Below are positions 1 through 51,560 of a stretch of 51,560 nucleotides of DNA, piece by piece. Positions within the stretch are counted from its first letter, which is position 1. The number at the start of each line of letters is the position of its first letter. Source of the stretch: a virus; the IMG/VR virus record IMGVR_UViG_3300050119_000364, positions 1 through 51,560 of that record; one strand, written 5' to 3'. Both the position numbers and the translations under genes were made by a program. The notes beneath the pieces were generated by a model, which saw only the letters and a program-made list of their open reading frames with translations, was not told the DNA's origin and made no database searches.

Positions 1-78
1 CGACCCCGGCTCAGCACCGGCGAGTGACACGCCGGTGACCATCGTCAGGACGATCGCCGCTCGAGCCATCCAGCGCAT
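1..78 (-). CDS. Host gene, 5' end only: secreted protein of unknown function
   Basis: An ATG at 78 opens a frame that runs off the window edge after 26 codons. The visible peptide starts MRWMARAAIVLTMVTGVSLA, a positively charged N-terminus and a hydrophobic core followed by AGA, which fits a Sec signal peptide. It lies outside attL, so it belongs to the host chromosome and originally sat directly downstream of the tRNA-Met gene on the same strand. Its function cannot be told from 26 residues. Confidence 0.6.
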   Translation of the reverse strand, partial: MRWMARAAIVLTMVTGVSLAGAEPGS

Positions 79-105
79 GCGTTCCACTGTAATCTGAATG
101 TTGGA

Positions 106-131
106 TTGGTGGCGGCGGGTAGGATCGGACT
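106..131. repeat. attL: copy of the tRNA-Met 3' end
   Basis: Positions 106-127 are identical to 51353-51374. After one mismatch (G128 versus A51375) a further ACTA matches. The repeat corresponds to the encoded CCA, the acceptor 3' strand and part of the T-arm of tRNA-Met. This is the usual signature of integration by a tyrosine recombinase into a tRNA 3' end, where the intact gene is kept at one junction and a fragment is left at the other. Confidence 0.93.
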
Positions 132-211
132 ATGCCATCGCTTTGAAAACAAATAACTTATTGAGTTTTATGGGAGCAGAATTATGACAAAAACGCCCGA
201 AAAGCGCCACT

Positions 212-229
212 CAAGTACGCTCCAAGTAC
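212..229. promoter_or_regulatory. Two CAAGTAC direct repeats, 11 bp apart
   Basis: CAAGTAC occurs at 212-218 and 223-229, in phase with one helical turn, between attL and the excisionase gene. Spacing of this kind is typical of tandem excisionase or integrase arm-type binding sites. The assignment is inferred from position and spacing. Confidence 0.4.
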
Positions 230-269
230 ACAAAAAAGGCGGGGTATCTCTACCCCACCTCCCTTGGAT

Positions 270-500
270 TCAGGACGTCATCCATTGGCGGATGAACCTT
301 TGCCGTTCGCTCTCGCTGATGCGATAGGAGACGTATTTCCGCACCCGACGAGATGAGCTCGCCGGGAACCGGAACGCCCGAAGGACCCCTTTTTGAATCC
401 AGCGGGCTACCGTGTCTCTGCTCACCGAAAACAACGCGGCAAATTCCTTCACCGAGTACCACTTCTCATCCCCTTGCGGAGACATGCTCACCGCACTCAT
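270..500 (-). CDS. xis: Excisionase-like HTH protein (AlpA/MerR-type winged helix)
   Basis: A 76-residue protein with the core KWYSVKEFAALFSVSRDTVA, then RWIQKGVLRAFRF, the standard small winged-HTH found in phage excisionases and AlpA regulators. The basic SSSRRVRKYV segment fits a DNA-binding wing. It is expected to bind near attL/attR and direct the integrase towards excision, and may also act as a regulator. It sits about 140 bp inside attL and reads towards it. In the excised circle it would lie directly upstream of attP and the integrase in the same orientation. A second start at 485 would remove five residues. The family call is firm; the excision role is inferred from size and position. 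Confidence 0.7.
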   Translation of the reverse strand: MSAVSMSPQGDEKWYSVKEFAALFSVSRDTVARWIQKGVLRAFRFPASSSRRVRKYVSYRISESERQRFIRQWMTS

Positions 501-769
501 TGGCTTTCACCTTTGAAATGCCTCTCCCTTTCGGGAGAACTGTGAGCTGATCGAACCTCGTCCCATCTCGGAGAGCCGGCCGATGTCCGACCCACCCTCA
601 ACCCAAACGGGCTGAGGGCTTATGGCAAACACCGTATCTCGACCCTCATAACTTTCGCAAGACAAAAATAGCAGCGTCTGCTATCATTCCACCCAACTTC
701 CCCCGGTGGAACTACCCAGAATCGCCGCGAGTTCTCCGATATGCCTTTAAACACTTGTGTTTACTGGAA
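501..769. other. Non-coding stretch with small inverted repeats
   Basis: No convincing reading frame is seen here. It contains TAGCAG-CGT-CTGCTA (669-683) and AAACAC-TT-GTGTTT (749-762), both perfect 6-bp inverted repeats, and leads into the larger nested repeat at 770-915. The whole 501-919 interval is probably a cis-acting region (promoters of xis and of the 920-6398 operon, or an origin). Confidence 0.5.
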
Positions 770-915
770 GCCGCCCATTCCCTCGTCTATCGACGGGCAT
801 CTTCTGCTCTCGTTCGTCTCTTCCGTTCCTCTCTCGACCTACCGGCTAGCGGCAGAAGATGCCCGTCGCTCGCGCTCGCCTTATCAGGTACGCCTCGCGG
901 CTAGGAATGGGCGGC
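770..915. repeat. Nested inverted repeat, candidate replication or transfer origin
   Basis: The outer arms GCCGCCCATTCC (770-781) and GGAATGGGCGGC (904-915) are perfect 12-bp complements. The inner arms CGACGGGCATCTTCTGC (791-807) and GCAGAAGATGCCCGTCG (852-868) are perfect 17-bp complements with a 44-nt loop. The structure ends 4 bp before the first gene of the VirD4/replication-relaxation operon. Large hairpins of this kind are typical of single-strand or double-strand origins and oriT regions. A short palindromic insertion is an alternative. The repeat is certain; its role is inferred. Confidence 0.75.
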
Positions 916-919
916 ACTG

Positions 920-1522
920 ATGCGGGGGAGATGGTTTGTTATCACGCTCATAGGCTTTAGCACTATTTTCTTTTCTTTCCTTTCTGGGATGATTATCCGA
1001 GCTCTCTACGATAATCCTAATCACTTACCAATGTGGCTGCGCTGGACTTGCGGGGCAGTGTTACCGCTTATAGCCATCTTCGCTATTTTTGTATTTAATT
1101 CTCACCGTATCTTTAAGGTTCCCCAATGGCGAGATCCCGCCACCATCTCCAATGAAGAATGGCGGAACTTTTTTCGAACACAAAAGCAAATCAGGGAACA
1201 TACACGGCGATTTGAAAACTGGCAATGGCTTAAAGAACTCAAAAACTGGTTTTACGAATCTAACGTCACTGTCGACGCTTCGCTCAAACATTCCGTAAGC
1301 CAGATGAACACGTTCTGGAATTACCACGAAAAACAGTTCATTGAAGGGGAACTTGATCACGACCAGTTCCGGCTTGCCCTCCAGCATTTCCTATTCCCCG
1401 AATCAAAGCCACAACCTCCGCATCCACCATCGGAACCACCGAAAGCCGACCCTCCTCCTAAGGATGAACGCCCGTGGTGGTCGCCGCGCAAGAATACGCA
1501 GAGAGACCGCATTGACGTATGA
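920..1522 (+). CDS. Two-TM membrane protein with Pro-rich cytoplasmic tail, partner of the VirD4-like ATPase
   Basis: A 200-residue protein with hydrophobic helices at about residues 6-27 and 40-60, then a long charged Trp-rich soluble region, and a C-terminal tail (about 158-185) dense in Pro, Lys and Glu. Its stop overlaps the next start (ATGA at 1519-1522), so the two are translationally coupled. VirD4/TraG coupling proteins normally carry their own N-terminal membrane anchor. Here the following ATPase lacks one, so this protein may supply the anchor in trans. That role is inferred from gene order; the sequence itself matches no family I recognise. Confidence 0.75.
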   Translation: MRGRWFVITLIGFSTIFFSFLSGMIIRALYDNPNHLPMWLRWTCGAVLPLIAIFAIFVFNSHRIFKVPQWRDPATISNEEWRNFFRTQKQIREHTRRFENWQWLKELKNWFYESNVTVDASLKHSVSQMNTFWNYHEKQFIEGELDHDQFRLALQHFLFPESKPQPPHPPSEPPKADPPPKDERPWWSPRKNTQRDRIDV

Positions 1523-3060
1523 GCGATTACTCTGACGAGCCCGAGACGCGGCTCCACTATTTATCGAGAAAATGGCGCTACATTGACGACGATGATCCTG
1601 CTGTCGTGCGCCAAACGCTCAACCTGTTTCTTGGCGAGTGGCGGGACACGGAAAAGATAAAGGCCGAGCGGAGGAAGAAGGCGGAGCGTGAAGAACGCGA
1701 TGCCCAGCGGAAAGCGGAGTACGAGGCAGAGCATCCGACACCCAATTTCCTCCCTTCGGATGTAAGCCTTCCGATCCCCGACAGTATCAGGGATCAGCAC
1801 ATTTACGTCCCCGGTGGTACGCGAAGGGGCAAATCGAGCCTCTTTCTCCACATGATCAATAACGACATCGAGCGCGGGGAGGGTGTGGCCGTCCTCGACC
1901 CGAAGGGCACGCTCATACGGGACATCTGCTACCACCTTCCGCGTGAGCGCGTCGTCGATGGTGAACGAAGAAACATCTTGGACGATGTCATCTATCTCGA
2001 CATCGACACCCCTGTATCCATCGATTTCATGGAGTGGACGAACCAGTCTGAATTCAAAAGCACCATCAACGACCTCGTGTTTCTCGTCACAAAAGGCGTT
2101 GACAACCTTCCGCGTGCCGAGCCGATTCTTAAGCGGGCCTTACGAAGCATCATGTCGATTCCCTATACGTCGTTTCTCGACGTCTATAGATTCTTCAGGT
2201 TTGAAGGAAGACGCAATGAAATTCAGAGCGCCCTCAAATCGGTAAACCCCGAGCTCTATGCGTCGTGGATACCCTTCCCGACCCCTGAAAAGTACGAGCC
2301 AATCCTTACGCGCATGGAAGCGTTCTATTGGGACCCCGTTTTCAAGGCAATCTTCGGGACGTCGCGCCCGAAATTGTCCATCTCCCGAGTGATGAACGAA
2401 AAGAAAATCCTCCTTGCAAACCTCGCTCCCCCCGGAGCCGACGACTCAAAGTTTTACGGAGGACTGTTGTTATCCCGCTTCCAGCAGGCTGCCATGCGGA
2501 GAGCGAACCTCCCGAAGAGCAAATGCAAGCCTTTTTACTTCTATGTCGATGAGTTCGAGTGCTTCCAAACCGGATCATTCGCCGACATTTTCTCGGTCGC
2601 CGGAGGGTATGGGCTCCGCATGACTATCGGAAACCAGTATCTCGGTCAAATCATTTCCTCCAATCTCGACGCGATTCTTGGGAACACGGGGACGTACATC
2701 ATCTTTCAAATCGGCTCAAACGACAGCCACCGGTTTGCGAACAAGGTCAAACCCTACGACGCATCGCATCTCGAGAATCTGCAACCGCGCCAAGCGATGT
2801 TCAAGATCGGGAACGAGCCTCCTGTTTTTAAATGGACGAAGCCCGTGGAATTTCCAGACGAGGAAGGGGAAGAATACGCGGGAAAGGTCATGGAGAAGCT
2901 GAGGAAGATCACCATCGACCGTTACGGCCCCGATACAGACGACGCAGAAATCAGCACAATACTCAATTCACAGCATCCCCCTTTACATTCCACGGGAATT
3001 CCACAAGATAAAGGGGATGACATCTGGGAGCCGGAATCTAAAGATCACGGGGACGCGTGA
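1519..3060 (+). CDS. VirD4/TraG-like DNA-translocating ATPase
   Basis: A 513-residue P-loop ATPase. The Walker A is GGTRRGKSS (about residues 99-107), followed by a strand ending VAVLDPKG, a hallmark of the VirD4/TraD/HerA group. The Walker B is FYFYVDEFE (about 339-347), with a glutamine-containing GNQYLGQI motif after it that fits the sensor region. The N-terminus is a charged helix with no membrane segment. Family members pump DNA through a membrane channel or along DNA as hexamers. It follows a small membrane protein (4-nt overlap) and overlaps the replication-relaxation gene by 44 nt. A conjugation-type coupling ATPase inside a phage genome is unusual; the substrate is unknown. Confidence 0.85.
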   Translation: MSDYSDEPETRLHYLSRKWRYIDDDDPAVVRQTLNLFLGEWRDTEKIKAERRKKAEREERDAQRKAEYEAEHPTPNFLPSDVSLPIPDSIRDQHIYVPGGTRRGKSSLFLHMINNDIERGEGVAVLDPKGTLIRDICYHLPRERVVDGERRNILDDVIYLDIDTPVSIDFMEWTNQSEFKSTINDLVFLVTKGVDNLPRAEPILKRALRSIMSIPYTSFLDVYRFFRFEGRRNEIQSALKSVNPELYASWIPFPTPEKYEPILTRMEAFYWDPVFKAIFGTSRPKLSISRVMNEKKILLANLAPPGADDSKFYGGLLLSRFQQAAMRRANLPKSKCKPFYFYVDEFECFQTGSFADIFSVAGGYGLRMTIGNQYLGQIISSNLDAILGNTGTYIIFQIGSNDSHRFANKVKPYDASHLENLQPRQAMFKIGNEPPVFKWTKPVEFPDEEGEEYAGKVMEKLRKITIDRYGPDTDDAEISTILNSQHPPLHSTGIPQDKGDDIWEPESKDHGDA

Positions 3061-3817
3061 GAAAGTCCTCCCGCTTTTTGCCGATTACTTCTGTCTACGT
3101 ATCAAGGACGCGGCAATCCTCTTAGGCCTTGACCCCGAAAACCGCGCCGATTGCCGGAACCTCCAAGACATCTTCAAACGGTTGATGGCGCGAGGCATCC
3201 TTACGCGTCTCCCGAAAGACCTCAAATACTATCGCTGGTCAGCGCCGGCATACGTCTACGGCTTCACCGACAAGGGCGCACGCGAGTTCGGCGGCAAGAC
3301 CTTCGACGAGCACTCCGAACGTACCCTCGACCACGAGCTCAAGATCACCGAGTTCCATATTGCGCTCATGCAGGCATTTCAAGAGCCGCGCTTCCGGATC
3401 AAATGGCATCAGGCGAACATCAAGCACGGCGTTTCACCGGACGCCCACTTCTCGATCACGGACACTTCCCTGCCGTCCGAAAAGAACACAGCAAACTATT
3501 TCCTTGAGATCGAACGTGCAAAGTACGGCAACATCAAGAACGGCGAGCCGAGCATCGTGCGCAAATTGGCCGCCTATTACGAGTACTACGACTCGAACGA
3601 ATGTGCGAAGCAATGGGGTTTCAGGAAATTCCGCGTCATCACCGTAGTCCGCACCGCCGACAAGCAGTACAACCTGTGCGAGCGGCTTGCGGAGAAGCTC
3701 GCACACCGGATGTTCTGGATCACGACCGAGCCGCACGTGAAGGAAGGCGTCGGAAGGGAGATCTTCAGGACGCCAAAGGATTTTCAAAACACTGCATACT
3801 CATTCCTTTCGCCGTAA
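3017..3817 (+). CDS. Replication-relaxation family protein
   Basis: A 266-residue protein of the replication-relaxation type known from plasmids and integrative elements. It opens with a winged-helix segment (about residues 10-65, with a DAAILLGLDPENRADCRNLQ stretch) and a GFTDKGAREFGG element. A compact alpha/beta domain follows, with conserved ELKITEFHIAL (about 108-118), FLEIERAKYG and KFRVITVVRT. The family is linked to plasmid replication initiation or DNA relaxation, but the chemistry is not well established and I see no classic HUH or relaxase tyrosine signature. It overlaps the VirD4-like gene and is followed by TAATG overlap with the HNH gene, so all three are one operon. Confidence 0.7.
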   Translation: MTSGSRNLKITGTREKVLPLFADYFCLRIKDAAILLGLDPENRADCRNLQDIFKRLMARGILTRLPKDLKYYRWSAPAYVYGFTDKGAREFGGKTFDEHSERTLDHELKITEFHIALMQAFQEPRFRIKWHQANIKHGVSPDAHFSITDTSLPSEKNTANYFLEIERAKYGNIKNGEPSIVRKLAAYYEYYDSNECAKQWGFRKFRVITVVRTADKQYNLCERLAEKLAHRMFWITTEPHVKEGVGREIFRTPKDFQNTAYSFLSP

Positions 3818-4347
3818 TGCCTAGCTTCGTAATGAAATTCAATAAGCATCGGCTCCGGAAGAACAACGGCATTGTCGGAGTGATGTATGAGCTCTACCTC
3901 GACGGGCGATCGCTCGCCGAGATCGCGAAGATTTATGGGAAGACGCGGCAGGCGGTCTATGACGTTTTCCGCAGCCGCGGCTACAAGCTCCGTTCGAAGC
4001 CGCTCAGGGGCCTCACGATCATCGACGGCTATCGCTTCACCGAAATGAAGGGCGGCTATCTCCGCGGCACCGTAGGAAATCGTCGAATCCTCGCGCATCA
4101 GTATGTTTGGGAGAAGACGAACGGGCCTTTGCCGGAGGACACGGTGTTGCATTTCAAAGACGGCGATCCGCAACACGTCGCGATTGACAACCTTGAGGTC
4201 GTTCCGAAGCCGCAGATGGCCGCGAAGTTCAATCCGGAGAGGAAGGGATGCTGGGGCCGCGACGACGCGCCGAAGCGGTTGAGCCTCCGCGAGAAGGTGC
4301 GTCGCAAGCGCGAGGAACGGTGGAAGCGGGCCATGGCAATCGGTTAG
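3817..4347 (+). CDS. HNH endonuclease (HNH_3-like, homing type)
   Basis: A 176-residue protein. The N-terminal part (about 20-55) holds a resolvase-like HTH, SLAEIAKIYGKTRQAVYDVF. The HNH core has HQYVWEKTNGPLP (about 93-105), LHFKDGDP and AIDNLEVV (about 127-134), with the first His and the following Asn expected to bind the metal. The C-terminus is strongly basic. The start is the ATG overlapping the upstream stop (TAATG, 3815-3819); a second ATG at 3832 is also possible. Proteins like this are freestanding homing nucleases or packaging-associated nucleases. Sitting last in the VirD4 operon it could be a nicking partner or simply a selfish insertion. Confidence 0.75.
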   Translation: MPSFVMKFNKHRLRKNNGIVGVMYELYLDGRSLAEIAKIYGKTRQAVYDVFRSRGYKLRSKPLRGLTIIDGYRFTEMKGGYLRGTVGNRRILAHQYVWEKTNGPLPEDTVLHFKDGDPQHVAIDNLEVVPKPQMAAKFNPERKGCWGRDDAPKRLSLREKVRRKREERWKRAMAIG

Positions 4348-4413
4348 CCTCGCCGCTCGACTTCCCGCGCCAATCACCCATAATTAAAACCAATCGCGAC
4401 CCAAAACCGCGGG

Positions 4414-4428
4414 GCCGGAACTTCCGGC
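4414..4428. repeat. 15-bp palindrome GCCGGAA-C-TTCCGGC
   Basis: A perfect 7-bp inverted repeat around a single central base, between the convergent genes ending at 4347 and 4564. The spacer is too short for an RNA hairpin terminator, so a protein-binding site is more likely. The rest of 4348-4563 shows no gene with a usable start. Confidence 0.4.
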
Positions 4429-4563
4429 ACTATCCGTCCCTCGCCGTCGTCTCGGGCTGTGATCCAGTCTTTGATGGCGGCGGCGACGGCGGCATAGGTT
4501 TGTCTGCTCCCCGGGGTAACGACGCGAATCGTGAAGAATTGCCCGGGAATGCCGGGGGGGAGA

Positions 4564-5142
4564 CTATCTCTCTATTGAGAGTTCGATCGTGTAACGCTTC
4601 TCAAAAAGGTCTTCGACTTCGACTTTTACGGAATGCAGATGAAGTAGAGACGTGAACGCTTCAATCTCCACTTCTGCTCCCGAGTTAGGCTGAATTGGGA
4701 ACGGAGTGTGATTGAACACCCTTGGCTTGTCTTTCTCATTAAACTTGACCTCATAGCGTTCACTGTCCATCGATGCCCAGTTGCCATTTTCGTCTTTCGT
4801 CCAGAACCGATAATCACGTATCGCATTCGCCCGGGTGCTAACGTTGTAGACCTCGATAATCGCCGCGAACCCTATTTCATTTCGATTTGTCGTCCTATTG
4901 ACCGCTCCCCATTGTCCCTTCCGCGCTTTCAAGACCAGCTTGGGCCGTCTATCTTTCAGCGAAACCCACAGAGCGACGAGAGACAGAATCGTCGGAATTA
5001 GGAACTTCTCGGCTTCCCATCGCGGAGCACTCTTCCACCACGTTTGCAACCATTGCCAGAGCATAGTCAGTGATTCTACAGTGCAGAACTCATCCTCACC
5101 TTTTACAGATTTATTAAACACCGCATAATGACGACTCTCCAT
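4564..5142 (-). CDS. Single-TM protein of unknown function (moron)
   Basis: A 192-residue protein. A hydrophobic segment around residues 48-60 (FLIPTILSLVALWVSL) is followed by a beta-rich soluble domain rich in Arg, Lys and Asp (KLVLKARKGQ, IGFAAIIEVYNVSTRA). I do not recognise the family. The start at 5142 has GAGGA 7 nt upstream; an internal ATG at 5064 would give a shorter protein with the TM close to the N-terminus. It reads against the surrounding genes and is divergent from the ATPase at 5160 with only 17 bp between starts. This fits a lysogen-expressed cargo gene, for example a superinfection-exclusion factor; that is inference. Confidence 0.65.
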   Translation of the reverse strand: MESRHYAVFNKSVKGEDEFCTVESLTMLWQWLQTWWKSAPRWEAEKFLIPTILSLVALWVSLKDRRPKLVLKARKGQWGAVNRTTNRNEIGFAAIIEVYNVSTRANAIRDYRFWTKDENGNWASMDSERYEVKFNEKDKPRVFNHTPFPIQPNSGAEVEIEAFTSLLHLHSVKVEVEDLFEKRYTIELSIER

Positions 5143-5159
5143 ATTATTGTCCTCAGAGC

Positions 5160-6398
5160 ATGAACACCCCCCTCGGCATCGACTACATCAGCCAGCAAGA
5201 TTTTTCGCTCGACACGTCCCGACATTGCAATATCGTCGGCATGTCGGGGATGGGCAAATCCACGCTGCTCCTCAATCTCTTCATCGACCACATCCGCCAA
5301 GGGAACGGCGGCATTTTCATTGATCCGCATGGCGACACGGCCGATGCTATCGCGCGCCTCATTCCCAAGAGCCGAATGCGCGATTTCATCTGGATCGACC
5401 CGGACGCTTCGCTTGTGCCCCCTTTCAATCCCCTCCATTTCGGTAGCCCCGAGGAACTCGAACTCGGGAAGGAATCCCTCTTCACCCTTTTCAAATCGCT
5501 CGCCGGCAGCGCGTGGGGCGACGAATCGGCGCGCGTCATTATCAATGCGATCGACGCCGTCTGCGAATACTTCGACCATCCGACGCCGGTCCACATCTTC
5601 CGCTTCATTGCGGACGACACGTTCCGCGAGAAGGTCCTCGCGGCGACCGCAAATCCCCTGCTGCGGATGTTCAAGGAACAATACGACGAGAAGCTCCGCG
5701 ACTCCGAGCAGATGAGCAAATTCTCGCCGCCGATCAACAAGGTGAGCAAGCTCCTCCGCCCGTCGATCCTTCCCATCATCGCGCAGACGCGGTCGCTCGA
5801 CTTTCTTCAGATCATGAACACAAGGAAGATCGTTGTGTGCCGTTTCTCAAAAGGCCGGCTCGGCGAGGAGATTGCCCAGATCCTCGGGTCGCTCGTCGTC
5901 TCCATGATCTCGATCGCGGCTTTGAAGCGCGAGAAGCAGAAGAAGCGTCCCCCTTTCATGCTCGTCGCGGATGAGGTCCACAATTTCACGCACGGCGGCC
6001 GGTTCGGGACGCTCCTTGCCGAATCCCGCAAATACGGCATCACCCTCGTCCTCGCCTCGCAGGGAATGTACCAGCTCCCCTTCGCCGCAGACATCTTTGC
6101 GAACTGCCCCACGCAGATCGTTTTCAACGTGTCCGGCGAGGACGCGAAGGCGATCGAGGAGAATTGGAATGAGCAGTACGTCACGTCGTCCGCGATCACG
6201 GGCCTCCACCGCTACACGTTCTTCTGCCGCACCTTCGGCGAGAACGGCCCCACGGCGAAACGGATCATCGGTTATCCCAATATCGACAAGCGCGGCGATG
6301 AGGCCAACGCGACGAAGCTCATAAAGCAAAGTCTGATGCGCTACGGCTCCCGCCGGAAAGAAGTCGAGACAAAGATCATGAAATTCCTCGCCTCATAG
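5160..6398 (+). CDS. HerA/VirD4-type ATPase (second DNA-translocase-like protein)
   Basis: A 412-residue P-loop ATPase starting almost directly with its motor core. The Walker A is GMSGMGKST (about residues 27-35), followed by GGIFIDPHGDTAD (about 50-62), the signature of the DUF87/HerA-VirB4-VirD4 group. The Walker B is MLVADEVHNF (about 266-275), and TLVLASQGMYQL is the expected sensor. The domain corresponds to the type IV secretion DNA-binding ATPases seen in archaea and candidate-phylum bacteria. With the VirD4-like protein at 1519 it makes two different motors in one module, as in conjugation systems that pair VirD4 with VirB4. No pilus or channel gene is visible nearby. Confidence 0.82.
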   Translation: MNTPLGIDYISQQDFSLDTSRHCNIVGMSGMGKSTLLLNLFIDHIRQGNGGIFIDPHGDTADAIARLIPKSRMRDFIWIDPDASLVPPFNPLHFGSPEELELGKESLFTLFKSLAGSAWGDESARVIINAIDAVCEYFDHPTPVHIFRFIADDTFREKVLAATANPLLRMFKEQYDEKLRDSEQMSKFSPPINKVSKLLRPSILPIIAQTRSLDFLQIMNTRKIVVCRFSKGRLGEEIAQILGSLVVSMISIAALKREKQKKRPPFMLVADEVHNFTHGGRFGTLLAESRKYGITLVLASQGMYQLPFAADIFANCPTQIVFNVSGEDAKAIEENWNEQYVTSSAITGLHRYTFFCRTFGENGPTAKRIIGYPNIDKRGDEANATKLIKQSLMRYGSRRKEVETKIMKFLAS

Positions 6399-6631
6399 CG
6401 TGCGGTTTGTGCGGAATGTGCGGCTGTACCTCTGTGCTTAATGCGCGCACAATCGGATTCGTGATGTGGCTCCAGACATTGCAAGACATCCCTTTGGGAA
6501 TCACGGATGCCAACGCTCTTGAGCGATCGGGCAGACGCGAGGCCGCGAGCCAACGCTTGCGCCGTCACGTGATGTCGGTGCGCATTATCGCGAATGGGGC
6601 AGGGAAAAGACAACAAATAATCACCAAATCC

Positions 6632-7072
6632 ATGAATCAAACTTCAAACCTTTCGTTGGCGAATCGGAAACAGCTCACCGATCTTCTTGCAGACAAGTAC
6701 GAGGGCCTTCGTTATAAAGCGAAGCAGCGATACAACCAGCAGGCCGAGATTCTCCGGCGGCAGTTCATCAACGAATATGCCAAGAAGGAAGAAGCCGGTA
6801 CGTTGCTGAAAGACATCACCACGCTCCAAGCGCAACTCGACTCGAAGCAGGCGCTACTTCGAGTCAAGGGCCTTGAAGTGCGTGCAGGTGCCTTCCAGCT
6901 TCATTCCGACGCTCCCGACTCGGTAGACGAATTGCTGGACAAGCAGGTCGAGGAGAAAATCGGCACGCGCGGCGACATCGACACTCGCTTTGACGACGCC
7001 CAAGTCAGGATGATGACGATCGGCACGCTCGAAGAGGCGCGCAAACTGATTGAAACACTGATGAACGTTTAG
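6632..7072 (+). CDS. Coiled-coil protein of unknown function
   Basis: A 146-residue hydrophilic, mainly helical protein with heptad-like stretches at about 12-75 (LADKYEGLRYKAKQRYNQQA). No catalytic motif or membrane segment. The frame is open further upstream but with poor coding character, so the ATG at 6632 was chosen; its leader is CACCAAATCC, the A/C-rich context shared by other phage genes. I do not recognise the family. The 233 nt before it (6399-6631) shows no gene I would support. Confidence 0.6.
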   Translation: MNQTSNLSLANRKQLTDLLADKYEGLRYKAKQRYNQQAEILRRQFINEYAKKEEAGTLLKDITTLQAQLDSKQALLRVKGLEVRAGAFQLHSDAPDSVDELLDKQVEEKIGTRGDIDTRFDDAQVRMMTIGTLEEARKLIETLMNV

Positions 7073-7121
7073 GAAATTAACTAACCCTTTTCCCTGCCCA
7101 CCACGCTTAAAGGAGATTCGA

Positions 7122-7337
7122 ATGAACGCCATTGAGCACGCAGAGAACCTTCGGCAGCAGGCGATCGCGATCCTCGTGAAGGAACGCGACGAGATCGACG
7201 CCCGGCTCGCCCAGCTCGGCCACGGGCAAGAAAAAGCCCCAACCGGCAAGCGGCGGGGCAGAAAACCTAAGATTCAAGAGGCAGGCCAGCAGCTACCCGC
7301 TTCCCATTCCGAAACGAGAGAACAAGCCGCGATTTGA
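7122..7337 (+). CDS. Small AT-hook-like protein
   Basis: A 71-residue protein with a helical N-terminus (MNAIEHAENLRQQAIAILVK) and a central GKRRGRKPK, an AT-hook-like minor-groove binder. A good Shine-Dalgarno (AAAGGAG) lies 6 nt before the ATG. Its last 71 nt overlap the 3' end of the convergent gene at 7267-7860. It is probably a nucleoid or regulatory protein; the role is inferred only from the motif. Confidence 0.6.
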   Translation: MNAIEHAENLRQQAIAILVKERDEIDARLAQLGHGQEKAPTGKRRGRKPKIQEAGQQLPASHSETREQAAI

Positions 7338-7860
7338 CCGCATTGCGGACCCGGTGGAGGTATTGCTCATCGTCCTCCTGATCCCCGCGCGCGATCATTT
7401 CATCGAACCAGCGGTCCACGTCCTGCATGTAGCCCTTTGTGTCCACCTTGACGCTACCGCTCGGACTGGTATGGTCTGAAGAGTTCTTTTGGGATTTCCC
7501 TATGCGGGACTTCTCAGATGCCCGGTGCTCGATATGAGTGCCGGGCTTTTGCGTCTCAGGAACGTGAAACCATTCGGAGAGCCTCTTCGCGGCGTCATGC
7601 TGTGAGCAGTTTTCCATGAGCGCCACAAAATTGATGACATCACCTCCCTTTCCGCCGGCTTTCTCATTGCAGGATCCGGACCAGCACTTCCAGAAGTTGC
7701 CTTCGAGGTTGATGTTGAAATTCTTGTCCCGATCCCCTTGCTTATGGGTCGGGAGCGGGCACTTCGCTTTGGCGTACTTCCCTCCGAACGTGAGCGGCAC
7801 GCCATAGCGCAGGCACACGTCCGTAATCCGAATTTCCTTGATGCGCTGAAAGTCGAGCAT
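7267..7860 (-). CDS. CHC2 zinc-finger protein, primase-like N-domain without catalytic domain
   Basis: A 197-residue protein. Residues about 16-85 match the DnaG-type CHC2 zinc-binding domain: YGVPLTFGGKYAKAKCPLPTH, then KNFNINLEGNFWKCWSG and GGDVINFVALME. The Toprim polymerase domain that would follow in a primase is missing; the C-terminal half is a charged linker and a helical end. It may bind single-stranded DNA or help priming by a host enzyme. GGAGG precedes the ATG. It forms a minus-strand pair with the small gene upstream at 7890-8066, both reading away from the control region at 8067-8390. Confidence 0.7.
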   Translation of the reverse strand: MLDFQRIKEIRITDVCLRYGVPLTFGGKYAKAKCPLPTHKQGDRDKNFNINLEGNFWKCWSGSCNEKAGGKGGDVINFVALMENCSQHDAAKRLSEWFHVPETQKPGTHIEHRASEKSRIGKSQKNSSDHTSPSGSVKVDTKGYMQDVDRWFDEMIARGDQEDDEQYLHRVRNAVKSRLVLSFRNGKRVAAGLPLES

Positions 7861-7889
7861 ATCGCTCCTCCAAAGACCGGACGCGCGGC

Positions 7890-8066
7890 CTATTTCGGTT
7901 CGCCTTTGTCCTGTTCCCGGATGTTCAGCTTCAGAAGCGGAAGCATGTAGAGCTTGAGGTTGAGCGAGCCGTCACTATTTTTGAAGGCCACGCCAACTTC
8001 GTGCCAATATTTGCGGTCGCCACCGTTGTCTTCAATGGCAAATACCTTGAGTGGCTTATCGGGCAT
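7890..8066 (-). CDS. Small conserved beta-strand protein, unknown function
   Basis: A 58-residue protein starting MPDKPLKVFAIED and containing WHEVGVAFKNSDGSLNLKL, a pattern I recall from short proteins carried by mobile elements, where it reads as a compact beta fold. The Shine-Dalgarno GGAGGG sits 7 nt before the ATG at 8066, which decides this start over the longer frame. It is first in a two-gene minus-strand operon with the CHC2 protein. Confidence 0.55.
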   Translation of the reverse strand: MPDKPLKVFAIEDNGGDRKYWHEVGVAFKNSDGSLNLKLYMLPLLKLNIREQDKGEPK

Positions 8067-8116
8067 ATTTGTCCCTCCAAAGGACTTCCTTAAGCATGGG
8101 TTACCCTCGCCAGATT

Positions 8117-8139
8117 GCAAGGTGGGGATAACCCCTTGC
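8117..8139. promoter_or_regulatory. Inverted repeat GCAAGG...CCTTGC upstream of minus-strand genes
   Basis: GCAAGG (8117-8122) and CCTTGC (8134-8139) enclose GGGGATAA, and a GGTTACGCG copy follows at 8140-8148. The same GGTTACGCG occurs in the operator at 8350-8374 on the other side of the small gene at 8171. This looks like the left half of a divergent control region. Confidence 0.4.
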
Positions 8140-8170
8140 GGTTACGCGACAATCCGCTTTACTTAAGCCA

Positions 8171-8326
8171 ATGGCATCACTCAGCTACTACGTGCGGAAG
8201 TTCGGCAAACGCGAAGGGAGGAAGCGGTACAACGAATTTCACAGGGGCTACAAGCAGGCGAACCGGGAACGGATTAACTCGGCGCGCAGGGCGGCGCGGA
8301 GGGCCCATAAACCAAGGGCCATATGA
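8171..8326 (+). CDS. Small basic protein, 51 aa
   Basis: An ATG at 8171 opens 51 codons ending in TGA at 8324. The product is very basic (MASLSYYVRKFGKREGRKRY at the start, then RRAARRAHKPRA) and helical, fitting a DNA- or RNA-binding protein. It lies between two copies of the GGTTACGCG motif. No family is recognised, and the leader lacks a Shine-Dalgarno. Confidence 0.45.
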   Translation: MASLSYYVRKFGKREGRKRYNEFHRGYKQANRERINSARRAARRAHKPRAI

Positions 8327-8349
8327 ACCCTCAAAGTTATCCCCAGTTT

Positions 8350-8390
8350 GGGTTACGCGTCCTTGACGTAACCCTCCAGTGCGCTATTGT
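8350..8390 (+). promoter_or_regulatory. Promoter overlapped by an 8-bp operator-like palindrome
   Basis: GGGTTACG (8350-8357) and CGTAACCC (8367-8374) are perfect complements across 9 bp. A promoter-like TTGACG (8363-8368), 16 bp, TATTGT (8385-8390) overlaps the right half. A repressor bound to the palindrome would block the -35 element. It points rightwards into the early operon. The sequences are clear; the regulatory reading is inferred. Confidence 0.5.
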
Positions 8391-8503
8391 TAAGGCATGG
8401 TTGATAGGCGGTTCGGGGCGATCACCTCACCCGATTCCTCCGACGCAAGGGACCCAACCTCCGCCGCCTGTCCCTGTTCTCTTACGCGGTTCGTTCTTTG
8501 AAT

Positions 8504-8621
8504 GCTATGAGTGAGTCAGACCGATGGGCTAATGCACGTAGGCGTCGGTCGTCTGTTTCGACGGACAACAATCTGCAGGTTGTGCCGAGGTGCAGGGGTT
8601 CGAGTCCCCACCGCTCATAGC
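8504..8621 (+). ncRNA. tRNA-like structured RNA candidate
   Basis: The ends GCTATGAGTG (8504-8513) and CGCTCATAGC (8612-8621) pair over 10 bp with one G-U. The 3' part has a textbook T-arm: GGGG (8595-8598), loop TTCGAGT, CCCC (8606-8609). Internal helices include ACCGA/TCGGT, GTCG/CGAC and ACAAC/GTTGT. At about 118 nt it is too long for a tRNA, has no encoded CCA, and I cannot assign a sound anticodon. It may be a tRNA-like phage RNA or a decayed tRNA. Confidence 0.4.
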
Positions 8622-8640
8622 TCTCAAAGCGCGAATCTAA

Positions 8641-8647
8641 AGGTCGC
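8641..8647 (+). promoter_or_regulatory. Leader element AGGTCGC, variant of a recurring leader motif
   Basis: TAAAGGTCGCAAAC lies 25 nt before the ATG at 8673. Closely similar sequences (TAAAAGGTCGARRAAYC) precede the genes at 15510, 36512, 37068 and 44102. Confidence 0.35.
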
Positions 8648-8672
8648 AAACTAACCAACCCCATCCCAATCC

Positions 8673-8819
8673 ATGATTGACCACAATATCCTTTGGAGCC
8701 GAGCCATCGGCTTCGACGGTCGCATCGTGAAGGAGCCGACCGTGTTCGGGGCGGCGCTCATCGGCCTCGCATTCTTCGCCGGCCTTGCGCTCCTCATTTT
8801 CTTGTTTGCGTTTTTGTAA
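8673..8819 (+). CDS. Small membrane protein, 48 aa
   Basis: The ATG at 8673 follows the A/C-rich leader CCCAATCC. A polar N-terminus (MIDHNILWSRAIGFDGRIVK) is followed by one long hydrophobic helix at about residues 24-48 that reaches the C-terminus. Function unknown. After the stop another frame stays open to 8900 with plausible residues (IERGIEEWEADYRTGC) but lacks a start. Confidence 0.5.
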   Translation: MIDHNILWSRAIGFDGRIVKEPTVFGAALIGLAFFAGLALLIFLFAFL

Positions 8820-8941
8820 GAAACCCGTGCATCGAACGGGGAATCGAGGAGTGGGAAGCGGATTACCGCACAGGTTGCCGCCCCGACTACAACCCTTAAG
8901 GGTTCCCCGTTCAATCCAAAACAAACCTAAGCAATTAATCC

Positions 8942-9646
8942 ATGAAGTTCGAAATAAAGCACCGCTTGAATGGAGAAATCCTATTCAAAATAGAAACCGA
9001 TAGTTGGAAGCTCGCGGTAGAGGCCGCGATAAAGGCAAAAGCCAACCTCCGCTCCGCCAACCTCAGCTCCGCCAACCTCAGCTCCGCCAACCTCAGCTCC
9101 GCCAACCTCAGCTCCGCCAACCTCAGCTCCGCCAACCTCAGCTTCGCCAACCTCAGCTCCGCCAACCTCAGCTCCGCCAACCTCAGCTTCGCCAACCTCA
9201 GCTCCGCCAACCTCAGCTTCGCCAACCTCAGCTCCGCCAACCTCCGCTTCGCCAAGAACATTCCGCAGTCTTATATCAACATCTGCTCACGGGACATGCT
9301 TTTTGTCTTTGAGCATTTGAAATCGGAGCTTCCCTTTCTTCGTAAGGCGCTCATAGACGGAAAAGTGAATGGGACTCAGTACGCGGGCGATTGTGCGTGC
9401 CTCATCGGGACGCTCGCAAAAGCGAAGAACATAACCACGCCAGACGACATCGAAAAGAAGATTTGCCCGCTTATTCCCTTCTACGACATGGGGCTTCACA
9501 ATCCCGGCGAGCAGTGGTTCTGGCAAATCAGGGAAGGCGACACGCCCGACAAGAGCTTTTTTGCAAAGCACGCTGTAGAGCTAATTGATTCGGTCCTGAA
9601 AACGGCGACCGTCGTAAGGAAGCCGCGCAAACCAACGAAGAAATAA
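8942..9646 (+). CDS. Pentapeptide-repeat protein
   Basis: A 234-residue protein. An N-terminal segment MKFEIKHRLNGEILFKIETD resembles the lead-in of phage pentapeptide proteins. Residues about 34-103 are 14 near-identical ANLSS/ANLSF repeats, which fold as a right-handed quadrilateral beta-helix. A globular C-terminal region of about 130 residues follows, with two Cys (GDCACLIG) and a basic end. Some pentapeptide proteins mimic DNA and inhibit gyrase or bind nucleases; whether this one does is unknown. It opens a run of small early genes with A/C-rich leaders (TTAATCC here). Confidence 0.8.
   Translation: MKFEIKHRLNGEILFKIETDSWKLAVEAAIKAKANLRSANLSSANLSSANLSSANLSSANLSSANLSFANLSSANLSSANLSFANLSSANLSFANLSSANLRFAKNIPQSYINICSRDMLFVFEHLKSELPFLRKALIDGKVNGTQYAGDCACLIGTLAKAKNITTPDDIEKKICPLIPFYDMGLHNPGEQWFWQIREGDTPDKSFFAKHAVELIDSVLKTATVVRKPRKPTKK
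9041..9250 (+). repeat. Tandem 15-bp repeat, 14 units
   Basis: The unit GCCAACCTCAGCTCC is repeated 14 times in frame with the pentapeptide gene, with changes only at a few positions (CTCC to CTTC, CAG to CCG). The near identity at the DNA level points to recent expansion, and unit number probably varies between relatives. Confidence 0.95.
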
Positions 9647-9660
9647 CCATCACCGCATCC

Positions 9661-9954
9661 ATGAAAGATCACATTCTTGTTTACGAAGATGAAAACGCGA
9701 CGCATTGCTTCATTGTTGGCACGGGCGATCCGGTTGCCGCGGAAAAGGCGTTGCGTGCGGAGGAGAACGTGTGGTTCGGTGAAGATGAGAGCAAATGGGC
9801 CGGCGAGATCGAAAAGCGTCTCCCATTTGACAACTTTTTCCCAACGACATTCCTCATCCGTGGCGAGTGCATGACTTGGGAAGACGGGCCTGAGATGCAG
9901 CCGGGAAGAGGTCGAATTGCCAAGCGACCCGGGTTTATCGCGCCGCTTGATTAA
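9661..9954 (+). CDS. Hypothetical early protein, 97 aa
   Basis: A 97-residue acidic protein starting MKDHILVYEDENATHCFIVG, predicted as mixed alpha/beta. Leader CACCGCATCC directly abuts the ATG. No family is recognised. It lies 14 nt after the pentapeptide gene and 12 nt before the next gene, so it is part of the same early operon. Confidence 0.6.
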   Translation: MKDHILVYEDENATHCFIVGTGDPVAAEKALRAEENVWFGEDESKWAGEIEKRLPFDNFFPTTFLIRGECMTWEDGPEMQPGRGRIAKRPGFIAPLD

Positions 9955-9966
9955 CCCACCACATCC

Positions 9967-10170
9967 ATGAAAAACAAGTACGAGGACTTCTGCTACGTGT
10001 GCGGCGAAGTCGTCCCGGAGGAGAAAGGCGTAGCGGAGCAGCGTGCGCGAAGTCCCGGCGATCCGGGCTGGGGCGCAACCCGCTGGGTCACTCGCCACAC
10101 CACATGCAAGCCGCAGGAAGAAAGCCATGACAGCAGCCGTTCGTCGAAGGACGGCGCAAGCAAAAACTAA
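9967..10170 (+). CDS. Small protein with one CxxC zinc knuckle
   Basis: A 67-residue protein with CYVCGEVV near the N-terminus and HTTC further on (H45, C48), a possible CCHC zinc site. The C-terminus is polar and disordered. Leader CACCACATCC abuts the ATG. It lies directly before the Sak4-like ATPase gene. No specific role can be given. Confidence 0.55.
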   Translation: MKNKYEDFCYVCGEVVPEEKGVAEQRARSPGDPGWGATRWVTRHTTCKPQEESHDSSRSSKDGASKN

Positions 10171-10181
10171 CCAACACATTA

Positions 10182-11111
10182 ATGCCAATAGAAATCAGGA
10201 AAGCCGAGCGCGTGAAGTCAAAACTGCGCTTGGGATTAGCGGGTCCGTCGGGATCGGGAAAGACGATGAGCGCATTGAAGGTCGCAAAAGGCATCGGCGG
10301 CACGGTCTGCCTCATCGACACGGAGCGCGGTTCGGGCGACCTCTACGCCAATCTCTACGACTACAGCGTCATCAGCCTTGAGCCGCCGTTCAAGCCGGAC
10401 CTCCTCATCGACGCGATCCACGCGGCGGAGAAGGCAGGCTTCAGCGTCATCATCATCGATTCCCTCTCGCATTTCTGGAGCGACGAGGGCGGCATCCTCG
10501 ATCAGGCGGACAAAATGCAGAACAGCGGCAAGAACCGGTTCACCCTCTGGGCCGACCTCACGCCGCAGCATCGCCGGCTCGTGAACGCGCTCTTGAACAG
10601 CCCGCGGCACATCATCGGCACGATGCGCAGCAAGCAGGAATACGCGATGGAGACCGACGACAAGGGAAAGGCGAGCGTGAAGAAGCTCGGCCTTGCGCCG
10701 GTGCAGCGGGAAGGGATGGAGTACGAGTTCACCGTGTTCTTCGACGTATCGCAGGACCACTATGCGAAGGCGACGAAGGACCGCACGAACATGTTCGGCA
10801 ACGAGGTATTCATCATGGACGAGCAGACGGGCGCCCGCCTGTCGAAGTGGCTTGAGGAAGGCCGGGCGGACACCGGCGCCTTGAAGCGCGAGATCATGGG
10901 CCAGTTTGAGCGGCTTGAGATCCCCGTCCCGGCCGACAAGGCCGAGACACGGCAGTTCCTTTCGATCGCGGTCAAGAAGCTCACGGGCATCGAGCTTGCG
11001 GACGATAAGCTGCAGGCGATCGTGGATGCTCTCGTCGCGATCGAGGACAAGAAGGCTGCGTACAAGACGGTGTTCGAGGGCGAGAAGGTCGCTACGCCCA
11101 AAGCCGCATAA
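10182..11111 (+). CDS. RecA-like phage ATPase (Sak4/AAA_24 type), single-strand annealing recombination
   Basis: A 309-residue RecA-fold ATPase. The Walker A is GPSGSGKT (about residues 20-27), then CLIDTERGSGDLYA (about 43-56). The Walker B is SVIIIDSLSHFW (about 87-98). A conserved PRHIIGTMRSKQEYAM and the EFTVFFDV strand follow. This is the common phage nucleotide-binding protein of the Sak4 type, which works with SSB in single-strand annealing and replication-linked recombination. The C-terminal 80 residues are helical. The YopX and SSB genes follow within a few bases, as in many phages with this cassette. Confidence 0.85.
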   Translation: MPIEIRKAERVKSKLRLGLAGPSGSGKTMSALKVAKGIGGTVCLIDTERGSGDLYANLYDYSVISLEPPFKPDLLIDAIHAAEKAGFSVIIIDSLSHFWSDEGGILDQADKMQNSGKNRFTLWADLTPQHRRLVNALLNSPRHIIGTMRSKQEYAMETDDKGKASVKKLGLAPVQREGMEYEFTVFFDVSQDHYAKATKDRTNMFGNEVFIMDEQTGARLSKWLEEGRADTGALKREIMGQFERLEIPVPADKAETRQFLSIAVKKLTGIELADDKLQAIVDALVAIEDKKAAYKTVFEGEKVATPKAA

Positions 11112-11118
11112 CGCCACC

Positions 11119-11478
11119 ATGAACAGAGAAATCAAATTCCGAGTGTGGTGGGTGAACGACGGGAAGATGGAGTCTTGGCAAGACATGCTCGAATGGAGTC
11201 GGATGAGCGTCTATTTCACGCCCGACGGTGAGTTCCCTCACGTCCTCATGCAGTTCACCGGCCTCAAGGACAAGAACTGGAAGGAGATTTACGAAGGGGA
11301 TGTAATTCGATACCACGACTACGCAGGCGACGATGAGGAGATTCTTGTTGAGGACTTGGCGTCGCTTTTCGAGAAGAAAGGTCTTCGCGAAGGCGAATAC
11401 GCAGAGGATTGGTCGAGCGAGAATCTCGAAGTCATCGGCAACATCTACGAGAACCCCGAGCTGCTCAAAACAAACTAA
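11119..11478 (+). CDS. YopX family protein
   Basis: A 119-residue protein with the YopX pattern: N-terminal REIKFRVWWVNDGKM, central LMQFTGLKDKNWKEIYEGDV, and C-terminal VIGNIYENPELL. YopX proteins are frequent phage early proteins of unknown function with a small beta-barrel fold. The chosen start (ATG at 11119, leader ACGCCACC) gives the usual family N-terminus. It lies between the Sak4-like ATPase and SSB. Confidence 0.85.
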   Translation: MNREIKFRVWWVNDGKMESWQDMLEWSRMSVYFTPDGEFPHVLMQFTGLKDKNWKEIYEGDVIRYHDYAGDDEEILVEDLASLFEKKGLREGEYAEDWSSENLEVIGNIYENPELLKTN

Positions 11479-11489
11479 GCACCACCACT

Positions 11490-11990
11490 TTGAACTACAA
11501 CAAAGCAATCGTCGCGGGCCGCGTCTCACAGGCCCCCGATCTCCGCAGCACATCGAGCGGCCAGCCGGTCGCCACGATGGGCGTCGCAACCAACCGTATC
11601 TGGGTAGACCATGACGGAACGAAGCACGAAGAAGCGCAATTCCACACCGTCGTCATCTGGGGCAAACTCGCCGAAACGTCGGCGGCGTTCCTCACGAAGG
11701 GCACGACGGTCCTCGTCGAAGGGCGGATCGAAACGCGGAGCTGGGAGGATAAGGACGGCAACACCCGGAAGGTCACCGAGATCATCGCCGAGAACATCCA
11801 GTTCGGCGCCCGTCCGGCCACCAGCGCGCCAGCGGCAGCGAAGCCTTCCGCCCCGAAGGCCGCGGCCGTGCCTTCTACGGAGGACCTGCCGGTCATTAAC
11901 CTCGACGGCGACGAAGAGGACACCGGCAGATCGTTCACGTCGGCATTCGCTGATGACGCAAAGGTCGAAGACGAAGACGTTCCGTTCTAG
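11490..11990 (+). CDS. ssb: Single-stranded DNA-binding protein
   Basis: A 166-residue SSB. The OB fold covers about residues 1-110, with MNYNKAIVAGRVSQAPDLR, FHTVVIWGKLAE and LVEGRIETRSW in the usual order. A Pro/Ala-rich linker leads to the acidic tail DEDVPF, the conserved partner-binding tip. The start is a TTG at 11490 after CACCACCACT; no ATG fits. It probably coats ssDNA for the Sak4-like recombinase. By eye the OB fold resembles SSBs of Patescibacteria, which is an impression only. Confidence 0.92.
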   Translation: MNYNKAIVAGRVSQAPDLRSTSSGQPVATMGVATNRIWVDHDGTKHEEAQFHTVVIWGKLAETSAAFLTKGTTVLVEGRIETRSWEDKDGNTRKVTEIIAENIQFGARPATSAPAAAKPSAPKAAAVPSTEDLPVINLDGDEEDTGRSFTSAFADDAKVEDEDVPF

Positions 11991-11995
11991 CGGAC

Positions 11996-12511
11996 ATGGG
12001 ACGCCCGAGAAAACAAATACGGACTCGGTGTTGCCGGCTTCATCGTGAGGGGAAGTATCAGTCAGAAGGGTGCGTAGTTGCTGGAGAGCGAGTTGATTGC
12101 TGCGATTTTCATCGCCAAGGAAAATATCTGCACCTTCCGTGTGAGAGAGTCATTGCGACAAAAGAACGCATTAAGCGGCAAACTCGTATCCTCCGCATGC
12201 GTGCTCTGCAGGTCATCGCGGAGTCCGGTCCAGTCCAGTGTTCCTATTGCGGGTGCGCAGATCCAGATCTGCTTGAGATCAACCATAAGAATGGAGGGGG
12301 AAATCAGGAAGCGCGTCGGTACTACCAAACGCGTGGCGCGATAGGGTTTTACAGCGACATCGTGAATGGGAAGAGAGGTCATGAGGATTTGGAGATAGCA
12401 TGCAAAGTGTGCAACATCGCGCATTACGCGAGGTTGCGGAAGGGCCGAATCTGCTATCACGTAACATGGCTACCAGAAGTCACAAATGAAACATCAGGGG
12501 ACGCCGCGTGA
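11996..12511 (+). CDS. Cys-rich HNH nuclease
   Basis: A 171-residue protein with two zinc regions. The N-terminal half has paired Cys/His repeats (CCRLHREGKYQSEGC, then CCDFHRQGKYLHLPC), an internal duplication of about 20 residues. The C-terminal half has CSYCGCADPDLLEINHKNGG (about 81-100) and LEIACKVCNIAHYARL (about 132-147), the HNH/zinc core. The His in INHK and in NIAHYAR fit metal binding. It starts 5 nt after the ssb stop. A homing-type nuclease is likely. Confidence 0.7.
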   Translation: MGRPRKQIRTRCCRLHREGKYQSEGCVVAGERVDCCDFHRQGKYLHLPCERVIATKERIKRQTRILRMRALQVIAESGPVQCSYCGCADPDLLEINHKNGGGNQEARRYYQTRGAIGFYSDIVNGKRGHEDLEIACKVCNIAHYARLRKGRICYHVTWLPEVTNETSGDAA

Positions 12512-12560
12512 ATAGCGTAGCGGGGTAATAGCGCGGAGCCTGTTTGGTTAGTTCAGGCTT

Positions 12561-12743
12561 TCATGGCGTCCCTCCCCGCGGTTGGCGTCTCTCAGTTGGC
12601 TCGCGAGCGAGTTCCAGCAGGTGTCGTATTGCCCTGAAGGCCTCGACACCGACAAATACGATGAACACTGCGGTCGTGCAGATTTCGACCGCGTACAGTT
12701 TCACCAGAGCGAAATCTTGCAAGTGGTCGAATCGGGCCGCCAT
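12561..12743 (-). CDS. Small single-TM protein (minus-strand moron)
   Basis: A 60-residue protein with a hydrophobic segment at about residues 19-34 (YAVEICTTAVFIVFVGV) and a basic C-terminus. A clear Shine-Dalgarno GGAG lies 5 nt before the ATG. It reads against the neighbouring early genes and is separated from the divergent wHTH gene by about 135 bp that must hold both promoters. No family recognised. Confidence 0.5.
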   Translation of the reverse strand: MAARFDHLQDFALVKLYAVEICTTAVFIVFVGVEAFRAIRHLLELAREPTERRQPRGGTP

Positions 12744-12879
12744 GCTTCTCCTCAGTTCAATGGCTCATCCATACGAGAGCCGCTACTCATGAATACTATT
12801 TATTTTGTATCCCCCGAACTGTGTATCGCCAATCACTCTTTTGGGTGAGAAAACGCACCGCCGTAACTCTAACGAACCC

Positions 12880-13191
12880 ATGATCCAAGAAACATCCCTC
12901 TGGGCCTACAACCTCGCCACACAGAATCTCGGCAAGAAGCAGAAGGAAGTGCTCGACATGCTCAGGTACTTCCCGAACGCGACGAACGCGGAGCTCGCGG
13001 CGAAGATGAATTGGCCGGTGAACCGGATCACGCCGCGGATCCTTGAACTGCGGAAGATGGAGCTCGTGCTCGACACCGGCAGGCGGATATGCAAGGTCAC
13101 GGGCTCGACTGCGCATGCGTGGAAGGCGAAGCATCCGGTGTTGCCGGAGGCGTTCCCGGCGCCTGAGCCGCTTCGAGGCGGTCTTTTTTAG
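12880..13191 (+). CDS. Winged-helix DNA-binding regulator
   Basis: A 103-residue protein. Residues about 20-75 form a winged HTH: KKQKEVLDMLRYFPNATNAE, then LAAKMNWPVNRITPRILELRKM as the recognition region, and a wing LVLDTGRRICKVTG. The pattern is that of the MarR-like modules many phages carry next to replication genes. It is a candidate lysogeny or early-gene regulator, as no CI-type repressor is seen elsewhere. The start follows the leader CTAACGAACCC. Confidence 0.65.
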   Translation: MIQETSLWAYNLATQNLGKKQKEVLDMLRYFPNATNAELAAKMNWPVNRITPRILELRKMELVLDTGRRICKVTGSTAHAWKAKHPVLPEAFPAPEPLRGGLF

Positions 13192-13201
13192 GCCGATGGC
13201 G

Positions 13202-13666
13202 TCAATGCTTGCAGGTGGCGACAATCCCGAGGAAGGGAAGCCACGCCGACAAGCCCGCTACGAGTGACAGAGATACGAGCTGGGGTAGAAAAGTCCACCA
13301 TCCCCACCGACCATCTACAGGATGCTCCCACACTGGGTGTTCATTGTTCCACCCCAAAGATTCGCAGACCCTTTTATTGATTTCGTCCAACGCTGCGCGA
13401 TCACGGCCATTCCGGTCTTGTAGATCCTTCAACCAGCTGATGCAGCAGCCAGCGAACGTCGCGATCGCGACAACCCATATCCACCGATGCCACCCCATAA
13501 CGAAATTGCCATATGCGAGCTGTGCCGCATCCGTAGCCAAAAAAAGGCCGATGATTCCAAAGAATATCTTCCATTCATGATCACGTCGCGTATTGAAGAG
13601 CGTCATTCTTCGATCATGAAGAAATTGCAAACGTGCGAGCTCGTCCTCATCGCTAAGTGGCTTCAT
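13202..13666 (-). CDS. Three-TM membrane protein (minus-strand moron)
   Basis: A 154-residue protein with hydrophobic segments at about residues 33-52, 61-80 and 129-149, and a short charged loop DLQDRNGRDRAALDEINKRV between the second and third. GGAGAA precedes the ATG. The arrangement of two helices, a helical linker and a third helix is a little like SLATT-type effectors. A single gene with its own start signals on the strand opposite to its neighbours is typical of a lysogenic-conversion gene. Function not recognised. Confidence 0.6.
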   Translation of the reverse strand: MKPLSDEDELARLQFLHDRRMTLFNTRRDHEWKIFFGIIGLFLATDAAQLAYGNFVMGWHRWIWVVAIATFAGCCISWLKDLQDRNGRDRAALDEINKRVCESLGWNNEHPVWEHPVDGRWGWWTFLPQLVSLSLVAGLSAWLPFLGIVATCKH

Positions 13667-13720
13667 GGGATTCTCCAGACAGCTGTGTTTGGGGAAGAGA
13701 AATCATAACGCCTTCGTTGT

Positions 13721-13939
13721 ATGCCCCGCAAATCATTCTTCCAGGAACTCAGATCCCGCTATTACACGGCCGCGTGCCGGGAAGGCCGCCATCCGGAGTG
13801 CGACGGCGAGGTGATCGTGGGCGATCCCACCGCGTGGCCGGCGAAGCGTAAGAACTGCAGTTGCGATTGCCATCTCACGCCGGTCGAGCGCCTGAGAAAG
13901 GAGCGGCTGAGGAAAGAACAAAGATTCACGCGCGAATGA
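13721..13939 (+). CDS. Small Cys/His-rich protein
   Basis: A 72-residue protein with C19, H24, C27 (CREGRHPEC) and CSCDCH (about 47-52), enough for one zinc site, between basic ends. Its stop overlaps the start of the DUF1064 nuclease gene (ATGA at 13936-13939), so the two are coupled. I see no catalytic motif; a DNA-binding accessory to the nuclease is possible. Confidence 0.55.
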   Translation: MPRKSFFQELRSRYYTAACREGRHPECDGEVIVGDPTAWPAKRKNCSCDCHLTPVERLRKERLRKEQRFTRE

Positions 13940-14397
13940 CGTATCTCCAGCGCCGATTCCCAAAAGGCCATCAGCATCGGTATTTCGTGGACACCGAGAC
14001 AAACGACGCGGTGTGTTTGTGCGGAAAGGTGAGGGGATCGACAAAGGCCGCGCCGGGCAAATATCATGCGCTCCGGACCGAATACAACGGCATCTATTAC
14101 GATTCCAAATTCGAAGCGCAAACCGCAATGAGCTTGGACTGGCGCCTGAAGGCGAAGGAGATCAAAGGATGGGCGCGGCAGTTCATGATCGAGATCCGGG
14201 CGCCGGCCATGAAGCCCTACAGCGGCGACCTCGTCCTCCGGCACAAGGTGGACTTCCGGATTGAGCACAACGACGGGAGTTTCGAACTTTTGGAGTGCAA
14301 GGGCTTCGAAACGCGTGACTGGAGGATCACGAAGAAGCTGATCGAGGAGCTATGGCTTCCGGAGCATCTCGATCACGTTTATACGGTCGCCAAATGA
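13936..14397 (+). CDS. DUF1064-type phage nuclease (PD-(D/E)XK-like, resolvase candidate)
   Basis: A 153-residue protein with a short Cys-containing lead-in (CLCGKV) and then the DUF1064 pattern: YNGIYYDSKFEAQTAMSLDW (about 50-69), VDFRI and FELLECKGFETRDW (about 115-128). The D of VDFRI and the E-C-K triad fit a PD-(D/E)XK active site. Members are common phage early proteins thought to act as Holliday-junction-type nucleases. It is coupled to the small zinc protein upstream by a 4-nt overlap. Confidence 0.8.
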   Translation: MTYLQRRFPKGHQHRYFVDTETNDAVCLCGKVRGSTKAAPGKYHALRTEYNGIYYDSKFEAQTAMSLDWRLKAKEIKGWARQFMIEIRAPAMKPYSGDLVLRHKVDFRIEHNDGSFELLECKGFETRDWRITKKLIEELWLPEHLDHVYTVAK

Positions 14398-14404
14398 TTG
14401 AATC

Positions 14405-14809
14405 TCACGAAAGCGTACCCGCTTTCTTAACGATTTGCTCAGTCAAATCCTCTTTCTCCCGCATCCACGCATTGAGATCATACGTCTGTTGCAAATCATT
14501 CATAGCGGCTTCCCATCGGGTTAGAAGATTCATTTCTTTCACGTCGCCCGCAATGAAAAGGCGATCCGCTAGGACAGTCGAGCATTTCGCAAGTAGCTGG
14601 GATTTTCCTATTTGCATTTCCGGCGATTGAGCGTGGAAGACATAGGTCGGATATGCGGCGAACACCTCGGCAACGGTGGTTAACAATTCCCGAAATTCGT
14701 CGTAGCGCCTGTCTCTAAACCACTGCTCACGTTGCCAACGACGAGTTAACAGATAGGTGAGAACGGAACCGATGACAACCCCGCCGAGCGTGAAGAACCC
14801 CGAAGCCAT
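14405..14809 (-). CDS. N-terminally anchored membrane protein (minus-strand moron)
   Basis: A 134-residue protein with one N-terminal hydrophobic helix (FTLGGVVIGSVLTYLLT, about 6-22) followed by RRWQREQWFRDRRYDEFREL and a long helical cytoplasmic domain. This layout is frequent in bacterial hypothetical proteins, but I cannot name a function. AGGAGA precedes the ATG. It stands alone against the surrounding operon. Confidence 0.6.
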   Translation of the reverse strand: MASGFFTLGGVVIGSVLTYLLTRRWQREQWFRDRRYDEFRELLTTVAEVFAAYPTYVFHAQSPEMQIGKSQLLAKCSTVLADRLFIAGDVKEMNLLTRWEAAMNDLQQTYDLNAWMREKEDLTEQIVKKAGTLS

Positions 14810-14874
14810 AAACTCTCCTGTGGATTGACTAACCCCGCCAATATCCTACACTTTTAAGTAATCCCACCCATCCC

Positions 14875-14982
14875 ATGAGCGCCAAGAAGTTCAAGGCATC
14901 CCTGCGTCTCCTCACGGTTTTGGTGCTTTCTGTAGCCGCGGCAACGATCATCGTCGAGATCATAAAAATAGCCACAAAATAA
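14875..14982 (+). CDS. Small single-TM protein, 35 aa
   Basis: An ATG at 14875 after the leader CACCCATCCC opens 35 codons. The product has a basic start (MSAKKFKASLRL) and one hydrophobic helix to near the C-terminus. Its TAA is directly followed by the ATG of the next gene, which supports it being translated. Confidence 0.5.
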   Translation: MSAKKFKASLRLLTVLVLSVAAATIIVEIIKIATK

Positions 14983-15480
14983 ATGCTCAGATTCATCGCA
15001 AAGCGGTATGCGAAGGCGCAATACCGATTCAGACAGGAAGTGGAAGCGGCCACGAACGACCTGAACGCCGGCCTTGCGACGAGACTTGCCAAGGAAAAGC
15101 GCGATCTCGTCTCAGGCCTCAATGCCGAAGCGGACGCAATGGACGCCCGGATCAAGGAAGTGGGCGAGCTGGAGGAGAAGGGCTTTTATTCGTGTGAGAA
15201 CGGCCACGAGAGCACAATCGGCGACCTCAAAGGCTCGGACCAGTGGGTCTGCTCGATCTGCCACGAACCCGCGAAATTCATCAAGCGGGACCAGATGACC
15301 GGACAGGAGAAATACGAATCCGACAAGGAGCGCGGCGAGGCCGAGGACATCGCGAAGCAGAAACGCGATCAGGCGAAAGCTGAGGAAGATAACGCGGCCC
15401 AGAGCGAGAAGGCCGCGAAGTATTTCCAAGCGCTCGCCACGAATACCCGCAACACGGCTGAAAAGATCAGGAAACTGTAA
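14983..15480 (+). CDS. Coiled-coil protein with central zinc ribbon
   Basis: A 165-residue protein. Long charged helices (about 10-55 and 100-160) flank a zinc motif: C71, H74, C90, C93 (FYSCENGHES, WVCSICHEP). No enzyme motif. It begins directly at the stop of the small membrane gene. A scaffold or adaptor function is possible. I do not recognise the family. Confidence 0.6.
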   Translation: MLRFIAKRYAKAQYRFRQEVEAATNDLNAGLATRLAKEKRDLVSGLNAEADAMDARIKEVGELEEKGFYSCENGHESTIGDLKGSDQWVCSICHEPAKFIKRDQMTGQEKYESDKERGEAEDIAKQKRDQAKAEEDNAAQSEKAAKYFQALATNTRNTAEKIRKL

Positions 15481-15493
15481 AAGGTCGAGAAAC
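15481..15493 (+). promoter_or_regulatory. Leader element AAGGTCGAGAAAC
   Basis: This element directly follows a TAA stop and lies 21 nt before the ATG at 15510. Similar copies precede the genes at 36512, 37068 and 44102. Confidence 0.35.
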
Positions 15494-15509
15494 CACAATC
15501 ATCACGACA

Positions 15510-15770
15510 ATGGCAGATTACGAAGCAGCGGCCGAAGGCGGCATCAAGGAAAAGGGAACTGCGGCGCCGGCGGAACAGTCCGCAACGGCAGCTCAGGCCG
15601 AAGAAGCGGAGAAGACCGAAGGCGGTCAGGAAGGCACGGCCGAAGGTTCCGAAGCGGAGAACACCGGAGACGAGTCCGGCGACGAGGGCTCCAAAGCCGA
15701 AGAGGAATCGTCCGACAAGGAGAAATCCGAGGACGGCGAGGAATCGGACGGCGAAGAAGCGTCGGAATAG
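15510..15770 (+). CDS. Highly acidic disordered protein, 86 aa
   Basis: Almost entirely Glu, Asp, Ala, Gly, Ser and Lys, with no hydrophobic core, so it is intrinsically disordered. The charge pattern recalls DNA-mimic or chaperone-like acidic proteins, but this cannot be decided from composition. It lies in the operon upstream of the terminase block. Codon use and frame are consistent with neighbours. Confidence 0.5.
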   Translation: MADYEAAAEGGIKEKGTAAPAEQSATAAQAEEAEKTEGGQEGTAEGSEAENTGDESGDEGSKAEEESSDKEKSEDGEESDGEEASE

Positions 15771-15819
15771 CGATCAGGCCGGGAACGCGCACCCGTAGCT
15801 TCCCGGCCGCTTTGAATAC

Positions 15820-15930
15820 ATGAAGACCATCACTGAGCGCCAAACATTCCCGGAGCATTGGAGCAAGAAGCGTATCGCGCGGTACAGGCGTCGATTTGAG
15901 AAACGGCTCGCGAAGCAGCAGAAGAAATGA
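15820..15930 (+). CDS. Small basic protein, 36 aa
   Basis: An ATG at 15820 opens 36 codons of strongly basic sequence (MKTITERQTFPEHWSKKRIA, then RYRRRFEKRLAKQQKK). The stop overlaps the next start as ATGA (15927-15930), which supports real translation. Probably nucleic-acid binding. Confidence 0.5.
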   Translation: MKTITERQTFPEHWSKKRIARYRRRFEKRLAKQQKK

Positions 15931-16127
15931 TCGACCATTACACCATAAAATTCGGCCCGGCAGTGAGCCAGAAGGAGCTTGAGAAGGCGCTGAACGAAGC
16001 AAAGCATCCGGACGAGTTGAAAAAGTTCCGGCATGTAAAAGTCCGCATCCAGTTCATTGGAGACATCGAAGATTTGCAGAAGATGTCTCAACATTTAAGA
16101 GAATTGGCGCACCCGACACATCCCTGA
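15927..16127 (+). CDS. Hypothetical protein, 66 aa
   Basis: A 66-residue alpha/beta protein (TIKFGPAVSQKELEKALNEA, then VKVRIQFIGD). It is translationally coupled to the small basic gene before it. No family is recognised. It is the last plus-strand gene before the minus-strand insert at 16140-16784. Confidence 0.5.
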   Translation: MIDHYTIKFGPAVSQKELEKALNEAKHPDELKKFRHVKVRIQFIGDIEDLQKMSQHLRELAHPTHP

Positions 16128-16139
16128 GAGTTACCCTGC

Positions 16140-16784
16140 TCAGTCAGCCTTTGCGATATATAGCGGCGTTGCGAGGATCACATTCCACACCTTCGGCTTT
16201 CCTGCTACGGTCTGCCGGTTTGTAACGAGTCGCTTCGCCAAGAATTCAAAGTTTTCATATGGAGTCTTCGGGCCATCGATTTCTAGGTTCACGACAGGCC
16301 ATAATGCGTCCTCTTCCTCATCCTGCGGCACACCCTCGTCTCTAAGAATGTGAGGGAGACTGTGTATGAGTATTAGAGTATTCGAGTTGCTCATCCAGCA
16401 TTTGTCCCCCGCGGGCCGCGAGCCAATAACGTGAATCGCAGAGCCGCCTAACCCGATGATGGTTGTTTGTGTATGCCCTGAGAGGTAGATCAAATCCGAG
16501 GAAACTTTCGGGTTCGTAGACATGAATCGCATCGGTAGCATGTCGTCGATGTATTCATCGGGCTCATCCACCGTGCCAACGTTCCCGTATTCGCGGATGT
16601 GTTGAACTACAGCTTCTAATCGCGCGATGCGATCAGCGCCTTCGTCCCGCTCAACAGTTCTCTTTGCGGTAAAAATCTTCATGTCGATGCCGAACTGTGT
16701 CGCAACCTTCCTCTTCGCGTCCTCAGAGATCTGAGGCAGCAGCATGTCAACTTTGGCATCAGAGATGTAAAGGTAATATTTCAT
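16140..16784 (-). CDS. Conserved hypothetical protein (DUF7019-like?), minus-strand cargo gene
   Basis: About 214 residues if started at MKYYLYISDAKVDMLLPQIS, which is the N-terminus I recall for a family of bacterial proteins of unknown function (possibly DUF7019). The middle has a conserved glycine-rich strand TTIIGLGGSAIHVIGSRP, and a helix AEGADRIARLEAVVQHI-like segment precedes it. The frame is open to 16856, so longer starts at 16814 or 16799 are possible. It separates the early and late plus-strand operons and reads against both, as cargo genes often do. No catalytic motif is evident. Confidence 0.55.
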   Translation of the reverse strand: MKYYLYISDAKVDMLLPQISEDAKRKVATQFGIDMKIFTAKRTVERDEGADRIARLEAVVQHIREYGNVGTVDEPDEYIDDMLPMRFMSTNPKVSSDLIYLSGHTQTTIIGLGGSAIHVIGSRPAGDKCWMSNSNTLILIHSLPHILRDEGVPQDEEEDALWPVVNLEIDGPKTPYENFEFLAKRLVTNRQTVAGKPKVWNVILATPLYIAKAD

Positions 16785-16864
16785 TCCGTCACGACACATT
16801 ATAGCGATCGCCATTGCGGATTTTGGCCACATTGCTAGGATGAGGGAAACCCCCACAAACCCTC

Positions 16865-17386
16865 ATGCCCGCCATCGCGAAGGAAAGGCAGCAGTACCAC
16901 CTTTCCAAAGTCCGCTCCCTCATCGCGGAGAACCACCAGATCACCTTCGAAGAGATCGTCGAGCAGCTTGACCGCCGCTTCGGCTTGAAGTTCGACCGCG
17001 ACTACGTCACGAAGCTCGCGAAGAAGATATTTGTCGAGCGCACCAAGCGCGCTGACCGGCTGACGCTCAACTATGCGTTGGCCGCTTTTGACGATGCAAT
17101 GAACGCAGTGGTTCAGAAAGCGTGGGAGATTGCGAATGCCGACTACGTGAACCCTCAGGCCCGCGTCATGGCCCTCCGCGAGATCCGCGAGGCCCACAGC
17201 GCCGTCTTCGAGAAGCTCTTCGACGCCGGCGTCTTCGAGCGCAAGCTCGGCACCCTCGACGCCACGATCCGTAATACCCCGCTCCCCGAGGAACGAAAGC
17301 AGGCGATCCGCGTCGCCTTCGAGAACTGGGGCCTATTAGAAGCCCCGAAGGAGGATGTCCCACCCGCAAACACTCCAACAGCTTGA
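16865..17386 (+). CDS. terS: Terminase small subunit-like protein
   Basis: A 173-residue, mainly helical protein with an N-terminal HTH region (LIAENHQITFEEIVEQLDRR, then FDRDYVTKLAKKIFVER). A central helical part around NPQARVMALREIREAHSAVF may be the oligomerisation region. It sits directly before and overlaps terL by 32 nt, which is the standard place for the DNA-recognition subunit of the packaging motor. The identification rests on position and HTH content more than on sequence identity. Confidence 0.65.
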   Translation: MPAIAKERQQYHLSKVRSLIAENHQITFEEIVEQLDRRFGLKFDRDYVTKLAKKIFVERTKRADRLTLNYALAAFDDAMNAVVQKAWEIANADYVNPQARVMALREIREAHSAVFEKLFDAGVFERKLGTLDATIRNTPLPEERKQAIRVAFENWGLLEAPKEDVPPANTPTA

Positions 17387-18794
17387 CCCGTTCGATAACT
17401 TCGAGGCCCGCAAAGAGAGCAGAAAACACCTGCTCGGCTTTTCGCTGATCTACCTCACCGGCTACTTCACCGATCCTCCCGCAACCTTCCACGCACAGCT
17501 TGTCCACACACTTGAAGACGAGCATGAGCGCCGGGTCCTCATTCTCGGCTTCCGCGGCTCTGGCAAAAGCACGTTCGGCTCATTGGCCCTTCCCCTCTGG
17601 GCCGCGCTCGAATACCCCGAGAAATACCCCTTCATCATCCTCATCGCCGATTCGTCGCGGCAGGCGACCTTAAACATCTCGGCCATAAAGCACGAGCTTG
17701 AGACGAACACCCTCATCAAGCAGGACTACGGCGAGATCAAAGGGAACGTCATCGAGGACTTCAGCCTTCAGGGCGAAGGCGAGGAGTGGCAGAAGCAGAA
17801 CATCGTCCTTTCGAACGGCGTGCGCATCCTCGCCCGGTCGCGCGGCCAGAAGGTTCGCGGACTACGCCATCTCCAGCACCGGCCGAAGCTCATCGTCGTG
17901 GACGACCCGGAGGACGGCGAATGGGTGCGCACGAAGGAGAACCGCGACAAGACGGACCGCTGGCTCCATAGCGAGATCATGCCGGGCTTGGACGCCCGGA
18001 AGGGAAAGCTCGTCGTCATCGGGAACCTGCTGCACATGGACGCGCTGCTCTCACGCTTGAGAACGCCGGGCACGGGATTCACATGCCTCGAATTCCCACT
18101 CATCGACAAGGACGGCGTTTGCACGTGGCCCGCGATGTATCCCACGGAGCAGAGCCTCAAGGACAAGGAGCGCGACATGGGTGCGATCCCGTGGCAGCGG
18201 GAAATGCTCCTCAAGATCGTCTCGGACGACGAGGCGATCATAAAGCCGGAGGACATCCACTACTACGACGAACGGCCGGCCGGGATCGCCGCGATCAAGG
18301 GCCACGGCATCGACCTTGCGATCAGCCAGAAGGAAGGCGCAGACTACACGGCGATAGTCTCCGGCGAGGTGTTCTACGTCGAGAACGCGCCGAAGATCTA
18401 CATCCGGCCGAAGCCGTACAACGAGCACGTCACGTTCTTCAATTTCCTGCAGAAGGTCAGGAACATCCCCGGCGAGCTCGGCGGCGCGAACTTGTTCTTC
18501 GTGGAGGACGTGGCGTACCAAAAGGCGGCGATTCAGGAGATGGAACGCGCGCTATTACCCGTGGTCCCGATGAAGCCGCAGGGCGACAAGCGCGCCCGGC
18601 TGCAGGTGGTAGCGCCCTATATCAAGAACGGCACGGTACTATTCCCGCGCGCCGGATGCGAGGAACTGCTCGGGCAGATGTTCAATCTCGGCGTCGAGAG
18701 CCATGATGATTTAGTCGATGGCTGTAGCTATTTGCTTCAGGGCCTAGTCAATCAAGGGCTTGAATTGCCCAAAATCCATTGGATTGACACATAG
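17355..18794 (+). CDS. terL: Terminase large subunit
   Basis: A 479-residue packaging motor. The ATPase has Walker A GFRGSGKST (about residues 64-72), a Q/C-motif region before it, and Walker B KLIVVDDPED (about 177-186). The nuclease has the three acidic positions in order: GIDLAISQKEGADYTAI (about 316-332), FFVEDVAYQKA (about 381-391) and SHDDLVDGCSY (about 453-463). Length and motifs fit the Terminase_6 type. It cuts concatemeric DNA and pumps it through the portal. GGAGG directly abuts the ATG. An HNH gene follows directly. Confidence 0.95.
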   Translation: MSHPQTLQQLDPFDNFEARKESRKHLLGFSLIYLTGYFTDPPATFHAQLVHTLEDEHERRVLILGFRGSGKSTFGSLALPLWAALEYPEKYPFIILIADSSRQATLNISAIKHELETNTLIKQDYGEIKGNVIEDFSLQGEGEEWQKQNIVLSNGVRILARSRGQKVRGLRHLQHRPKLIVVDDPEDGEWVRTKENRDKTDRWLHSEIMPGLDARKGKLVVIGNLLHMDALLSRLRTPGTGFTCLEFPLIDKDGVCTWPAMYPTEQSLKDKERDMGAIPWQREMLLKIVSDDEAIIKPEDIHYYDERPAGIAAIKGHGIDLAISQKEGADYTAIVSGEVFYVENAPKIYIRPKPYNEHVTFFNFLQKVRNIPGELGGANLFFVEDVAYQKAAIQEMERALLPVVPMKPQGDKRARLQVVAPYIKNGTVLFPRAGCEELLGQMFNLGVESHDDLVDGCSYLLQGLVNQGLELPKIHWIDT

Positions 18795-18805
18795 ACCCGA
18801 GATAA

Positions 18806-18822
18806 TTATCCACTCTTGCAAA
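18806..18822 (+). promoter_or_regulatory. Recurring intergenic element TTATCCACTCTTGCAAA (copy 1)
   Basis: The same pattern TTATCCACnCTTGCRAAA is found at 19634 and 43147. The first eight bases match a DnaA box core, and the TTGCAA part with CATACT 17 bp later could act as a promoter. It sits 28 nt before the HNH gene. Confidence 0.45.
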
Positions 18823-18849
18823 CATCAATGCATCAGTCATACTTTACAT

Positions 18850-19410
18850 ATGGCACTACTCTCGGTCGTGTACCGAGACAAAGTCTATAGGCGCAATCCG
18901 AACGCAAAGCAACGAGCTCACCGCGTCTATTACTGGTGCCATGACAAATGGAAACAAGCACCTCATTCGCTCCACCGCGACATGTGGATCGATGCTTACG
19001 GGCCGATCCCGCGCGGTATGCACGTTCATCACAAAGACGGCGATCCGTTCAACAATCGTCTCTCCAATTTTGAGCTTAAGCATGCTGGACAGCACATGCG
19101 CGATCACATGCGGGAGCCGCGTCGGCGCACAATATCTCGCAGGAACATCATAAAGTACGGCGTCCCCGCCGCGCGTGCTTGGCATAAATCTCCTGCAGGA
19201 ATCGCGTGGCATAAAAAACACGCTGAAGCGCAATGGAGAAACCCGAAGGTCTATACCCGCGTCTGTGAAGAGTGTAAGCGGCAGTTCAAAGCGTTCCACA
19301 AAGCCACACGACGATGCAGCGACCGATGTCAACAGCGATTCTTTCGCAGAACGAACCCCGGCTACTATGCCGCACGACGAAAAGCAGCCCGTCTTCAACC
19401 TACGCATTGA
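18850..19410 (+). CDS. HNH endonuclease with C-terminal zinc finger
   Basis: A 186-residue protein. The HNH core has HRDMWIDAYGPIPRGMHVHH (about 42-61), KDGDPFNNRLSNFELK, and HAGQHMRDHM. The C-terminus carries CEECKRQF and CSDRCQQRF, a four-Cys zinc ribbon. Basic throughout. The ATG at 18850 is the first in frame after the terL stop. HNH genes beside the terminase are common in siphoviruses, either as packaging cofactors or as homing nucleases; the extra zinc ribbon leans towards homing. Confidence 0.8.
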   Translation: MALLSVVYRDKVYRRNPNAKQRAHRVYYWCHDKWKQAPHSLHRDMWIDAYGPIPRGMHVHHKDGDPFNNRLSNFELKHAGQHMRDHMREPRRRTISRRNIIKYGVPAARAWHKSPAGIAWHKKHAEAQWRNPKVYTRVCEECKRQFKAFHKATRRCSDRCQQRFFRRTNPGYYAARRKAARLQPTH

Positions 19411-19425
19411 GTTACACTGTTGCGC

Positions 19426-19629
19426 ATGAACACCACTGAATTACTTTCCCAGATCGAAGCCGAGATTTCCCGCCTTAACCAAGTCCGCGCACTGCTTACC
19501 GGCACGAGCAACGGCGCACGCCATGTCGGCCGTCCCCCAAAGCGCAAGTTCACGATGAGCGCCGAGGGTCGCGCGAAGATCGCAGCGGCGCAGCGGAAGC
19601 GTTGGGCGAAGCAGAAGGCTGCGAAATAG
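19426..19629 (+). CDS. Small AT-hook DNA-binding protein
   Basis: A 67-residue protein. An N-terminal helix (MNTTELLSQIEAEISRLNQV) is followed by GRPPKRK and then MSAEGRAKIAAAQRKRWAKQ. This combination of hook and helix is one I associate with small proteins encoded widely in Acidobacteriota. It probably binds AT-rich DNA. It lies between the HNH gene and the gene before the portal. Confidence 0.65.
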   Translation: MNTTELLSQIEAEISRLNQVRALLTGTSNGARHVGRPPKRKFTMSAEGRAKIAAAQRKRWAKQKAAK

Positions 19630-19633
19630 CCAC

Positions 19634-19651
19634 TTATCCACCCTTGCGAAA
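19634..19651 (+). promoter_or_regulatory. Recurring intergenic element TTATCCACCCTTGCGAAA (copy 2)
   Basis: Second copy of TTATCCACnCTTGCRAAA. TTGCGA followed after 17 bp by TACGCT could be a promoter for the gene at 19689. Confidence 0.45.
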
Positions 19652-19688
19652 TGTGGGGGGATTGCTACGCTAAAGGTAATCCCTCCAC

Positions 19689-20081
19689 ATGCCACCCCTC
19701 AAGGCCACTCTGGCCCGCGAGATCAATAAGGCAGACATCACCGAAGCCGAAACGCTCGTGTTCGAAGGCCGCGTCCTTAAGCAGACCGGCAAGCAGACGA
19801 TGGAACCGGGCGAGTTCTATTTCCGGCCGACCATGGTTCCCGTGACGACGCAGCCGGGCTGGTTCGTGAAGCTTCTCGGCAAGAAACCGGTCAACGAGTT
19901 CAAAATCGTCCAGACGATCGTGATGGCGTGTCCCTACTGTTCGACGCCCATCATGACGACGACCGGCCATAAGATCGAACATTGCGCGCCGCTCACGATC
20001 TCCCGTGAGATCACGTGTCCTTATGCGCCGGATGCGCCGCATTCGTTCAAGGTCGTCGAAGGAACAATCATGACCGCGTAA
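19689..20081 (+). CDS. Hypothetical protein with zinc ribbon, 130 aa
   Basis: A 130-residue protein. The first 75 residues are beta-rich (TLVFEGRVLKQTGKQTMEPG); the last part has CPYCSTPI (about 81-88), HC (about 99-100) and CPYAPDAPH (about 112-120), a probable zinc ribbon. It is coupled to the portal gene: its TAA is directly followed by the portal GTG start. A minor head or packaging role is possible from position only. Confidence 0.55.
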   Translation: MPPLKATLAREINKADITEAETLVFEGRVLKQTGKQTMEPGEFYFRPTMVPVTTQPGWFVKLLGKKPVNEFKIVQTIVMACPYCSTPIMTTTGHKIEHCAPLTISREITCPYAPDAPHSFKVVEGTIMTA

Positions 20082-22427
20082 GTGGCTTCACCCTCACTCA
20101 ACTCCAAAGGCAAGCCCGGCTGGTTCCCGCGCCTCATGCGCGGCATTGCTTCGCGCATCGACCCCGAGCTCTATGAGCAGCCGCAGGGCGGATTGACGTT
20201 CAACCGGTACGGCCTCACGAAAGCCGTAGGCGGCAAGTTCGGTGACATCGACACGAGCGGCAACCAGTTCGCGATCGAGCGGCCGGGCGGCGGCCATCAC
20301 ATCGACCCGGAGAAGGCGCTCGCGAACAACCGCGGCTACGTCTATGCGGCGGTGAACGCGAAGGCACGCGAAGTGCAGAACATCGACTTCCGGCTTTTCG
20401 AAGTGGATGGCGAGGACCACCGCGAGAAGGAACAGCATCCGTTGCTCAATCTCTTGGACGGCGTGAACCCGGACATGATCGGGTCAGAGCTCAAGTACCT
20501 CGTCTCATCGCATCTCGACCTCGTGGGAAATTGCTATTGGCTCCTCACCGATACGAAGGGCAATCCGGTGAAGGATGATCTCACGAAGCCCGACGCGATC
20601 TACCTTCTCGACCCTTCGAAGGTTAATCCCGTGATCGACAAGGTTCACTTCCCGTACCGCATCGTTGGCTACAAGATGAAGCTCGAAACGCGTAACGTCG
20701 TCTTCGATCCCTCGTGCATCATCCACTTCCGTTCGCCCGACCCCATGAACTTCTTCGAGGGCCGCGGCATCGTGCAGGCTGGCGCGGAGTTCATCGACAA
20801 CGACAACTACGCGATGGAGTTCAACCGGAAGTTCTTCGTGAACGGCGCGCGCCCGGCAGGCTTCCTTGAAACGGAGATGGTCTCGGAGACGCAGGTTGAG
20901 TCCCTCAAGATCGGCTTCATGGACGTCCACGGCGGCATCGACAACATGCAGCGCGTCGGCGTGCTTCCGAAAGGCGTGAAGTGGGCGCCGGCTGGGTCAA
21001 GCCCGAAAGACATGGACTTCAAGAACCTCAGCGAAGACATGCGCGACCGCATCCTCGCCTTGTTTGGCGTGTCGAAGACGATCCTTGGCACGGCCGAATC
21101 GGACACGAACCGCGCGACGGCCGAGACCGCGGACTACGTCTTTTCGAAGCGCGTCGTGAAGCCCCACATGCAGCGCATCTGCGATTTCCTGAACGAGAAG
21201 CTCGTCCCGCGGTACGGCGACAACCTCTACGTCAGTTTCATCGATCCCGTGCCTGAGGACCGCGGAGCGCGCACGACCGAGATGCAAGCGGCCGTCGGGA
21301 GCCAGCCGATTCTCACGATCAACGAAGCGCGCGACGAGTTCATGGGCTTGGGGCCGGTCGAAGGCGGTGATGTGCTCATGGCCCCGAGCACGATGGGTCC
21401 GGTCGGAGAGCCCCAAGGTGACGGCGATGTTGCGCCGGAAGCAGCCGGAGGGAGCGATGCGGGCAAGATGCTTCGGAAAGCGATCGAAGCCAAGATTCAG
21501 AAAGCCGCGAACGGCCAGCGGGTGGCTTTCAGACCTGCGCGCACGAAGCTCGCGAGCAGGGCAAAGGCGCGCCAGACAATGGCGGACGAGCTTACAAAGA
21601 GCATCACCGAGGCGCTCACGAAGAACCTCGCCGGCAAGAAGTTTGAATCGACAAAAGAACAGGACGAGACGCGGTGGAAGGAGTTTAGCGAGTATACCGA
21701 GCAGGCCGAGCGTGACATCGCGGAGACGATGCGCAAGATTAACGGCGAGCAGAAGGCGGAAGTTATCGCGAACCTTCCCACGGCGATCGGCAAGGGCGTA
21801 AATCCCAAGGACCTTTTCAGCATCGACAAATGGATCTCGATCACGACGGACGCCGTGACGCCGATCATGGAAACGCTCTTCGAGCATCAGGCGCGGAGCG
21901 CGGCGGCCGACATCGGCAAGCCCGAGCTCAATCCCTTCAACGACACGACGCGCGCGGCCGTGAAGGCGGGCGTCCAGAAGATGTCCGAGAGCTACCAGCA
22001 GACGACGCTTGAGGTCCTTGAGACGAAGATCAACGACGGCTTGCAATCAGGCGCGCCGCTTGCGGACATCACGAAGACGGTTGAGGAAATCTATGAGTGG
22101 TCGGACACGAAGCGCGCAGCGATGGTCGCGAAAACGGAATCCTTCAGGACCGCAAACGCCGCGCTCAAGGACACATGGAAGCAGTCTGGCGTCGTAAAGA
22201 CCGTCCGCTGGTATACGAGCGAGCTTGCGAACGTCTGCGGCTTTTGCCAGTCCATGGACGGCAAAGTGGTAGGCATTGACGACAACTTCTTCAAGAACGG
22301 CGACAGCGTCACGGCCGACGTGAACGGCAGCGAGCAAAGCATGTCGCTCGACTACGGCGATGTGAGTGCGCCGCCCCTTCACCCGCTCTGCGCTTGCTTC
22401 ATACGGCCCGACACCGTCTCGATCTAA
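20082..22427 (+). CDS. Portal protein fused to MuF-type minor head protein
   Basis: A 781-residue protein starting at GTG 20082. Residues about 30-440 are an HK97-type portal: NNRGYVYAAVNAKAREVQNI, VGNCYWLL, RSPDPMNFFEGRGI, and GVSKTILGTAESDTNRATAE, the conserved region before the portal core. Residues about 540-781 are the MuF head morphogenesis domain: KTESFRTANAALKDTWKQSG, then CGFCQSMDGKVVGIDD and PPLHPLCACFIRPD, where the Cys and His residues are typical. Portal and MuF are usually two adjacent genes; here they are a single open frame. The portal part forms the dodecameric DNA gate; the MuF part is a minor capsid protein. Confidence 0.9.
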   Translation: MASPSLNSKGKPGWFPRLMRGIASRIDPELYEQPQGGLTFNRYGLTKAVGGKFGDIDTSGNQFAIERPGGGHHIDPEKALANNRGYVYAAVNAKAREVQNIDFRLFEVDGEDHREKEQHPLLNLLDGVNPDMIGSELKYLVSSHLDLVGNCYWLLTDTKGNPVKDDLTKPDAIYLLDPSKVNPVIDKVHFPYRIVGYKMKLETRNVVFDPSCIIHFRSPDPMNFFEGRGIVQAGAEFIDNDNYAMEFNRKFFVNGARPAGFLETEMVSETQVESLKIGFMDVHGGIDNMQRVGVLPKGVKWAPAGSSPKDMDFKNLSEDMRDRILALFGVSKTILGTAESDTNRATAETADYVFSKRVVKPHMQRICDFLNEKLVPRYGDNLYVSFIDPVPEDRGARTTEMQAAVGSQPILTINEARDEFMGLGPVEGGDVLMAPSTMGPVGEPQGDGDVAPEAAGGSDAGKMLRKAIEAKIQKAANGQRVAFRPARTKLASRAKARQTMADELTKSITEALTKNLAGKKFESTKEQDETRWKEFSEYTEQAERDIAETMRKINGEQKAEVIANLPTAIGKGVNPKDLFSIDKWISITTDAVTPIMETLFEHQARSAAADIGKPELNPFNDTTRAAVKAGVQKMSESYQQTTLEVLETKINDGLQSGAPLADITKTVEEIYEWSDTKRAAMVAKTESFRTANAALKDTWKQSGVVKTVRWYTSELANVCGFCQSMDGKVVGIDDNFFKNGDSVTADVNGSEQSMSLDYGDVSAPPLHPLCACFIRPDTVSI

Positions 22428-22436
22428 TCACCGACG

Positions 22437-22997
22437 ATGACGCTCGACGCAGTACAGAACTTTATTAAGCTCACCGTAAGCACCGGCTACGGCGCGAGCG
22501 ACACAACCATCATCCTTTCATCGGGCGGATCATCGCTCCCCTCGCCATCGTTCAACGGTACGTGGTGGAATGCCACGGATTACCCCGATCCTTCCGATGA
22601 TCCGAACGCCGAGATCGTTCGCGTGACCGGCGTTTCCGGCAATACACTCACAATCACTCGCGCGCAGGAAGGCACGGCAGCATCGACCAAGAATGCCGCC
22701 GGAAAGACCTACAAACTCATCCTCGGGATCACGGCGAAGATGATAACGGACATCGGGTCGAACCTTCAGCAGCCGTGGAAATACGTGGATGTGGACGGCG
22801 TGATCGACGGCACGAACACCGTGTTCACGCTTCATGGAAGCATCACGCCGTTCGATTCCAATTCCATGCAGATCACCTTGGCGCGCCAGCCGCAGCTCCA
22901 AGGTATTGACTATGAGCTCAGCGGCACTACGATTACCTATATAACCCCACCCGACGCGAGTTTGGCCGGAAACCCGCATGTCGCGCAGTACCAATGA
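22437..22997 (+). CDS. Putative virion protein (fibre/decoration-like)
   Basis: A 186-residue beta-rich protein. It contains AEIVRVTGVSGNTLTITRAQ followed by EGT and a KTYKLILG strand, a pattern common in phage tail and decoration proteins (the phrase TRAQEGT recurs in many fibres). The C-terminal 60 residues have DGVIDGTNTVFTLHGSITPF, which resembles a small fibre-binding domain. Its stop overlaps the next start as ATGA (22994-22997). Location directly after the portal fusion is unusual for a tail fibre. Confidence 0.6.
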   Translation: MTLDAVQNFIKLTVSTGYGASDTTIILSSGGSSLPSPSFNGTWWNATDYPDPSDDPNAEIVRVTGVSGNTLTITRAQEGTAASTKNAAGKTYKLILGITAKMITDIGSNLQQPWKYVDVDGVIDGTNTVFTLHGSITPFDSNSMQITLARQPQLQGIDYELSGTTITYITPPDASLAGNPHVAQYQ

Positions 22998-25903
22998 AAC
23001 GCGTTGTACTCATCCTCCTCAGCATCATCGTCATTCTGTTTTTGATTTGGGGAGTTGACAGGGCCGTCGGCGCAGGGTGCAACCCCGCGGCACTCGGCGG
23101 GACCGGGACATGCACCGTTCCGAGCACTGGCGAACTTCCCATCGGCAACGGTTCGGGAAGCTATACCCCCGCGACCCTCACTCCCGGTGCCAACATCGTC
23201 ATCACGAACGCAAGCGGGAGCGTGACGATCGGGGTCACCGGCACCGCGACCGGCACCGTGTATCTCTTGCAAGCGGGACATGGCATTTCGCTCAGCCCGG
23301 CGTCGATCACTTCAAGCGGCACGATCGCGGTCAATACTTCAACCGTGATCGCCGATGTCGTGGCATCGGGCGAGTTCCTTCCTTCTAGCACGACCTACGT
23401 CGCAACCGTGAACGGCGAGAGCGGCGCCGTCACGATCGGGATCCCCGCGACGACGACCGTGAACGGCACGCAGGCAACGGTCTTCCACCTCATTGGCGAT
23501 GGTACGACCGTCACGAGCACGGTGAATGGAGCCACCACCACGTTCTCTGTCGTTACTACCGGCAACTGGGCTGGCACATGGCAAGGCGTAAACAGCTCGA
23601 CGTTCTACAAGGCGTCGAACCCGAGCGGCTATATCTCGGGCAACCAGACGATCACGTTCGTTGCCGAAGGCGACGCGACGGGGACCGCGACCGGCACGAC
23701 CATGATCAGCGATACGATGACGGTCACGGGCTTAGAGGGCAAAGCGCTCCCCGCCCTCGCCACGGGAACGCTGAAATACAGCGGCGGCGCGTGGACGTTC
23801 GACGGCAATACGTATCTCCCGTCGGGGATTAACGTGACGACGACAGGCCCGCTCGGCGGCGGCGGACCGCTTACGACCGCCGGCCTCACCCTCACCTGTG
23901 CGACCTGCCTTACGGGAAACCAGACGATCACGCTCACGGGCGCGGTGACGGGATCCGGGACGACATCCATCGCGACCGCCTACGCGACGAGCACGCTCTA
24001 CGCGCTCTTTTCCGGGACTGGCCCCATCACCTTCAACGCTTCGACGGGCGCGATCGGCTGGACGAACTCGCTGAACTACATCACGGGGGTCGCGGTGAAC
24101 GGGCAGTCCGGCACGAGCTTCAGCATCGTCGCAGGCTCGGGGCTTTCGTCCTCCATAAGCGGTACCACGACGACCTTGAGCCTCAATCTGAGCGCGGGCT
24201 GTACCGGCGGCAACTTCGTCCAGACGATCTCCGCGACCGGTACCATCACCTGCGCCATTCCGAGCGGCACGTTCACGACGACGACCGTGAATGGTACGGC
24301 CGCGCTTGCCTTTATTCTTCAGGGCGACGGTTCAACCATCACCTCCACCACTTCCGGCGCGACCACGACCTACTCCGTCATTCCGGGGGTGTATCTCACT
24401 CCCGCCTCGGGGACGGCGATGTTCTATCCGCTGAACTCAAACCCCGCCGGATATATCACATCAACCCCTCCAAAAACTGTCTATCTCGCCTCGACAACTC
24501 CGTGGACGATAGGGGGAATTGTCATCGCAAGTACGACGGGCGCAGTTACCACGATTCCAAGCACGACCTATTACCTCGCCACCAATCCTTCGGGTTTCAC
24601 CACGACCACCGTACAAGCTGCATTGAACGCGCTTTCGGCCGCCGGATGTTTGACCTATTCGACATCGACGGGGCAATTCACCGCGACGTGCCTTTCGACC
24701 TCCACCGCCGCGACCACCTACGTCCCTTATACGGGCGCGGGGGGGAACGTGAATCTCGGTGCGAATAGCATCACGGCCACCAATGGAGGGTTCTCTGGGA
24801 CAGGCGTGTTTGGTACGACGACTCAGCCGTCGTCGGATGGTGCGCTTGAATTGTATACTGCCGCCACTTTTCCCGGCGACGTAGGAATCAACATCCATAA
24901 TGATACTCAAAACAACCACGTCAGCTTCCAGCTTGAATCGGGGACATCCACACAAACCAAGTGGCAATTCTCCCAGCGGGGCAATGCGTCCTTCGCCTTC
25001 TACAACTATTACAACGGAAGCTGGATAGACCCTTTCACCATTACGGACGGACCCAATGGAGCGGTCGGATTCGGCGGGAGTGTGAACGAAACCACCCTCG
25101 CAGGCGCGACGCTTATCGCCAACTCAAGCACCGTTGCGATAAAGGACTCCCCGAACGCCAACACCCTCCATGTGAACGGTACTGCTGATTTTATAACGTC
25201 CGCTTCGGTGGGAACCTCAACCCAAAACGGGACGTTCTATGCCGTCGGCACTTCGTCCTTTATAGGCAACGTCGGCATCGGGGGATCCGCAACGTCAGCG
25301 GCGAAGCTCTATGTCTACGGGGGAAATATCGAAGTGAATCAAGACGGCAACGTCAATGACGGAGTGCTTATTGGTGACCTCGGTTCTACCTATCCCGGCA
25401 TTTGGTTCGGTGGGAACGCTACTTCAGCGAGTTATTACAATTATTCGTTCCTGTGGGATCCTGTGAAGGGGACGTTGCTCAATGCTCCTGCGGGGGTAAA
25501 CGGCATCACGTTCCGCATAGCGAACTCGTCCGTGGCGGGTATCAATGCGAATGGAATGGAAATTGGGGGCGGCGATATTACCACTTCCACCCCGCCAGCG
25601 GGTGTTTCCCTTAGAACCTACGGAGGCATCCAAGATTCAAGTTATCTTTCTGTTGGCACGACAGTTACCACGACCGCGACTTTGAACGTGGCGGGAACAT
25701 TAAATGTATCCCAGACTTCCACCCTTGCGACGACGACGGCAACGACACTAACCGTCGCCAACACGGGAACCGCGACCACCACCGTCATCGAAGGCACGGC
25801 ATCGTCCACCGTGTGCCATGTGATGTACGGCGGCGGCGCGGCCAGCTCATTCCAAGTCATCGCGGGATTCTCATATTTCTATTCAACCTCTAACTGCCAA
25901 TAA
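22994..25903 (+). CDS. Large secreted Thr/Ser-rich fibre- or adhesin-like protein
   Basis: A 969-residue protein. The first 28 residues (MKRVVLILLSIIVILFLIWG...) form a signal peptide or anchor. The rest is beta-rich and full of Thr, Ser, Gly and Ala. A module reading TTVNGT..., then GDG.T.TST..GATTT.SV occurs twice (about residues 150-190 and 427-465). The phrase TYVPYTGAGGNVNLGANSIT (about 576-595) is a classic phage tail-fibre motif. Near the C-terminus, TATLNVAGTLNVSQTSTLAT-like repeats lead into a Cys-containing end. A tail fibre with a Sec signal is odd, so a surface adhesin displayed by the lysogen is an alternative. Confidence 0.65.
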   Translation: MKRVVLILLSIIVILFLIWGVDRAVGAGCNPAALGGTGTCTVPSTGELPIGNGSGSYTPATLTPGANIVITNASGSVTIGVTGTATGTVYLLQAGHGISLSPASITSSGTIAVNTSTVIADVVASGEFLPSSTTYVATVNGESGAVTIGIPATTTVNGTQATVFHLIGDGTTVTSTVNGATTTFSVVTTGNWAGTWQGVNSSTFYKASNPSGYISGNQTITFVAEGDATGTATGTTMISDTMTVTGLEGKALPALATGTLKYSGGAWTFDGNTYLPSGINVTTTGPLGGGGPLTTAGLTLTCATCLTGNQTITLTGAVTGSGTTSIATAYATSTLYALFSGTGPITFNASTGAIGWTNSLNYITGVAVNGQSGTSFSIVAGSGLSSSISGTTTTLSLNLSAGCTGGNFVQTISATGTITCAIPSGTFTTTTVNGTAALAFILQGDGSTITSTTSGATTTYSVIPGVYLTPASGTAMFYPLNSNPAGYITSTPPKTVYLASTTPWTIGGIVIASTTGAVTTIPSTTYYLATNPSGFTTTTVQAALNALSAAGCLTYSTSTGQFTATCLSTSTAATTYVPYTGAGGNVNLGANSITATNGGFSGTGVFGTTTQPSSDGALELYTAATFPGDVGINIHNDTQNNHVSFQLESGTSTQTKWQFSQRGNASFAFYNYYNGSWIDPFTITDGPNGAVGFGGSVNETTLAGATLIANSSTVAIKDSPNANTLHVNGTADFITSASVGTSTQNGTFYAVGTSSFIGNVGIGGSATSAAKLYVYGGNIEVNQDGNVNDGVLIGDLGSTYPGIWFGGNATSASYYNYSFLWDPVKGTLLNAPAGVNGITFRIANSSVAGINANGMEIGGGDITTSTPPAGVSLRTYGGIQDSSYLSVGTTVTTTATLNVAGTLNVSQTSTLATTTATTLTVANTGTATTTVIEGTASSTVCHVMYGGGAASSFQVIAGFSYFYSTSNCQ

Positions 25904-25904
25904 T

Positions 25905-27698
25905 ATGAAAAATAAACTCTTTGCACTTCTCCTCATAATCGGCACATTCACCTATATCGGCATCGCGTCGGCGTCGCTTGTGTCCCAGACCATCCCTCCT
26001 CCGGGGAGCAACGGCACCGTCCCTATTGCCTCATCCTCCGCAACGGGAGGCATCCAATGGGTCGCAACGTCCTCGCTTGGCATTGCGGGCGGGGGAGGCG
26101 GCAGCGGAGCGTCCACGACGACCGCGAATACATGGACGGCTCCGCAGACGTTCCCGTATGGCATTTTCTCAACCTCGACCGCAACCTCGTCCAACATCGC
26201 CGTCCTCAATTCCACCTTCAACATCCCTGCGAACTACGCGACCGCAGGATGTCCGTGGAACACTTCAGTAACCGACCTCGGCGGGTGCATCAACGCGGCG
26301 TACAACTCCGCCTCCACGACGGCAAGCTCCACCGTCATCAACGTCCCTGTTCTTCCGGCCTTCACGACCTATGCGACAAAAATAACCTTTGCAAACGACA
26401 ACGAGTTTGCAGACCTTCAATGCGCTCCGGGACAAATCCTCGAATACACGGGCGCGACGACAGCCACATCGGGTGCTATCACCTACAACGAAAGCGACGC
26501 AAACGCGCAGAACATAAAAATCCCGCGCACTGGCGGCGAGAACTGCATCTTCGCGGGAGGCACAAGTCTTAATTCCAAGGCGACCTCGACAGGCATTTAT
26601 ATCGGCGGAACGAACGGCGAGGCGGCACTTGCGCTCTATAACTTTGGGGCGATCAACTTCGGCACGGGCTGGGAAACGGCATCCAATACGTTCATGCTCG
26701 ACCTTTACTCTCCCCTTTCCGATGGAAACGTGACCAACTGGCAGACGCAGGGCTATAGCAATTCCGGCGAAGCTATCAACCTCTACGCGCCGCATTTCCT
26801 CGACACGGCCTCAACGACGAACCCGTACTGTTTGAACCTCCAGCAGAACGGCGTGGCGGAGTTCAACGTGTACGGCGGCTCGATCGACGACTGCCCTGCC
26901 TACATCTACGGCGGCAACGCTGCCGTTCTCTTTAGCGGCGTGAACTGGGAGAACCCTGCGGCATCTGCTTCGACGACCTATCCGAAATACACCTATCTCA
27001 CCGTGCAATCAACGGCGCAATATACGAACGTTACCCTTCAAGGCGGCGAGTTCGCGATTGATTCCCATAGTTCGGTAAGCACCCCGAATTCCTTCGTGGT
27101 GTGCGGCGCGACGTGCACCGTGAACGGCATGAGCTTCCAAAAGAACGGCACGACGACCGTCCCCGTGGCCATTGATTATTCGGTAAACGGGACAGCGGCG
27201 ACCCTGAACGCCCTCGGCAACGCGAACCCTGCCGGAGCCTTCACCAACTTCGCATCATCAACGACAAACCTCTACACAACCGTCCAAGACCTTCCCGATC
27301 GTGTGGCCGCGACCTTCTACAATATCCCGAACTATATGCCCGCCGCGTGCCAGGCGACAGGCATCACCCCGGACTATACGACGGTCTTTAACTTCAACCG
27401 CGCTGCGCTCGGCAACCCGAAAGCCCTCTACTTCGTTTCCGACTTGAGCAATAACGTCGCTTCAACGACGAACAATGAAACCTTCGGTATCACGAGGATT
27501 TCAAGCACGACGCTCTATCTTGCGACAACGAGCGCTTCAAACGTCGTGCAGTACGCCCACGGGGTGCAGTACTCCCAGAACTTCCTTTCATCCCTCTCGA
27601 ACGCGACGAGCGAGATTCTTCTCATCTCCAGCAACTGCTCGGCTAACCTCGTGAGCAATGGGCAGGATTGGAACCCCCATCTTGAAATTGATTACTGA
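25905..27698 (+). CDS. Secreted beta-helix-like protein
   Basis: A 597-residue protein starting MKNKLFALLLIIGTFTYIGI, with ASA-S at about 22-24, a good Sec signal peptide. A Ser/Thr/Gly linker follows (GGGGGSGASTTTANTWTAPQ), then Cys-containing regions and repeated short beta strands with small turns (for example FNVYGGSIDDCPAYIYGGNA), as in right-handed beta-helix depolymerases. No catalytic acid set can be fixed by eye. It follows the 969-residue protein with 1 nt between them, so they are probably made together. Confidence 0.6.
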   Translation: MKNKLFALLLIIGTFTYIGIASASLVSQTIPPPGSNGTVPIASSSATGGIQWVATSSLGIAGGGGGSGASTTTANTWTAPQTFPYGIFSTSTATSSNIAVLNSTFNIPANYATAGCPWNTSVTDLGGCINAAYNSASTTASSTVINVPVLPAFTTYATKITFANDNEFADLQCAPGQILEYTGATTATSGAITYNESDANAQNIKIPRTGGENCIFAGGTSLNSKATSTGIYIGGTNGEAALALYNFGAINFGTGWETASNTFMLDLYSPLSDGNVTNWQTQGYSNSGEAINLYAPHFLDTASTTNPYCLNLQQNGVAEFNVYGGSIDDCPAYIYGGNAAVLFSGVNWENPAASASTTYPKYTYLTVQSTAQYTNVTLQGGEFAIDSHSSVSTPNSFVVCGATCTVNGMSFQKNGTTTVPVAIDYSVNGTAATLNALGNANPAGAFTNFASSTTNLYTTVQDLPDRVAATFYNIPNYMPAACQATGITPDYTTVFNFNRAALGNPKALYFVSDLSNNVASTTNNETFGITRISSTTLYLATTSASNVVQYAHGVQYSQNFLSSLSNATSEILLISSNCSANLVSNGQDWNPHLEIDY

Positions 27699-27704
27699 TC
27701 CACG

Positions 27705-27947
27705 ATGTACGGATTTTCTGGCTACGGCACAAACGCATACGGATCGGAACGGCAGACGCTCCTCGCGCCCGTCGTGAGGCTCGCCATGCGCACCGTGCGG
27801 AACGCCTACAACGTCGCGTTGCCGGTCATGGTTGGGTTCGGTAATCTCGCCGTCTCGAATCTCATCGCGCCCCTTTCCGTCATGCTCCGTTTCCGGAATC
27901 TCACGCTCTCAAACCCGTCGCAAAACCAGCTAACGCTCGAACTATGA
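27705..27947 (+). CDS. Hypothetical protein, 80 aa
   Basis: An 80-residue protein with an aromatic N-terminus (MYGFSGYGTNAYGSERQTLL) followed by strand-like hydrophobic segments. Short virion proteins starting with MYG-type motifs are common in siphovirus tail or decoration cassettes. It overlaps the next start (ATGA at 27944-27947). Confidence 0.5.
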   Translation: MYGFSGYGTNAYGSERQTLLAPVVRLAMRTVRNAYNVALPVMVGFGNLAVSNLIAPLSVMLRFRNLTLSNPSQNQLTLEL

Positions 27948-28285
27948 TCCTCCAGCCCCAGATCGTCGGGCAGAACGACTATGGCTACGAGCTTCCCTTT
28001 ACGCTGCTCGACGGCAATGGCGACGCGGTGAATATTACGGACGCATCGCTCACGATCACGGTGCAGGACGCCCAAGACCCGAGCGGCGAGGCGCTTTTCA
28101 CGGGTTCTATGACCGTGGACAGTGGACCCGCCGGAACATGCCACTACACGGTGGCCTCGGGCAATTTCCCCAACCCCGGCACGTTCCTCGCGCAGGTGAC
28201 GGCCACATGGTCATCGACCGAAGTGCTTACGTGGTCCGGCATCACGATCATCGTCGAACCGAAACTCCCCAAGACGAACAACTGA
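27944..28285 (+). CDS. Baseplate/fibre-associated Ig-like protein (BppU N-domain-like)
   Basis: A 113-residue single-domain beta protein: QNDYGYELPFTLLDGNGDAV, VNITDASLTITVQDAQDP, and GTFLAQVTATWSSTEVLTWS. The order of strands resembles the N-terminal domain of phage BppU-like upper baseplate proteins. It overlaps the gene before it by 4 nt. It may mount fibres or other adhesins on the virion. Confidence 0.55.
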   Translation: MILQPQIVGQNDYGYELPFTLLDGNGDAVNITDASLTITVQDAQDPSGEALFTGSMTVDSGPAGTCHYTVASGNFPNPGTFLAQVTATWSSTEVLTWSGITIIVEPKLPKTNN

Positions 28286-28286
28286 A

Positions 28287-28454
28287 ATGGCCTACGGCGA
28301 GCGCAGCACGAACTACGTCGATACGAAATGTACGAAATGCGGCGCTCCGTTGCGGCGTTCACGGGTTGTCTCGCATCCGGTCTGTCTTGCCTGCAAAGAG
28401 AAGAAGCAGCGCGAGCGATTGCGGAAAGTTATGCACATATCCAAAAGGGCTTGA
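28287..28454 (+). CDS. Small zinc-finger protein, 55 aa
   Basis: An ATG at 28287 opens 55 codons with CTKCGAPL (about 15-22) and CLACKEKK (about 33-40), a four-Cys zinc finger, and a basic C-terminus. It sits directly before the inverted repeat at 28456-28478 and could be a regulator of the gene that follows. Confidence 0.55.
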   Translation: MAYGERSTNYVDTKCTKCGAPLRRSRVVSHPVCLACKEKKQRERLRKVMHISKRA

Positions 28455-28455
28455 C

Positions 28456-28478
28456 GTTCATACGATTAAGGTATGAAC
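28456..28478 (+). promoter_or_regulatory. 8-bp inverted repeat covering a start codon
   Basis: GTTCATAC (28456-28463) and GTATGAAC (28471-28478) are perfect complements with a 7-nt spacer. The ATG of the next gene (28473) lies in the right arm. It could be an operator or an RNA hairpin that hides the start. Confidence 0.55.
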
Positions 28479-29033
28479 AACACCAAGCTCGTCGGGTTGG
28501 TCGCCGTAGTGGCACTCCTCGCGGGTGTTGTCGGCGGCTATGTGGTAAATAAACTCGGAGCCGCGCCTCTCGTCGGAGGCGACTTCGCGGGCGGGATTAC
28601 CCCGTCCTCGCTCGTTACCGCGAGCGCCTCGGGTGGCTTGACTGGCAACGGCTATGTTGCTCCAATTGGCTCGCTTTCCTCGGCGGCCGTCAACGGTCTC
28701 ACGATCGGCGGCACGGATCAGTATCACGGCCTCACGGCATACGTGACGGCGTCCGGCACTCCGACCTCGGTCGCGACCCTCGGCGCCTTCGGCGCGACGA
28801 CCTCCTCGGCATCGACCACGATCACCATCCCGGAGACGGCCGGGCTCTCGGTGAACGCGATCTGCAGCGGCAATGCGGCCACGACGACCGTGTTTGTGTC
28901 GGGATGCATCCTGACCTCGACGAACGGTGTCACCGGCACCGCGCAGGTGTACTACTCGAACGGCACGCCGTCGTCGCTCTCAGTTCCCACCTCCACGGTA
29001 TTCCGGATTTCCTTCGACCAACTCCCCTATTAA
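28473..29033 (+). CDS. Membrane-anchored or secreted Thr/Ser-rich protein
   Basis: A 186-residue protein. One N-terminal hydrophobic helix (about 5-26, LVGLVAVVALLAGVVGGYVV) serves as signal or anchor. The rest is beta-rich and low in complexity, with two Cys about 15 residues apart (about C130 and C146) that could form a disulfide outside the cell. Composition matches the two large secreted proteins upstream. Its start codon lies inside an inverted repeat. Confidence 0.6.
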   Translation: MNNTKLVGLVAVVALLAGVVGGYVVNKLGAAPLVGGDFAGGITPSSLVTASASGGLTGNGYVAPIGSLSSAAVNGLTIGGTDQYHGLTAYVTASGTPTSVATLGAFGATTSSASTTITIPETAGLSVNAICSGNAATTTVFVSGCILTSTNGVTGTAQVYYSNGTPSSLSVPTSTVFRISFDQLPY

Positions 29034-29051
29034 CCCTATCCACCCTGTTCA

Positions 29052-30854
29052 GTGCCCGAATCGCTGAAGACATTCCCCAAAGACCTCGCAGACAAACTCA
29101 AAGCGGCTCTCGCTTCCGCTTCCGTTGAAGACTTCGTGAAAGCGACCAAAGCCTCCGGCGACGACCGGAGCTTTGAGGTTGTGATGAGCACGTCCGACGA
29201 AGACCGTCAGGGCGACGAGCTCGACCAGTCCCGATGGGATCTCAAGTACTACACGATGAACCCCGTCGTCCTCTGGGCGCATGATTATTCGTCGATTCCG
29301 ATCGGCATCGTGACCGACATCGAGATTCAGGGCGACAAGGCGGTCGCTACCGGCAAATTCGCTCCCGCCGGCGTGAATCCGACGGCCGACATGGTCTGCG
29401 CGCTCTATCAGCAGAAGGTCATCCGCGCCGTGTCTCCCGGCTACATCCAAAACGACGACGGGACGCGCGAGCTCTTGGAGCTTTCCTTCTGCCCGGTGCC
29501 CGCCGGCCGGTACGCGCTTTCCTTGCGGCAGGTGAGCGAACTCGGCGTATCGACGGGCGACCTCGTGACGAAGGGCTTTTTCTATGACGCGAAAGGTGCG
29601 GTCCCCTTCAAGAGCCACGGCATCGCCGATCAGGACACGTCGTGGGACGGCCCTGCGGAGGTGAAAGCGTGCGGCGACGACATCGAGAAACTGAAGTCCA
29701 TTTGCGCATGGTTCGATTCCGAAGACCCGGACGTGAAGGCCTCCTACAAGCTCCCCCATCACCGCGCGTCCGATCAGAAAGCTGTGTGGAACGGCGTTAA
29801 AGCAGCGGCCGCTGCCTTACAAGGTGGCCGAGGGGGAGTTGCAATTCCCTCCGGTGACCTTGCTGCCGTCAAAGCCCATATCGCGAAACATTACGAGGAG
29901 TTCGGGGAAACGCCACCGTGGGAAAAGAAGGCGGAGGAGAAGTCGCCGCAACTCGGCGATTCCTGCGAACTGGAAAGCGGCGATCCGGGAGTTCTCGCAG
30001 ATGACGACAAGAATCCCGGTCACCTCGTATGCGTTCCCGCGAAATCAACCAAATCCGAATCAATGAACAACGAACTCGAAAAGAAATTCAAAGCAGAGCA
30101 CGAACGGCACGGAAAGTCCTTTGCGAAGGCGATCGACGAGTTCAAATCGATCGACGAGTTCACGAAGGCCGTGGACACGGAGCAGGACGAGCACCTCACG
30201 AACACGATGAAGGCCATCGACGAGGGCTATGCGCTCGAAGATCAGTCTCCGAAGAAATCGATCGACGAGTTCAAGTCGGAGATGAAAGCCGAGCATTTGA
30301 ATCACGTGAAAGCCGTGGATAAATCGATCGACGAGTTCAAGTCCGCACACGAAGCGGCCGACGGAGACGACGAGAAGACGAAGGCCATCGAGAAGTTCAC
30401 GAAAGCGGTGGGCGCGGAGCTTGACCGCCACGAGAAGGCTCACAAGGCCATGAACGAAGCTGAGTTCGGCGAAGGAGAGGATAACGAGGAAAAGTCCGTG
30501 CAGGAACTCGTCACGAAGATCGGCCGCCAGATCTCCGCAAAGAACAAGGAGAAATTGAAAGCCATCTTGGAAAAGATGGATTCCCACCACAACGATGTCA
30601 CCGCGGCCCTCAAGGAGCTAATCGGCTCCGATGACGGCGACGGAGGGGAGGAACCTTCCCCGAAGCCCAAGGACGATGAGTCCGAAGGCGACGAGAAGGC
30701 CCTGAACTCAAGGTCGAGCACCTCGGGAGCAAGCGCCGAATTGGATGCATATCTACTCGGGCAGCGACTCGCGAGGCAGGTCAAATCTGCCACGGAGGAT
30801 GCTCTTCGCCAGTTCAAAGAAAAGATCAGGGAGGCGCGTACCTCAGGCAGATAG
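29052..30854 (+). CDS. HK97-type prohead protease with fused scaffold region
   Basis: A 600-residue protein (GTG start). Residues about 35-165 are the protease: RSFEVVMSTSDEDRQGDELD, NPVVLWAHDYSSIPIG with the catalytic His, and KVIRAVSPGYI with the likely Ser, then LLELSFCPVPAG. Residues about 230-300 hold a separate domain with YKLPHH, WNGVKAAAAAL and EEFGETPPWE, seen in many phage head proteins. Residues about 335-600 are highly charged and helical with a repeated KSIDEFKS motif, which suits an internal scaffold. The protease matures the head by cutting the scaffold and the capsid N-terminus. Confidence 0.88.
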   Translation: MPESLKTFPKDLADKLKAALASASVEDFVKATKASGDDRSFEVVMSTSDEDRQGDELDQSRWDLKYYTMNPVVLWAHDYSSIPIGIVTDIEIQGDKAVATGKFAPAGVNPTADMVCALYQQKVIRAVSPGYIQNDDGTRELLELSFCPVPAGRYALSLRQVSELGVSTGDLVTKGFFYDAKGAVPFKSHGIADQDTSWDGPAEVKACGDDIEKLKSICAWFDSEDPDVKASYKLPHHRASDQKAVWNGVKAAAAALQGGRGGVAIPSGDLAAVKAHIAKHYEEFGETPPWEKKAEEKSPQLGDSCELESGDPGVLADDDKNPGHLVCVPAKSTKSESMNNELEKKFKAEHERHGKSFAKAIDEFKSIDEFTKAVDTEQDEHLTNTMKAIDEGYALEDQSPKKSIDEFKSEMKAEHLNHVKAVDKSIDEFKSAHEAADGDDEKTKAIEKFTKAVGAELDRHEKAHKAMNEAEFGEGEDNEEKSVQELVTKIGRQISAKNKEKLKAILEKMDSHHNDVTAALKELIGSDDGDGGEEPSPKPKDDESEGDEKALNSRSSTSGASAELDAYLLGQRLARQVKSATEDALRQFKEKIREARTSGR

Positions 30855-30875
30855 ACCTATTCCCACACCAATCAA

Positions 30876-32105
30876 GTGGAAAAAGAACAAATCGTAGAGG
30901 TGGTCTCAAAGACCGTCTCCGAGGGGTTCAACGACTTCTTTGAGAAGAAGCTGGCCCCGGCGATGGATGAAATCTCCATCAAGAATGCACGTCAGGTCGT
31001 AGAAGCCGCGATGGCCGAACGCTCCGTCAAGGGCTTCGACATCACGGGCCTCACGACCGACCAGAAGATGGCCTTCGCCAAGCAGGTGCAGGCAGTCTTC
31101 CGCGGCAACCGCGAGGGTGCTTTGAAGGTGAAAGCCAACGAAGCGCTCATCGAGGAACAGGACAACCGCGGCGGCTACTTGGTCGAACCGGAAGTTGCGG
31201 CAGCGATCCTTCGTATCGCCGCTTCGGTCGGTACGATCCTGAAGCAAGCGCAGAAGTGGCCGATGAAGACCGATGAGTTGGGCATCCCCAACTACACCGG
31301 CTCCTTCCTTACCGGTTCGTATGTCGGCGTCGATCTTCCGGGAACCGTCACCGGACTCACGTTCGGTCAGGCGGTCCTCATCGCCCGCAAGTGGCAGCTC
31401 GCGTTCACCGTCGGCAACGACCTTTTGGCCGATGCCTCGGTGCAGCTCGCGGACTGGCTCATGGCGATGGCAGGCGAGGCGCTCGCGAACATGATCGACC
31501 AGCAGGGCTTCGTTGGCGGCGGCACTGTCGCCGGCACGGCCTATACCGGTCCCTTCGTCGGCATCATGAACACGGCGAACGTCAATACGTACACGTTGTC
31601 TTCGGGCAACACGACGTATGCGAAGTTCAATCCGGTCACGGATGCCGCGAACGTCATCGCGACCTTGGAGGAATCGATCTTGGACGGCGCCGCGTGGTAC
31701 TTCCACCGCACCGTCTGGGCTGCGGTCCGATCCGAGCTCGCTTCGAGCTCCGGCATTCCGTTCCTCTTCCTTTCAGGAGCAGGCAGCAATCTGAAGGACG
31801 AAGCGGGCGGCGGTCCGATCAAGCCCGCGGGCGAGATGGCCGGTTATCCGGTCTTCACGAACCGCTGGCTCCCGGCCACGACCGTCGGCTCTCAGGCCAA
31901 CACCGCGTTCGGCATCTTCGGCAACCTCAAGGCGTGCGCCTTCGGCGACAAGGGCGACCTCCGCGTCGCGCAGTTCGAGTCAGGCTCGTTCGGCGGCAAG
32001 GAGATCGCGTTGGCCGACCAGCGCGGCATCGTCTACAAGCACCGTCACGCCTTCGTGGTCGTGCTCCCCAAAGCGTTCACCGTCATCTACACGGCGGCTT
32101 CGTAG
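30876..32105 (+). CDS. Major capsid protein (HK97 fold)
   Basis: A 409-residue protein, GTG start. The first 100 residues are charged and helical, the expected delta domain removed by the protease. The HK97 core follows with GYLVEPEVAAAILRIAASVG, then a P-loop-like IGNDLLADASVQLADWLM region, AFIDQQGFVGGGT-type glycine turn and a conserved GYPVFTNRWLPA near the C-terminus. It follows the protease-scaffold gene as in most HK97-type phages. A strong hairpin lies in the 3' flank. Confidence 0.9.
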   Translation: MEKEQIVEVVSKTVSEGFNDFFEKKLAPAMDEISIKNARQVVEAAMAERSVKGFDITGLTTDQKMAFAKQVQAVFRGNREGALKVKANEALIEEQDNRGGYLVEPEVAAAILRIAASVGTILKQAQKWPMKTDELGIPNYTGSFLTGSYVGVDLPGTVTGLTFGQAVLIARKWQLAFTVGNDLLADASVQLADWLMAMAGEALANMIDQQGFVGGGTVAGTAYTGPFVGIMNTANVNTYTLSSGNTTYAKFNPVTDAANVIATLEESILDGAAWYFHRTVWAAVRSELASSSGIPFLFLSGAGSNLKDEAGGGPIKPAGEMAGYPVFTNRWLPATTVGSQANTAFGIFGNLKACAFGDKGDLRVAQFESGSFGGKEIALADQRGIVYKHRHAFVVVLPKAFTVIYTAAS

Positions 32106-32121
32106 TTTCGTGAACCCCCTT

Positions 32122-32155
32122 CCCGGTCTGCGCCCATTTCCTCGGCGCGACCGGG
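32122..32155 (+). terminator. Strong hairpin after the capsid gene
   Basis: CCCGGTC (32122-32128) pairs with GACCGGG (32149-32155), and GCGCC (32130-32134) with GGCGC (32144-32148), with one bulged T. No U-run follows, so it is more likely an mRNA-stabilising or attenuating hairpin than a full terminator. Confidence 0.55.
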
Positions 32156-32251
32156 CGGGGATGGAAAAATAAACCGCCCGTCGAAGCGCGCCAGCGTTTC
32201 GTCCCTTCCGATTAAAGTCGAGGGAAGGCAGGGGCCAACAACACAATTGCA

Positions 32252-32707
32252 ATGCGCAACAATCCTTACGACGACACCAAGATCGTCGGCGGTACGTCTC
32301 TCGCACCGCAATCCTTCAGCGGCTCAACCGCCGTTGACGGGAGCGCCGTCAACACCGAGGGCGCGGACAATGCCGTGATCTACGCTTATGGCGCGGTAAC
32401 GTCGGGCTCTCCTTCGGCGGCGGCCCTCGTGGTGACGCTCCAAGAGTGCTCGACGAGTGGCGGCACCTATGCGAATGCGCTCGACAACACCGGAACGGTG
32501 ATCGGCTTCACGCTGAACTGCGAAAGCGCGGCGGCGGAGAATGTCGCCCGCATCGAAGGCCTCAACCTTAATCGGAAGCAGTACCTTCGGGCGGTCGTCA
32601 CGCCGTCGTTCACCGGCGGCTCGTCCCCGGCGATCCTCGGCTTTGCCCAGATCGTTCTCGGCAACAACGGCCAATTGCCGGTCGATTCGAACGTTTCGAA
32701 TACCTAA
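32252..32707 (+). CDS. Head decoration-like protein
   Basis: A 151-residue beta-rich protein. It contains DNAVIYAYGAVTSGSPSAAA, LVVTLQECSTSGGTYANALD, and RKQYLRAVVTPSFTGGSSPA, a pattern I have seen in small phage head or tail-associated proteins encoded just after the capsid. Position supports a decoration role. The start follows the leader CACAATTGC. Confidence 0.6.
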   Translation: MRNNPYDDTKIVGGTSLAPQSFSGSTAVDGSAVNTEGADNAVIYAYGAVTSGSPSAAALVVTLQECSTSGGTYANALDNTGTVIGFTLNCESAAAENVARIEGLNLNRKQYLRAVVTPSFTGGSSPAILGFAQIVLGNNGQLPVDSNVSNT

Positions 32708-32784
32708 TAGGTTTTCGAACCTTCGTTCCCGTGGCCCTTCCGGTGAGGTAAGGGCCACGACACGAGGGAAGATCCCTCGAATCA

Positions 32785-33402
32785 ATGACGAATTATCACA
32801 AGCTCTGCCAATACTGCCGAGAGCCATTTACAACCGGTCACACTCGCGGGCGGTATTGCAGCCTCCATTGCGCTGGTATGGGAAAGAGTCGTCCTCACAC
32901 CGAGGAGACACGCAAAAAGATAAGCATTGCAATGAAAGGTGTTAAACCCAAACACCCGGTAATCATTACCTGCAAACGATGTGGGAAACAGAAGACGACG
33001 GCTCATCCAGAGCAATTATTTTGTAGCAGGCATTGTGCATTGCTCGGGCATACATACTCACCAGAACAAAAGCGAAAAATCGGTGACGCCCAACGTGGTG
33101 CGAAAAGTTATCTCTGGCAAGGTGGAAAGACAACCATCAATAGACTCGTGCGTAAAGGAATTGAGGCTCGTGAATGGCGTAAAGCGGTTTTTACGCGCGA
33201 TGGGTACCGCTGTTTTGGATGCGGTACACAATCAGGCCCATTCAATGGTCATCATATTTACCCATGGGCTCACTTTCCACGCCTTCGATTTGTCATTGAG
33301 AACGGCATCACGCTTTGCGTATTCTGCCACGACCTAATTCCTCGCACGCTAGGCAGGCCGGATAACATCGTCGCTCCGGCTGGCTTCATTCTTAATCACT
33401 AG
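32785..33402 (+). CDS. HNH homing endonuclease with zinc and NUMOD-like modules
   Basis: A 205-residue protein. Two N-terminal zinc fingers (CQYCREPF...CSLHC and CKRCGKQK...CSRHC) are each followed by a NUMOD3-like helix (HTEETRKKISIAMKG and YSPEQKRKIGDAQRG), so the N-terminal half is a duplication. The HNH core is at about 135-190: WRKAVFTRDGYRCFGCGTQS, FNGHHIYPW and LCVFCHDLI. The module order is typical of freestanding homing nucleases. It interrupts the head genes between the decoration protein and the connector. Base composition is more AT-rich than its neighbours, fitting later insertion. Confidence 0.85.
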   Translation: MTNYHKLCQYCREPFTTGHTRGRYCSLHCAGMGKSRPHTEETRKKISIAMKGVKPKHPVIITCKRCGKQKTTAHPEQLFCSRHCALLGHTYSPEQKRKIGDAQRGAKSYLWQGGKTTINRLVRKGIEAREWRKAVFTRDGYRCFGCGTQSGPFNGHHIYPWAHFPRLRFVIENGITLCVFCHDLIPRTLGRPDNIVAPAGFILNH

Positions 33403-33403
33403 C

Positions 33404-34276
33404 ATGAGTACTCAAGAAAAAGTCTATCCTTGGGCGCTTACAGTTCTTCAGCGTGTAAAGGATCGTCTCGACATTATCATCCCGGACAACGATGCGGTTT
33501 TGATGCGCATGATCAACGGATCCACGGATTTTATCGAGCGCGAGTGTGGGAAGACCGGCCTTGAGTCCTATCCGAACGACGGCCACTTCGCGCAGAAGAC
33601 CTACACGAACGAGGTCTATACCGCGCAGGGTAGGAAGCAAGAGCGCCTTGTGCTCCGCAATTCCCCGGTCACCTATCTCATCGTCACGGGCAATCTCACG
33701 CAGGGATCGGCTAACGTGACCGTTGCACCCTACACCGGCATCGTCGCCGGAATGCCGCTCTACAACATTCAGGGACTGTTCCCTCAAGGGACGACCGTCG
33801 CGACCGTCGGCAGCAACGGTGCGCTCACGATGAGCCAACCTGCGAGCGTTACGCAAAGCGGCGCAGTGTTCGAGATCTCCGGCCTCATTTCTTTCCAGTG
33901 GCGTTCCGGGACCCCTAGCATGCCGAACTGGACGAGCTTCATTCAGGATCAATATGAGCTCGACCAGATGGGGAGGGCGGGCATCATCCGCGTCTACGGC
34001 TCGATTCCGGGGCTTTACAACAACATGATCCGCGCGACATATGTCGCCGGATACCCCGTGAACTGGCAGAACGCCGGCGACGGAGCGACGCACCAGCTTC
34101 CCGCCGATCTCACGAACCTGTGCGAAAACCTCGTCGTCAGAATCTTCAAACGCAAAAAGAGCGCTGGGCAACTCAGCGAAGCGATTCAGGGCGCGACGAG
34201 TTCGTGGAAGGACAGCCTCGACGCATTCGATTTGAACGTCATTAACAATTACCGTCGCGTCGGCAATATTTTCTAA
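33404..34276 (+). CDS. Head-tail connector protein with an inserted beta domain
   Basis: A 290-residue protein. The start and end follow the gp6-like connector pattern: ALTVLQRVKDRLDIIIPDND, IERECGKTG and, near the end, HQLPADLTNLCENLVVRIFK. Residues about 90-165 form an extra beta-rich insert (VAPYTGIVAGMPLYNIQGLF, then TTVATVGSNGALTMSQPASV) that resembles a module also seen in phage tail proteins. The connector forms the ring beneath the portal. It begins 1 nt after the HNH gene. Confidence 0.75.
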   Translation: MSTQEKVYPWALTVLQRVKDRLDIIIPDNDAVLMRMINGSTDFIERECGKTGLESYPNDGHFAQKTYTNEVYTAQGRKQERLVLRNSPVTYLIVTGNLTQGSANVTVAPYTGIVAGMPLYNIQGLFPQGTTVATVGSNGALTMSQPASVTQSGAVFEISGLISFQWRSGTPSMPNWTSFIQDQYELDQMGRAGIIRVYGSIPGLYNNMIRATYVAGYPVNWQNAGDGATHQLPADLTNLCENLVVRIFKRKKSAGQLSEAIQGATSSWKDSLDAFDLNVINNYRRVGNIF

Positions 34277-34281
34277 TTTCC

Positions 34282-34752
34282 ATGCAAGGAGCCACCTTCC
34301 AAGTTACGATTCCCCAGCTTCCGCAGCTCCAAGAGGCGCTTGCAAATTATCCCTCTATCTCGCAGCCCATCATTCAGCGCGCCGTGGTTGCGGCTCAGGC
34401 GGTCCTTGCGAAGTTTACAACGGCGGCCACCGTACCCGTGAAGACCGGATACCTTGTGCAAAACTGGGCTTTCGAAGTTGGCAATCTCGTGGCCCGTTGG
34501 TATCCGCGCGCGAGCTACGCGCCGTATGTCGAGTTTGGGACGGGTCCGCACGAGATTAAGGCCGTAAATAAACGCGTCCTTGCGAACACGGCTACCGGGC
34601 AAGTCTTCGGTCCCCTCGTTCATCACCCCGGAACAAAAGCAAATCCGTTCATGGAGCGGATCGTCGCCGCCGCGCAGCCGGACATCGAGACGCTTTTCGT
34701 CCAAGCGCTCAATCAGGTAAACGAGGCCATCGCCGCACAAGCCAATGGATAA
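34282..34752 (+). CDS. HK97 gp10-like head-tail/tail completion protein
   Basis: A 156-residue protein with the family pattern: TVPVKTGYLVQNWAFEVG, RASYAPYVEFGTGPHEI (about 73-89), then HHPGTKANPFMERIV (about 114-128). These proteins join the head connector to the tail. The stop overlaps the next gene by 8 nt. Confidence 0.85.
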   Translation: MQGATFQVTIPQLPQLQEALANYPSISQPIIQRAVVAAQAVLAKFTTAATVPVKTGYLVQNWAFEVGNLVARWYPRASYAPYVEFGTGPHEIKAVNKRVLANTATGQVFGPLVHHPGTKANPFMERIVAAAQPDIETLFVQALNQVNEAIAAQANG

Positions 34753-35209
34753 AACCTTCGCTCAAAATCTCAAGCAGGCGATAATCGATGATCTTCAGTC
34801 GCTTATTTTGAGCGGCGTTCTTGGGTCCGTCGCAGCGGACGATTTCACAAAGCTCAATCCGCTCGACCGCACGTGGGGAAAATTCCCCGCAGCGCTCGTT
34901 ATCCCGCCCACCGTCGCCGCGTCGGAATACGAGGATGTCGCAACTAACCTTCGCCAATATACGTGGTACATCATGGTCGTCACGACCCCTGATAACCTCC
35001 CGAAGACCGATCCGACCTATTTAGAGGGTCTCATCGACAATGTTCTTCAGGTGTTCGATAACGACGTGACGCTTCAAGGAATGGCCGTGGGAGGCGTGAA
35101 TCCCGCGATTCTTGATCCTCCCGGACCTGTGAGTAGCAACAACGTGACATATGTAACAGCGTACGTTACGCTTAAGGCAAAGGCCCTTGTTCCCGCCGCA
35201 GTGCAATAA
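34745..35209 (+). CDS. Tail terminator-like protein
   Basis: A 154-residue protein. Helical N-terminus (KTFAQNLKQAIIDDLQSLIL), then strands (YTWYIMVVTTPDNL, LIDNVLQVFDNDVTLQGMAV). Size, order and location before the tail tube gene fit a tail terminator that caps tube growth. It overlaps the gp10-like gene by 8 nt. The assignment rests mainly on gene order. Confidence 0.6.
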   Translation: MDKTFAQNLKQAIIDDLQSLILSGVLGSVAADDFTKLNPLDRTWGKFPAALVIPPTVAASEYEDVATNLRQYTWYIMVVTTPDNLPKTDPTYLEGLIDNVLQVFDNDVTLQGMAVGGVNPAILDPPGPVSSNNVTYVTAYVTLKAKALVPAAVQ

Positions 35210-35226
35210 ACCTCATCACCACATTC

Positions 35227-35475
35227 GTGGATATTCCCAACAAAACCAACAAACAAATAGACGGTTCAGAGACGGCCAACAAGGACGTGCAGCCGTCATA
35301 TTCCCGCGCCGCGTCCGTTCTTGAGAACGATTATTTCTATCCCGAAGCGAACGGCTATCAGGCCATCGCGGTCCGCGCGGCGACGCGCGAGGACGCGCAC
35401 GCAATCTATCTCGCAAAGCGGAAGCCGGTGAATCCGGAGGAAAAGGTCGATGAATCAGAAACCAAGAACGATTAA
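35227..35475 (+). CDS. Small hypothetical protein in the tail block, 82 aa
   Basis: An 82-residue hydrophilic protein (GTG start after CACCACATTC). The middle part (VLENDYFYPEANGYQAIAVR, then ATREDAHAIYLAKRKPV) looks like a short folded unit; both ends are disordered. It begins 17 nt after the terminator-like gene and ends 2 nt before the tail tube gene. Confidence 0.55.
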   Translation: MDIPNKTNKQIDGSETANKDVQPSYSRAASVLENDYFYPEANGYQAIAVRAATREDAHAIYLAKRKPVNPEEKVDESETKND

Positions 35476-35477
35476 CT

Positions 35478-36482
35478 ATGGCAGCAAAAGGCATAGGGCG
35501 ACGGTTCAGTATCGGCATCGCGAAAGAAGTGACCCGCGGCACCGCTATATCGTCCGCCAACCATTGGCTTCCCTTCAGTGATGCATCTCTCGATGAAAAG
35601 TACGAGAACGTCACGCAGGACGAGGCATTCGGCATCATCGAAGATTCCGTAGGCCAATTCCGCACGAAGAACTGGGCCGAAGGTAAGCTCTCGGTTCCCG
35701 TCACGGACCTCAGCCTCCCGCTCATCATGTACGCCATGTTCGGAGCGAGCGCAGACAGCACGCACTCCGGTGAAACGACCGTCTACGACCACAAGGCAAC
35801 GGTCGCCGAATCGGCGCAGCATCAGTCACTCACGCTCTTCATCCACGATCCGCTTTCGGGCGTCGATTACTCCCACGCGCTGGGTGTCATCCACAAGATG
35901 GACCTCGACGTGGAGCTCAAGAAGTTCGCGGAGCTTTCTCTCTCCGTAAAGGCGCAAAAAGGCGCCTCCCAGTCCTCCTTCAGCCCTTCAATCGCTGCGG
36001 AGAACCGCTTCCTCCCGCAGTACATGACGTTCAAGTATGCGACCTCGGTCTCCGGACTCTCCGGCGCGACCGCGATTGCGCTCAAATCGGCCAAGCTCTC
36101 CATCAACGCGAATATCGAAGATGACGACGTGCTCGGCAGTATCGCCCCGATCGACTACCTCAACAAGGAATTCGCGGTCACGGGGCAGCTTGAGGCCATC
36201 TGGCAGAACGAGGCCGACTTCAAAACGGTCGCGCTCGCCACGCCGAACGTGCCGCAGGCGCTCTCGATCGTGTTGCAGAACACGGATGTCAGTATCGGCG
36301 TCGTACCGTCGCATCCGACCGTGAACATCACGCTCGATCAGGTCTACTTCACGGACATCTCTCGGCCGATCAAGGTCAAAGATCTCGTATACCAAACCAT
36401 TAAGTGGAAGGGTACGTATTCTACGGCCAACAGTGAGATGTTGAATATCGTGACCACAAACACCGCCGCGACGAGCGCGTAG
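35478..36482 (+). CDS. Major tail tube protein
   Basis: A 334-residue protein starting MAAKGIGRRFSIGIAKEVTR with GTAISSANHWLPFSDASL, the opening typical of siphovirus tube proteins. It is followed by beta-rich segments such as ITLDQVYFTDISRPIKVKDL near the end. The protein stacks as rings round the tape measure. The frameshifted chaperone pair and the tape measure gene follow, which confirms its place. Confidence 0.8.
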   Translation: MAAKGIGRRFSIGIAKEVTRGTAISSANHWLPFSDASLDEKYENVTQDEAFGIIEDSVGQFRTKNWAEGKLSVPVTDLSLPLIMYAMFGASADSTHSGETTVYDHKATVAESAQHQSLTLFIHDPLSGVDYSHALGVIHKMDLDVELKKFAELSLSVKAQKGASQSSFSPSIAAENRFLPQYMTFKYATSVSGLSGATAIALKSAKLSINANIEDDDVLGSIAPIDYLNKEFAVTGQLEAIWQNEADFKTVALATPNVPQALSIVLQNTDVSIGVVPSHPTVNITLDQVYFTDISRPIKVKDLVYQTIKWKGTYSTANSEMLNIVTTNTAATSA

Positions 36483-36494
36483 GTCGAAAATCAA
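36482..36494 (+). promoter_or_regulatory. Leader element GGTCGAAAATCAA
   Basis: This copy overlaps the stop of the tube gene and lies 24 nt before the ATG at 36512. It is a variant of the recurring TAAAAGGTCGARRAAYC motif. Confidence 0.35.
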
Positions 36495-36511
36495 CCAAAA
36501 TCCTCACCATA

Positions 36512-36814
36512 ATGTCAGAAAGCAAAACAAAAACAGTCACCACGCCTTCCGGCGTCGCAGTTGAATTGAAGGAGTACATCACCGCCGGCGAATTCCTCGA
36601 CCTTAACGAAGACAGCGAGAAAAACGGCCTTTCGAAGACCGCGCTCGCAACCAAAATCTCTGAAATCGCGATCATCTCTATCGATGGCGCGAAAGAGAAC
36701 ATCTCCGCAAAGCTCAGGGAACTCCCCATCGCTGATTACACATTCCTTCAGAGGGAAATTAAGAAGCTCATTGACGGGGATTTTACGGAGGCGAAGGATC
36801 AAGCTCAGAGCTGA
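36512..36814 (+). CDS. Tail assembly chaperone, short form (gpG-like)
   Basis: A 100-residue protein. It begins with a beta hairpin (TVTTPSGVAVELKEYITAGE) typical of gpG-type chaperones, followed by helices (LATKISEIAIISIDGAKENI and TFLQREIKKLIDGD). It lies directly between tube and tape-measure genes. Such proteins hold the tape measure during tail assembly. The frame ends in TGA at 36812-36814, but a second frame continues (see next entry). Confidence 0.75.
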   Translation: MSESKTKTVTTPSGVAVELKEYITAGEFLDLNEDSEKNGLSKTALATKISEIAIISIDGAKENISAKLRELPIADYTFLQREIKKLIDGDFTEAKDQAQS

Positions 36815-36999
36815 TCTGGCACGATTTCTTCGCTCTCGGGCGTGCTTACCTTCCGATTGAGCTTAAAGCCGTCCTCCTTTGTTCGCGCATGGGCTGGGAT
36901 TGGCAGCAATACCGATCCCAACCGCAATGGTTTGTCACGAATCTCTTGCGAATGTTTCAAAGCGAAGCGGAGGAGACGAACCGAAAGGCCAAGGGGTGA
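36512..36999 (+). CDS. Tail assembly chaperone, long form by -1 frameshift (gpG-T-like)
   Basis: The -1 frame is open through the end of the short form to TGA at 36997-36999 and reads ELIWHDFFALGRAYLPIELK, then MGWDWQQYRSQPQWFVTNLL, a classic second-half chaperone sequence (start of the T part at about 36808). It has no start codon of its own in a suitable place. A likely slip point is the T-TTT run in GAT-TTT-ACG (36779-36787), giving about 160 residues. Programmed frameshifting at this place is conserved in long-tailed phages. The exact slip site is inferred; the heptamer is not a canonical X-XXY-YYZ. Confidence 0.7.
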
Positions 37000-37044
37000 T
37001 CCTTGCTTTTTCTTCGTAGCTATGGCTTAGTGAAGGCGTCGCAA

Positions 37045-37057
37045 GGTCGAAGAATCA
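37045..37057 (+). promoter_or_regulatory. Leader element GGTCGAAGAATCA
   Basis: It ends 10 nt before the ATG at 37068 and is identical over 13 nt to the copy at 44079. Both copies have GGTCGA exactly 17 nt before the start codon. Confidence 0.4.
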
Positions 37058-37067
37058 ATCATTTGCA

Positions 37068-37205
37068 ATGGAAACATTTCTTATTCTGCTCGTATTTGTA
37101 GGCGGCCCAATCGGGTTCGCCGCGTTGTTGGGGATTGCCGTACATAATCGCGCCAAGCAACGCAAAGCGGTCTACGATGCCGCACAAAAGTATCTCCAGT
37201 CCTAA
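37068..37205 (+). CDS. Small single-TM protein, 45 aa
   Basis: An ATG at 37068 opens 45 codons with one hydrophobic helix (FLILLVFVGGPIGFAALLGI) and a basic tail (HNRAKQRKAVYDAAQKYL). It lies just before the tape measure gene. A short phage membrane protein; function unknown. Confidence 0.5.
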   Translation: METFLILLVFVGGPIGFAALLGIAVHNRAKQRKAVYDAAQKYLQS

Positions 37206-37211
37206 TCGTTC

Positions 37212-39014
37212 ATGGAATCCGACCTCGAAATCGTAATCTCTGCCATCGATGAGGCATCAGCTTCTTTTGATGAGGTGAGCGAATCCATGGCGCAGATGTC
37301 CGAAGCCGCAGAGGCATCGGCCGCCGCTACGGACGACTCATTCGAATCTGTTGGCCTCACGATCAATGAGGTTACCGGCGAGATTCAGAACGCGATGCTC
37401 TCCCAACAGCAGTCCGTCGACCTTCTCGCCGAGGTCATGCAGACCGACGTTGCGGAGATTCAGGAGCTTATCATCTCCGAAGGTATTTCGTTTCAGGAAG
37501 CCTCCGCCGTCATCGAGGAGGCCAATGCTGAAATTGCTGCGTCTTCGGAAGAAACAGCGACTACGTCTGCCGGCGGCTTCGCGGCGGTCGGCGCGGCCGC
37601 TGGCATCGCATTTTACGCGATAGAGAGCGCCGTGAGCGACGCGGTGGCGTCCGCCCAGCAGTGGGACGAGACCTCCGCGGTCATCTCGCAGGAACTCAAA
37701 AATATCGGCTCGTCCGTTCCCCTTTCGCAGGTTCAGGATTATGCGCAGCAGATCCAGTCCACGACACTGTTCAGCCAGCAGCAAGCACTTTCCTCCGAAG
37801 CGGTAGTCTTAGGGTTCCAGAATCTCGCGCCGAACTACGAGCAGCTGACAATCCTGTCCGCAGACCTCGCGACGAAGATGCAGCAGTTCACCGGATCGGC
37901 CACGGCGGATATGCCGAACGCGATGAAGATCCTCACGAATGCGCTCAACGACCCCGTCGCAGGATTGCAGCAGCTCCAACGACAAGCGGGCGTCGATATT
38001 CCCGCAGCGACTGTGACAATGATCAAGAATCTCGCCACGGTGGGCGATACTTCTCAGGCCGACGCCGTTATATTGCAGGCGCTCAATGCCCAAGTCGGAG
38101 GCTTGGCCCAGACGGCTGCGACTGCCGAGGGCGGACCGCTCACGCAACTTGAAAATCAACTCGTGGCAACCGGCACCACCATCGGCAATATTCTCTTGCC
38201 CGCGCTCGACGCTCTTGCCAAGGATTTAGAGCCCATCATCCAAGCCATCACCGCATGGGCGGAAGAGCACCCTAAACTCACCGAAGCGATTATCGCGGGC
38301 ACCTTGGCCTTCGTCGCTTTGGTGGCTGTGTTAGCAGTCGTCGGCATCGCTGTCGTCGCGATAGGCGCTGCATTTGGCGGTCTCGCGATCGCGATAGCCG
38401 CGGTTGTCGCAGTTATTGTTGGCGTTGTCGTTTCCAATTGGGATCTCATCGCAACCGATACCGCGACAATCTGGAACGGCATCGTTACGTTCTTCACGGC
38501 CACCTTCAACACGGTTAAAACTCTTTTTACTTCCTCACTCAATGAGGTCAGCGCCATTTGGCAATCCGCATGGACCGATATGGGCTCATTCCTCGGAAAC
38601 ATTTGGACCACCATCCAAAACACAGTGAAGACCGGGGTCGATTACGTCATCAGTGCAATCAACGCTTTCATCAATGCGCTCGACGCGCTCCACATTTCAA
38701 TACCCTCCATTGCCATCCCCGGCACCAAGCTAGGTACGCCCGCGGTAAATCTCGGCTTCAGTATTCCCAACATTCCCATGCTCGCGGATGGCGGCTTCGT
38801 GACGCAGCCGACCTTGGCGCTGATCGGTGAAGCCGGTCCGGAGGCTGTCGTACCGCTCTCCCAAATGGGCGGAGCCGCGGGTGGGGGCCAACAAATTGTG
38901 ATCAATATTAACGGCGGCATCTTCCCGGCAGACCAGTCCGCGATCAAGCAAATCGGCGACCTGTTGGCGAAATCGATCGTCACCCAGCTCAGAGTAAGGA
39001 ACTACGCCCCGTAA
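37212..39014 (+). CDS. Tail tape measure protein
   Basis: A 600-residue protein. It starts with a helical Ala/Glu/Ser-rich part, then the conserved TMP-type core (VISQELKNIGSSVPLSQVQD, MPNAMKILTNALNDPVAGLQ, about 155-270). Hydrophobic helices follow at about 355-410 (AFVALVAVLAVVGIAVVAIG), as in TMPs that insert in membranes. The C-terminal GGFVTQPTLALIGEAGPEAV motif (about 530-549) is a signature of tape measures. By the usual rule of about 0.15 nm per residue the tail would be near 90 nm, which is a rough inference. Confidence 0.9.
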   Translation: MESDLEIVISAIDEASASFDEVSESMAQMSEAAEASAAATDDSFESVGLTINEVTGEIQNAMLSQQQSVDLLAEVMQTDVAEIQELIISEGISFQEASAVIEEANAEIAASSEETATTSAGGFAAVGAAAGIAFYAIESAVSDAVASAQQWDETSAVISQELKNIGSSVPLSQVQDYAQQIQSTTLFSQQQALSSEAVVLGFQNLAPNYEQLTILSADLATKMQQFTGSATADMPNAMKILTNALNDPVAGLQQLQRQAGVDIPAATVTMIKNLATVGDTSQADAVILQALNAQVGGLAQTAATAEGGPLTQLENQLVATGTTIGNILLPALDALAKDLEPIIQAITAWAEEHPKLTEAIIAGTLAFVALVAVLAVVGIAVVAIGAAFGGLAIAIAAVVAVIVGVVVSNWDLIATDTATIWNGIVTFFTATFNTVKTLFTSSLNEVSAIWQSAWTDMGSFLGNIWTTIQNTVKTGVDYVISAINAFINALDALHISIPSIAIPGTKLGTPAVNLGFSIPNIPMLADGGFVTQPTLALIGEAGPEAVVPLSQMGGAAGGGQQIVININGGIFPADQSAIKQIGDLLAKSIVTQLRVRNYAP

Positions 39015-39015
39015 G

Positions 39016-40527
39016 ATGGCGAATCCCGTGAAGATTCTCGACAACAGCACGGACATTTCAAAATCCGTCGATTGGAAATCGATCGACGCCGTGAGCGTGC
39101 TCACGAAGGAAACCGGAACGTTCACCTTCAACGTCCGTCAGGGTGTCGGCCAGACCTATCCCGCGAAAACTATCCCCGCGATCGGCGACACGATCGAACT
39201 CTACGATTCGACCGGACTCATCTGGGGCGGAACCTGTACCGAAGTGGAACCGATCATCTCGGGGCTCATGATCACGTGGCAGGTGACATGCACGGATTGG
39301 GGATTTTTACTCGACGGAACATTGGTCAAGAAGAACTACGCCGGGATGGACCCGGCCGACATCGTCGCCGACATTATCAATACGTTTTGTGCAGGCAAAG
39401 GATTTAACCTCGACGGCGTCCAGCGCGGCAACTTCCTCGTCGAGACCATCAAGTTCAATTATCAGCAGCCGTCGAAGGCGCTCCAATCGCTCGCGAAGCT
39501 CATCGGCTGGGACTGGTTCATAGGACCCGACAAGACGGTGTATTTCTTCTTGGGCGACGTGAACGACGGCGACGGCGGCGGTGCGGTAGGCGATGGAGGC
39601 GTCGCTCCGATCACCGTGGACGCGACCTCCGGCGAAGTCGAGTGGAACTCGCTCGACATCGATCTCCAGATTACGAACATGCAGAACAGCGTGTACGTGA
39701 TCGGCGGCACTTTGCCCGTCATGTTTACCGCGTCCACAACGAACGACGTGTACCCGACGAACGGGACGGCGAACACCTTCCCGGTCGCTTACGCATATAG
39801 CTCAAGCACGATCGTCGTCGAACTGAATGGCACGCCGCAGACGGTCGGCGTGCTGAACCAAGTGACCGACCCCTCCACGGTGCAGGTTCTTTATAGCGAC
39901 TCCGGACGGTTCATCCAGTTCACCGCCGGCGCTCCGTCAGGCGGCGGCGTCGTGAAGATCTTTGGCACGGCGCAAGTTCCGATCGTTGCTCACGCCTCAA
40001 ACAATGCGAGCATCGCTCTCTACGGCGAGCGGCAGGGCGTCATCACGGACTCCACGATTACCTCCGTCCCCGAGGCCCAGCTCCGCGCGACGGCGCAAAT
40101 CCTCCAGTTCGGCCACCCGGTCTACGATGTGAAATTCAACACGCTCATCGCCGGCTGCCAGATCGGGCAAACGATCAAGGTCAATGTCCCGGCCATGGGC
40201 ATCACGAACTACAACCTCGTGATCAAGCGCATCGAAGCCGTGGGCTATGCTCCCGGCGACGACGGGCTCAATATCAACGGAATGCTCGAATATCAGATCG
40301 AGTGCATCGGGTCGGACAATGTCACCTTCACTGACCTCATGACGACGATCCTTCAGCAGGAGCAGACCCAGACGGACGTCTCGGACGACACGATCACGGA
40401 AAATCTCGAATACGCGCCCGAAACACTCGTCCTCGCGGATACAGTGACTGCCACCGGAGCTTCGCGACCCTACGTCTACGGCCCGAGTTCTCCACAAGCG
40501 CGCTATGGCTTTGCGGTCTATTCGTAA
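39016..40527 (+). CDS. Distal tail / baseplate hub-like protein
   Basis: A 503-residue protein right after the tape measure, starting MANPVKILDNSTDISKSVDW. Its order of parts (an N-terminal strand set, LMITWQVTCTDWGFLLDGTL, then PSKALQSLAKLIGWDWFIGP) follows phage hub proteins of the gp27-like type, and the central region AVGDGGVAPITVDATSGEVE is beta-rich. It probably closes the tail tube and joins it to fibres. I am confident it is a tail-tip protein and less so about which. Confidence 0.7.
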   Translation: MANPVKILDNSTDISKSVDWKSIDAVSVLTKETGTFTFNVRQGVGQTYPAKTIPAIGDTIELYDSTGLIWGGTCTEVEPIISGLMITWQVTCTDWGFLLDGTLVKKNYAGMDPADIVADIINTFCAGKGFNLDGVQRGNFLVETIKFNYQQPSKALQSLAKLIGWDWFIGPDKTVYFFLGDVNDGDGGGAVGDGGVAPITVDATSGEVEWNSLDIDLQITNMQNSVYVIGGTLPVMFTASTTNDVYPTNGTANTFPVAYAYSSSTIVVELNGTPQTVGVLNQVTDPSTVQVLYSDSGRFIQFTAGAPSGGGVVKIFGTAQVPIVAHASNNASIALYGERQGVITDSTITSVPEAQLRATAQILQFGHPVYDVKFNTLIAGCQIGQTIKVNVPAMGITNYNLVIKRIEAVGYAPGDDGLNINGMLEYQIECIGSDNVTFTDLMTTILQQEQTQTDVSDDTITENLEYAPETLVLADTVTATGASRPYVYGPSSPQARYGFAVYS

Positions 40528-40557
40528 CCATAATTGAAGTAAATCCCGCACTACCCC

Positions 40558-41115
40558 ATGCAATCGTCCGACGGCCTGAATATCAAAGGCACCATCATCA
40601 TCCGCTCACACCCGGCGGGGACCATTCATTGCTACGAAACGCTCAAGTCCCTCGGCAAGCTCGATCTTGCCCGACAGCTCCTTGAAGACGGAAAGGAGGA
40701 AGTGAGACAGGAGAATCTGATCGTCGATTCGTCGAATTATGGGAGCGATATTCTCGTGCAGTACTTGATCAGCGGCTATACGGGCACCTTCAATTTTCCG
40801 CTTGGCATTGCATGGGGCGAGATCGGAACGGGTAACACTACGCCCGCGGCCGGCGATACCGCCCTTACGACCCCAACGAACCGCGCGGCCGTCTCCTACG
40901 CGGCCGACTTCGGATTTAACGCCGCGCAGCTCCAGTTCTTCTTTCCTGATGCGGTGCTTGCAAACGAGACCTACTACGAGTGCGGCTCGTTCATCGGCGG
41001 GGATTCCACGATCGGTTCAGGCAATATGTTCAACCACGCGCTGTTCGCTTCCGGCTATTCAAAGTCTGCTGGCGTTGATACGACTTTGGAAATCGATATA
41101 GCTATTTCCAACTGA
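40558..41115 (+). CDS. Tail tip/fibre-associated protein
   Basis: A 185-residue protein. The segment WGEIGTGNTTPAAGDTALTT (about 86-105) is a phrase found in many phage tail-fibre-associated proteins, followed by AAVSYAADFGF and a FFPDAVLANETYYECGSFIG strand region. Position between hub and fibre supports a baseplate role. Next gene begins 1 nt after its stop. Confidence 0.65.
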   Translation: MQSSDGLNIKGTIIIRSHPAGTIHCYETLKSLGKLDLARQLLEDGKEEVRQENLIVDSSNYGSDILVQYLISGYTGTFNFPLGIAWGEIGTGNTTPAAGDTALTTPTNRAAVSYAADFGFNAAQLQFFFPDAVLANETYYECGSFIGGDSTIGSGNMFNHALFASGYSKSAGVDTTLEIDIAISN

Positions 41116-41116
41116 C

Positions 41117-42853
41117 ATGAAATCCCGGCCAATCGGCACCGACCAGAACATCTTGGCTTCCCATCACAATGACCGGCGCGACGACGCGCGCGGCGGCGGA
41201 TTCCTTTTGGCGCATCAGCAGCTCGGCGCCCTTGCTCTCGGCACGGCGCCCACAAACGGACAGACCGTTTCCTTCGTCGTCAACGGCACGACGATCATGG
41301 CAAAGGCCGTCGCATCCGTCTCAGCCGCGAACGACATCTATAATCCCGGCACTGCGCTCGGCTTCGTCACGAATCTTCTGAATTGGCTTCGCCGTCCGGA
41401 TCTCACCACCTCGACCCAGGTAGCCGCATCCGCTGCGAATCAGACCCTCCTCTCCTATGTGGGCTGGGCTTGGCCCGGCTCATCCACAAGCATCGTCCCG
41501 TTCTCACTCAATAAGAACGTAAACGGAATTTCGGGAGGCCTCACGAGTTTCAATATCACGACAACTGTGACGGGCGGCTCATGGACCGCTCATACGATGC
41601 AGCTCTATGTTGAGGACGGGACGTATTTCATAGGCAATACCCGGTACCTCTTCACCGGAGGATCAACGCCGACCGTTACGGCACCGTCTTCCCATCCGCG
41701 CATCGACGTTCTCACCATCGACACCTCGGGCACGCTCACATGGACGACGGGAACGGAGGCATCTTCGCCGGTCACGCCTTCATACCCGAGCGGCAAGGTC
41801 CCCATTTGCGAGCTCTATAACGTCGTTTCGGAAACTGCGCTCTACGACAACGAGAACCAGCAGAACGGTGAGGGGTATATCTCGAACGATGTGCGGCCGG
41901 TCGTGAACCAACTCGGCGGCAGTGGCACGATTGACGGTGCGTGGTTCACCGACCTCGGGGGTATTCCCTCGGGCGCGGGGGTCATCCCGTCGGCGAACGT
42001 TCCCGCCAATTCTTACAATTCGCAGAGCTTCACGGCCGCCACTGCCGTCACGAAAGGGCAGGCGCTCATTATGGGGAACGGAACGAGCCGATACCTGAAC
42101 GCCAACCAGACAGGCAATGGCCAGAATTGGCAGCTGCTGAATGCCGGCAATCCATACCTCGGGCAGACGTTCACCACGTCAGCGAACCATAGAGCACTCT
42201 CACAGTTCACGATATGGGTCAACGATACCTTTGACCCCGGCGAGCAGATCACTTGGTGGATTTACGCGACAAGCGGGGGAACGCCCACGGGAAGTGCCCT
42301 CGCGACCGGCACGTTCAGCGCCCCTTATAACAATCCATCCGCCGTCACTGTGACGCCGAGCCCTACATTAGTGCTCTCTCCGAGCACCGTCTACGCGATC
42401 GTGCTCAAGGACACCGGCACGAGCCAAAATGCCACGTATATCTATGGGAATACGGGAGCGGGTCTCTCGGGAGGGTCGCTCATCTATTCGAGCAACGGCA
42501 CATCGTGGACTACCAATTCGGGAGAATCGCTCTACCTCGTCGAATACGAGGTCATCACCGTCGCGGGAGAAGTGCAACCGTCCGACACGACGCAGACGGT
42601 CTACTCGGGCGATGCATACGACCTCGCCGACAACTTCTGCGGCTTCGCCCTTGCGAACGCTGCTGCCAATGCGACGGTGGGCGTAAACTTCGGCCCCATC
42701 GATGCTGACCAGAGCGCCCTTACTGTGGGCGCCGAATACTACCTGTATGGGTCGGGCGGCGCGATCGGCACAAGCGCCGGAGCAGTCGCCGTGAAGGTAG
42801 GCGTCGCCATGTCCTCGACGCAGCTCCTTATTAAGTTCGAAAATCACCCGTAA
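41117..42853 (+). CDS. Tail fibre / receptor-binding protein
   Basis: A 578-residue protein. After an N-terminal attachment part (about 1-100) come beta modules typical of fibres: FNITTTVTGGSWTAHTMQLY, PSYPSGKVPICELYNV (a common fibre phrase), then a jelly-roll-like region (about 335-470) with FTIWVNDTFDPGEQITWWIY and YAIVLKDTGT that resembles carbohydrate-binding folds. The end region AEYYLYGSGGAIGTSAGAVA is a C-terminal tip motif. It lies at the end of the tail genes and probably determines host range. Confidence 0.75.
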   Translation: MKSRPIGTDQNILASHHNDRRDDARGGGFLLAHQQLGALALGTAPTNGQTVSFVVNGTTIMAKAVASVSAANDIYNPGTALGFVTNLLNWLRRPDLTTSTQVAASAANQTLLSYVGWAWPGSSTSIVPFSLNKNVNGISGGLTSFNITTTVTGGSWTAHTMQLYVEDGTYFIGNTRYLFTGGSTPTVTAPSSHPRIDVLTIDTSGTLTWTTGTEASSPVTPSYPSGKVPICELYNVVSETALYDNENQQNGEGYISNDVRPVVNQLGGSGTIDGAWFTDLGGIPSGAGVIPSANVPANSYNSQSFTAATAVTKGQALIMGNGTSRYLNANQTGNGQNWQLLNAGNPYLGQTFTTSANHRALSQFTIWVNDTFDPGEQITWWIYATSGGTPTGSALATGTFSAPYNNPSAVTVTPSPTLVLSPSTVYAIVLKDTGTSQNATYIYGNTGAGLSGGSLIYSSNGTSWTTNSGESLYLVEYEVITVAGEVQPSDTTQTVYSGDAYDLADNFCGFALANAAANATVGVNFGPIDADQSALTVGAEYYLYGSGGAIGTSAGAVAVKVGVAMSSTQLLIKFENHP

Positions 42854-42855
42854 CC

Positions 42856-43146
42856 ATGGCGCCCACGAAACACACCCGTCACCCATCCTCCCCGACCGAG
42901 CTTGACCTCGCCCAGCAGATCGCCGAGCTTCGCGGGATCACGATCAAAGGATTCGAGGCGGTCAACAATCACCTCGCCACCCTCAACGGCCGCGTGGGAA
43001 AGCACGACGACCTTTTCGGGAAGATACTCGGCGACGAGAAATTCCAAGCGGGAACGCGTCAGGGCTTCAGCGTATCCGCGAAAGTGTTCCTTGCGATCAT
43101 CACGATCACGATCGGCATCCTCGCCATCATCTTCGGGCCGCACTGA
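42856..43146 (+). CDS. C-terminally anchored protein, XhlA/holin-accessory-like
   Basis: A 96-residue protein. A helical middle (LAQQIAELRGITIKGFEAVN, NNHLATLNGRVGKHDDLF) is followed by one hydrophobic helix at the C-terminus (FLAIITITIGILAIIFG). This order is that of XhlA-type lysis accessory proteins. It precedes the papain-like protease and the holin candidate, so a lysis role is likely. Confidence 0.6.
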   Translation: MAPTKHTRHPSSPTELDLAQQIAELRGITIKGFEAVNNHLATLNGRVGKHDDLFGKILGDEKFQAGTRQGFSVSAKVFLAIITITIGILAIIFGPH

Positions 43147-43165
43147 TTATCCACACTTGCGGAAA
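43147..43165 (+). promoter_or_regulatory. Recurring intergenic element TTATCCACACTTGCGGAAA (copy 3)
   Basis: Third copy of the TTATCCACnCTTGC element, directly after the upstream stop. Its first nine bases (43147-43155) equal the DnaA box consensus. It lies 27 nt before the protease gene. Confidence 0.45.
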
Positions 43166-43191
43166 TCCGCCAATCACTCACACTGAAAGCA

Positions 43192-44076
43192 ATGCCCAAG
43201 AACCTCGGCGCATTGGAACGCCCGAAAGATCCCCGCGATGTCCTCCTCGGGTCAGTTCAAGCGCCGGTCCAGATCCCCGCGACGTTCATTCCAAATGTCC
43301 AAGCGTGGCTCGTCCGCAACTATCAGGGCGAAACGCCGTTCTGCGGCGAACACGCCGGCGCGCACTTCAAGGCGATCCTCGACAACGTCGCATCCGGCGC
43401 GGTCGAGCGGAAATCTCCGCGCTACGGTGCGATCAAGCTGAAGTCCCCGTCGTCGCCCGTGTACGACGGCATTGCGATCGCCGATGGGACGACCATGACC
43501 GCTATTTTCAAATGGCTGGAGAAGGTCGGCGCTGACGACTATGAGCCGCTTGAGAATGACGTGACGCTGCCCCTTGCGACCTATTGCGAAGCCTCCGCCG
43601 TTACCCCCGCCATGGATGCCGATGCGGCCGCGTCCCTCATCGGTTCCTACGCATTCGGCGCGACCGACTTCGCATCGATCTGTCAGGCGATCTACCAAAA
43701 CAAAGCGGTCATTCTTCTCATCAAATGCGATGACGGCTTCTGGGGTACGGCGACGCCGACCTTCACCACTCCGACGTACGGCCACTTCGTCGTCGCCTAC
43801 GGATACGACGGGGCGGGAATTTATGTCGTGGACTCGGCCGACCCGCAGAACGAATTCGCGTTCAAGCACATCCTCGCGCATTACATAACCCCTACCTTCT
43901 TCTTCGAATCGGGCACCGCGATCGATCTTCCCCCGGCGGTGAAACAAGCGCTCACGACGAATACCGCCGTTCCCGCGAGCGTCACGAGCGCCCTTTCAAC
44001 CGGCCAGCTCTCGCTCGCCGAGCAAATTCTTAACGATATTGAGTCGGCACTCGCCCTGATCAAGCAGGAGCTCTAA
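43192..44076 (+). CDS. Papain-like (C1-type) cysteine protease
   Basis: A 294-residue protein. The catalytic set can be read in papain order: Q45 and C51 in QGETPFCGEHAGAHF, H198 in YGHFVVAYGYD, and D214 in VVDSADP, where papain has Asn. The Q-to-C distance of six residues matches papain. The C-terminal 60 residues are a helical tail. No signal peptide. Papain-like enzymes are rare as phage lysis or virion proteins; this one stands between lysis-type membrane proteins, so it could cut peptide cross-links or surface proteins, or act inside the host. Target unknown. Confidence 0.75.
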   Translation: MPKNLGALERPKDPRDVLLGSVQAPVQIPATFIPNVQAWLVRNYQGETPFCGEHAGAHFKAILDNVASGAVERKSPRYGAIKLKSPSSPVYDGIAIADGTTMTAIFKWLEKVGADDYEPLENDVTLPLATYCEASAVTPAMDADAAASLIGSYAFGATDFASICQAIYQNKAVILLIKCDDGFWGTATPTFTTPTYGHFVVAYGYDGAGIYVVDSADPQNEFAFKHILAHYITPTFFFESGTAIDLPPAVKQALTTNTAVPASVTSALSTGQLSLAEQILNDIESALALIKQEL

Positions 44077-44078
44077 AA

Positions 44079-44091
44079 GGTCGAAGAATCA
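44079..44091 (+). promoter_or_regulatory. Leader element GGTCGAAGAATCA
   Basis: Directly after the TAA of the protease gene; GGTCGA lies 17 nt before the ATG at 44102. Same 13 nt as at 37045. Confidence 0.4.
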
Positions 44092-44101
44092 CTTCACCAC
44101 A

Positions 44102-44320
44102 ATGCTTACGAAACTCGCGGGATACAAGACGTACGCCCTCGGTACGCTTGGAATCCTTTACGCCGTCGGCGGTTTTTTCACCGGGCATCTTGACTCGCAA
44201 ACCGCCCTCGGCATCGTTTTCGCCGCGCTTACTGCGATGGGAATTCGGAACGGTATCACGACAGAAGTTCAGGCGCTCGCAGCCAAGCTCCCCGATAAGA
44301 CACTTCCGCCCCAGCAATAG
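44102..44320 (+). CDS. Holin-like small membrane protein
   Basis: A 72-residue protein with two hydrophobic segments (about 8-27 and 33-50: YALGTLGILYAVGGFFTG, then ALGIVFAALTAMGIRNGI) and a polar C-terminal tail. The layout is that of small phage holins or holin-like proteins. Located at the end of the late operon, after the tail fibre and protease genes. It probably permeabilises the inner membrane to let the lysin act. Confidence 0.65.
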   Translation: MLTKLAGYKTYALGTLGILYAVGGFFTGHLDSQTALGIVFAALTAMGIRNGITTEVQALAAKLPDKTLPPQQ

Positions 44321-44442
44321 CCGAAATGAGGACCTGAGTGTCCTCTCCTGCTTCGCCGCGGCCAAACCAAGCGCTTTCGACCCGCTTGAAACCGCCGTAG
44401 CGGGGCAGGGCAGGGCACTTAAAGTCCTTTGGGATTTGAACT

Positions 44443-44601
44443 TCCAGCGCTATCAGGAAGCGTTCCTCGGTCTGGGAAGACCCGGCGCGCGCGATGGACA
44501 TTTCTTGATAGCGCTGGGCGTTTGAAAAAGGAATTCTCCTCGACAGGATTCCCCTGCTAAACGGCACAAGCGCCCAAGCCCTTTCACAACAAGGAGAATT
44601 C
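44443..44601 (+). promoter_or_regulatory. Structured 5' leader that sequesters the Shine-Dalgarno of the next gene
   Basis: CCAGCGCTATCAGGAA (44444-44459) pairs with TTCTTGATAGCGCTGG (44502-44517) over 16 bp with one G-U; inside, GGTCT/AGACC (44469-44482) closes a GGGA tetraloop. Downstream, GAATTCTCCT (44531-44540) pairs perfectly with AGGAGAATTC (44592-44601), hiding the Shine-Dalgarno AGGAG of the gene at 44603. This is the layout of a riboswitch, RNA thermometer or protein-controlled leader. The hairpin GAGGAC/GTCCTC at 44328-44345 may end the late operon just before it. Confidence 0.6.
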
Positions 44602-44602
44602 A

Positions 44603-45319
44603 ATGGACCAGCTCATCGCCCATGCGGGAGCCAGTAAACTCTCGCGCGATCAACTTGTCACCATCCTTCCGCCGGAAGCGACGGACACCTTCAAACCAAT
44701 CAAACATGCCGATCTCGTGGACGAAGTCCATGAGGCATTGGCCCGGCGCCAGCTCTCCATCGTCCGGGACGAATACGCGGTCTCGGAAGACGGCATGAAG
44801 CTTTTCGGCGTCCTTGACCTCACGACCTCGGCGCAGGACTTCCGCTTCTCGATCGGCATCCGGAACGCGAACGACAAGTCCATGCGGTTCGGCATGGTCT
44901 CGGGCATCCGGGTATTCGTGTGCGACAACATGGCCTTCAACGGCGAGTTCTTCGCCATTCAGGCCAAGCACACGAAGAAGCTCCTCATCATGGACTCGAT
45001 CGCCTTGGGTATCGACCGCATCCAGCGGAACTTCAAACCTCTCACCGAACAGGTGGAGCGCTGGAAAGCGGATCAGCTTACGGACGACCGGGCGAAGGCG
45101 ATCATCTACGACGCTTTCATCGCCGGCAAACTCGAAGCCCCGAAGCACCTTGCGAAGCTCGTGGATCTTGCGTATTTCAAACCGCAGTATCCCGACTTCG
45201 AGCCGCGGAACGTGTGGTCGCTCCAAAACGCCTTCACGTCCGCCTTCAAGGTTCTCGAACCGATGCCCCAGTTCCGGGCGACGGCCAATCTCGGCGAGTT
45301 CTTCGCCGGGGTGAACTGA
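44603..45319 (+). CDS. DUF932 phage/plasmid-like protein
   Basis: A 238-residue protein of the DUF932 type common on plasmids and phages. Readable parts are DEVHEALARRQLSIVRDEYA, DLTTSAQDFRFSIGIRNAND, MRFGMVSGIRVFVCDNMAFN (the FVCDNMAF strand is typical) and FKVLEPMPQFRATANLGEFF at the end. Function is unknown; a role in replication or in protection of element DNA has been proposed for relatives. Strong Shine-Dalgarno AAGGAG, apparently buried in a leader helix. Confidence 0.8.
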   Translation: MDQLIAHAGASKLSRDQLVTILPPEATDTFKPIKHADLVDEVHEALARRQLSIVRDEYAVSEDGMKLFGVLDLTTSAQDFRFSIGIRNANDKSMRFGMVSGIRVFVCDNMAFNGEFFAIQAKHTKKLLIMDSIALGIDRIQRNFKPLTEQVERWKADQLTDDRAKAIIYDAFIAGKLEAPKHLAKLVDLAYFKPQYPDFEPRNVWSLQNAFTSAFKVLEPMPQFRATANLGEFFAGVN

Positions 45320-45327
45320 GGGCCGCC

Positions 45328-45696
45328 ATGATCCCAGACACCGATCTTCACACGCTGAAATCGCTCTCCCGGGCGGTACGGGGAGGCACCTTGGACGCGC
45401 TCCGGCTTGCCGAACGCGCCTATGCGATGGGATCGACCGCATGTCATCTCGCCATGAGGTGCGCCATGCCCGATCCCGACACCCTGAACCTGTCGGCGCT
45501 CGAACGGATCGCCTTCACAAAAGCGATGGAGCGCACCGGCAGCGTCGTGGCTGCAGCCCGATTGCTGGGCATCAGCAGGACGAATGCCTACCGGAAAGCA
45601 AAGCAGTACGGCATCGCGCAAAAACGCGTGACGTGCCCGAACTGCCACGCGCCGATCACGGGGAGCGCGCCATGCCTCGATCAACCATCGGCCTGA
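45328..45696 (+). CDS. Fis-type HTH regulator with zinc tail
   Basis: A 122-residue protein. Residues about 60-95 are a Fis-type HTH: IAFTKAMERTGSVVAAARLL followed by GISRTNAYRKAKQYG. The C-terminus has CPNCHAPI and a further Cys. It could regulate the accessory genes or the late operon. It overlaps the next gene by 25 nt. Confidence 0.65.
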   Translation: MIPDTDLHTLKSLSRAVRGGTLDALRLAERAYAMGSTACHLAMRCAMPDPDTLNLSALERIAFTKAMERTGSVVAAARLLGISRTNAYRKAKQYGIAQKRVTCPNCHAPITGSAPCLDQPSA

Positions 45697-45887
45697 CGCG
45701 CCATCACCGGAAGCCCCGCTCGCTCGGCGGCACGGCGGAGAAGAACAACATCTCGCGACTGCCTCCGAAGAAGCACGACGCTTGGCATATTTTGTTCCGC
45801 GACTGGCCACCCGAGCGGATAGCCGAAGAAATCAACGCAACGTATCTCGATCCCGACTATCGGTTCATCGCTGTTCGTCGGGAGTGA
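45672..45887 (+). CDS. Small HNH-like protein, 71 aa
   Basis: A 71-residue protein with LTRHHRKPRSLGGTAEKNNI, then HDAWHILFRDWPPERIAEEI and TYLDPDYRF. I recall this compact family as widespread small bacterial proteins with an HNH-like HH...N...H pattern. Nuclease activity is unproven. Overlaps the HTH gene. Confidence 0.6.
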   Translation: MPRSTIGLTRHHRKPRSLGGTAEKNNISRLPPKKHDAWHILFRDWPPERIAEEINATYLDPDYRFIAVRRE

Positions 45888-45898
45888 AAGGAGACACC

Positions 45899-46108
45899 AT
45901 GGTCGTCGGGACTACCGTCATTTGCGATTTCTGCTTTGAACGCTGCCTGCCCGATGACTTCACGATCGTTCATCTCGAAAAGGCCGGACAGCCGTTTGAA
46001 TTCACCTTCCACAACACGCTCGAAAAACCGTGTTTGAAATCCAAAATCGAGGAACTTCGGCAAAAGTTCCCGATCCCAATCTTTTCAGATCCCTCCGCCT
46101 CCGAGTAA
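45899..46108 (+). CDS. Small Cys-containing hypothetical protein, 69 aa
   Basis: A 69-residue protein with CDFCFERC (about 9-16) at the N-terminus and one more Cys later, possibly one zinc site. A strong Shine-Dalgarno AAAGGAG precedes the ATG. Its stop codon lies inside the terminator hairpin at 46097-46123, ending the 44603-46108 operon. Confidence 0.55.
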   Translation: MVVGTTVICDFCFERCLPDDFTIVHLEKAGQPFEFTFHNTLEKPCLKSKIEELRQKFPIPIFSDPSASE

Positions 46109-46123
46109 TTTCGGAGGCTTTTT
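46097..46123 (+). terminator. Rho-independent terminator
   Basis: GCCTCCGA (46097-46104) pairs with TCGGAGGC (46111-46118), loop of 6 nt, followed by TTTTT. It ends the plus-strand operon that starts at 44603. Confidence 0.85.
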
Positions 46124-46199
46124 CTACCTTGGGGGAACCGAATTAGATACTTTTATTTGCCTGATTACACCCCCTACAATCCCGAGTAATCGGAGTTTA

Positions 46200-46793
46200 T
46201 TGTTGGGAATTAAACTTCTTCCGGAAGATATTAGAGCAACGTATCAAATTGAAGAGCGCCACCACGCGTGCGCGATTCTCAAGCTCGATTTTCCCAACGA
46301 ATGGGATGATCTCATCGCGGTATTGCGCGACTTCACCCTCAAGAAGAGCGCAGTGCAGGCGAAGGGAGGACGCAAATCTCCGATCGCCGAATCGATCGAC
46401 GGGCTCTTTGCCGGACGCAAATGGGTGGAAAAGAATTTCGAGATCAACGTCACTGCCGACGGTGTTTCGACCCTCGCGCCAACGCATTTGGTGGACTACT
46501 ACAAGAACCGGATCGCCATCGAGACCGAATGGAATAATAAGGACCCCTTTTTCGATCGCGATCTAACGACGTTCCGTTTGCTCTTCGACTTGAACGTCCT
46601 GAGCGTCGGGATCATCATCACGCGGGCAGATGAACTGCAGCAGATTTTCAAAGACGTGGGCAAGAAGACCGCTGCGGGCGCGTCCACGACTCACATGTCG
46701 AAGCTGATTCCCAAGATGGCGAACCGCGCTGGCGGCGGGTGCCCTGTCCTCGGGTTCGGAATCACCATAAAGAAGTTCGACCCGAACGCCTAA
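46200..46793 (+). CDS. BglII-family type II restriction endonuclease
   Basis: A 197-residue protein. The stretch IAIETEWNNKDPFFDRDLTT (about 101-120) is the signature of the BglII-family nucleases, with the acidic residues and Asn-Lys expected at the active site. DLNVLSVGIIITRADELQQI and a C-terminal GGGCPVLGFGITIKKFDP complete the fold. No ATG fits: the start is TTG at 46200 or TTG at 46203, the latter with GGAG 7 nt upstream. A weak start would keep the nuclease low. It is convergent with the methyltransferase gene and the stop codons overlap. BglII itself cuts AGATCT; the specificity of this enzyme cannot be read. Confidence 0.8.
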   Translation: MLGIKLLPEDIRATYQIEERHHACAILKLDFPNEWDDLIAVLRDFTLKKSAVQAKGGRKSPIAESIDGLFAGRKWVEKNFEINVTADGVSTLAPTHLVDYYKNRIAIETEWNNKDPFFDRDLTTFRLLFDLNVLSVGIIITRADELQQIFKDVGKKTAAGASTTHMSKLIPKMANRAGGGCPVLGFGITIKKFDPNA

Positions 46794-47485
46794 ACCTCGA
46801 AGAGCAGCCTCTCACCCTCGGGCAGTCTTCCACTTTGCGAATGATTCGCGTACGTGTTCCACGAGGGCGTGTACGATTCGTCTGCTTGATTGCCCCATGT
46901 TGTCCAACCCTTACGCTCACCGCGAGCGAAGAGTTCGAGGAATGGACCCCTGCTGCACGACTCGATGATCTTGTACTGTTCATCCGGCTTCCGAGAGTGT
47001 TCCCGCTTCCGGCTCGACAAATAGTTCACTTGTCGGCGCCCCGGCGCGAGCGTACGCGCGTTCTCCCCGCGGACGCCAAAGAGAATCAACTCAGTAACAT
47101 TGCGGAAATAAAATCCCACGCCGCGCCCGTCCGAACCGCCGTCTTTGCGGATCTTGTGCCACACGAGATTGCTTTTGTATTTGAATCCCCACGCCTGCAA
47201 CACCGCGATTCCCTCTGGCAACAGGGCATTCGGGCACCAGAGGTAGAGGTGAGCCGTAGGGGCCGCGATCGAGGAGACCGGTAGCTTGATGATGTCGTCA
47301 AGCTTCAATGTCCCGTAACGCGAGAGGCGCTTATGCTCGGGAGCGACCTTGCCGGTGCGGTTCTGGAATTGCCACGGCGGATCGCAGAGGATCGTACCGA
47401 ATTTTCGTTTACCAACGAACCCCAGCAGATCTTCAGCGGGGGAATGGGTCGTGTCGCTTGCCCGGCACGTCTTCATAGCCCTCAT
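46790..47485 (-). CDS. MT-A70 family DNA adenine methyltransferase
   Basis: A 231-residue protein. It has the catalytic DPPW motif in FGTILCDPPWQFQNRTGKVA (about 31-50), APTAHLYLWCPNALLPEGIA, and the SAM-binding ELILFGVRGE and FLELFARGERKGWTTWGNQA at the C-terminal end. MT-A70 enzymes make N6-methyladenine. Paired tail to tail with the BglII-family nuclease, it should protect phage and host sites. The ATG at 47485 was chosen; 47476 (ATG) and a TTG at 47548 are alternatives. Confidence 0.85.
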   Translation of the reverse strand: MRAMKTCRASDTTHSPAEDLLGFVGKRKFGTILCDPPWQFQNRTGKVAPEHKRLSRYGTLKLDDIIKLPVSSIAAPTAHLYLWCPNALLPEGIAVLQAWGFKYKSNLVWHKIRKDGGSDGRGVGFYFRNVTELILFGVRGENARTLAPGRRQVNYLSSRKREHSRKPDEQYKIIESCSRGPFLELFARGERKGWTTWGNQADESYTPSWNTYANHSQSGRLPEGERLLFEV

Positions 47486-47650
47486 GTTTGCATTTTCTTC
47501 GTCCCCCTGCAATTGGCAGACTGTGGACAACAGGGCTTGAATTCCCAATCTGGCATGCCATGCTTAAAGCGTCCCCAAACCATCCGCCGCCCTTCAATGT
47601 GGCGGCAGCGCGAATCAGCGCGGGCCGTGAGTGAGAGTACCGGCCGCATT

Positions 47651-48142
47651 ATGAAACCCCGAGTATGGATTCCCCTTCTTTTAGCCATTTTTGCCCCGTT
47701 TTCTCTTCCAGCCGCGTCCTATAGCGTCCAGCCCGCTTTTGCATCATCGACCTCTCCTGTGGTCATTTTTCAGCCCGAAATAGGCATCCTTGAGGAAGCG
47801 CAGCAGCTTTTCGCCAAATACGGCCCCCGACCGCCGTATAACGGCCCCGTCTTCGCGAAAAATGAGCCCCTAAGCCCTGAGGAGGCGTCGGACACCCTTC
47901 CTTTCATCCTCGCCTGCGAAAGCGGCGGCAGGGACGTTTCCGAGCTCGATAGCAATCACAAGATGAGCCGCGGCACGGCGCAGTTCCAAGACGCCACATG
48001 GGCCGAGCGGCAGGCGCAATCGGCCATTCAGGGGACTGCGACCGAAGCCATCCCCGCCGTCCTCATGTCCCTATGGTCTTTGGAACACGGCTATATTTCC
48101 CAATGGTCCTGCGCGGCGCTCGAAAAGATCATCGGCGCGTAA
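47651..48142 (+). CDS. Exported lysozyme/transglycosylase-like lysin
   Basis: A 163-residue protein. The first 33 residues (MKPRVWIPLLLAIFAPFSLP, then AASYSVQPAFA) form a signal peptide. The catalytic region is ILACESGGRD (about 93-102), with the Glu expected to be catalytic, followed by NHKMSRGTAQFQDATWAERQ (about 109-128), the SLT/lysozyme-like glycine and Gln-Phe pattern. It would cut peptidoglycan after Sec export, as signal-arrest or signal-peptide endolysins do. It lies far from the holin-like genes and divergent from the methyltransferase. Confidence 0.72.
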   Translation: MKPRVWIPLLLAIFAPFSLPAASYSVQPAFASSTSPVVIFQPEIGILEEAQQLFAKYGPRPPYNGPVFAKNEPLSPEEASDTLPFILACESGGRDVSELDSNHKMSRGTAQFQDATWAERQAQSAIQGTATEAIPAVLMSLWSLEHGYISQWSCAALEKIIGA

Positions 48143-48275
48143 CGAAACGCCCCAACCCCCGTAGCACTTGATAGGCGGGTTTATGGGGACCTCGCCCAAA
48201 AGGTTCACAGGTCGGAATGGTCGAAACATTCTATGACCTTCCATTTTCAGAAAAGCTAAAAGAAATATCTTTTGC

Positions 48276-48324
48276 GCCGCCGATTTCTTCCGGTGTATTC
48301 CCGGGACGGCGGCTTTTTCTTTTT
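48276..48324 (+). terminator. Rho-independent terminator
   Basis: GCCGCC (48276-48281) pairs with GGCGGC (48308-48313), followed by TTTTTCTTTTT. A smaller hairpin GAATG/CATTC lies upstream at about 48216-48232. It ends the lysin transcript. Confidence 0.75.
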
Positions 48325-48338
48325 CATTAGTAACCACA

Positions 48339-48593
48339 ATGGTTCGTATTTCCTTCGCGCGAAACCGAATCCATAGTACTTTTCCAAGTACCATGTTCAA
48401 CTCCACGGAACTTAATAACATTCGCCGAACCCTTGAATACGACAAACAGGACCTTCGCCGCTTTGAAAACGATCCCCACACACCCATAGAATCAATTGCC
48501 ACGGTAAAGGGGATTATCAAAGCAAAAGAGGCCAAACTCGCCTTCTTTAGCGATCTACCAGTTTTCCCCAGCCTCCCCCTTGCGCGATCCTGA
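48339..48593 (+). CDS. Small helical hypothetical protein, 84 aa
   Basis: An 84-residue frame. The coding-like part begins at MFNSTELNNIRRTLEYDKQD (ATG at 48393) and is helical; the longer start at 48339 follows the leader AACCACA. The C-terminal residues are Pro-rich. It ends directly at the first helix of the structured region that follows. Moderate support only. Confidence 0.4.
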   Translation: MVRISFARNRIHSTFPSTMFNSTELNNIRRTLEYDKQDLRRFENDPHTPIESIATVKGIIKAKEAKLAFFSDLPVFPSLPLARS

Positions 48594-49475
48594 AGGTTTG
48601 CTTCAATGAAGGTGTTCCCGGAAGGGAGCGACCGAGCGCAACGCATCCGACGAACCTTTTGACGGGTGCGCGTGAGGACGAAAGTTCTCCCACGGCTTAC
48701 AAGCCGTAAACGCGCCTCGGTCAAAGGGTTTTTAGTTTCACCTGAGAGTGAAGTCGCGCCGGGCAATCCGGGCGACGAGCAGGGCAACGCTTCTACGACT
48801 TTGCGACCCTGTAATGCGGAATGGGATTCGTTCATTGAAAGATGTGATGATGCAGCAGAGCGCGCGCTGACACCGGTTGCATGCAAAGGGGGCGCGGCGG
48901 AAAGCGAACTGCTTGTCTACCCAAGAGGGATACCTACCGCAAAAAGGCCCGGCCCGCGAACGTTAAACTCGACAATGCGGATCGAGTAGCGGGAACTTTT
49001 GGACAGGGTTGCTAAGCTGAAGCGAGACTGACGAATGGCATCGTCTGCTGGTGACAATGAGAAAGGCGCCGTTCGACGGAGCGGCGAGCAAGTACCAAAC
49101 AAACCCAGCCATCACATTTTTCAACGAGCGAATCACTGGGTAGTTTGGTAGAGCCACCGCAAACGGAAACGCCGTCAAGAACGGCCTCTGAATGACGCAG
49201 GAAATGTCCTCCGGCTTCGAGGGCAGAGAAGGGCGATCGGTTTCCCCGTCCAGCTTCGATCCCTGCGATCCAACACGAAACGGCAAATCGGCGACGAGAC
49301 ATAGCGAAGGGTGGAACACAAAAGAGCCGCGATCGTTCGTTCTTTGAATGCTGAAGGAAAGCATGGCAAGCGACGTTGGAAACCGCCGGAAGCAGCCATG
49401 TGGCTTCCAGCCCTTCAGCACTCAGAGAGCGAATCGCCGATTTTCAAAACAGACTTCTCGTCTGTAAAAAGTCGG
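48592..49475 (+). ncRNA. Candidate large structured RNA (about 0.9 kb, GOLLD/ROOL-like or new)
   Basis: No convincing protein is seen between 48594 and 49500. Many helices can be read on the plus strand. 48592-48600 pairs with 48651-48659 (9 bp), enclosing a 6-bp helix with a GGAA loop (48614-48629) and CTTC/GAAG. A three-way junction follows at 48668-48715: GCGCGT/ACGCGC closes GAGGAC-GAAA-GTTCTC and ACGGCT-TACA-AGCCGT. Further helices are TTCAC/GTGAA (48737-48752), CAGGG/CCCTG (48780-48811), GACG/CGTC (49030-49045), GCCGT/ACGGC (49171-49185), TGCTGAAGG/CCTTCAGCA (49349-49420, 9 bp) and CCGATTTT/AAAAGTCGG (49437-49475) around ACAGAC/GTCTGT. GNRA loops on this strand only suggest plus-strand transcription. 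Confidence 0.65.
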
Positions 49476-49500
49476 ATGGCAAATCAGCGGGAAATCTTAA

Positions 49501-49665
49501 TTAGCCGCCCTTCTTTTCGGGTCTAGGCCATTCTTGGGTAGGCTGAACGCGTGAAGGAGCGGGGGCGCTATCGCCGATGCCTTCGTCAATCTTCCGAACA
49601 GGTCGTGGCGATGGTTGCGTCGGATTTAGGGGTTGTGTTGGATTTGGTTTTTTGTCCTCAGGCAT
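49501..49665 (-). CDS. Small Pro-rich protein, 54 aa
   Basis: An ATG at 49665 with GAGGA upstream opens 54 codons of Pro, Lys and Gln-rich disordered sequence (MPEDKKPNPTQPLNPTQPSP at the start, EWPRPEKKGG at the end). The start lies 8 nt inside the end of the SLATT-like gene, so the two are one operon. The stop falls just beyond the structured RNA region. Confidence 0.55.
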   Translation of the reverse strand: MPEDKKPNPTQPLNPTQPSPRPVRKIDEGIGDSAPAPSRVQPTQEWPRPEKKGG

Positions 49666-50206
49666 TTATTTCCTCATGTTCTGGCGGAAACCAGCAATTG
49701 TTGATGTTGATTTCTTCATTTACGCGTGCTTCAAGTCTGCGAATTTTATTTGTATTAGGATCAGCCCCTTTTCTCTCGAGCTCTTTGAATTTGGAACGAC
49801 AGTGCTCGAAAGCGGAATTTGTCTTTTGTGTGAGATCGCGTGCGACAGTCACATCCTCAATTAGACACTTTAGATCCATGTAAAGATCACAGTAGTGTGT
49901 GTGTAATTCTGCATAAAGCCGGACCCGGCTTTCTAATCGAAGGATCGGTTTCAGGAGCGCCAGAGCTGCCGCTGCTATGGTGAGATAGAACCATCCTTGT
50001 TGTGCGATCGGGCGCGGAGAATGTTTCCAGAAGGCGAACGGAGAACTGCCACCGGTTATTGCAATCGCAATGTCGTATGCCAGAGCTATTCGAGTCCAAC
50101 ACTTGAGCGATTCCGCATAGTAGAGAACATTTAGGCGGGCGGTTCTGTACCAGTTATATGTCTGGATCATCCGCTCGTATTTGTTTTGCACCGCCGCGGC
50201 CGCCAT
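49658..50206 (-). CDS. Two-TM SLATT-like membrane protein, possible defence effector
   Basis: A 182-residue protein. An N-terminal helix (KYERMIQTYNWYRTARLNVL) precedes two hydrophobic helices (about 46-60, WTRIALAYDIAIAITGG, and about 80-100, GWFYLTIAAAALALLKPIL), then long amphipathic helices (YAELHTHYCDLYMDLKCLIE). This plan fits SLATT-domain proteins, two-TM proteins that act as membrane effectors in several defence systems. No partner such as a nucleotide cyclase is present, so the comparison is only structural. It sits next to the integrase on the same strand, a typical place for lysogen-expressed genes. Confidence 0.6.
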   Translation of the reverse strand: MAAAAVQNKYERMIQTYNWYRTARLNVLYYAESLKCWTRIALAYDIAIAITGGSSPFAFWKHSPRPIAQQGWFYLTIAAAALALLKPILRLESRVRLYAELHTHYCDLYMDLKCLIEDVTVARDLTQKTNSAFEHCRSKFKELERKGADPNTNKIRRLEARVNEEININNCWFPPEHEEINA

Positions 50207-50225
50207 AGATATTCACATTTTACTC

Positions 50226-51278
50226 TCAGGGAACCCACGTCGCCTTCACCGCCTCATTCAGCGCATCCTGCCGCTGGGCGATCCAGTGCGAATACGATCG
50301 CTCGACGATCCGAGGAGTATTTCCCAAAATCGCCGCGACTTCGCTCACGGAGATTCCCTTTGAAAGCAGCTCGACGGCGAGCGTATGCCGGAACCGGTGC
50401 GCTGTAATTTTTATCTTTGCGATCTTCGAGAGCCGCAGGAGCGTCCTCTGCCAATCGGAAACCGCCGACTTCGGCTTCCCTTCTCCGGACCAGAAAAAAT
50501 ACTCGCCTTGCGGCTTCATCTCCTCGATCGCATTTTCGATCTCCGGGTGCACCGGAATCATGACCCTCTTTCCGTTTTTCGCGGTCCGGAGCGTGATGTG
50601 TCCGTCTTTTAATTTCGCCCGGTCGAGCTGCACCACGTCGCCGATGCGCAGGCCGCTCCACCGGAGGACGGAAATGAAGGCACGGAGCCGCAGCCGATTC
50701 CCTTCCCCGTAGATCCCCCACGCGGGGAATTTCGCGATCGCTTTCTCGATCTTTGCGAGCTCATCCGGCTCGTAGGGCTTGCGCTCGATCTCGACTTCTT
50801 TCGGCAGTTTGAGGGCTTTCGCCGGGTTCTTTTCCATCCATTCCCGATCAATCGCAAACCGGAAGAAGGAACGGAGCCGGGCGATTTTCATCCGCACGGT
50901 GATATTCGCGCCCTTGAATGTCTCCCTGAATTTCGCGACATCATCGACGGACAAGGTATGCACGGCGCGATCGCCGAAAAATGCGACCATGTCGCGCTTC
51001 AAAAGCCGGTATTTCCCTATCGTCGCTTCTGCCGCCTTATTCGCCTCGAACTGCCCGATGAAGCGGTCAAAGGCGTCCTCGATCGAGACCACGCTCCGCA
51101 TCCCGCGCACTTCCCAATCCCTCACGAGCTTCTGCGCGGCTTCCCAATTCGTGAGGTCGAGCGACTTGCGGATAGCTTCGCCGTGCAACGTGCCCTGCGC
51201 CCATATCGGGCATGAACACTTCGCCTTCCGCGACTTCAATTTGCATTTCGCGCGATGACGGCGGTACAGGGTAAGCAT
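50226..51278 (-). CDS. int: Tyrosine recombinase (phage integrase)
   Basis: A 350-residue integrase. The N-terminal part has a Cys-containing lead (CKLKSRKAKCSCPIWAQG, probably zinc-binding) followed by the SAM-like core-binding domain (about 60-160). The catalytic set is visible: Arg in WSGLRIGDVVQLDR, Lys in LRTAKNGKRVMIP, HRFRHTLAVELLSKG, and Tyr in VERSYSHW near the C-terminus. The ATG at 51278 has GGGAGGA upstream and gives the family N-terminus MLTLYRRH, which I associate with integrases of Acidobacteriota. It lies 75 bp inside attR and should act on the tRNA-Met 3' end. Confidence 0.95.
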   Translation of the reverse strand: MLTLYRRHRAKCKLKSRKAKCSCPIWAQGTLHGEAIRKSLDLTNWEAAQKLVRDWEVRGMRSVVSIEDAFDRFIGQFEANKAAEATIGKYRLLKRDMVAFFGDRAVHTLSVDDVAKFRETFKGANITVRMKIARLRSFFRFAIDREWMEKNPAKALKLPKEVEIERKPYEPDELAKIEKAIAKFPAWGIYGEGNRLRLRAFISVLRWSGLRIGDVVQLDRAKLKDGHITLRTAKNGKRVMIPVHPEIENAIEEMKPQGEYFFWSGEGKPKSAVSDWQRTLLRLSKIAKIKITAHRFRHTLAVELLSKGISVSEVAAILGNTPRIVERSYSHWIAQRQDALNEAVKATWVP

Positions 51279-51309
51279 GGCGTCCTCCCGAGTACGTATC
51301 GAGGACGCC

Positions 51310-51341
51310 ATTGTAAACATCTTTCTAATCTATTGTAAACA
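51310..51341. promoter_or_regulatory. Two ATTGTAAACA direct repeats, 22 bp apart (integrase arm sites)
   Basis: ATTGTAAACA occurs at 51310-51319 and 51332-51341, two helical turns apart, between the integrase start and attR. This spacing suits integrase arm-type sites. They may also overlap the integrase promoter, allowing self-regulation. Confidence 0.5.
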
Positions 51342-51352
51342 CATAACTTAGG

Positions 51353-51378
51353 TTGGTGGCGGCGGGTAGGATCGAACT
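51353..51378. repeat. attR: 3' end of the tRNA-Met gene
   Basis: 51353-51374 equals 106-127; ACTA follows after one mismatch. The repeat lies within the intact tRNA gene, so the integrated phage keeps the tRNA functional. Confidence 0.93.
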
Positions 51379-51430
51379 ACCGACCTTGGGGTTATGAATC
51401 CCACGCTCTAACCATCTGAGCTACGCCGCC
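51354..51430 (-). tRNA. tRNA-Met (anticodon CAT)
   Basis: A 77-nt cloverleaf on the minus strand. The acceptor GGCGGCG pairs with CGCCGCC over 7 bp, followed by the discriminator A and an encoded CCA (51354-51356 as TGG on the plus strand). D-loop TAGCTCAGATGGTTAGAGC and T-loop GTTCGATCC are standard. The anticodon CAT lies at 51394-51396. The D-arm and loop sequence resemble elongator tRNA-Met, though tRNA-Ile with a modified CAT cannot be fully excluded. It is the integration site. Confidence 0.95.
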
Positions 51431-51560
51431 ATGGGGGTGGAGGGCCGCTGGAAGAGGCTTCCGGGACCGGCCTTTTTCATCATATACGAGCTCCAGGCGC
51501 AGGTTGCGGGTTGCAGGGGCTCCGGCGACGGTAGACATTCAGAAGTCGCAGCAAATGCTT

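What the first reader, a model, noticed from the sequence alone, without database searches (positions are those of the whole stretch)
44443..44602. Leader RNA that buries its own Shine-Dalgarno
A 16-bp imperfect helix with a GGGA-capped inner hairpin is followed by a perfect 10-bp pairing (44531-44540 with 44592-44601) that covers the whole Shine-Dalgarno of the DUF932 gene. Most genes in this phage lack a Shine-Dalgarno, so a strong but buried one stands out. It looks like a translational switch that may sense temperature, a ligand or a protein.
Basis: partly seen in the sequence, partly recalled or inferred. Interest (0 to 1): 0.68.

Follow-up and report, generated by a model that had tools for sequence, protein, structure and literature searches.

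The report
Phage RNA antisense to leader signal

Summary
The 10-bp pairing over the Shine-Dalgarno (SD) occurs only in the window and its near-identical relatives. In other relatives the homologous strand makes a local hairpin, and anti-SD pairing is mostly at shuffle level.

What is conserved is a larger element, 44328-44575. Its module is a long hairpin with strongly covarying stems. The 3' arm can pair either with the 5' arm (P1) or with a downstream strand (P2), and both pairings covary. In 24 of 29 modules the apical loop holds UUCGACC.

That loop is the exact complement of the most enriched leader motif in these phages, AAAGGUCGAA. It lies mostly 22-40 nt before start codons, never together with an SD (0 of 58). 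The element sits at a sharp boundary: upstream genes are SD-less and sometimes boxed; downstream genes are often SD-led and never boxed.

I propose an unlisted phage RNA that base-pairs with leader boxes of the phage's own mRNAs. Structure and complementarity are shown; the pairing, its direction and its effect are inferred. Rfam has no match.

The parts
44076..44086 (+). Leader box AAAGGTCGAAG; its GG lies 23 nt before the ATG (44102) of the 72-aa holin-like gene
   Evidence: most enriched leader motif in 11 related phages
8639..8648 (+). Leader box AAAGGTCGCA before ORF 8673-8819
15480..15489 (+). Leader box AAAGGTCGAG before ORF 15510-15770
35442..35451 (+). Leader box AAAGGTCGAT before the tail-tube gene 35478-36482 (overlaps the end of the reading frame before it)
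36480..36490 (+). Leader box variant TAGGTCGAAAA before ORF 36512-36814
37043..37052 (+). Leader box AAGGTCGAAG before a 45-aa ORF at 37068
44328..44429 (+). Module 1: long hairpin with apical loop antisense to the leader box
   Evidence: apical stem covaries across 20 sequences
44374..44382 (+). Apical loop CTTTCGACC, containing the exact complement of GGTCGAAA
44435..44526 (+).
44516..44524 (+). Shared 3' arm (X): its first five bases pair with 44441-44445 (P1, one mismatch) or the whole arm with 44567-44575 (P2)
44530..44552 (+).
   Evidence: homologous hairpin in L091 and L096
44531..44540 (+). Anti-Shine-Dalgarno strand GAATTCTCCT (10-nt complement restricted to the window lineage)
44555..44566 (+). 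Local hairpin C2 (TGCT-AAAC-GGCA); AACC-loop counterparts in relatives
44567..44575 (+). P2 3' strand CAAGCGCCC
44592..44601 (+). Shine-Dalgarno region AGGAGAATTC of the DUF932 gene
44603..45319 (+). DUF932-like gene, 238 aa
   Evidence: PF06067 at 22.2 bits, just under the 23-bit cut-off; 17-member alignment

Best explanation
The region encodes a member of an unlisted, conserved phage RNA element, one to three tandem hairpin modules, between the lysis or other late genes and the DUF932 operon. Shown: conserved structure with compensatory changes; a conserved apical loop; exact complementarity of that loop to the commonest leader motif of the same phages; a 3' arm with two alternative partners. 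Inferred: the loop, made as part of the late or DUF932 transcript and possibly released by cleavage of the long helix, pairs with the AAAGGUCGAA box about 25 nt upstream of the start codons of a set of SD-less phage genes (in the window: portal, tail tube, holin-like and others) and changes their translation, more likely lowering it by covering the ribosome landing zone. The P1/P2 exchange would couple the state of the module to the SD-led DUF932 operon behind it. The 10-bp SD helix in this lineage is a late addition to that leader.
For: (1) Apical stem: 95% of 120 cells paired, covariation score 0.868 against 0.237 for shuffles and at most 0.251 for slid controls, 5 of 6 pairs with double changes (20 sequences). 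(2) UUCGACC in the apical loop of 24 of 29 modules while stems differ freely. (3) Over 577 leaders of 11 phages the four most enriched 7-mers are AAAGGTC (46 seen, 3.1 expected), AAGGTCG (52, 4.8), AGGTCGA (39, 4.1), GGTCGAA (36, 4.1), ahead of AAGGAGG (21, 1.9). (4) 21 of 32 modules have at least 7 contiguous loop-box pairs; 0 of 2000 permuted boxes do as well. (5) Other registers also cover the box: UUCGACCUUU (L090, L098, L102), UUGACCUUU (L106), CGACCUUU (L124). (6) All 23 AARGGTCGHAA matches in 10 phages lie on one strand per record, reversed-pattern control 3; these are the majority-gene strands. (7) Box in 14 of 14 phages with the loop and 6 of 18 other records. (8) Box and SD exclude each other, 0 of 58 against 84 of 519. 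(9) Acidobacteriota 16S holds no 7-nt complement of the box. (10) P1 and P2 both maintained. (11) Isolated non-Watson-Crick pairs: 11 G-U against 2 A-C, as for RNA of the coding strand. Predicted loop-box duplex -10.0 to -13.2 kcal/mol.
Against: No expression data at all. The loop is not universal: L100, L166, L167, L240 and L116 have a module but no loop match, L113 only a partial one, although boxes occur in most of these loci. In L106 and L124 the complementary strand is predicted partly paired. The window boxes are not predicted to be especially open (mean unpaired 0.36-0.58 against 0.47-0.66 for their surroundings). Base-by-base covariation of loop with box is weak: only a post hoc difference (59 of 91 against 16 of 38 boxes with A after GGTCG, p = 0.02, uncorrected). 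Both motifs contain the palindrome UCGA, which gives part of the match. The phages are related, so counts are not independent. Stability of the two strands is alike (coding strand better in 11 of 29).
Confidence: 0.47

Rival explanations
1. The element is a cis-acting leader of the DUF932 operon only: a protein or metabolite binds the conserved loop and base of the module and shifts P1/P2, changing read-through or translation of DUF932. The match of loop to box is coincidence or a shared protein-binding sequence.
For: In front of the DUF932 gene or its operon in the loci read; alternative helices with compensatory changes; invariant closing G-C and loop; conserved base GAACGUCC/GGGCGCU.
Against: An exact 7-8-nt complement to the most enriched leader motif is unlikely by chance (0 of 2000 permuted boxes), and the other loop registers still cover the box. 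The P2 hairpin is not followed by a run of T in the window (no terminator-like site on the coding strand).
Confidence: 0.22
2. The long helices are RNase III processing or mRNA-protecting hairpins that separate the late message from the DUF932 message; loop sequence is conserved for an unrelated reason.
For: Long helices directly behind stop codons: in L089, L102, L104 and L123 the stop codon TGA lies in TGAACGTC, and in L106 the module starts at the stop TAG. The element sits at the border of two gene classes.
Against: A cleavage site alone would not need an invariant apical loop or a doubly used 3' arm.
Confidence: 0.2
3. One reading: a translational switch that hides the Shine-Dalgarno of DUF932 through the 10-bp helix, sensing temperature, ligand or protein.
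For: Perfect 10-bp helix; two states within about 3-6 kcal/mol in the window.
Against: Helix confined to the window lineage; other relatives mostly at shuffle level; homologous strand can form a local hairpin elsewhere.
Confidence: 0.08
4. A DNA element (cruciform, packaging, recombination or replication site) rather than an RNA.
For: Both strands fold about equally well; HNH-like reading frames lie beside it in L083, L086 and L006 (read by eye).
Against: G-U exceeds A-C 11 to 2 in isolated helix positions; boxes strand-specific.
Confidence: 0.03

Closest known systems
CI RNA of satellite phage P4 (antisense to seqA and seqC)
   Same: A phage RNA, made by processing of a transcript, complementary to repeated short sequences in the phage's own transcripts (passage in PMC4825925 seen).
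   Different: CI acts by transcription termination in immunity. Here the loop tops a long covarying hairpin and the putative targets are leader boxes of several genes. No sequence kinship was tested.
c4 RNA of phages P1/P7 and sar RNA of P22 (antisense to the ant message)
   Same: Phage-encoded RNAs pairing with phage mRNAs. sar is listed in the review table seen; c4 is recalled, and the search with its name returned no paper about it.
   Different: One target each, not a set of genes sharing a box; no P1/P2 architecture known to me.
PAK_P4as15, aQ and OOP phage antisense RNAs
   Same: Control of late, lysis or lysogeny functions by phage RNA (passages in PMC12197685).
   Different: Cis-encoded on the opposite strand; here the same strand and a short loop.
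Translational riboswitches and RNA thermometers
   Same: Leader RNA with alternative helices in front of a Shine-Dalgarno.
   Different: SD burial is not conserved; no Rfam family matches.

Membership tests
Translational riboswitch or RNA thermometer | Conserved structure that hides the Shine-Dalgarno | tested here: not met
   10-nt helix only in window and L087; 19 of the 22 other modules measured have 4-6 nt
Translational riboswitch or RNA thermometer | Match to a known aptamer or thermometer family | tested here: not met
   No such match in the window or 16 related loci at gathering scores; permissive scans of window 44000-44700 and L006 2200-2600 give only scores far below the families' cut-offs
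Translational riboswitch or RNA thermometer | Mutually exclusive helices kept by compensatory change | tested here: met
   P1 135/150 and P2 144/150 cells paired, 0 of 20000 shuffles as high (registers chosen by hand)
Translational riboswitch or RNA thermometer | Response to ligand or temperature | not testable with these tools
   Needs probing and reporters
Base-pairing regulatory RNA of a phage (P4 CI / c4 / sar kind) | Unpaired segment complementary to leaders of target mRNAs | tested here: met
Base-pairing regulatory RNA of a phage (P4 CI / c4 / sar kind) | Several sites of the same sequence in front of genes | tested here: met
   58 of 577 leaders, 2-7 per phage
Base-pairing regulatory RNA of a phage (P4 CI / c4 / sar kind) | Co-variation of the pairing segment with its target | tested here: inconclusive
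   Loop registers shift but stay on the box; base-level test weak, p = 0.02 post hoc
Base-pairing regulatory RNA of a phage (P4 CI / c4 / sar kind) | Stable RNA and effect on target expression | not testable with these tools
   No transcriptome held
Intrinsic-terminator attenuator | Hairpin followed by a run of U on the coding strand | tested here: not met
   No terminator-like site on the + strand of 43900-45000

The most novel reading that the evidence does not exclude
These phages run two translation-initiation regimes: SD-led genes, and SD-less genes of which a part carries the AAAGGUCGAA box 22-40 nt upstream of the start. A structured RNA placed exactly at the border carries the complement of the box in its loop and so acts as a global, RNA-only switch between the regimes during infection.
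Probability: 0.22. Interest if true: 0.85.

Novelty: new variant of a known kind. Interest (0 to 1): 0.62.

Why it matters
If right, this is a new structured phage RNA, seen so far in metagenomic phages whose nearest DUF932 relatives lie in Acidobacteriota genomes. It would come with its likely target list readable from the genome. The box is the commonest leader signal in these phages, is not at SD distance, and has no long complement in 16S rRNA; such signals in SD-poor genomes are poorly understood. A loop-box pairing can be tested directly by compensatory mutation.

Tried and rejected
Rejected or led nowhere. (a) Rfam: no family in window or loci apart from a tRNA far away. (b) Box as anti-16S signal: longest complement within the 16S of six Acidobacteriota genomes is 6 nt (its 7-nt hits in L283 and L286 lie outside positions 1501-3000, where the rRNA should sit in the locus). 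23S loci were fetched but not examined. (c) Box as a promoter: no second element at fixed distance. (d) Box as a host-wide feature: pattern no more frequent than its reversed control in four host genomes taken together, 18 against 21 hits. (e) DUF932 structure as a clue: model mean pLDDT 76, no PDB match at E <= 0.001. (f) Cultured phages: no DNA match to the leader, one distant DUF932 match, no capsid match. (g) Module outside this phage group: 11 hits of a module pattern in IMG/VR; 7 lie in the same phage group, the 4 others do not fold as modules. (h) Papers: (search listings) found nothing describing this element or box; passages were read in PMC4825925 and PMC12197685. The library lacks most subscription journals.

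Limits of the counts. The 29 modules were picked by eye from DUF932 loci. Near-duplicates L088, L107, L112 and L114 were left out, as was L165, whose motif offsets equal those of L091. Of 80 genome loci only L166, L167 and L240 were taken as modules. Most genome loci were scanned only for TTCGACC and CC[AG]GTAGC upstream, so modules with other loops there may be missed. L106, L124 and L116 were added later. One search uses the 20 modules with short loops, of 24 with UUCGACC. Gene starts are longest-ORF calls of my own script. One search stopped with an error after L118, so later modules lack the anti-SD measure.

Full report
What was claimed and what is there. Both are exact at the stated places. 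The leader 44321-44620 folds at z = -5.66 against dinucleotide shuffles.

The SD helix is local to one lineage. DUF932 relatives were fetched from IMG/VR and from bacterial genomes (all but two of the 80 titles name Acidobacteriota groups, that grouping being recalled). In the window and in L087, nearly identical here, 10 nt pair with the SD region. Of the 22 other modules measured, 19 have 4-6 nt, which is what shuffled sequence gives, and L090, L096 and L098 have 8, 9 and 9. In L091 and L096 the strand homologous to the anti-SD makes a local hairpin instead; in L092 a short local pairing competes with a 5-bp SD pairing. In the window itself the SD helix and the P2 state lie within a few kcal/mol, and which one wins depends on the end points folded.

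What is conserved. Upstream of the DUF932 operon these phages carry one or more modules with the plan GAACGUCC - variable helix - apical loop - variable helix - GGGCGCU, then a strand GCGCCC, then a leader like CACCUUCACAACUGAAAAGGAG before the start. Apical stems covary very strongly: 20 sequences, 95% of cells paired, score 0.868 against 0.237 for shuffles and at most 0.251 for slid partners. The 3' arm has two partners. In 30 rows from 29 modules it forms 135 of 150 possible pairs with the 5' arm and 144 of 150 with the downstream strand; no shuffle of 20000 reached either value. In L111, L115, L118 and L122 the arm is CGAG instead of GGGC and both partners have changed with it. The registers in that count were chosen by hand. 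Isolated non-Watson-Crick positions in helices are G-U 11 times and A-C twice, which speaks for an RNA of the coding strand, though folding energies of the two strands are alike.

The loop. UUCGACC is in the apical loop of 24 of 29 modules, always closed by G-C in the 20 with short loops. It is the reverse complement of GGUCGAA. An unbiased count of 7-mers in the 45 nt before the start codons of 577 called genes in 11 phages puts AAAGGTC, AAGGTCG, AGGTCGA and GGTCGAA in the first four places, above AAGGAGG. In the window, boxes stand before the portal, tail-tube and holin-like genes and others (the portal one, AAGGTCGTCG, lies in the end of the preceding reading frame, and the holin label rests on size and position only). 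The distance from GG to the start is mostly 22-40 nt. That is too far for an SD; 0 of 58 boxed leaders have an SD core against 84 of 519 others. The box is strand-specific, lacks a second element at fixed distance as a promoter would need, shows no excess over its reversed control in four host genomes taken together, and has no 7-nt complement inside Acidobacteriota 16S rRNA.

Testing loop against box. With loops taken from predicted structures, 21 of 32 modules pair with the box over 7 or more contiguous positions; none of 2000 permutations of the box reaches that count. Loops in other registers still cover the box: UUCGACCUUU in L090, L098 and L102, UUGACCUUU in L106 and CGACCUUU in L124. 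Phages with the loop all have boxes (14 of 14); of 18 other records 6 have a match, two of them (those of L121 and L147) on the strand opposite to DUF932, and two further ones (L106, L124) later proved to have shifted loops. Against: L100, L116, L166, L167 and L240 have no loop match and L113 a partial one; the window boxes are not unusually open; finer co-variation is weak.

A boundary. Among genes on the phage's main strand in 11 phages, those upstream of the module have an SD in 29 of 454 cases and a box in 58; those downstream have an SD in 27 of 60 cases and never a box (p = 1e-13 and 8e-4, gene starts called by my own script, phages related). The element therefore stands between two kinds of translation start.

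How it most likely works. Shown: a conserved folded RNA region with a double-use arm and a loop antisense to the phage's own leader signal. Inferred: the loop pairs with boxed leaders, in cis with the holin-like message a few hundred bases upstream or in trans with the others, and alters their translation; cleavage of the long helix may free the RNA; P1/P2 links this to the DUF932 operon. Repression is my guess for the direction, since the box lies at the upstream edge of the ribosome landing zone. Precedents for the principle are P4 CI RNA (passage in PMC4825925) and sar of P22 (table in PMC12197685); c4 of P1/P7 is recalled. It works like these; it is not shown to be kin to any of them.

Verdict. 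Observation confirmed; SD-burying switch unsupported outside this lineage; a conserved RNA element with a box-complementary loop takes its place. Confidence is high for the element (about 0.95), moderate for the pairing (0.47).

Noticed in passing
window 46200-46793 (+) and 46790-47548 (-): BglII-type restriction endonuclease (PF09195, E 1.1e-41) beside a DNA methyltransferase (phrog_359): a phage-borne restriction-modification pair close to the DUF932 operon.
   Followed up: no
window about 31388-31440, in the major capsid gene 30876-32105: A hairpin loop with CGACCTT/ACGACCT recurs in 12-13 of 19 phages and is itself complementary to AAAGGTCG; the leucine codons CTT TTG are kept in 11 of 14 phages. 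It may be coding conservation or a second box-complementary site.
   Followed up: partly
L006, L007, L010, L011, L012, L015, L077, L078, L081, L086; variants in L008, L103: A further module of about 90 nt, GAACCTCCACACCAGTAGC...GCTACTGGCGTGGGCGT with an AAGCCGCGCGGCTT core, is almost identical between phages whose DUF932 proteins share only about 60% identity with the window's. It looks like a strongly constrained or recently exchanged RNA domain.
   Followed up: partly
L083 and L086 between modules; L006 behind the modules: Reading frames that look like HNH endonucleases (by eye, no family search) are inserted next to the modules.
   Followed up: no
11 related phages: Most genes lack an SD and many have A/C-rich leaders; SD-led genes cluster downstream of the element.
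   Followed up: yes
window 51357-51430 (-): A tRNA gene at the end of the window, next to a 364-aa ORF at 50226-51320 on the same strand; possibly an attachment site, not tested.
   Followed up: no

What the first reader, a model, noticed from the sequence alone, without database searches (positions are those of the whole stretch)
48592..49475. A ~0.9-kb structured RNA candidate near the phage right end
Between a terminator-ended operon and the minus-strand operon lies a region without a credible protein but full of helices: a 9-bp helix enclosing a GGAA-capped hairpin, a clean three-way junction (48668-48715) with a GAAA-capped arm, a 9-bp long-range helix (49349-49357 with 49412-49420), and a 3' hairpin with an 8-bp outer stem. 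GNRA loops occur only in the plus-strand reading. Phages are known to carry giant ornate RNAs (GOLLD, ROOL) of this size, with unclear function. This may be one of them or a new class.
Basis: partly seen in the sequence, partly recalled or inferred. Interest (0 to 1): 0.88.

Follow-up and report, generated by a model that had tools for sequence, protein, structure and literature searches.

The report
New modular large phage RNA family
The stretch is a real, roughly 0.9-kb, non-protein-coding RNA gene that belongs to an apparently uncatalogued family found in about twenty phage sequences, built from a knotted 5' end, a tightly conserved core and interchangeable plug-in arms (some shaped like transfer RNA); it looks like another kind of giant phage RNA, and its job is still unknown.

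Summary
No Rfam family (GOLLD and ROOL included) matches, even at permissive thresholds, but relatives exist. A related phage carries a shorter version at the same place. A 211-nt core is 94% identical there, although the phages' long alignable gene blocks are 68-83% and the integrase 66% identical in DNA. About 20 phage contigs share parts. Two elements define the family. (1) A 5' pseudoknot domain (48630-48733): two helices show compensatory changes at every pair in 12 phages, and one base covaries with two partners at once. (2) A recurring "module" stem (GUUCUUUGA...UCAGAGAGC) closing exchangeable domains: 17 copies, 16 of 20 pairs compensated, 0/500 shuffles. The window has two modules in this RNA and one in a second RNA at 8.4 kb. 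Three of 19 module domains hold a tRNA T-arm, against 0.04 expected. No reading frame is conserved. At least seven of 14 integrase-linked members run into a convergent gene, so the RNA is probably not a leader. Best reading: a stand-alone modular RNA, working like GOLLD/ROOL but not a member of either. The function is inferred.

The parts
48562..48609 (+). promoter-like region: TTTTCCCCAG upstream element, TTGCGC (48580-48585), CAATGA (48604-48609)
   Evidence: sequence; an equivalent TTATCCCCA(G)...CTTGCGC...TTCATGAT arrangement precedes the RNA in L009, L010, L013 and other members. The generic sigma-70 scan did not pick it, so it is weak evidence
48615..48628 (+). 5' hairpin P0, GGAA loop
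   Evidence: a hairpin directly precedes helix a in the members read by eye; GAAA loop in L013
48630..48733 (+). D1, 5' pseudoknot domain: helix a 48630-48636/48716-48722; helix d 48642-48649/48663-48670; pseudoknot b 48653-48661/48722-48730; U-run 48729-48733
   Evidence: compensatory changes in all 12 pairs of a and d across 12 phages; single-sequence shuffle p = 0.0025 for the window; dual covariation of 48721 with 48631 and 48662
48668..48715 (+). three-way junction within D1 (helix c with two arms)
   Evidence: kept with changed pairs in L029 (by eye)
48716..48835 (+). block 79% identical to L002
48825..49134 (+). module 1: 25-bp stem (48825-48849 with 49110-49134) closing a variable domain of about 260 nt
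   Evidence: the L002 counterpart has a different interior
49124..49333 (+). conserved core, 94% identical to L002 (211 columns)
   Evidence: the most conserved block between the two phages
49336..49433 (+). module 2: stem GUUCUUUGA(49339-49347)/UCAGAGAGC(49422-49430), inner helix 49349-49357/49412-49420
   Evidence: absent from L002, so an optional cassette
49435..49489 (+). 3' domain: outer stem 49435-49443/49481-49489, inner hairpin 49449-49454/49460-49465
   Evidence: 79% identical to L002, where the outer stem is intact
8341..8650 (+). second module-bearing RNA of the same phage: promoter-like TTGACG-16-TATTGT, module stem 8493-8501/8624-8632 closing a tRNA-like domain with T-arm GGGGUUCGAGUCCCC
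   Evidence: a smaller module sits at the equivalent site in G004 (L073) and none in G013 (L037)

Best explanation
Shown by sequence: 48610-49490 (+) is a structured, non-coding RNA gene of a temperate-type phage and belongs to a new RNA family. It starts with a hairpin and a pseudoknotted domain (D1) ending in a U-run. Next comes a core conserved above the protein genes, and one to three exchangeable domains mounted on a standard stem (GUUCUUUGA/UCAGAGAAU), some of them tRNA-like. Inferred: it is transcribed from its own promoter as a free-standing RNA and works as RNA, in trans. D1 folds first, sets the 5' end and may gate read-through at the U-run; the core forms the scaffold; the standard stem is a socket displaying interchangeable cargo domains, including tRNA mimics, to a host target such as the translation apparatus or RNA-targeting defences. 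That is the GOLLD/ROOL way of working, reached with an unrelated sequence and fold.
For: Module stem: 93.8% of cells paired, 16 of 20 pairs with double changes, covariation 0.644 against 0.222 +/- 0.021 in shuffles, 0/500. 21 hits in 1.3 Mb, most in the RNA loci, none in reversed or shuffled controls. D1: 96% paired, all 12 variable pairs compensated, 0/500. L047/L054, from other phages, show 23 compensated pairs of 121 along about 600 nt. Core 94% identical, against 66% for the integrase and 68-83% for the long gene blocks. Type-B block 95% identical over 122 nt between L013 and L015. No conserved frame. At least 7 of 14 integrase-linked members have a convergent gene next, so the RNA is not a leader there. 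T-arms in 3 of 19 module domains against 0.04 expected. L002 lacks module 2, and the 8.4-kb module is tRNA-like here, small in G004 and absent in G013: cassettes come and go.
Against: No transcript, partner or phenotype is known. In L042, L043, L047, L053, L054 and L002 the RNA ends close to a codirectional gene, which fits a leader as well. The U-run after helix b looks like an intrinsic terminator. One module stem (L084, span 431 nt) appears to enclose a protein-coding sequence, which a pure RNA-cargo reading does not explain. Most modules have no recognisable tRNA part. tRNA covariance models and ARAGORN do not score the tRNA-like pieces.
Confidence: 0.5

Rival explanations
1. A cis-acting leader/attenuator: D1 is a conditional intrinsic terminator about 110-130 nt after the start, and the long RNA is the read-through leader of accessory or early genes.
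For: A U-run follows the last D1 strand in all members, including those found without using the U-run as a search term (L003, L009, L010, L011, L013, L015, L027, L029). One D1 base can pair with two alternative partners, both conserved, as a switch would need. In L042, L053, L054, L045 and L002 a codirectional gene starts 0-105 nt downstream.
Against: In the window, L003, L009, L010, L011, L013 and L014 the next gene is convergent. Downstream genes differ everywhere (AIPR, HNH, VRR-NUC, membrane protein). A leader does not need a 0.2-kb core more conserved than the structural genes.
Confidence: 0.22
2. A precursor transcript: the module stems are processing stems (as around rRNAs) from which RNase III and other host enzymes release small tRNA-like or other RNAs that are the real products, for example decoys for tRNA-targeting defences.
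For: One standard stem with widely varying content; tandem modules in L014 and L011; tRNA T-arms in three and a tRNA-Leu-like D-arm (TGGCGGAAAAGGTAGACGC) in L059 (resemblance to tRNA-Leu from general knowledge); GUUCUUUGAA resembles the boxA/spacer motif of rRNA operons (from memory, not tested).
Against: The core outside the modules is the most conserved part, so the modules are not the only product. The stems are interrupted at a fixed mismatch and vary in length.
Confidence: 0.18
3. Module stems are ends of small mobile elements (DNA inverted repeats) inserted into non-coding DNA, with no RNA-level role.
For: Presence/absence polymorphism at two sites; L084 encloses a protein gene.
Against: G-U pairs are frequent at fixed positions, compensation is pair by pair, the strand is the same as the RNA in the integrase-linked loci, and there are no target duplications or shared interiors.
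Confidence: 0.06
4. The region encodes proteins on the minus strand (open stretches up to 152 codons).
For: Minus-strand open stretches in the window.
Against: A 1-nt indel against L002 inside the 94% block; pairs rather than codons are conserved.
Confidence: 0.01

Closest known systems
GOLLD RNA (Rfam family; PMC12286853)
   Same: Large phage/prophage non-coding RNA of about 0.8 kb with one conserved region, one variable region and a variable linker that sometimes holds tRNAs. The same traits occur here: core, exchangeable modules, tRNA-like pieces.
   Different: No sequence or covariance-model match; several module stems of one standard sequence rather than a single linker; a 5' pseudoknot with a U-run; oligomerisation untested.
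ROOL RNA (Rfam family; PMC12286853)
   Same: Phage/prophage RNA with several pseudoknots, unknown function, variable linker.
   Different: No model match. ROOL's ends are intertwined and co-evolve; here 5' and 3' parts are swapped between types (L003 and L015 share 33 identical 3' bases but differ 5').
rRNA-type precursor with processing stems and boxA
   Same: GUUCUUUGAA-like motif and long stems bounding RNA domains (from memory).
   Different: The motif here lies inside the stem and is paired with a complementary conserved strand; no rRNA-like content.
Lambdoid put/Q-type antitermination RNAs
   Same: Structured RNA at the start of a phage transcript with a terminator-like U-run (general knowledge).
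   Different: Hundreds of further structured bases and often no downstream gene to control.

Membership tests
GOLLD | match to the GOLLD covariance model | tested here: not met
   cmscan against all of Rfam 15, gathering and E<=10, with no match; also none in relatives at gathering
GOLLD | encoded in phage/prophage, often near tRNA genes | tested here: met
   phage contigs; tRNA-Met at 51354-51430 in the window, but it is the likely integration site rather than a tRNA island
GOLLD | conserved region plus variable linker, tRNAs sometimes in the linker | tested here: met
   as an analogy only; criterion
GOLLD | assembles into a multi-subunit RNA cage; induced at lysis | not testable with these tools
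   needs cryo-EM/native gels and RNA-seq
ROOL | match to the ROOL covariance model | tested here: not met
ROOL | RNA-only nanocage | not testable with these tools
   needs cryo-EM
HEARO, OLE and the remaining Rfam families | model match | tested here: not met
   only chance-level hits below gathering
tRNA genes (second RNA at 8.4 kb, L014, L059 modules) | full cloverleaf recognised by ARAGORN or RF00005 | tested here: not met
   T-arms present, so tRNA-like only
New family: D1 5' domain | helices a and d plus pseudoknot b, compensatory changes | tested here: met
New family: module stem | GUUCUUUGA/UCAGAGAAU-type stem continuing into variable helices on both sides | tested here: met

The most novel reading that the evidence does not exclude
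A distinct family of giant phage RNAs built as a standard chassis: a pseudoknotted 5' domain and a conserved core carrying one to three plug-in sockets, each a stem of nearly fixed sequence, into which phages swap unrelated RNA domains, tRNA mimics among them. It would be a modular RNA delivery or display platform, possibly an RNA particle as in GOLLD and ROOL, with sockets also used in other phage transcripts.
Probability: 0.4. Interest if true: 0.93.

Novelty: new variant of a known kind. Interest (0 to 1): 0.85.

Why it matters
Only two giant phage RNA classes, GOLLD and ROOL, are described in the paper read here (PMC12286853), and neither has a known function. An independent family with the same genomic habit (phage-borne, large, variable tRNA-like inserts) suggests a recurrent need of phages that RNA meets. 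The standard socket stem is a handle the known classes lack: it predicts where cargo starts and ends, so cargo can be removed or exchanged and the effect measured. The family is undetected by Rfam, so it is invisible to current phage annotation.

Tried and rejected
Rfam with permissive E-values: only chance hits such as RAGATH-25 at 15 bits. Nucleotide searches of named phages: no match for the window, types B and C, L054 or L042. Exact core patterns in viral contigs found only the L002 contig. One genome-collection scan gave two coding chance hits, Pegethrix and Gallionella. Pattern AGTTCTTTGAATGATGG: five of seven hits were chance hits in coding DNA. D1 pattern in other phyla: 0 of 399 Pseudomonadota genomes; 6 of 292 cyanobacterial genomes, apparently not RNA (five share a near-identical, coding-like stretch; judged by eye). 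D1 pattern hits L044, L046 and L050 were discarded as coding or plain hairpins. L031-L033 showed no clear member; a 66-nt L033 stem was treated as chance. Relatives of the minus-strand 182-aa protein were sought without result. A MAFFT alignment of type-C D1 arms came out gapped, so pairs were counted by script: 135/135 cells paired, but registers were chosen per sequence. A ribozyme reading of D1 was considered and dropped: no conserved unpaired core apart from the pseudoknot strands. A covariance model was not built because no further public collection could be searched with it.

Full report
Setting. The window is a phage genome (the record held as G000 is a virus record). At its right end lie, on the plus strand, a DUF932-like gene, a BglII-type restriction gene and a 269-codon ORF, with an MT-A70 methylase on the minus strand; then the region in question; then on the minus strand a 54-aa ORF, a 182-aa ORF without family, a tyrosine integrase and tRNA-Met. 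The integrase next to a tRNA marks a likely attachment end. The host is unknown; the only named phage with a similar integrase infects Tunturiibacter, at 26% identity, a weak hint at Acidobacteriota.

Observation. Rfam gives nothing above chance.

First relative. The integrase led to L002 (contig G001), whose equivalent position holds a related but shorter element. Three blocks align: 48716-48835 at 79%, 49124-49333 at 94%, 49435-49493 at 79%. The two phages are relatives along their length, but their long gene blocks are 68-83% identical and the integrase 66%. The only other block above 90% is a 67-bp stretch at 15922. The core is thus the most conserved block between them, and it contains a 1-nt indel, which excludes a shared protein.

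Family. Wider integrase searches gave further contigs, and reading upstream of each integrase showed elements of the same design: L003, L009, L010, L011, L012, L013, L014, L015, L027, L029, L030. Sequence links are patchy and mosaic: L013 shares its first 106 nt with the window (82%) but its next block with L015 (95% over 122 nt), and L003 shares 33 identical 3' bases with L015. Members range from about 0.4 to 1.0 kb.

Domain D1. A search with the two pseudoknot strands alone (AACCTTTTG...CAAAGGGTTTTT) found eight more convincing contigs, several AT-rich and from unrelated phages. In 12 sequences the order is hairpin P0, a, d, b, d', c, a', b', U-run; b sits in the loop of hairpin d and pairs with b' immediately after a'. 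Each of the six pairs of a and six of d is replaced by a different pair in some sequences. The base before b' is U when both the first base of a and the base after b are A (6 sequences), and C when both are G (6 sequences), without exception. This points to a base triple or to two alternating pairings. Caveat: b and b' were the search terms, so their invariance says nothing, and the 5' partners of a and d were chosen for complementarity. The 3' strands are at fixed positions, and per-sequence shuffles give p <= 0.0125 for the summed helices in 10 of 12 sequences (L002 0.05, L052 0.10), against 0.28 and 0.52 for the hairpin hits L046 and L050; however, the coding hit L044 gave 0.026, so a single sequence is not decisive. 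Type-C members have another pseudoknot arrangement (a b d a' d' b' U-run): 135 of 135 cells paired in five sequences, 24 of 27 pairs with double changes, registers chosen per sequence.

Module stem. A stem GUUCUUUGA/UCAGAGAAU, often followed by a 1x1 mismatch and always flanked by variable helices, recurs in the RNAs: once (L003, L010, L013, L015, L029, L030, L042), twice (window, L011) or three times (L014). With a fixed register and no choice of partner, 17 copies give 93.8% pairing, 16 of 20 pairs with double changes and a covariation score of 0.644 against 0.222 +/- 0.021 in shuffles; sliding the strands destroys it. A scan of 1.3 Mb (both strands) of these phages gives 21 hits, nearly all in these loci, and none in reversed or block-shuffled controls. 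The stem closes domains of 81-300 nt that share no sequence. Three of 19 hold a tRNA T-arm (window 8.4 kb, L014, L059) where 0.04 would be expected. L059 also has a tRNA-Leu-like D-arm. None is a full tRNA to ARAGORN or Rfam.

Second RNA in the window. At 8341-8650 another promoter-like site precedes a module with a tRNA-like domain (z -4.6). The same leader in G004 carries an 81-nt module and in G013 none. Together with the absence of module 2 from L002, this shows that modules behave as cassettes.

Depth of structure elsewhere. L047 and L054, two diverged phages with the RNA inside an early gene block, give a common fold of 121 pairs along about 600 nt, 23 of them kept by compensatory changes, so the part beyond D1 is structured outside the window's lineage too.

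What it does. Context separates the options. In the window, L003, L009, L010, L011, L013 and L014 the RNA runs into a convergent gene; in L002, L015, L042, L053, L054 and L045 a codirectional gene follows, of a different type each time. A leader function cannot explain the first group, so I favour a free-standing RNA acting in trans, with D1 as a 5' folding or read-through gate, the core as scaffold and the modules as exchangeable displays. Steps shown: existence, structure, modularity, tRNA-like content, lack of coding. Steps inferred: transcription, stand-alone length, trans action, target. The U-run after D1 keeps an attenuator role alive (0.22), and the stems allow a precursor role (0.18).

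Known families. GOLLD and ROOL (PMC12286853) are the nearest in habit: phage-borne, large, variable linkers, tRNAs sometimes within the GOLLD linker. Membership fails on the model match; cage formation could not be tested. Four further library searches found no description of this family; the library is incomplete, so publication elsewhere cannot be excluded. I rate it a new variant of a known kind: a new family of large phage RNA with a modular design.

Noticed in passing
window 8341-8650 (+): Second module-bearing RNA with a tRNA-like domain, in the leader of a small-gene operon; equivalent site has an 81-nt module in L073 and none in L037.
   Followed up: partly
L084 7038-7468: A module-type stem between phage structural genes appears to enclose a protein-coding sequence of about 117 codons; unexplained.
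   Followed up: partly
window 46200-47548: BglII-type restriction endonuclease gene (PF09195) convergent with an MT-A70 methyltransferase gene: a phage-borne restriction-modification pair; the pair recurs in L003 (70% identical DNA).
   Followed up: partly
window 8123, 8337, 48562: TTATCCCCA(G)-like motif just upstream of promoter-like hexamers; the same motif precedes the RNA in most relatives. Possibly a phage regulon motif or DnaA-box-like site.
   Followed up: partly
L009, L012, L029, L030, L033, L042, L043, L053 (3' parts): Shared G-rich motif GGGGGUARGGGG, in several followed by a covarying hairpin and GAACCGAGG: a further 3' domain of the family not worked out.
   Followed up: no
L057 6843-7295; L012 about 1900-2260: HNH endonuclease genes directly after D1 (L057, PF01844) or HNH-like just upstream of the RNA (L012, by eye): the RNA locus may be a homing target.
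   Followed up: partly
L002 2273-3454 (-): AIPR (abortive infection) gene directly downstream of the RNA in the related phage.
   Followed up: partly
L056 3041-5392: Terminase-like large protein with a Hint/intein domain (PF13403, PF14890).
   Followed up: no
window 9020-9260: Tandem repeat of about 15 bases (CTCAGCTCCGCCAAC) in a reading frame, pentapeptide-repeat-like.
   Followed up: no
window 15922-15988: 67-bp stretch 92.5% identical to G001 across the end of one gene and start of the next, well above its surroundings.
   Followed up: no
window 49658-50206 (-): 182-aa ORF next to the RNA with no Pfam or PADLOC match, apparently with membrane segments.
   Followed up: partly
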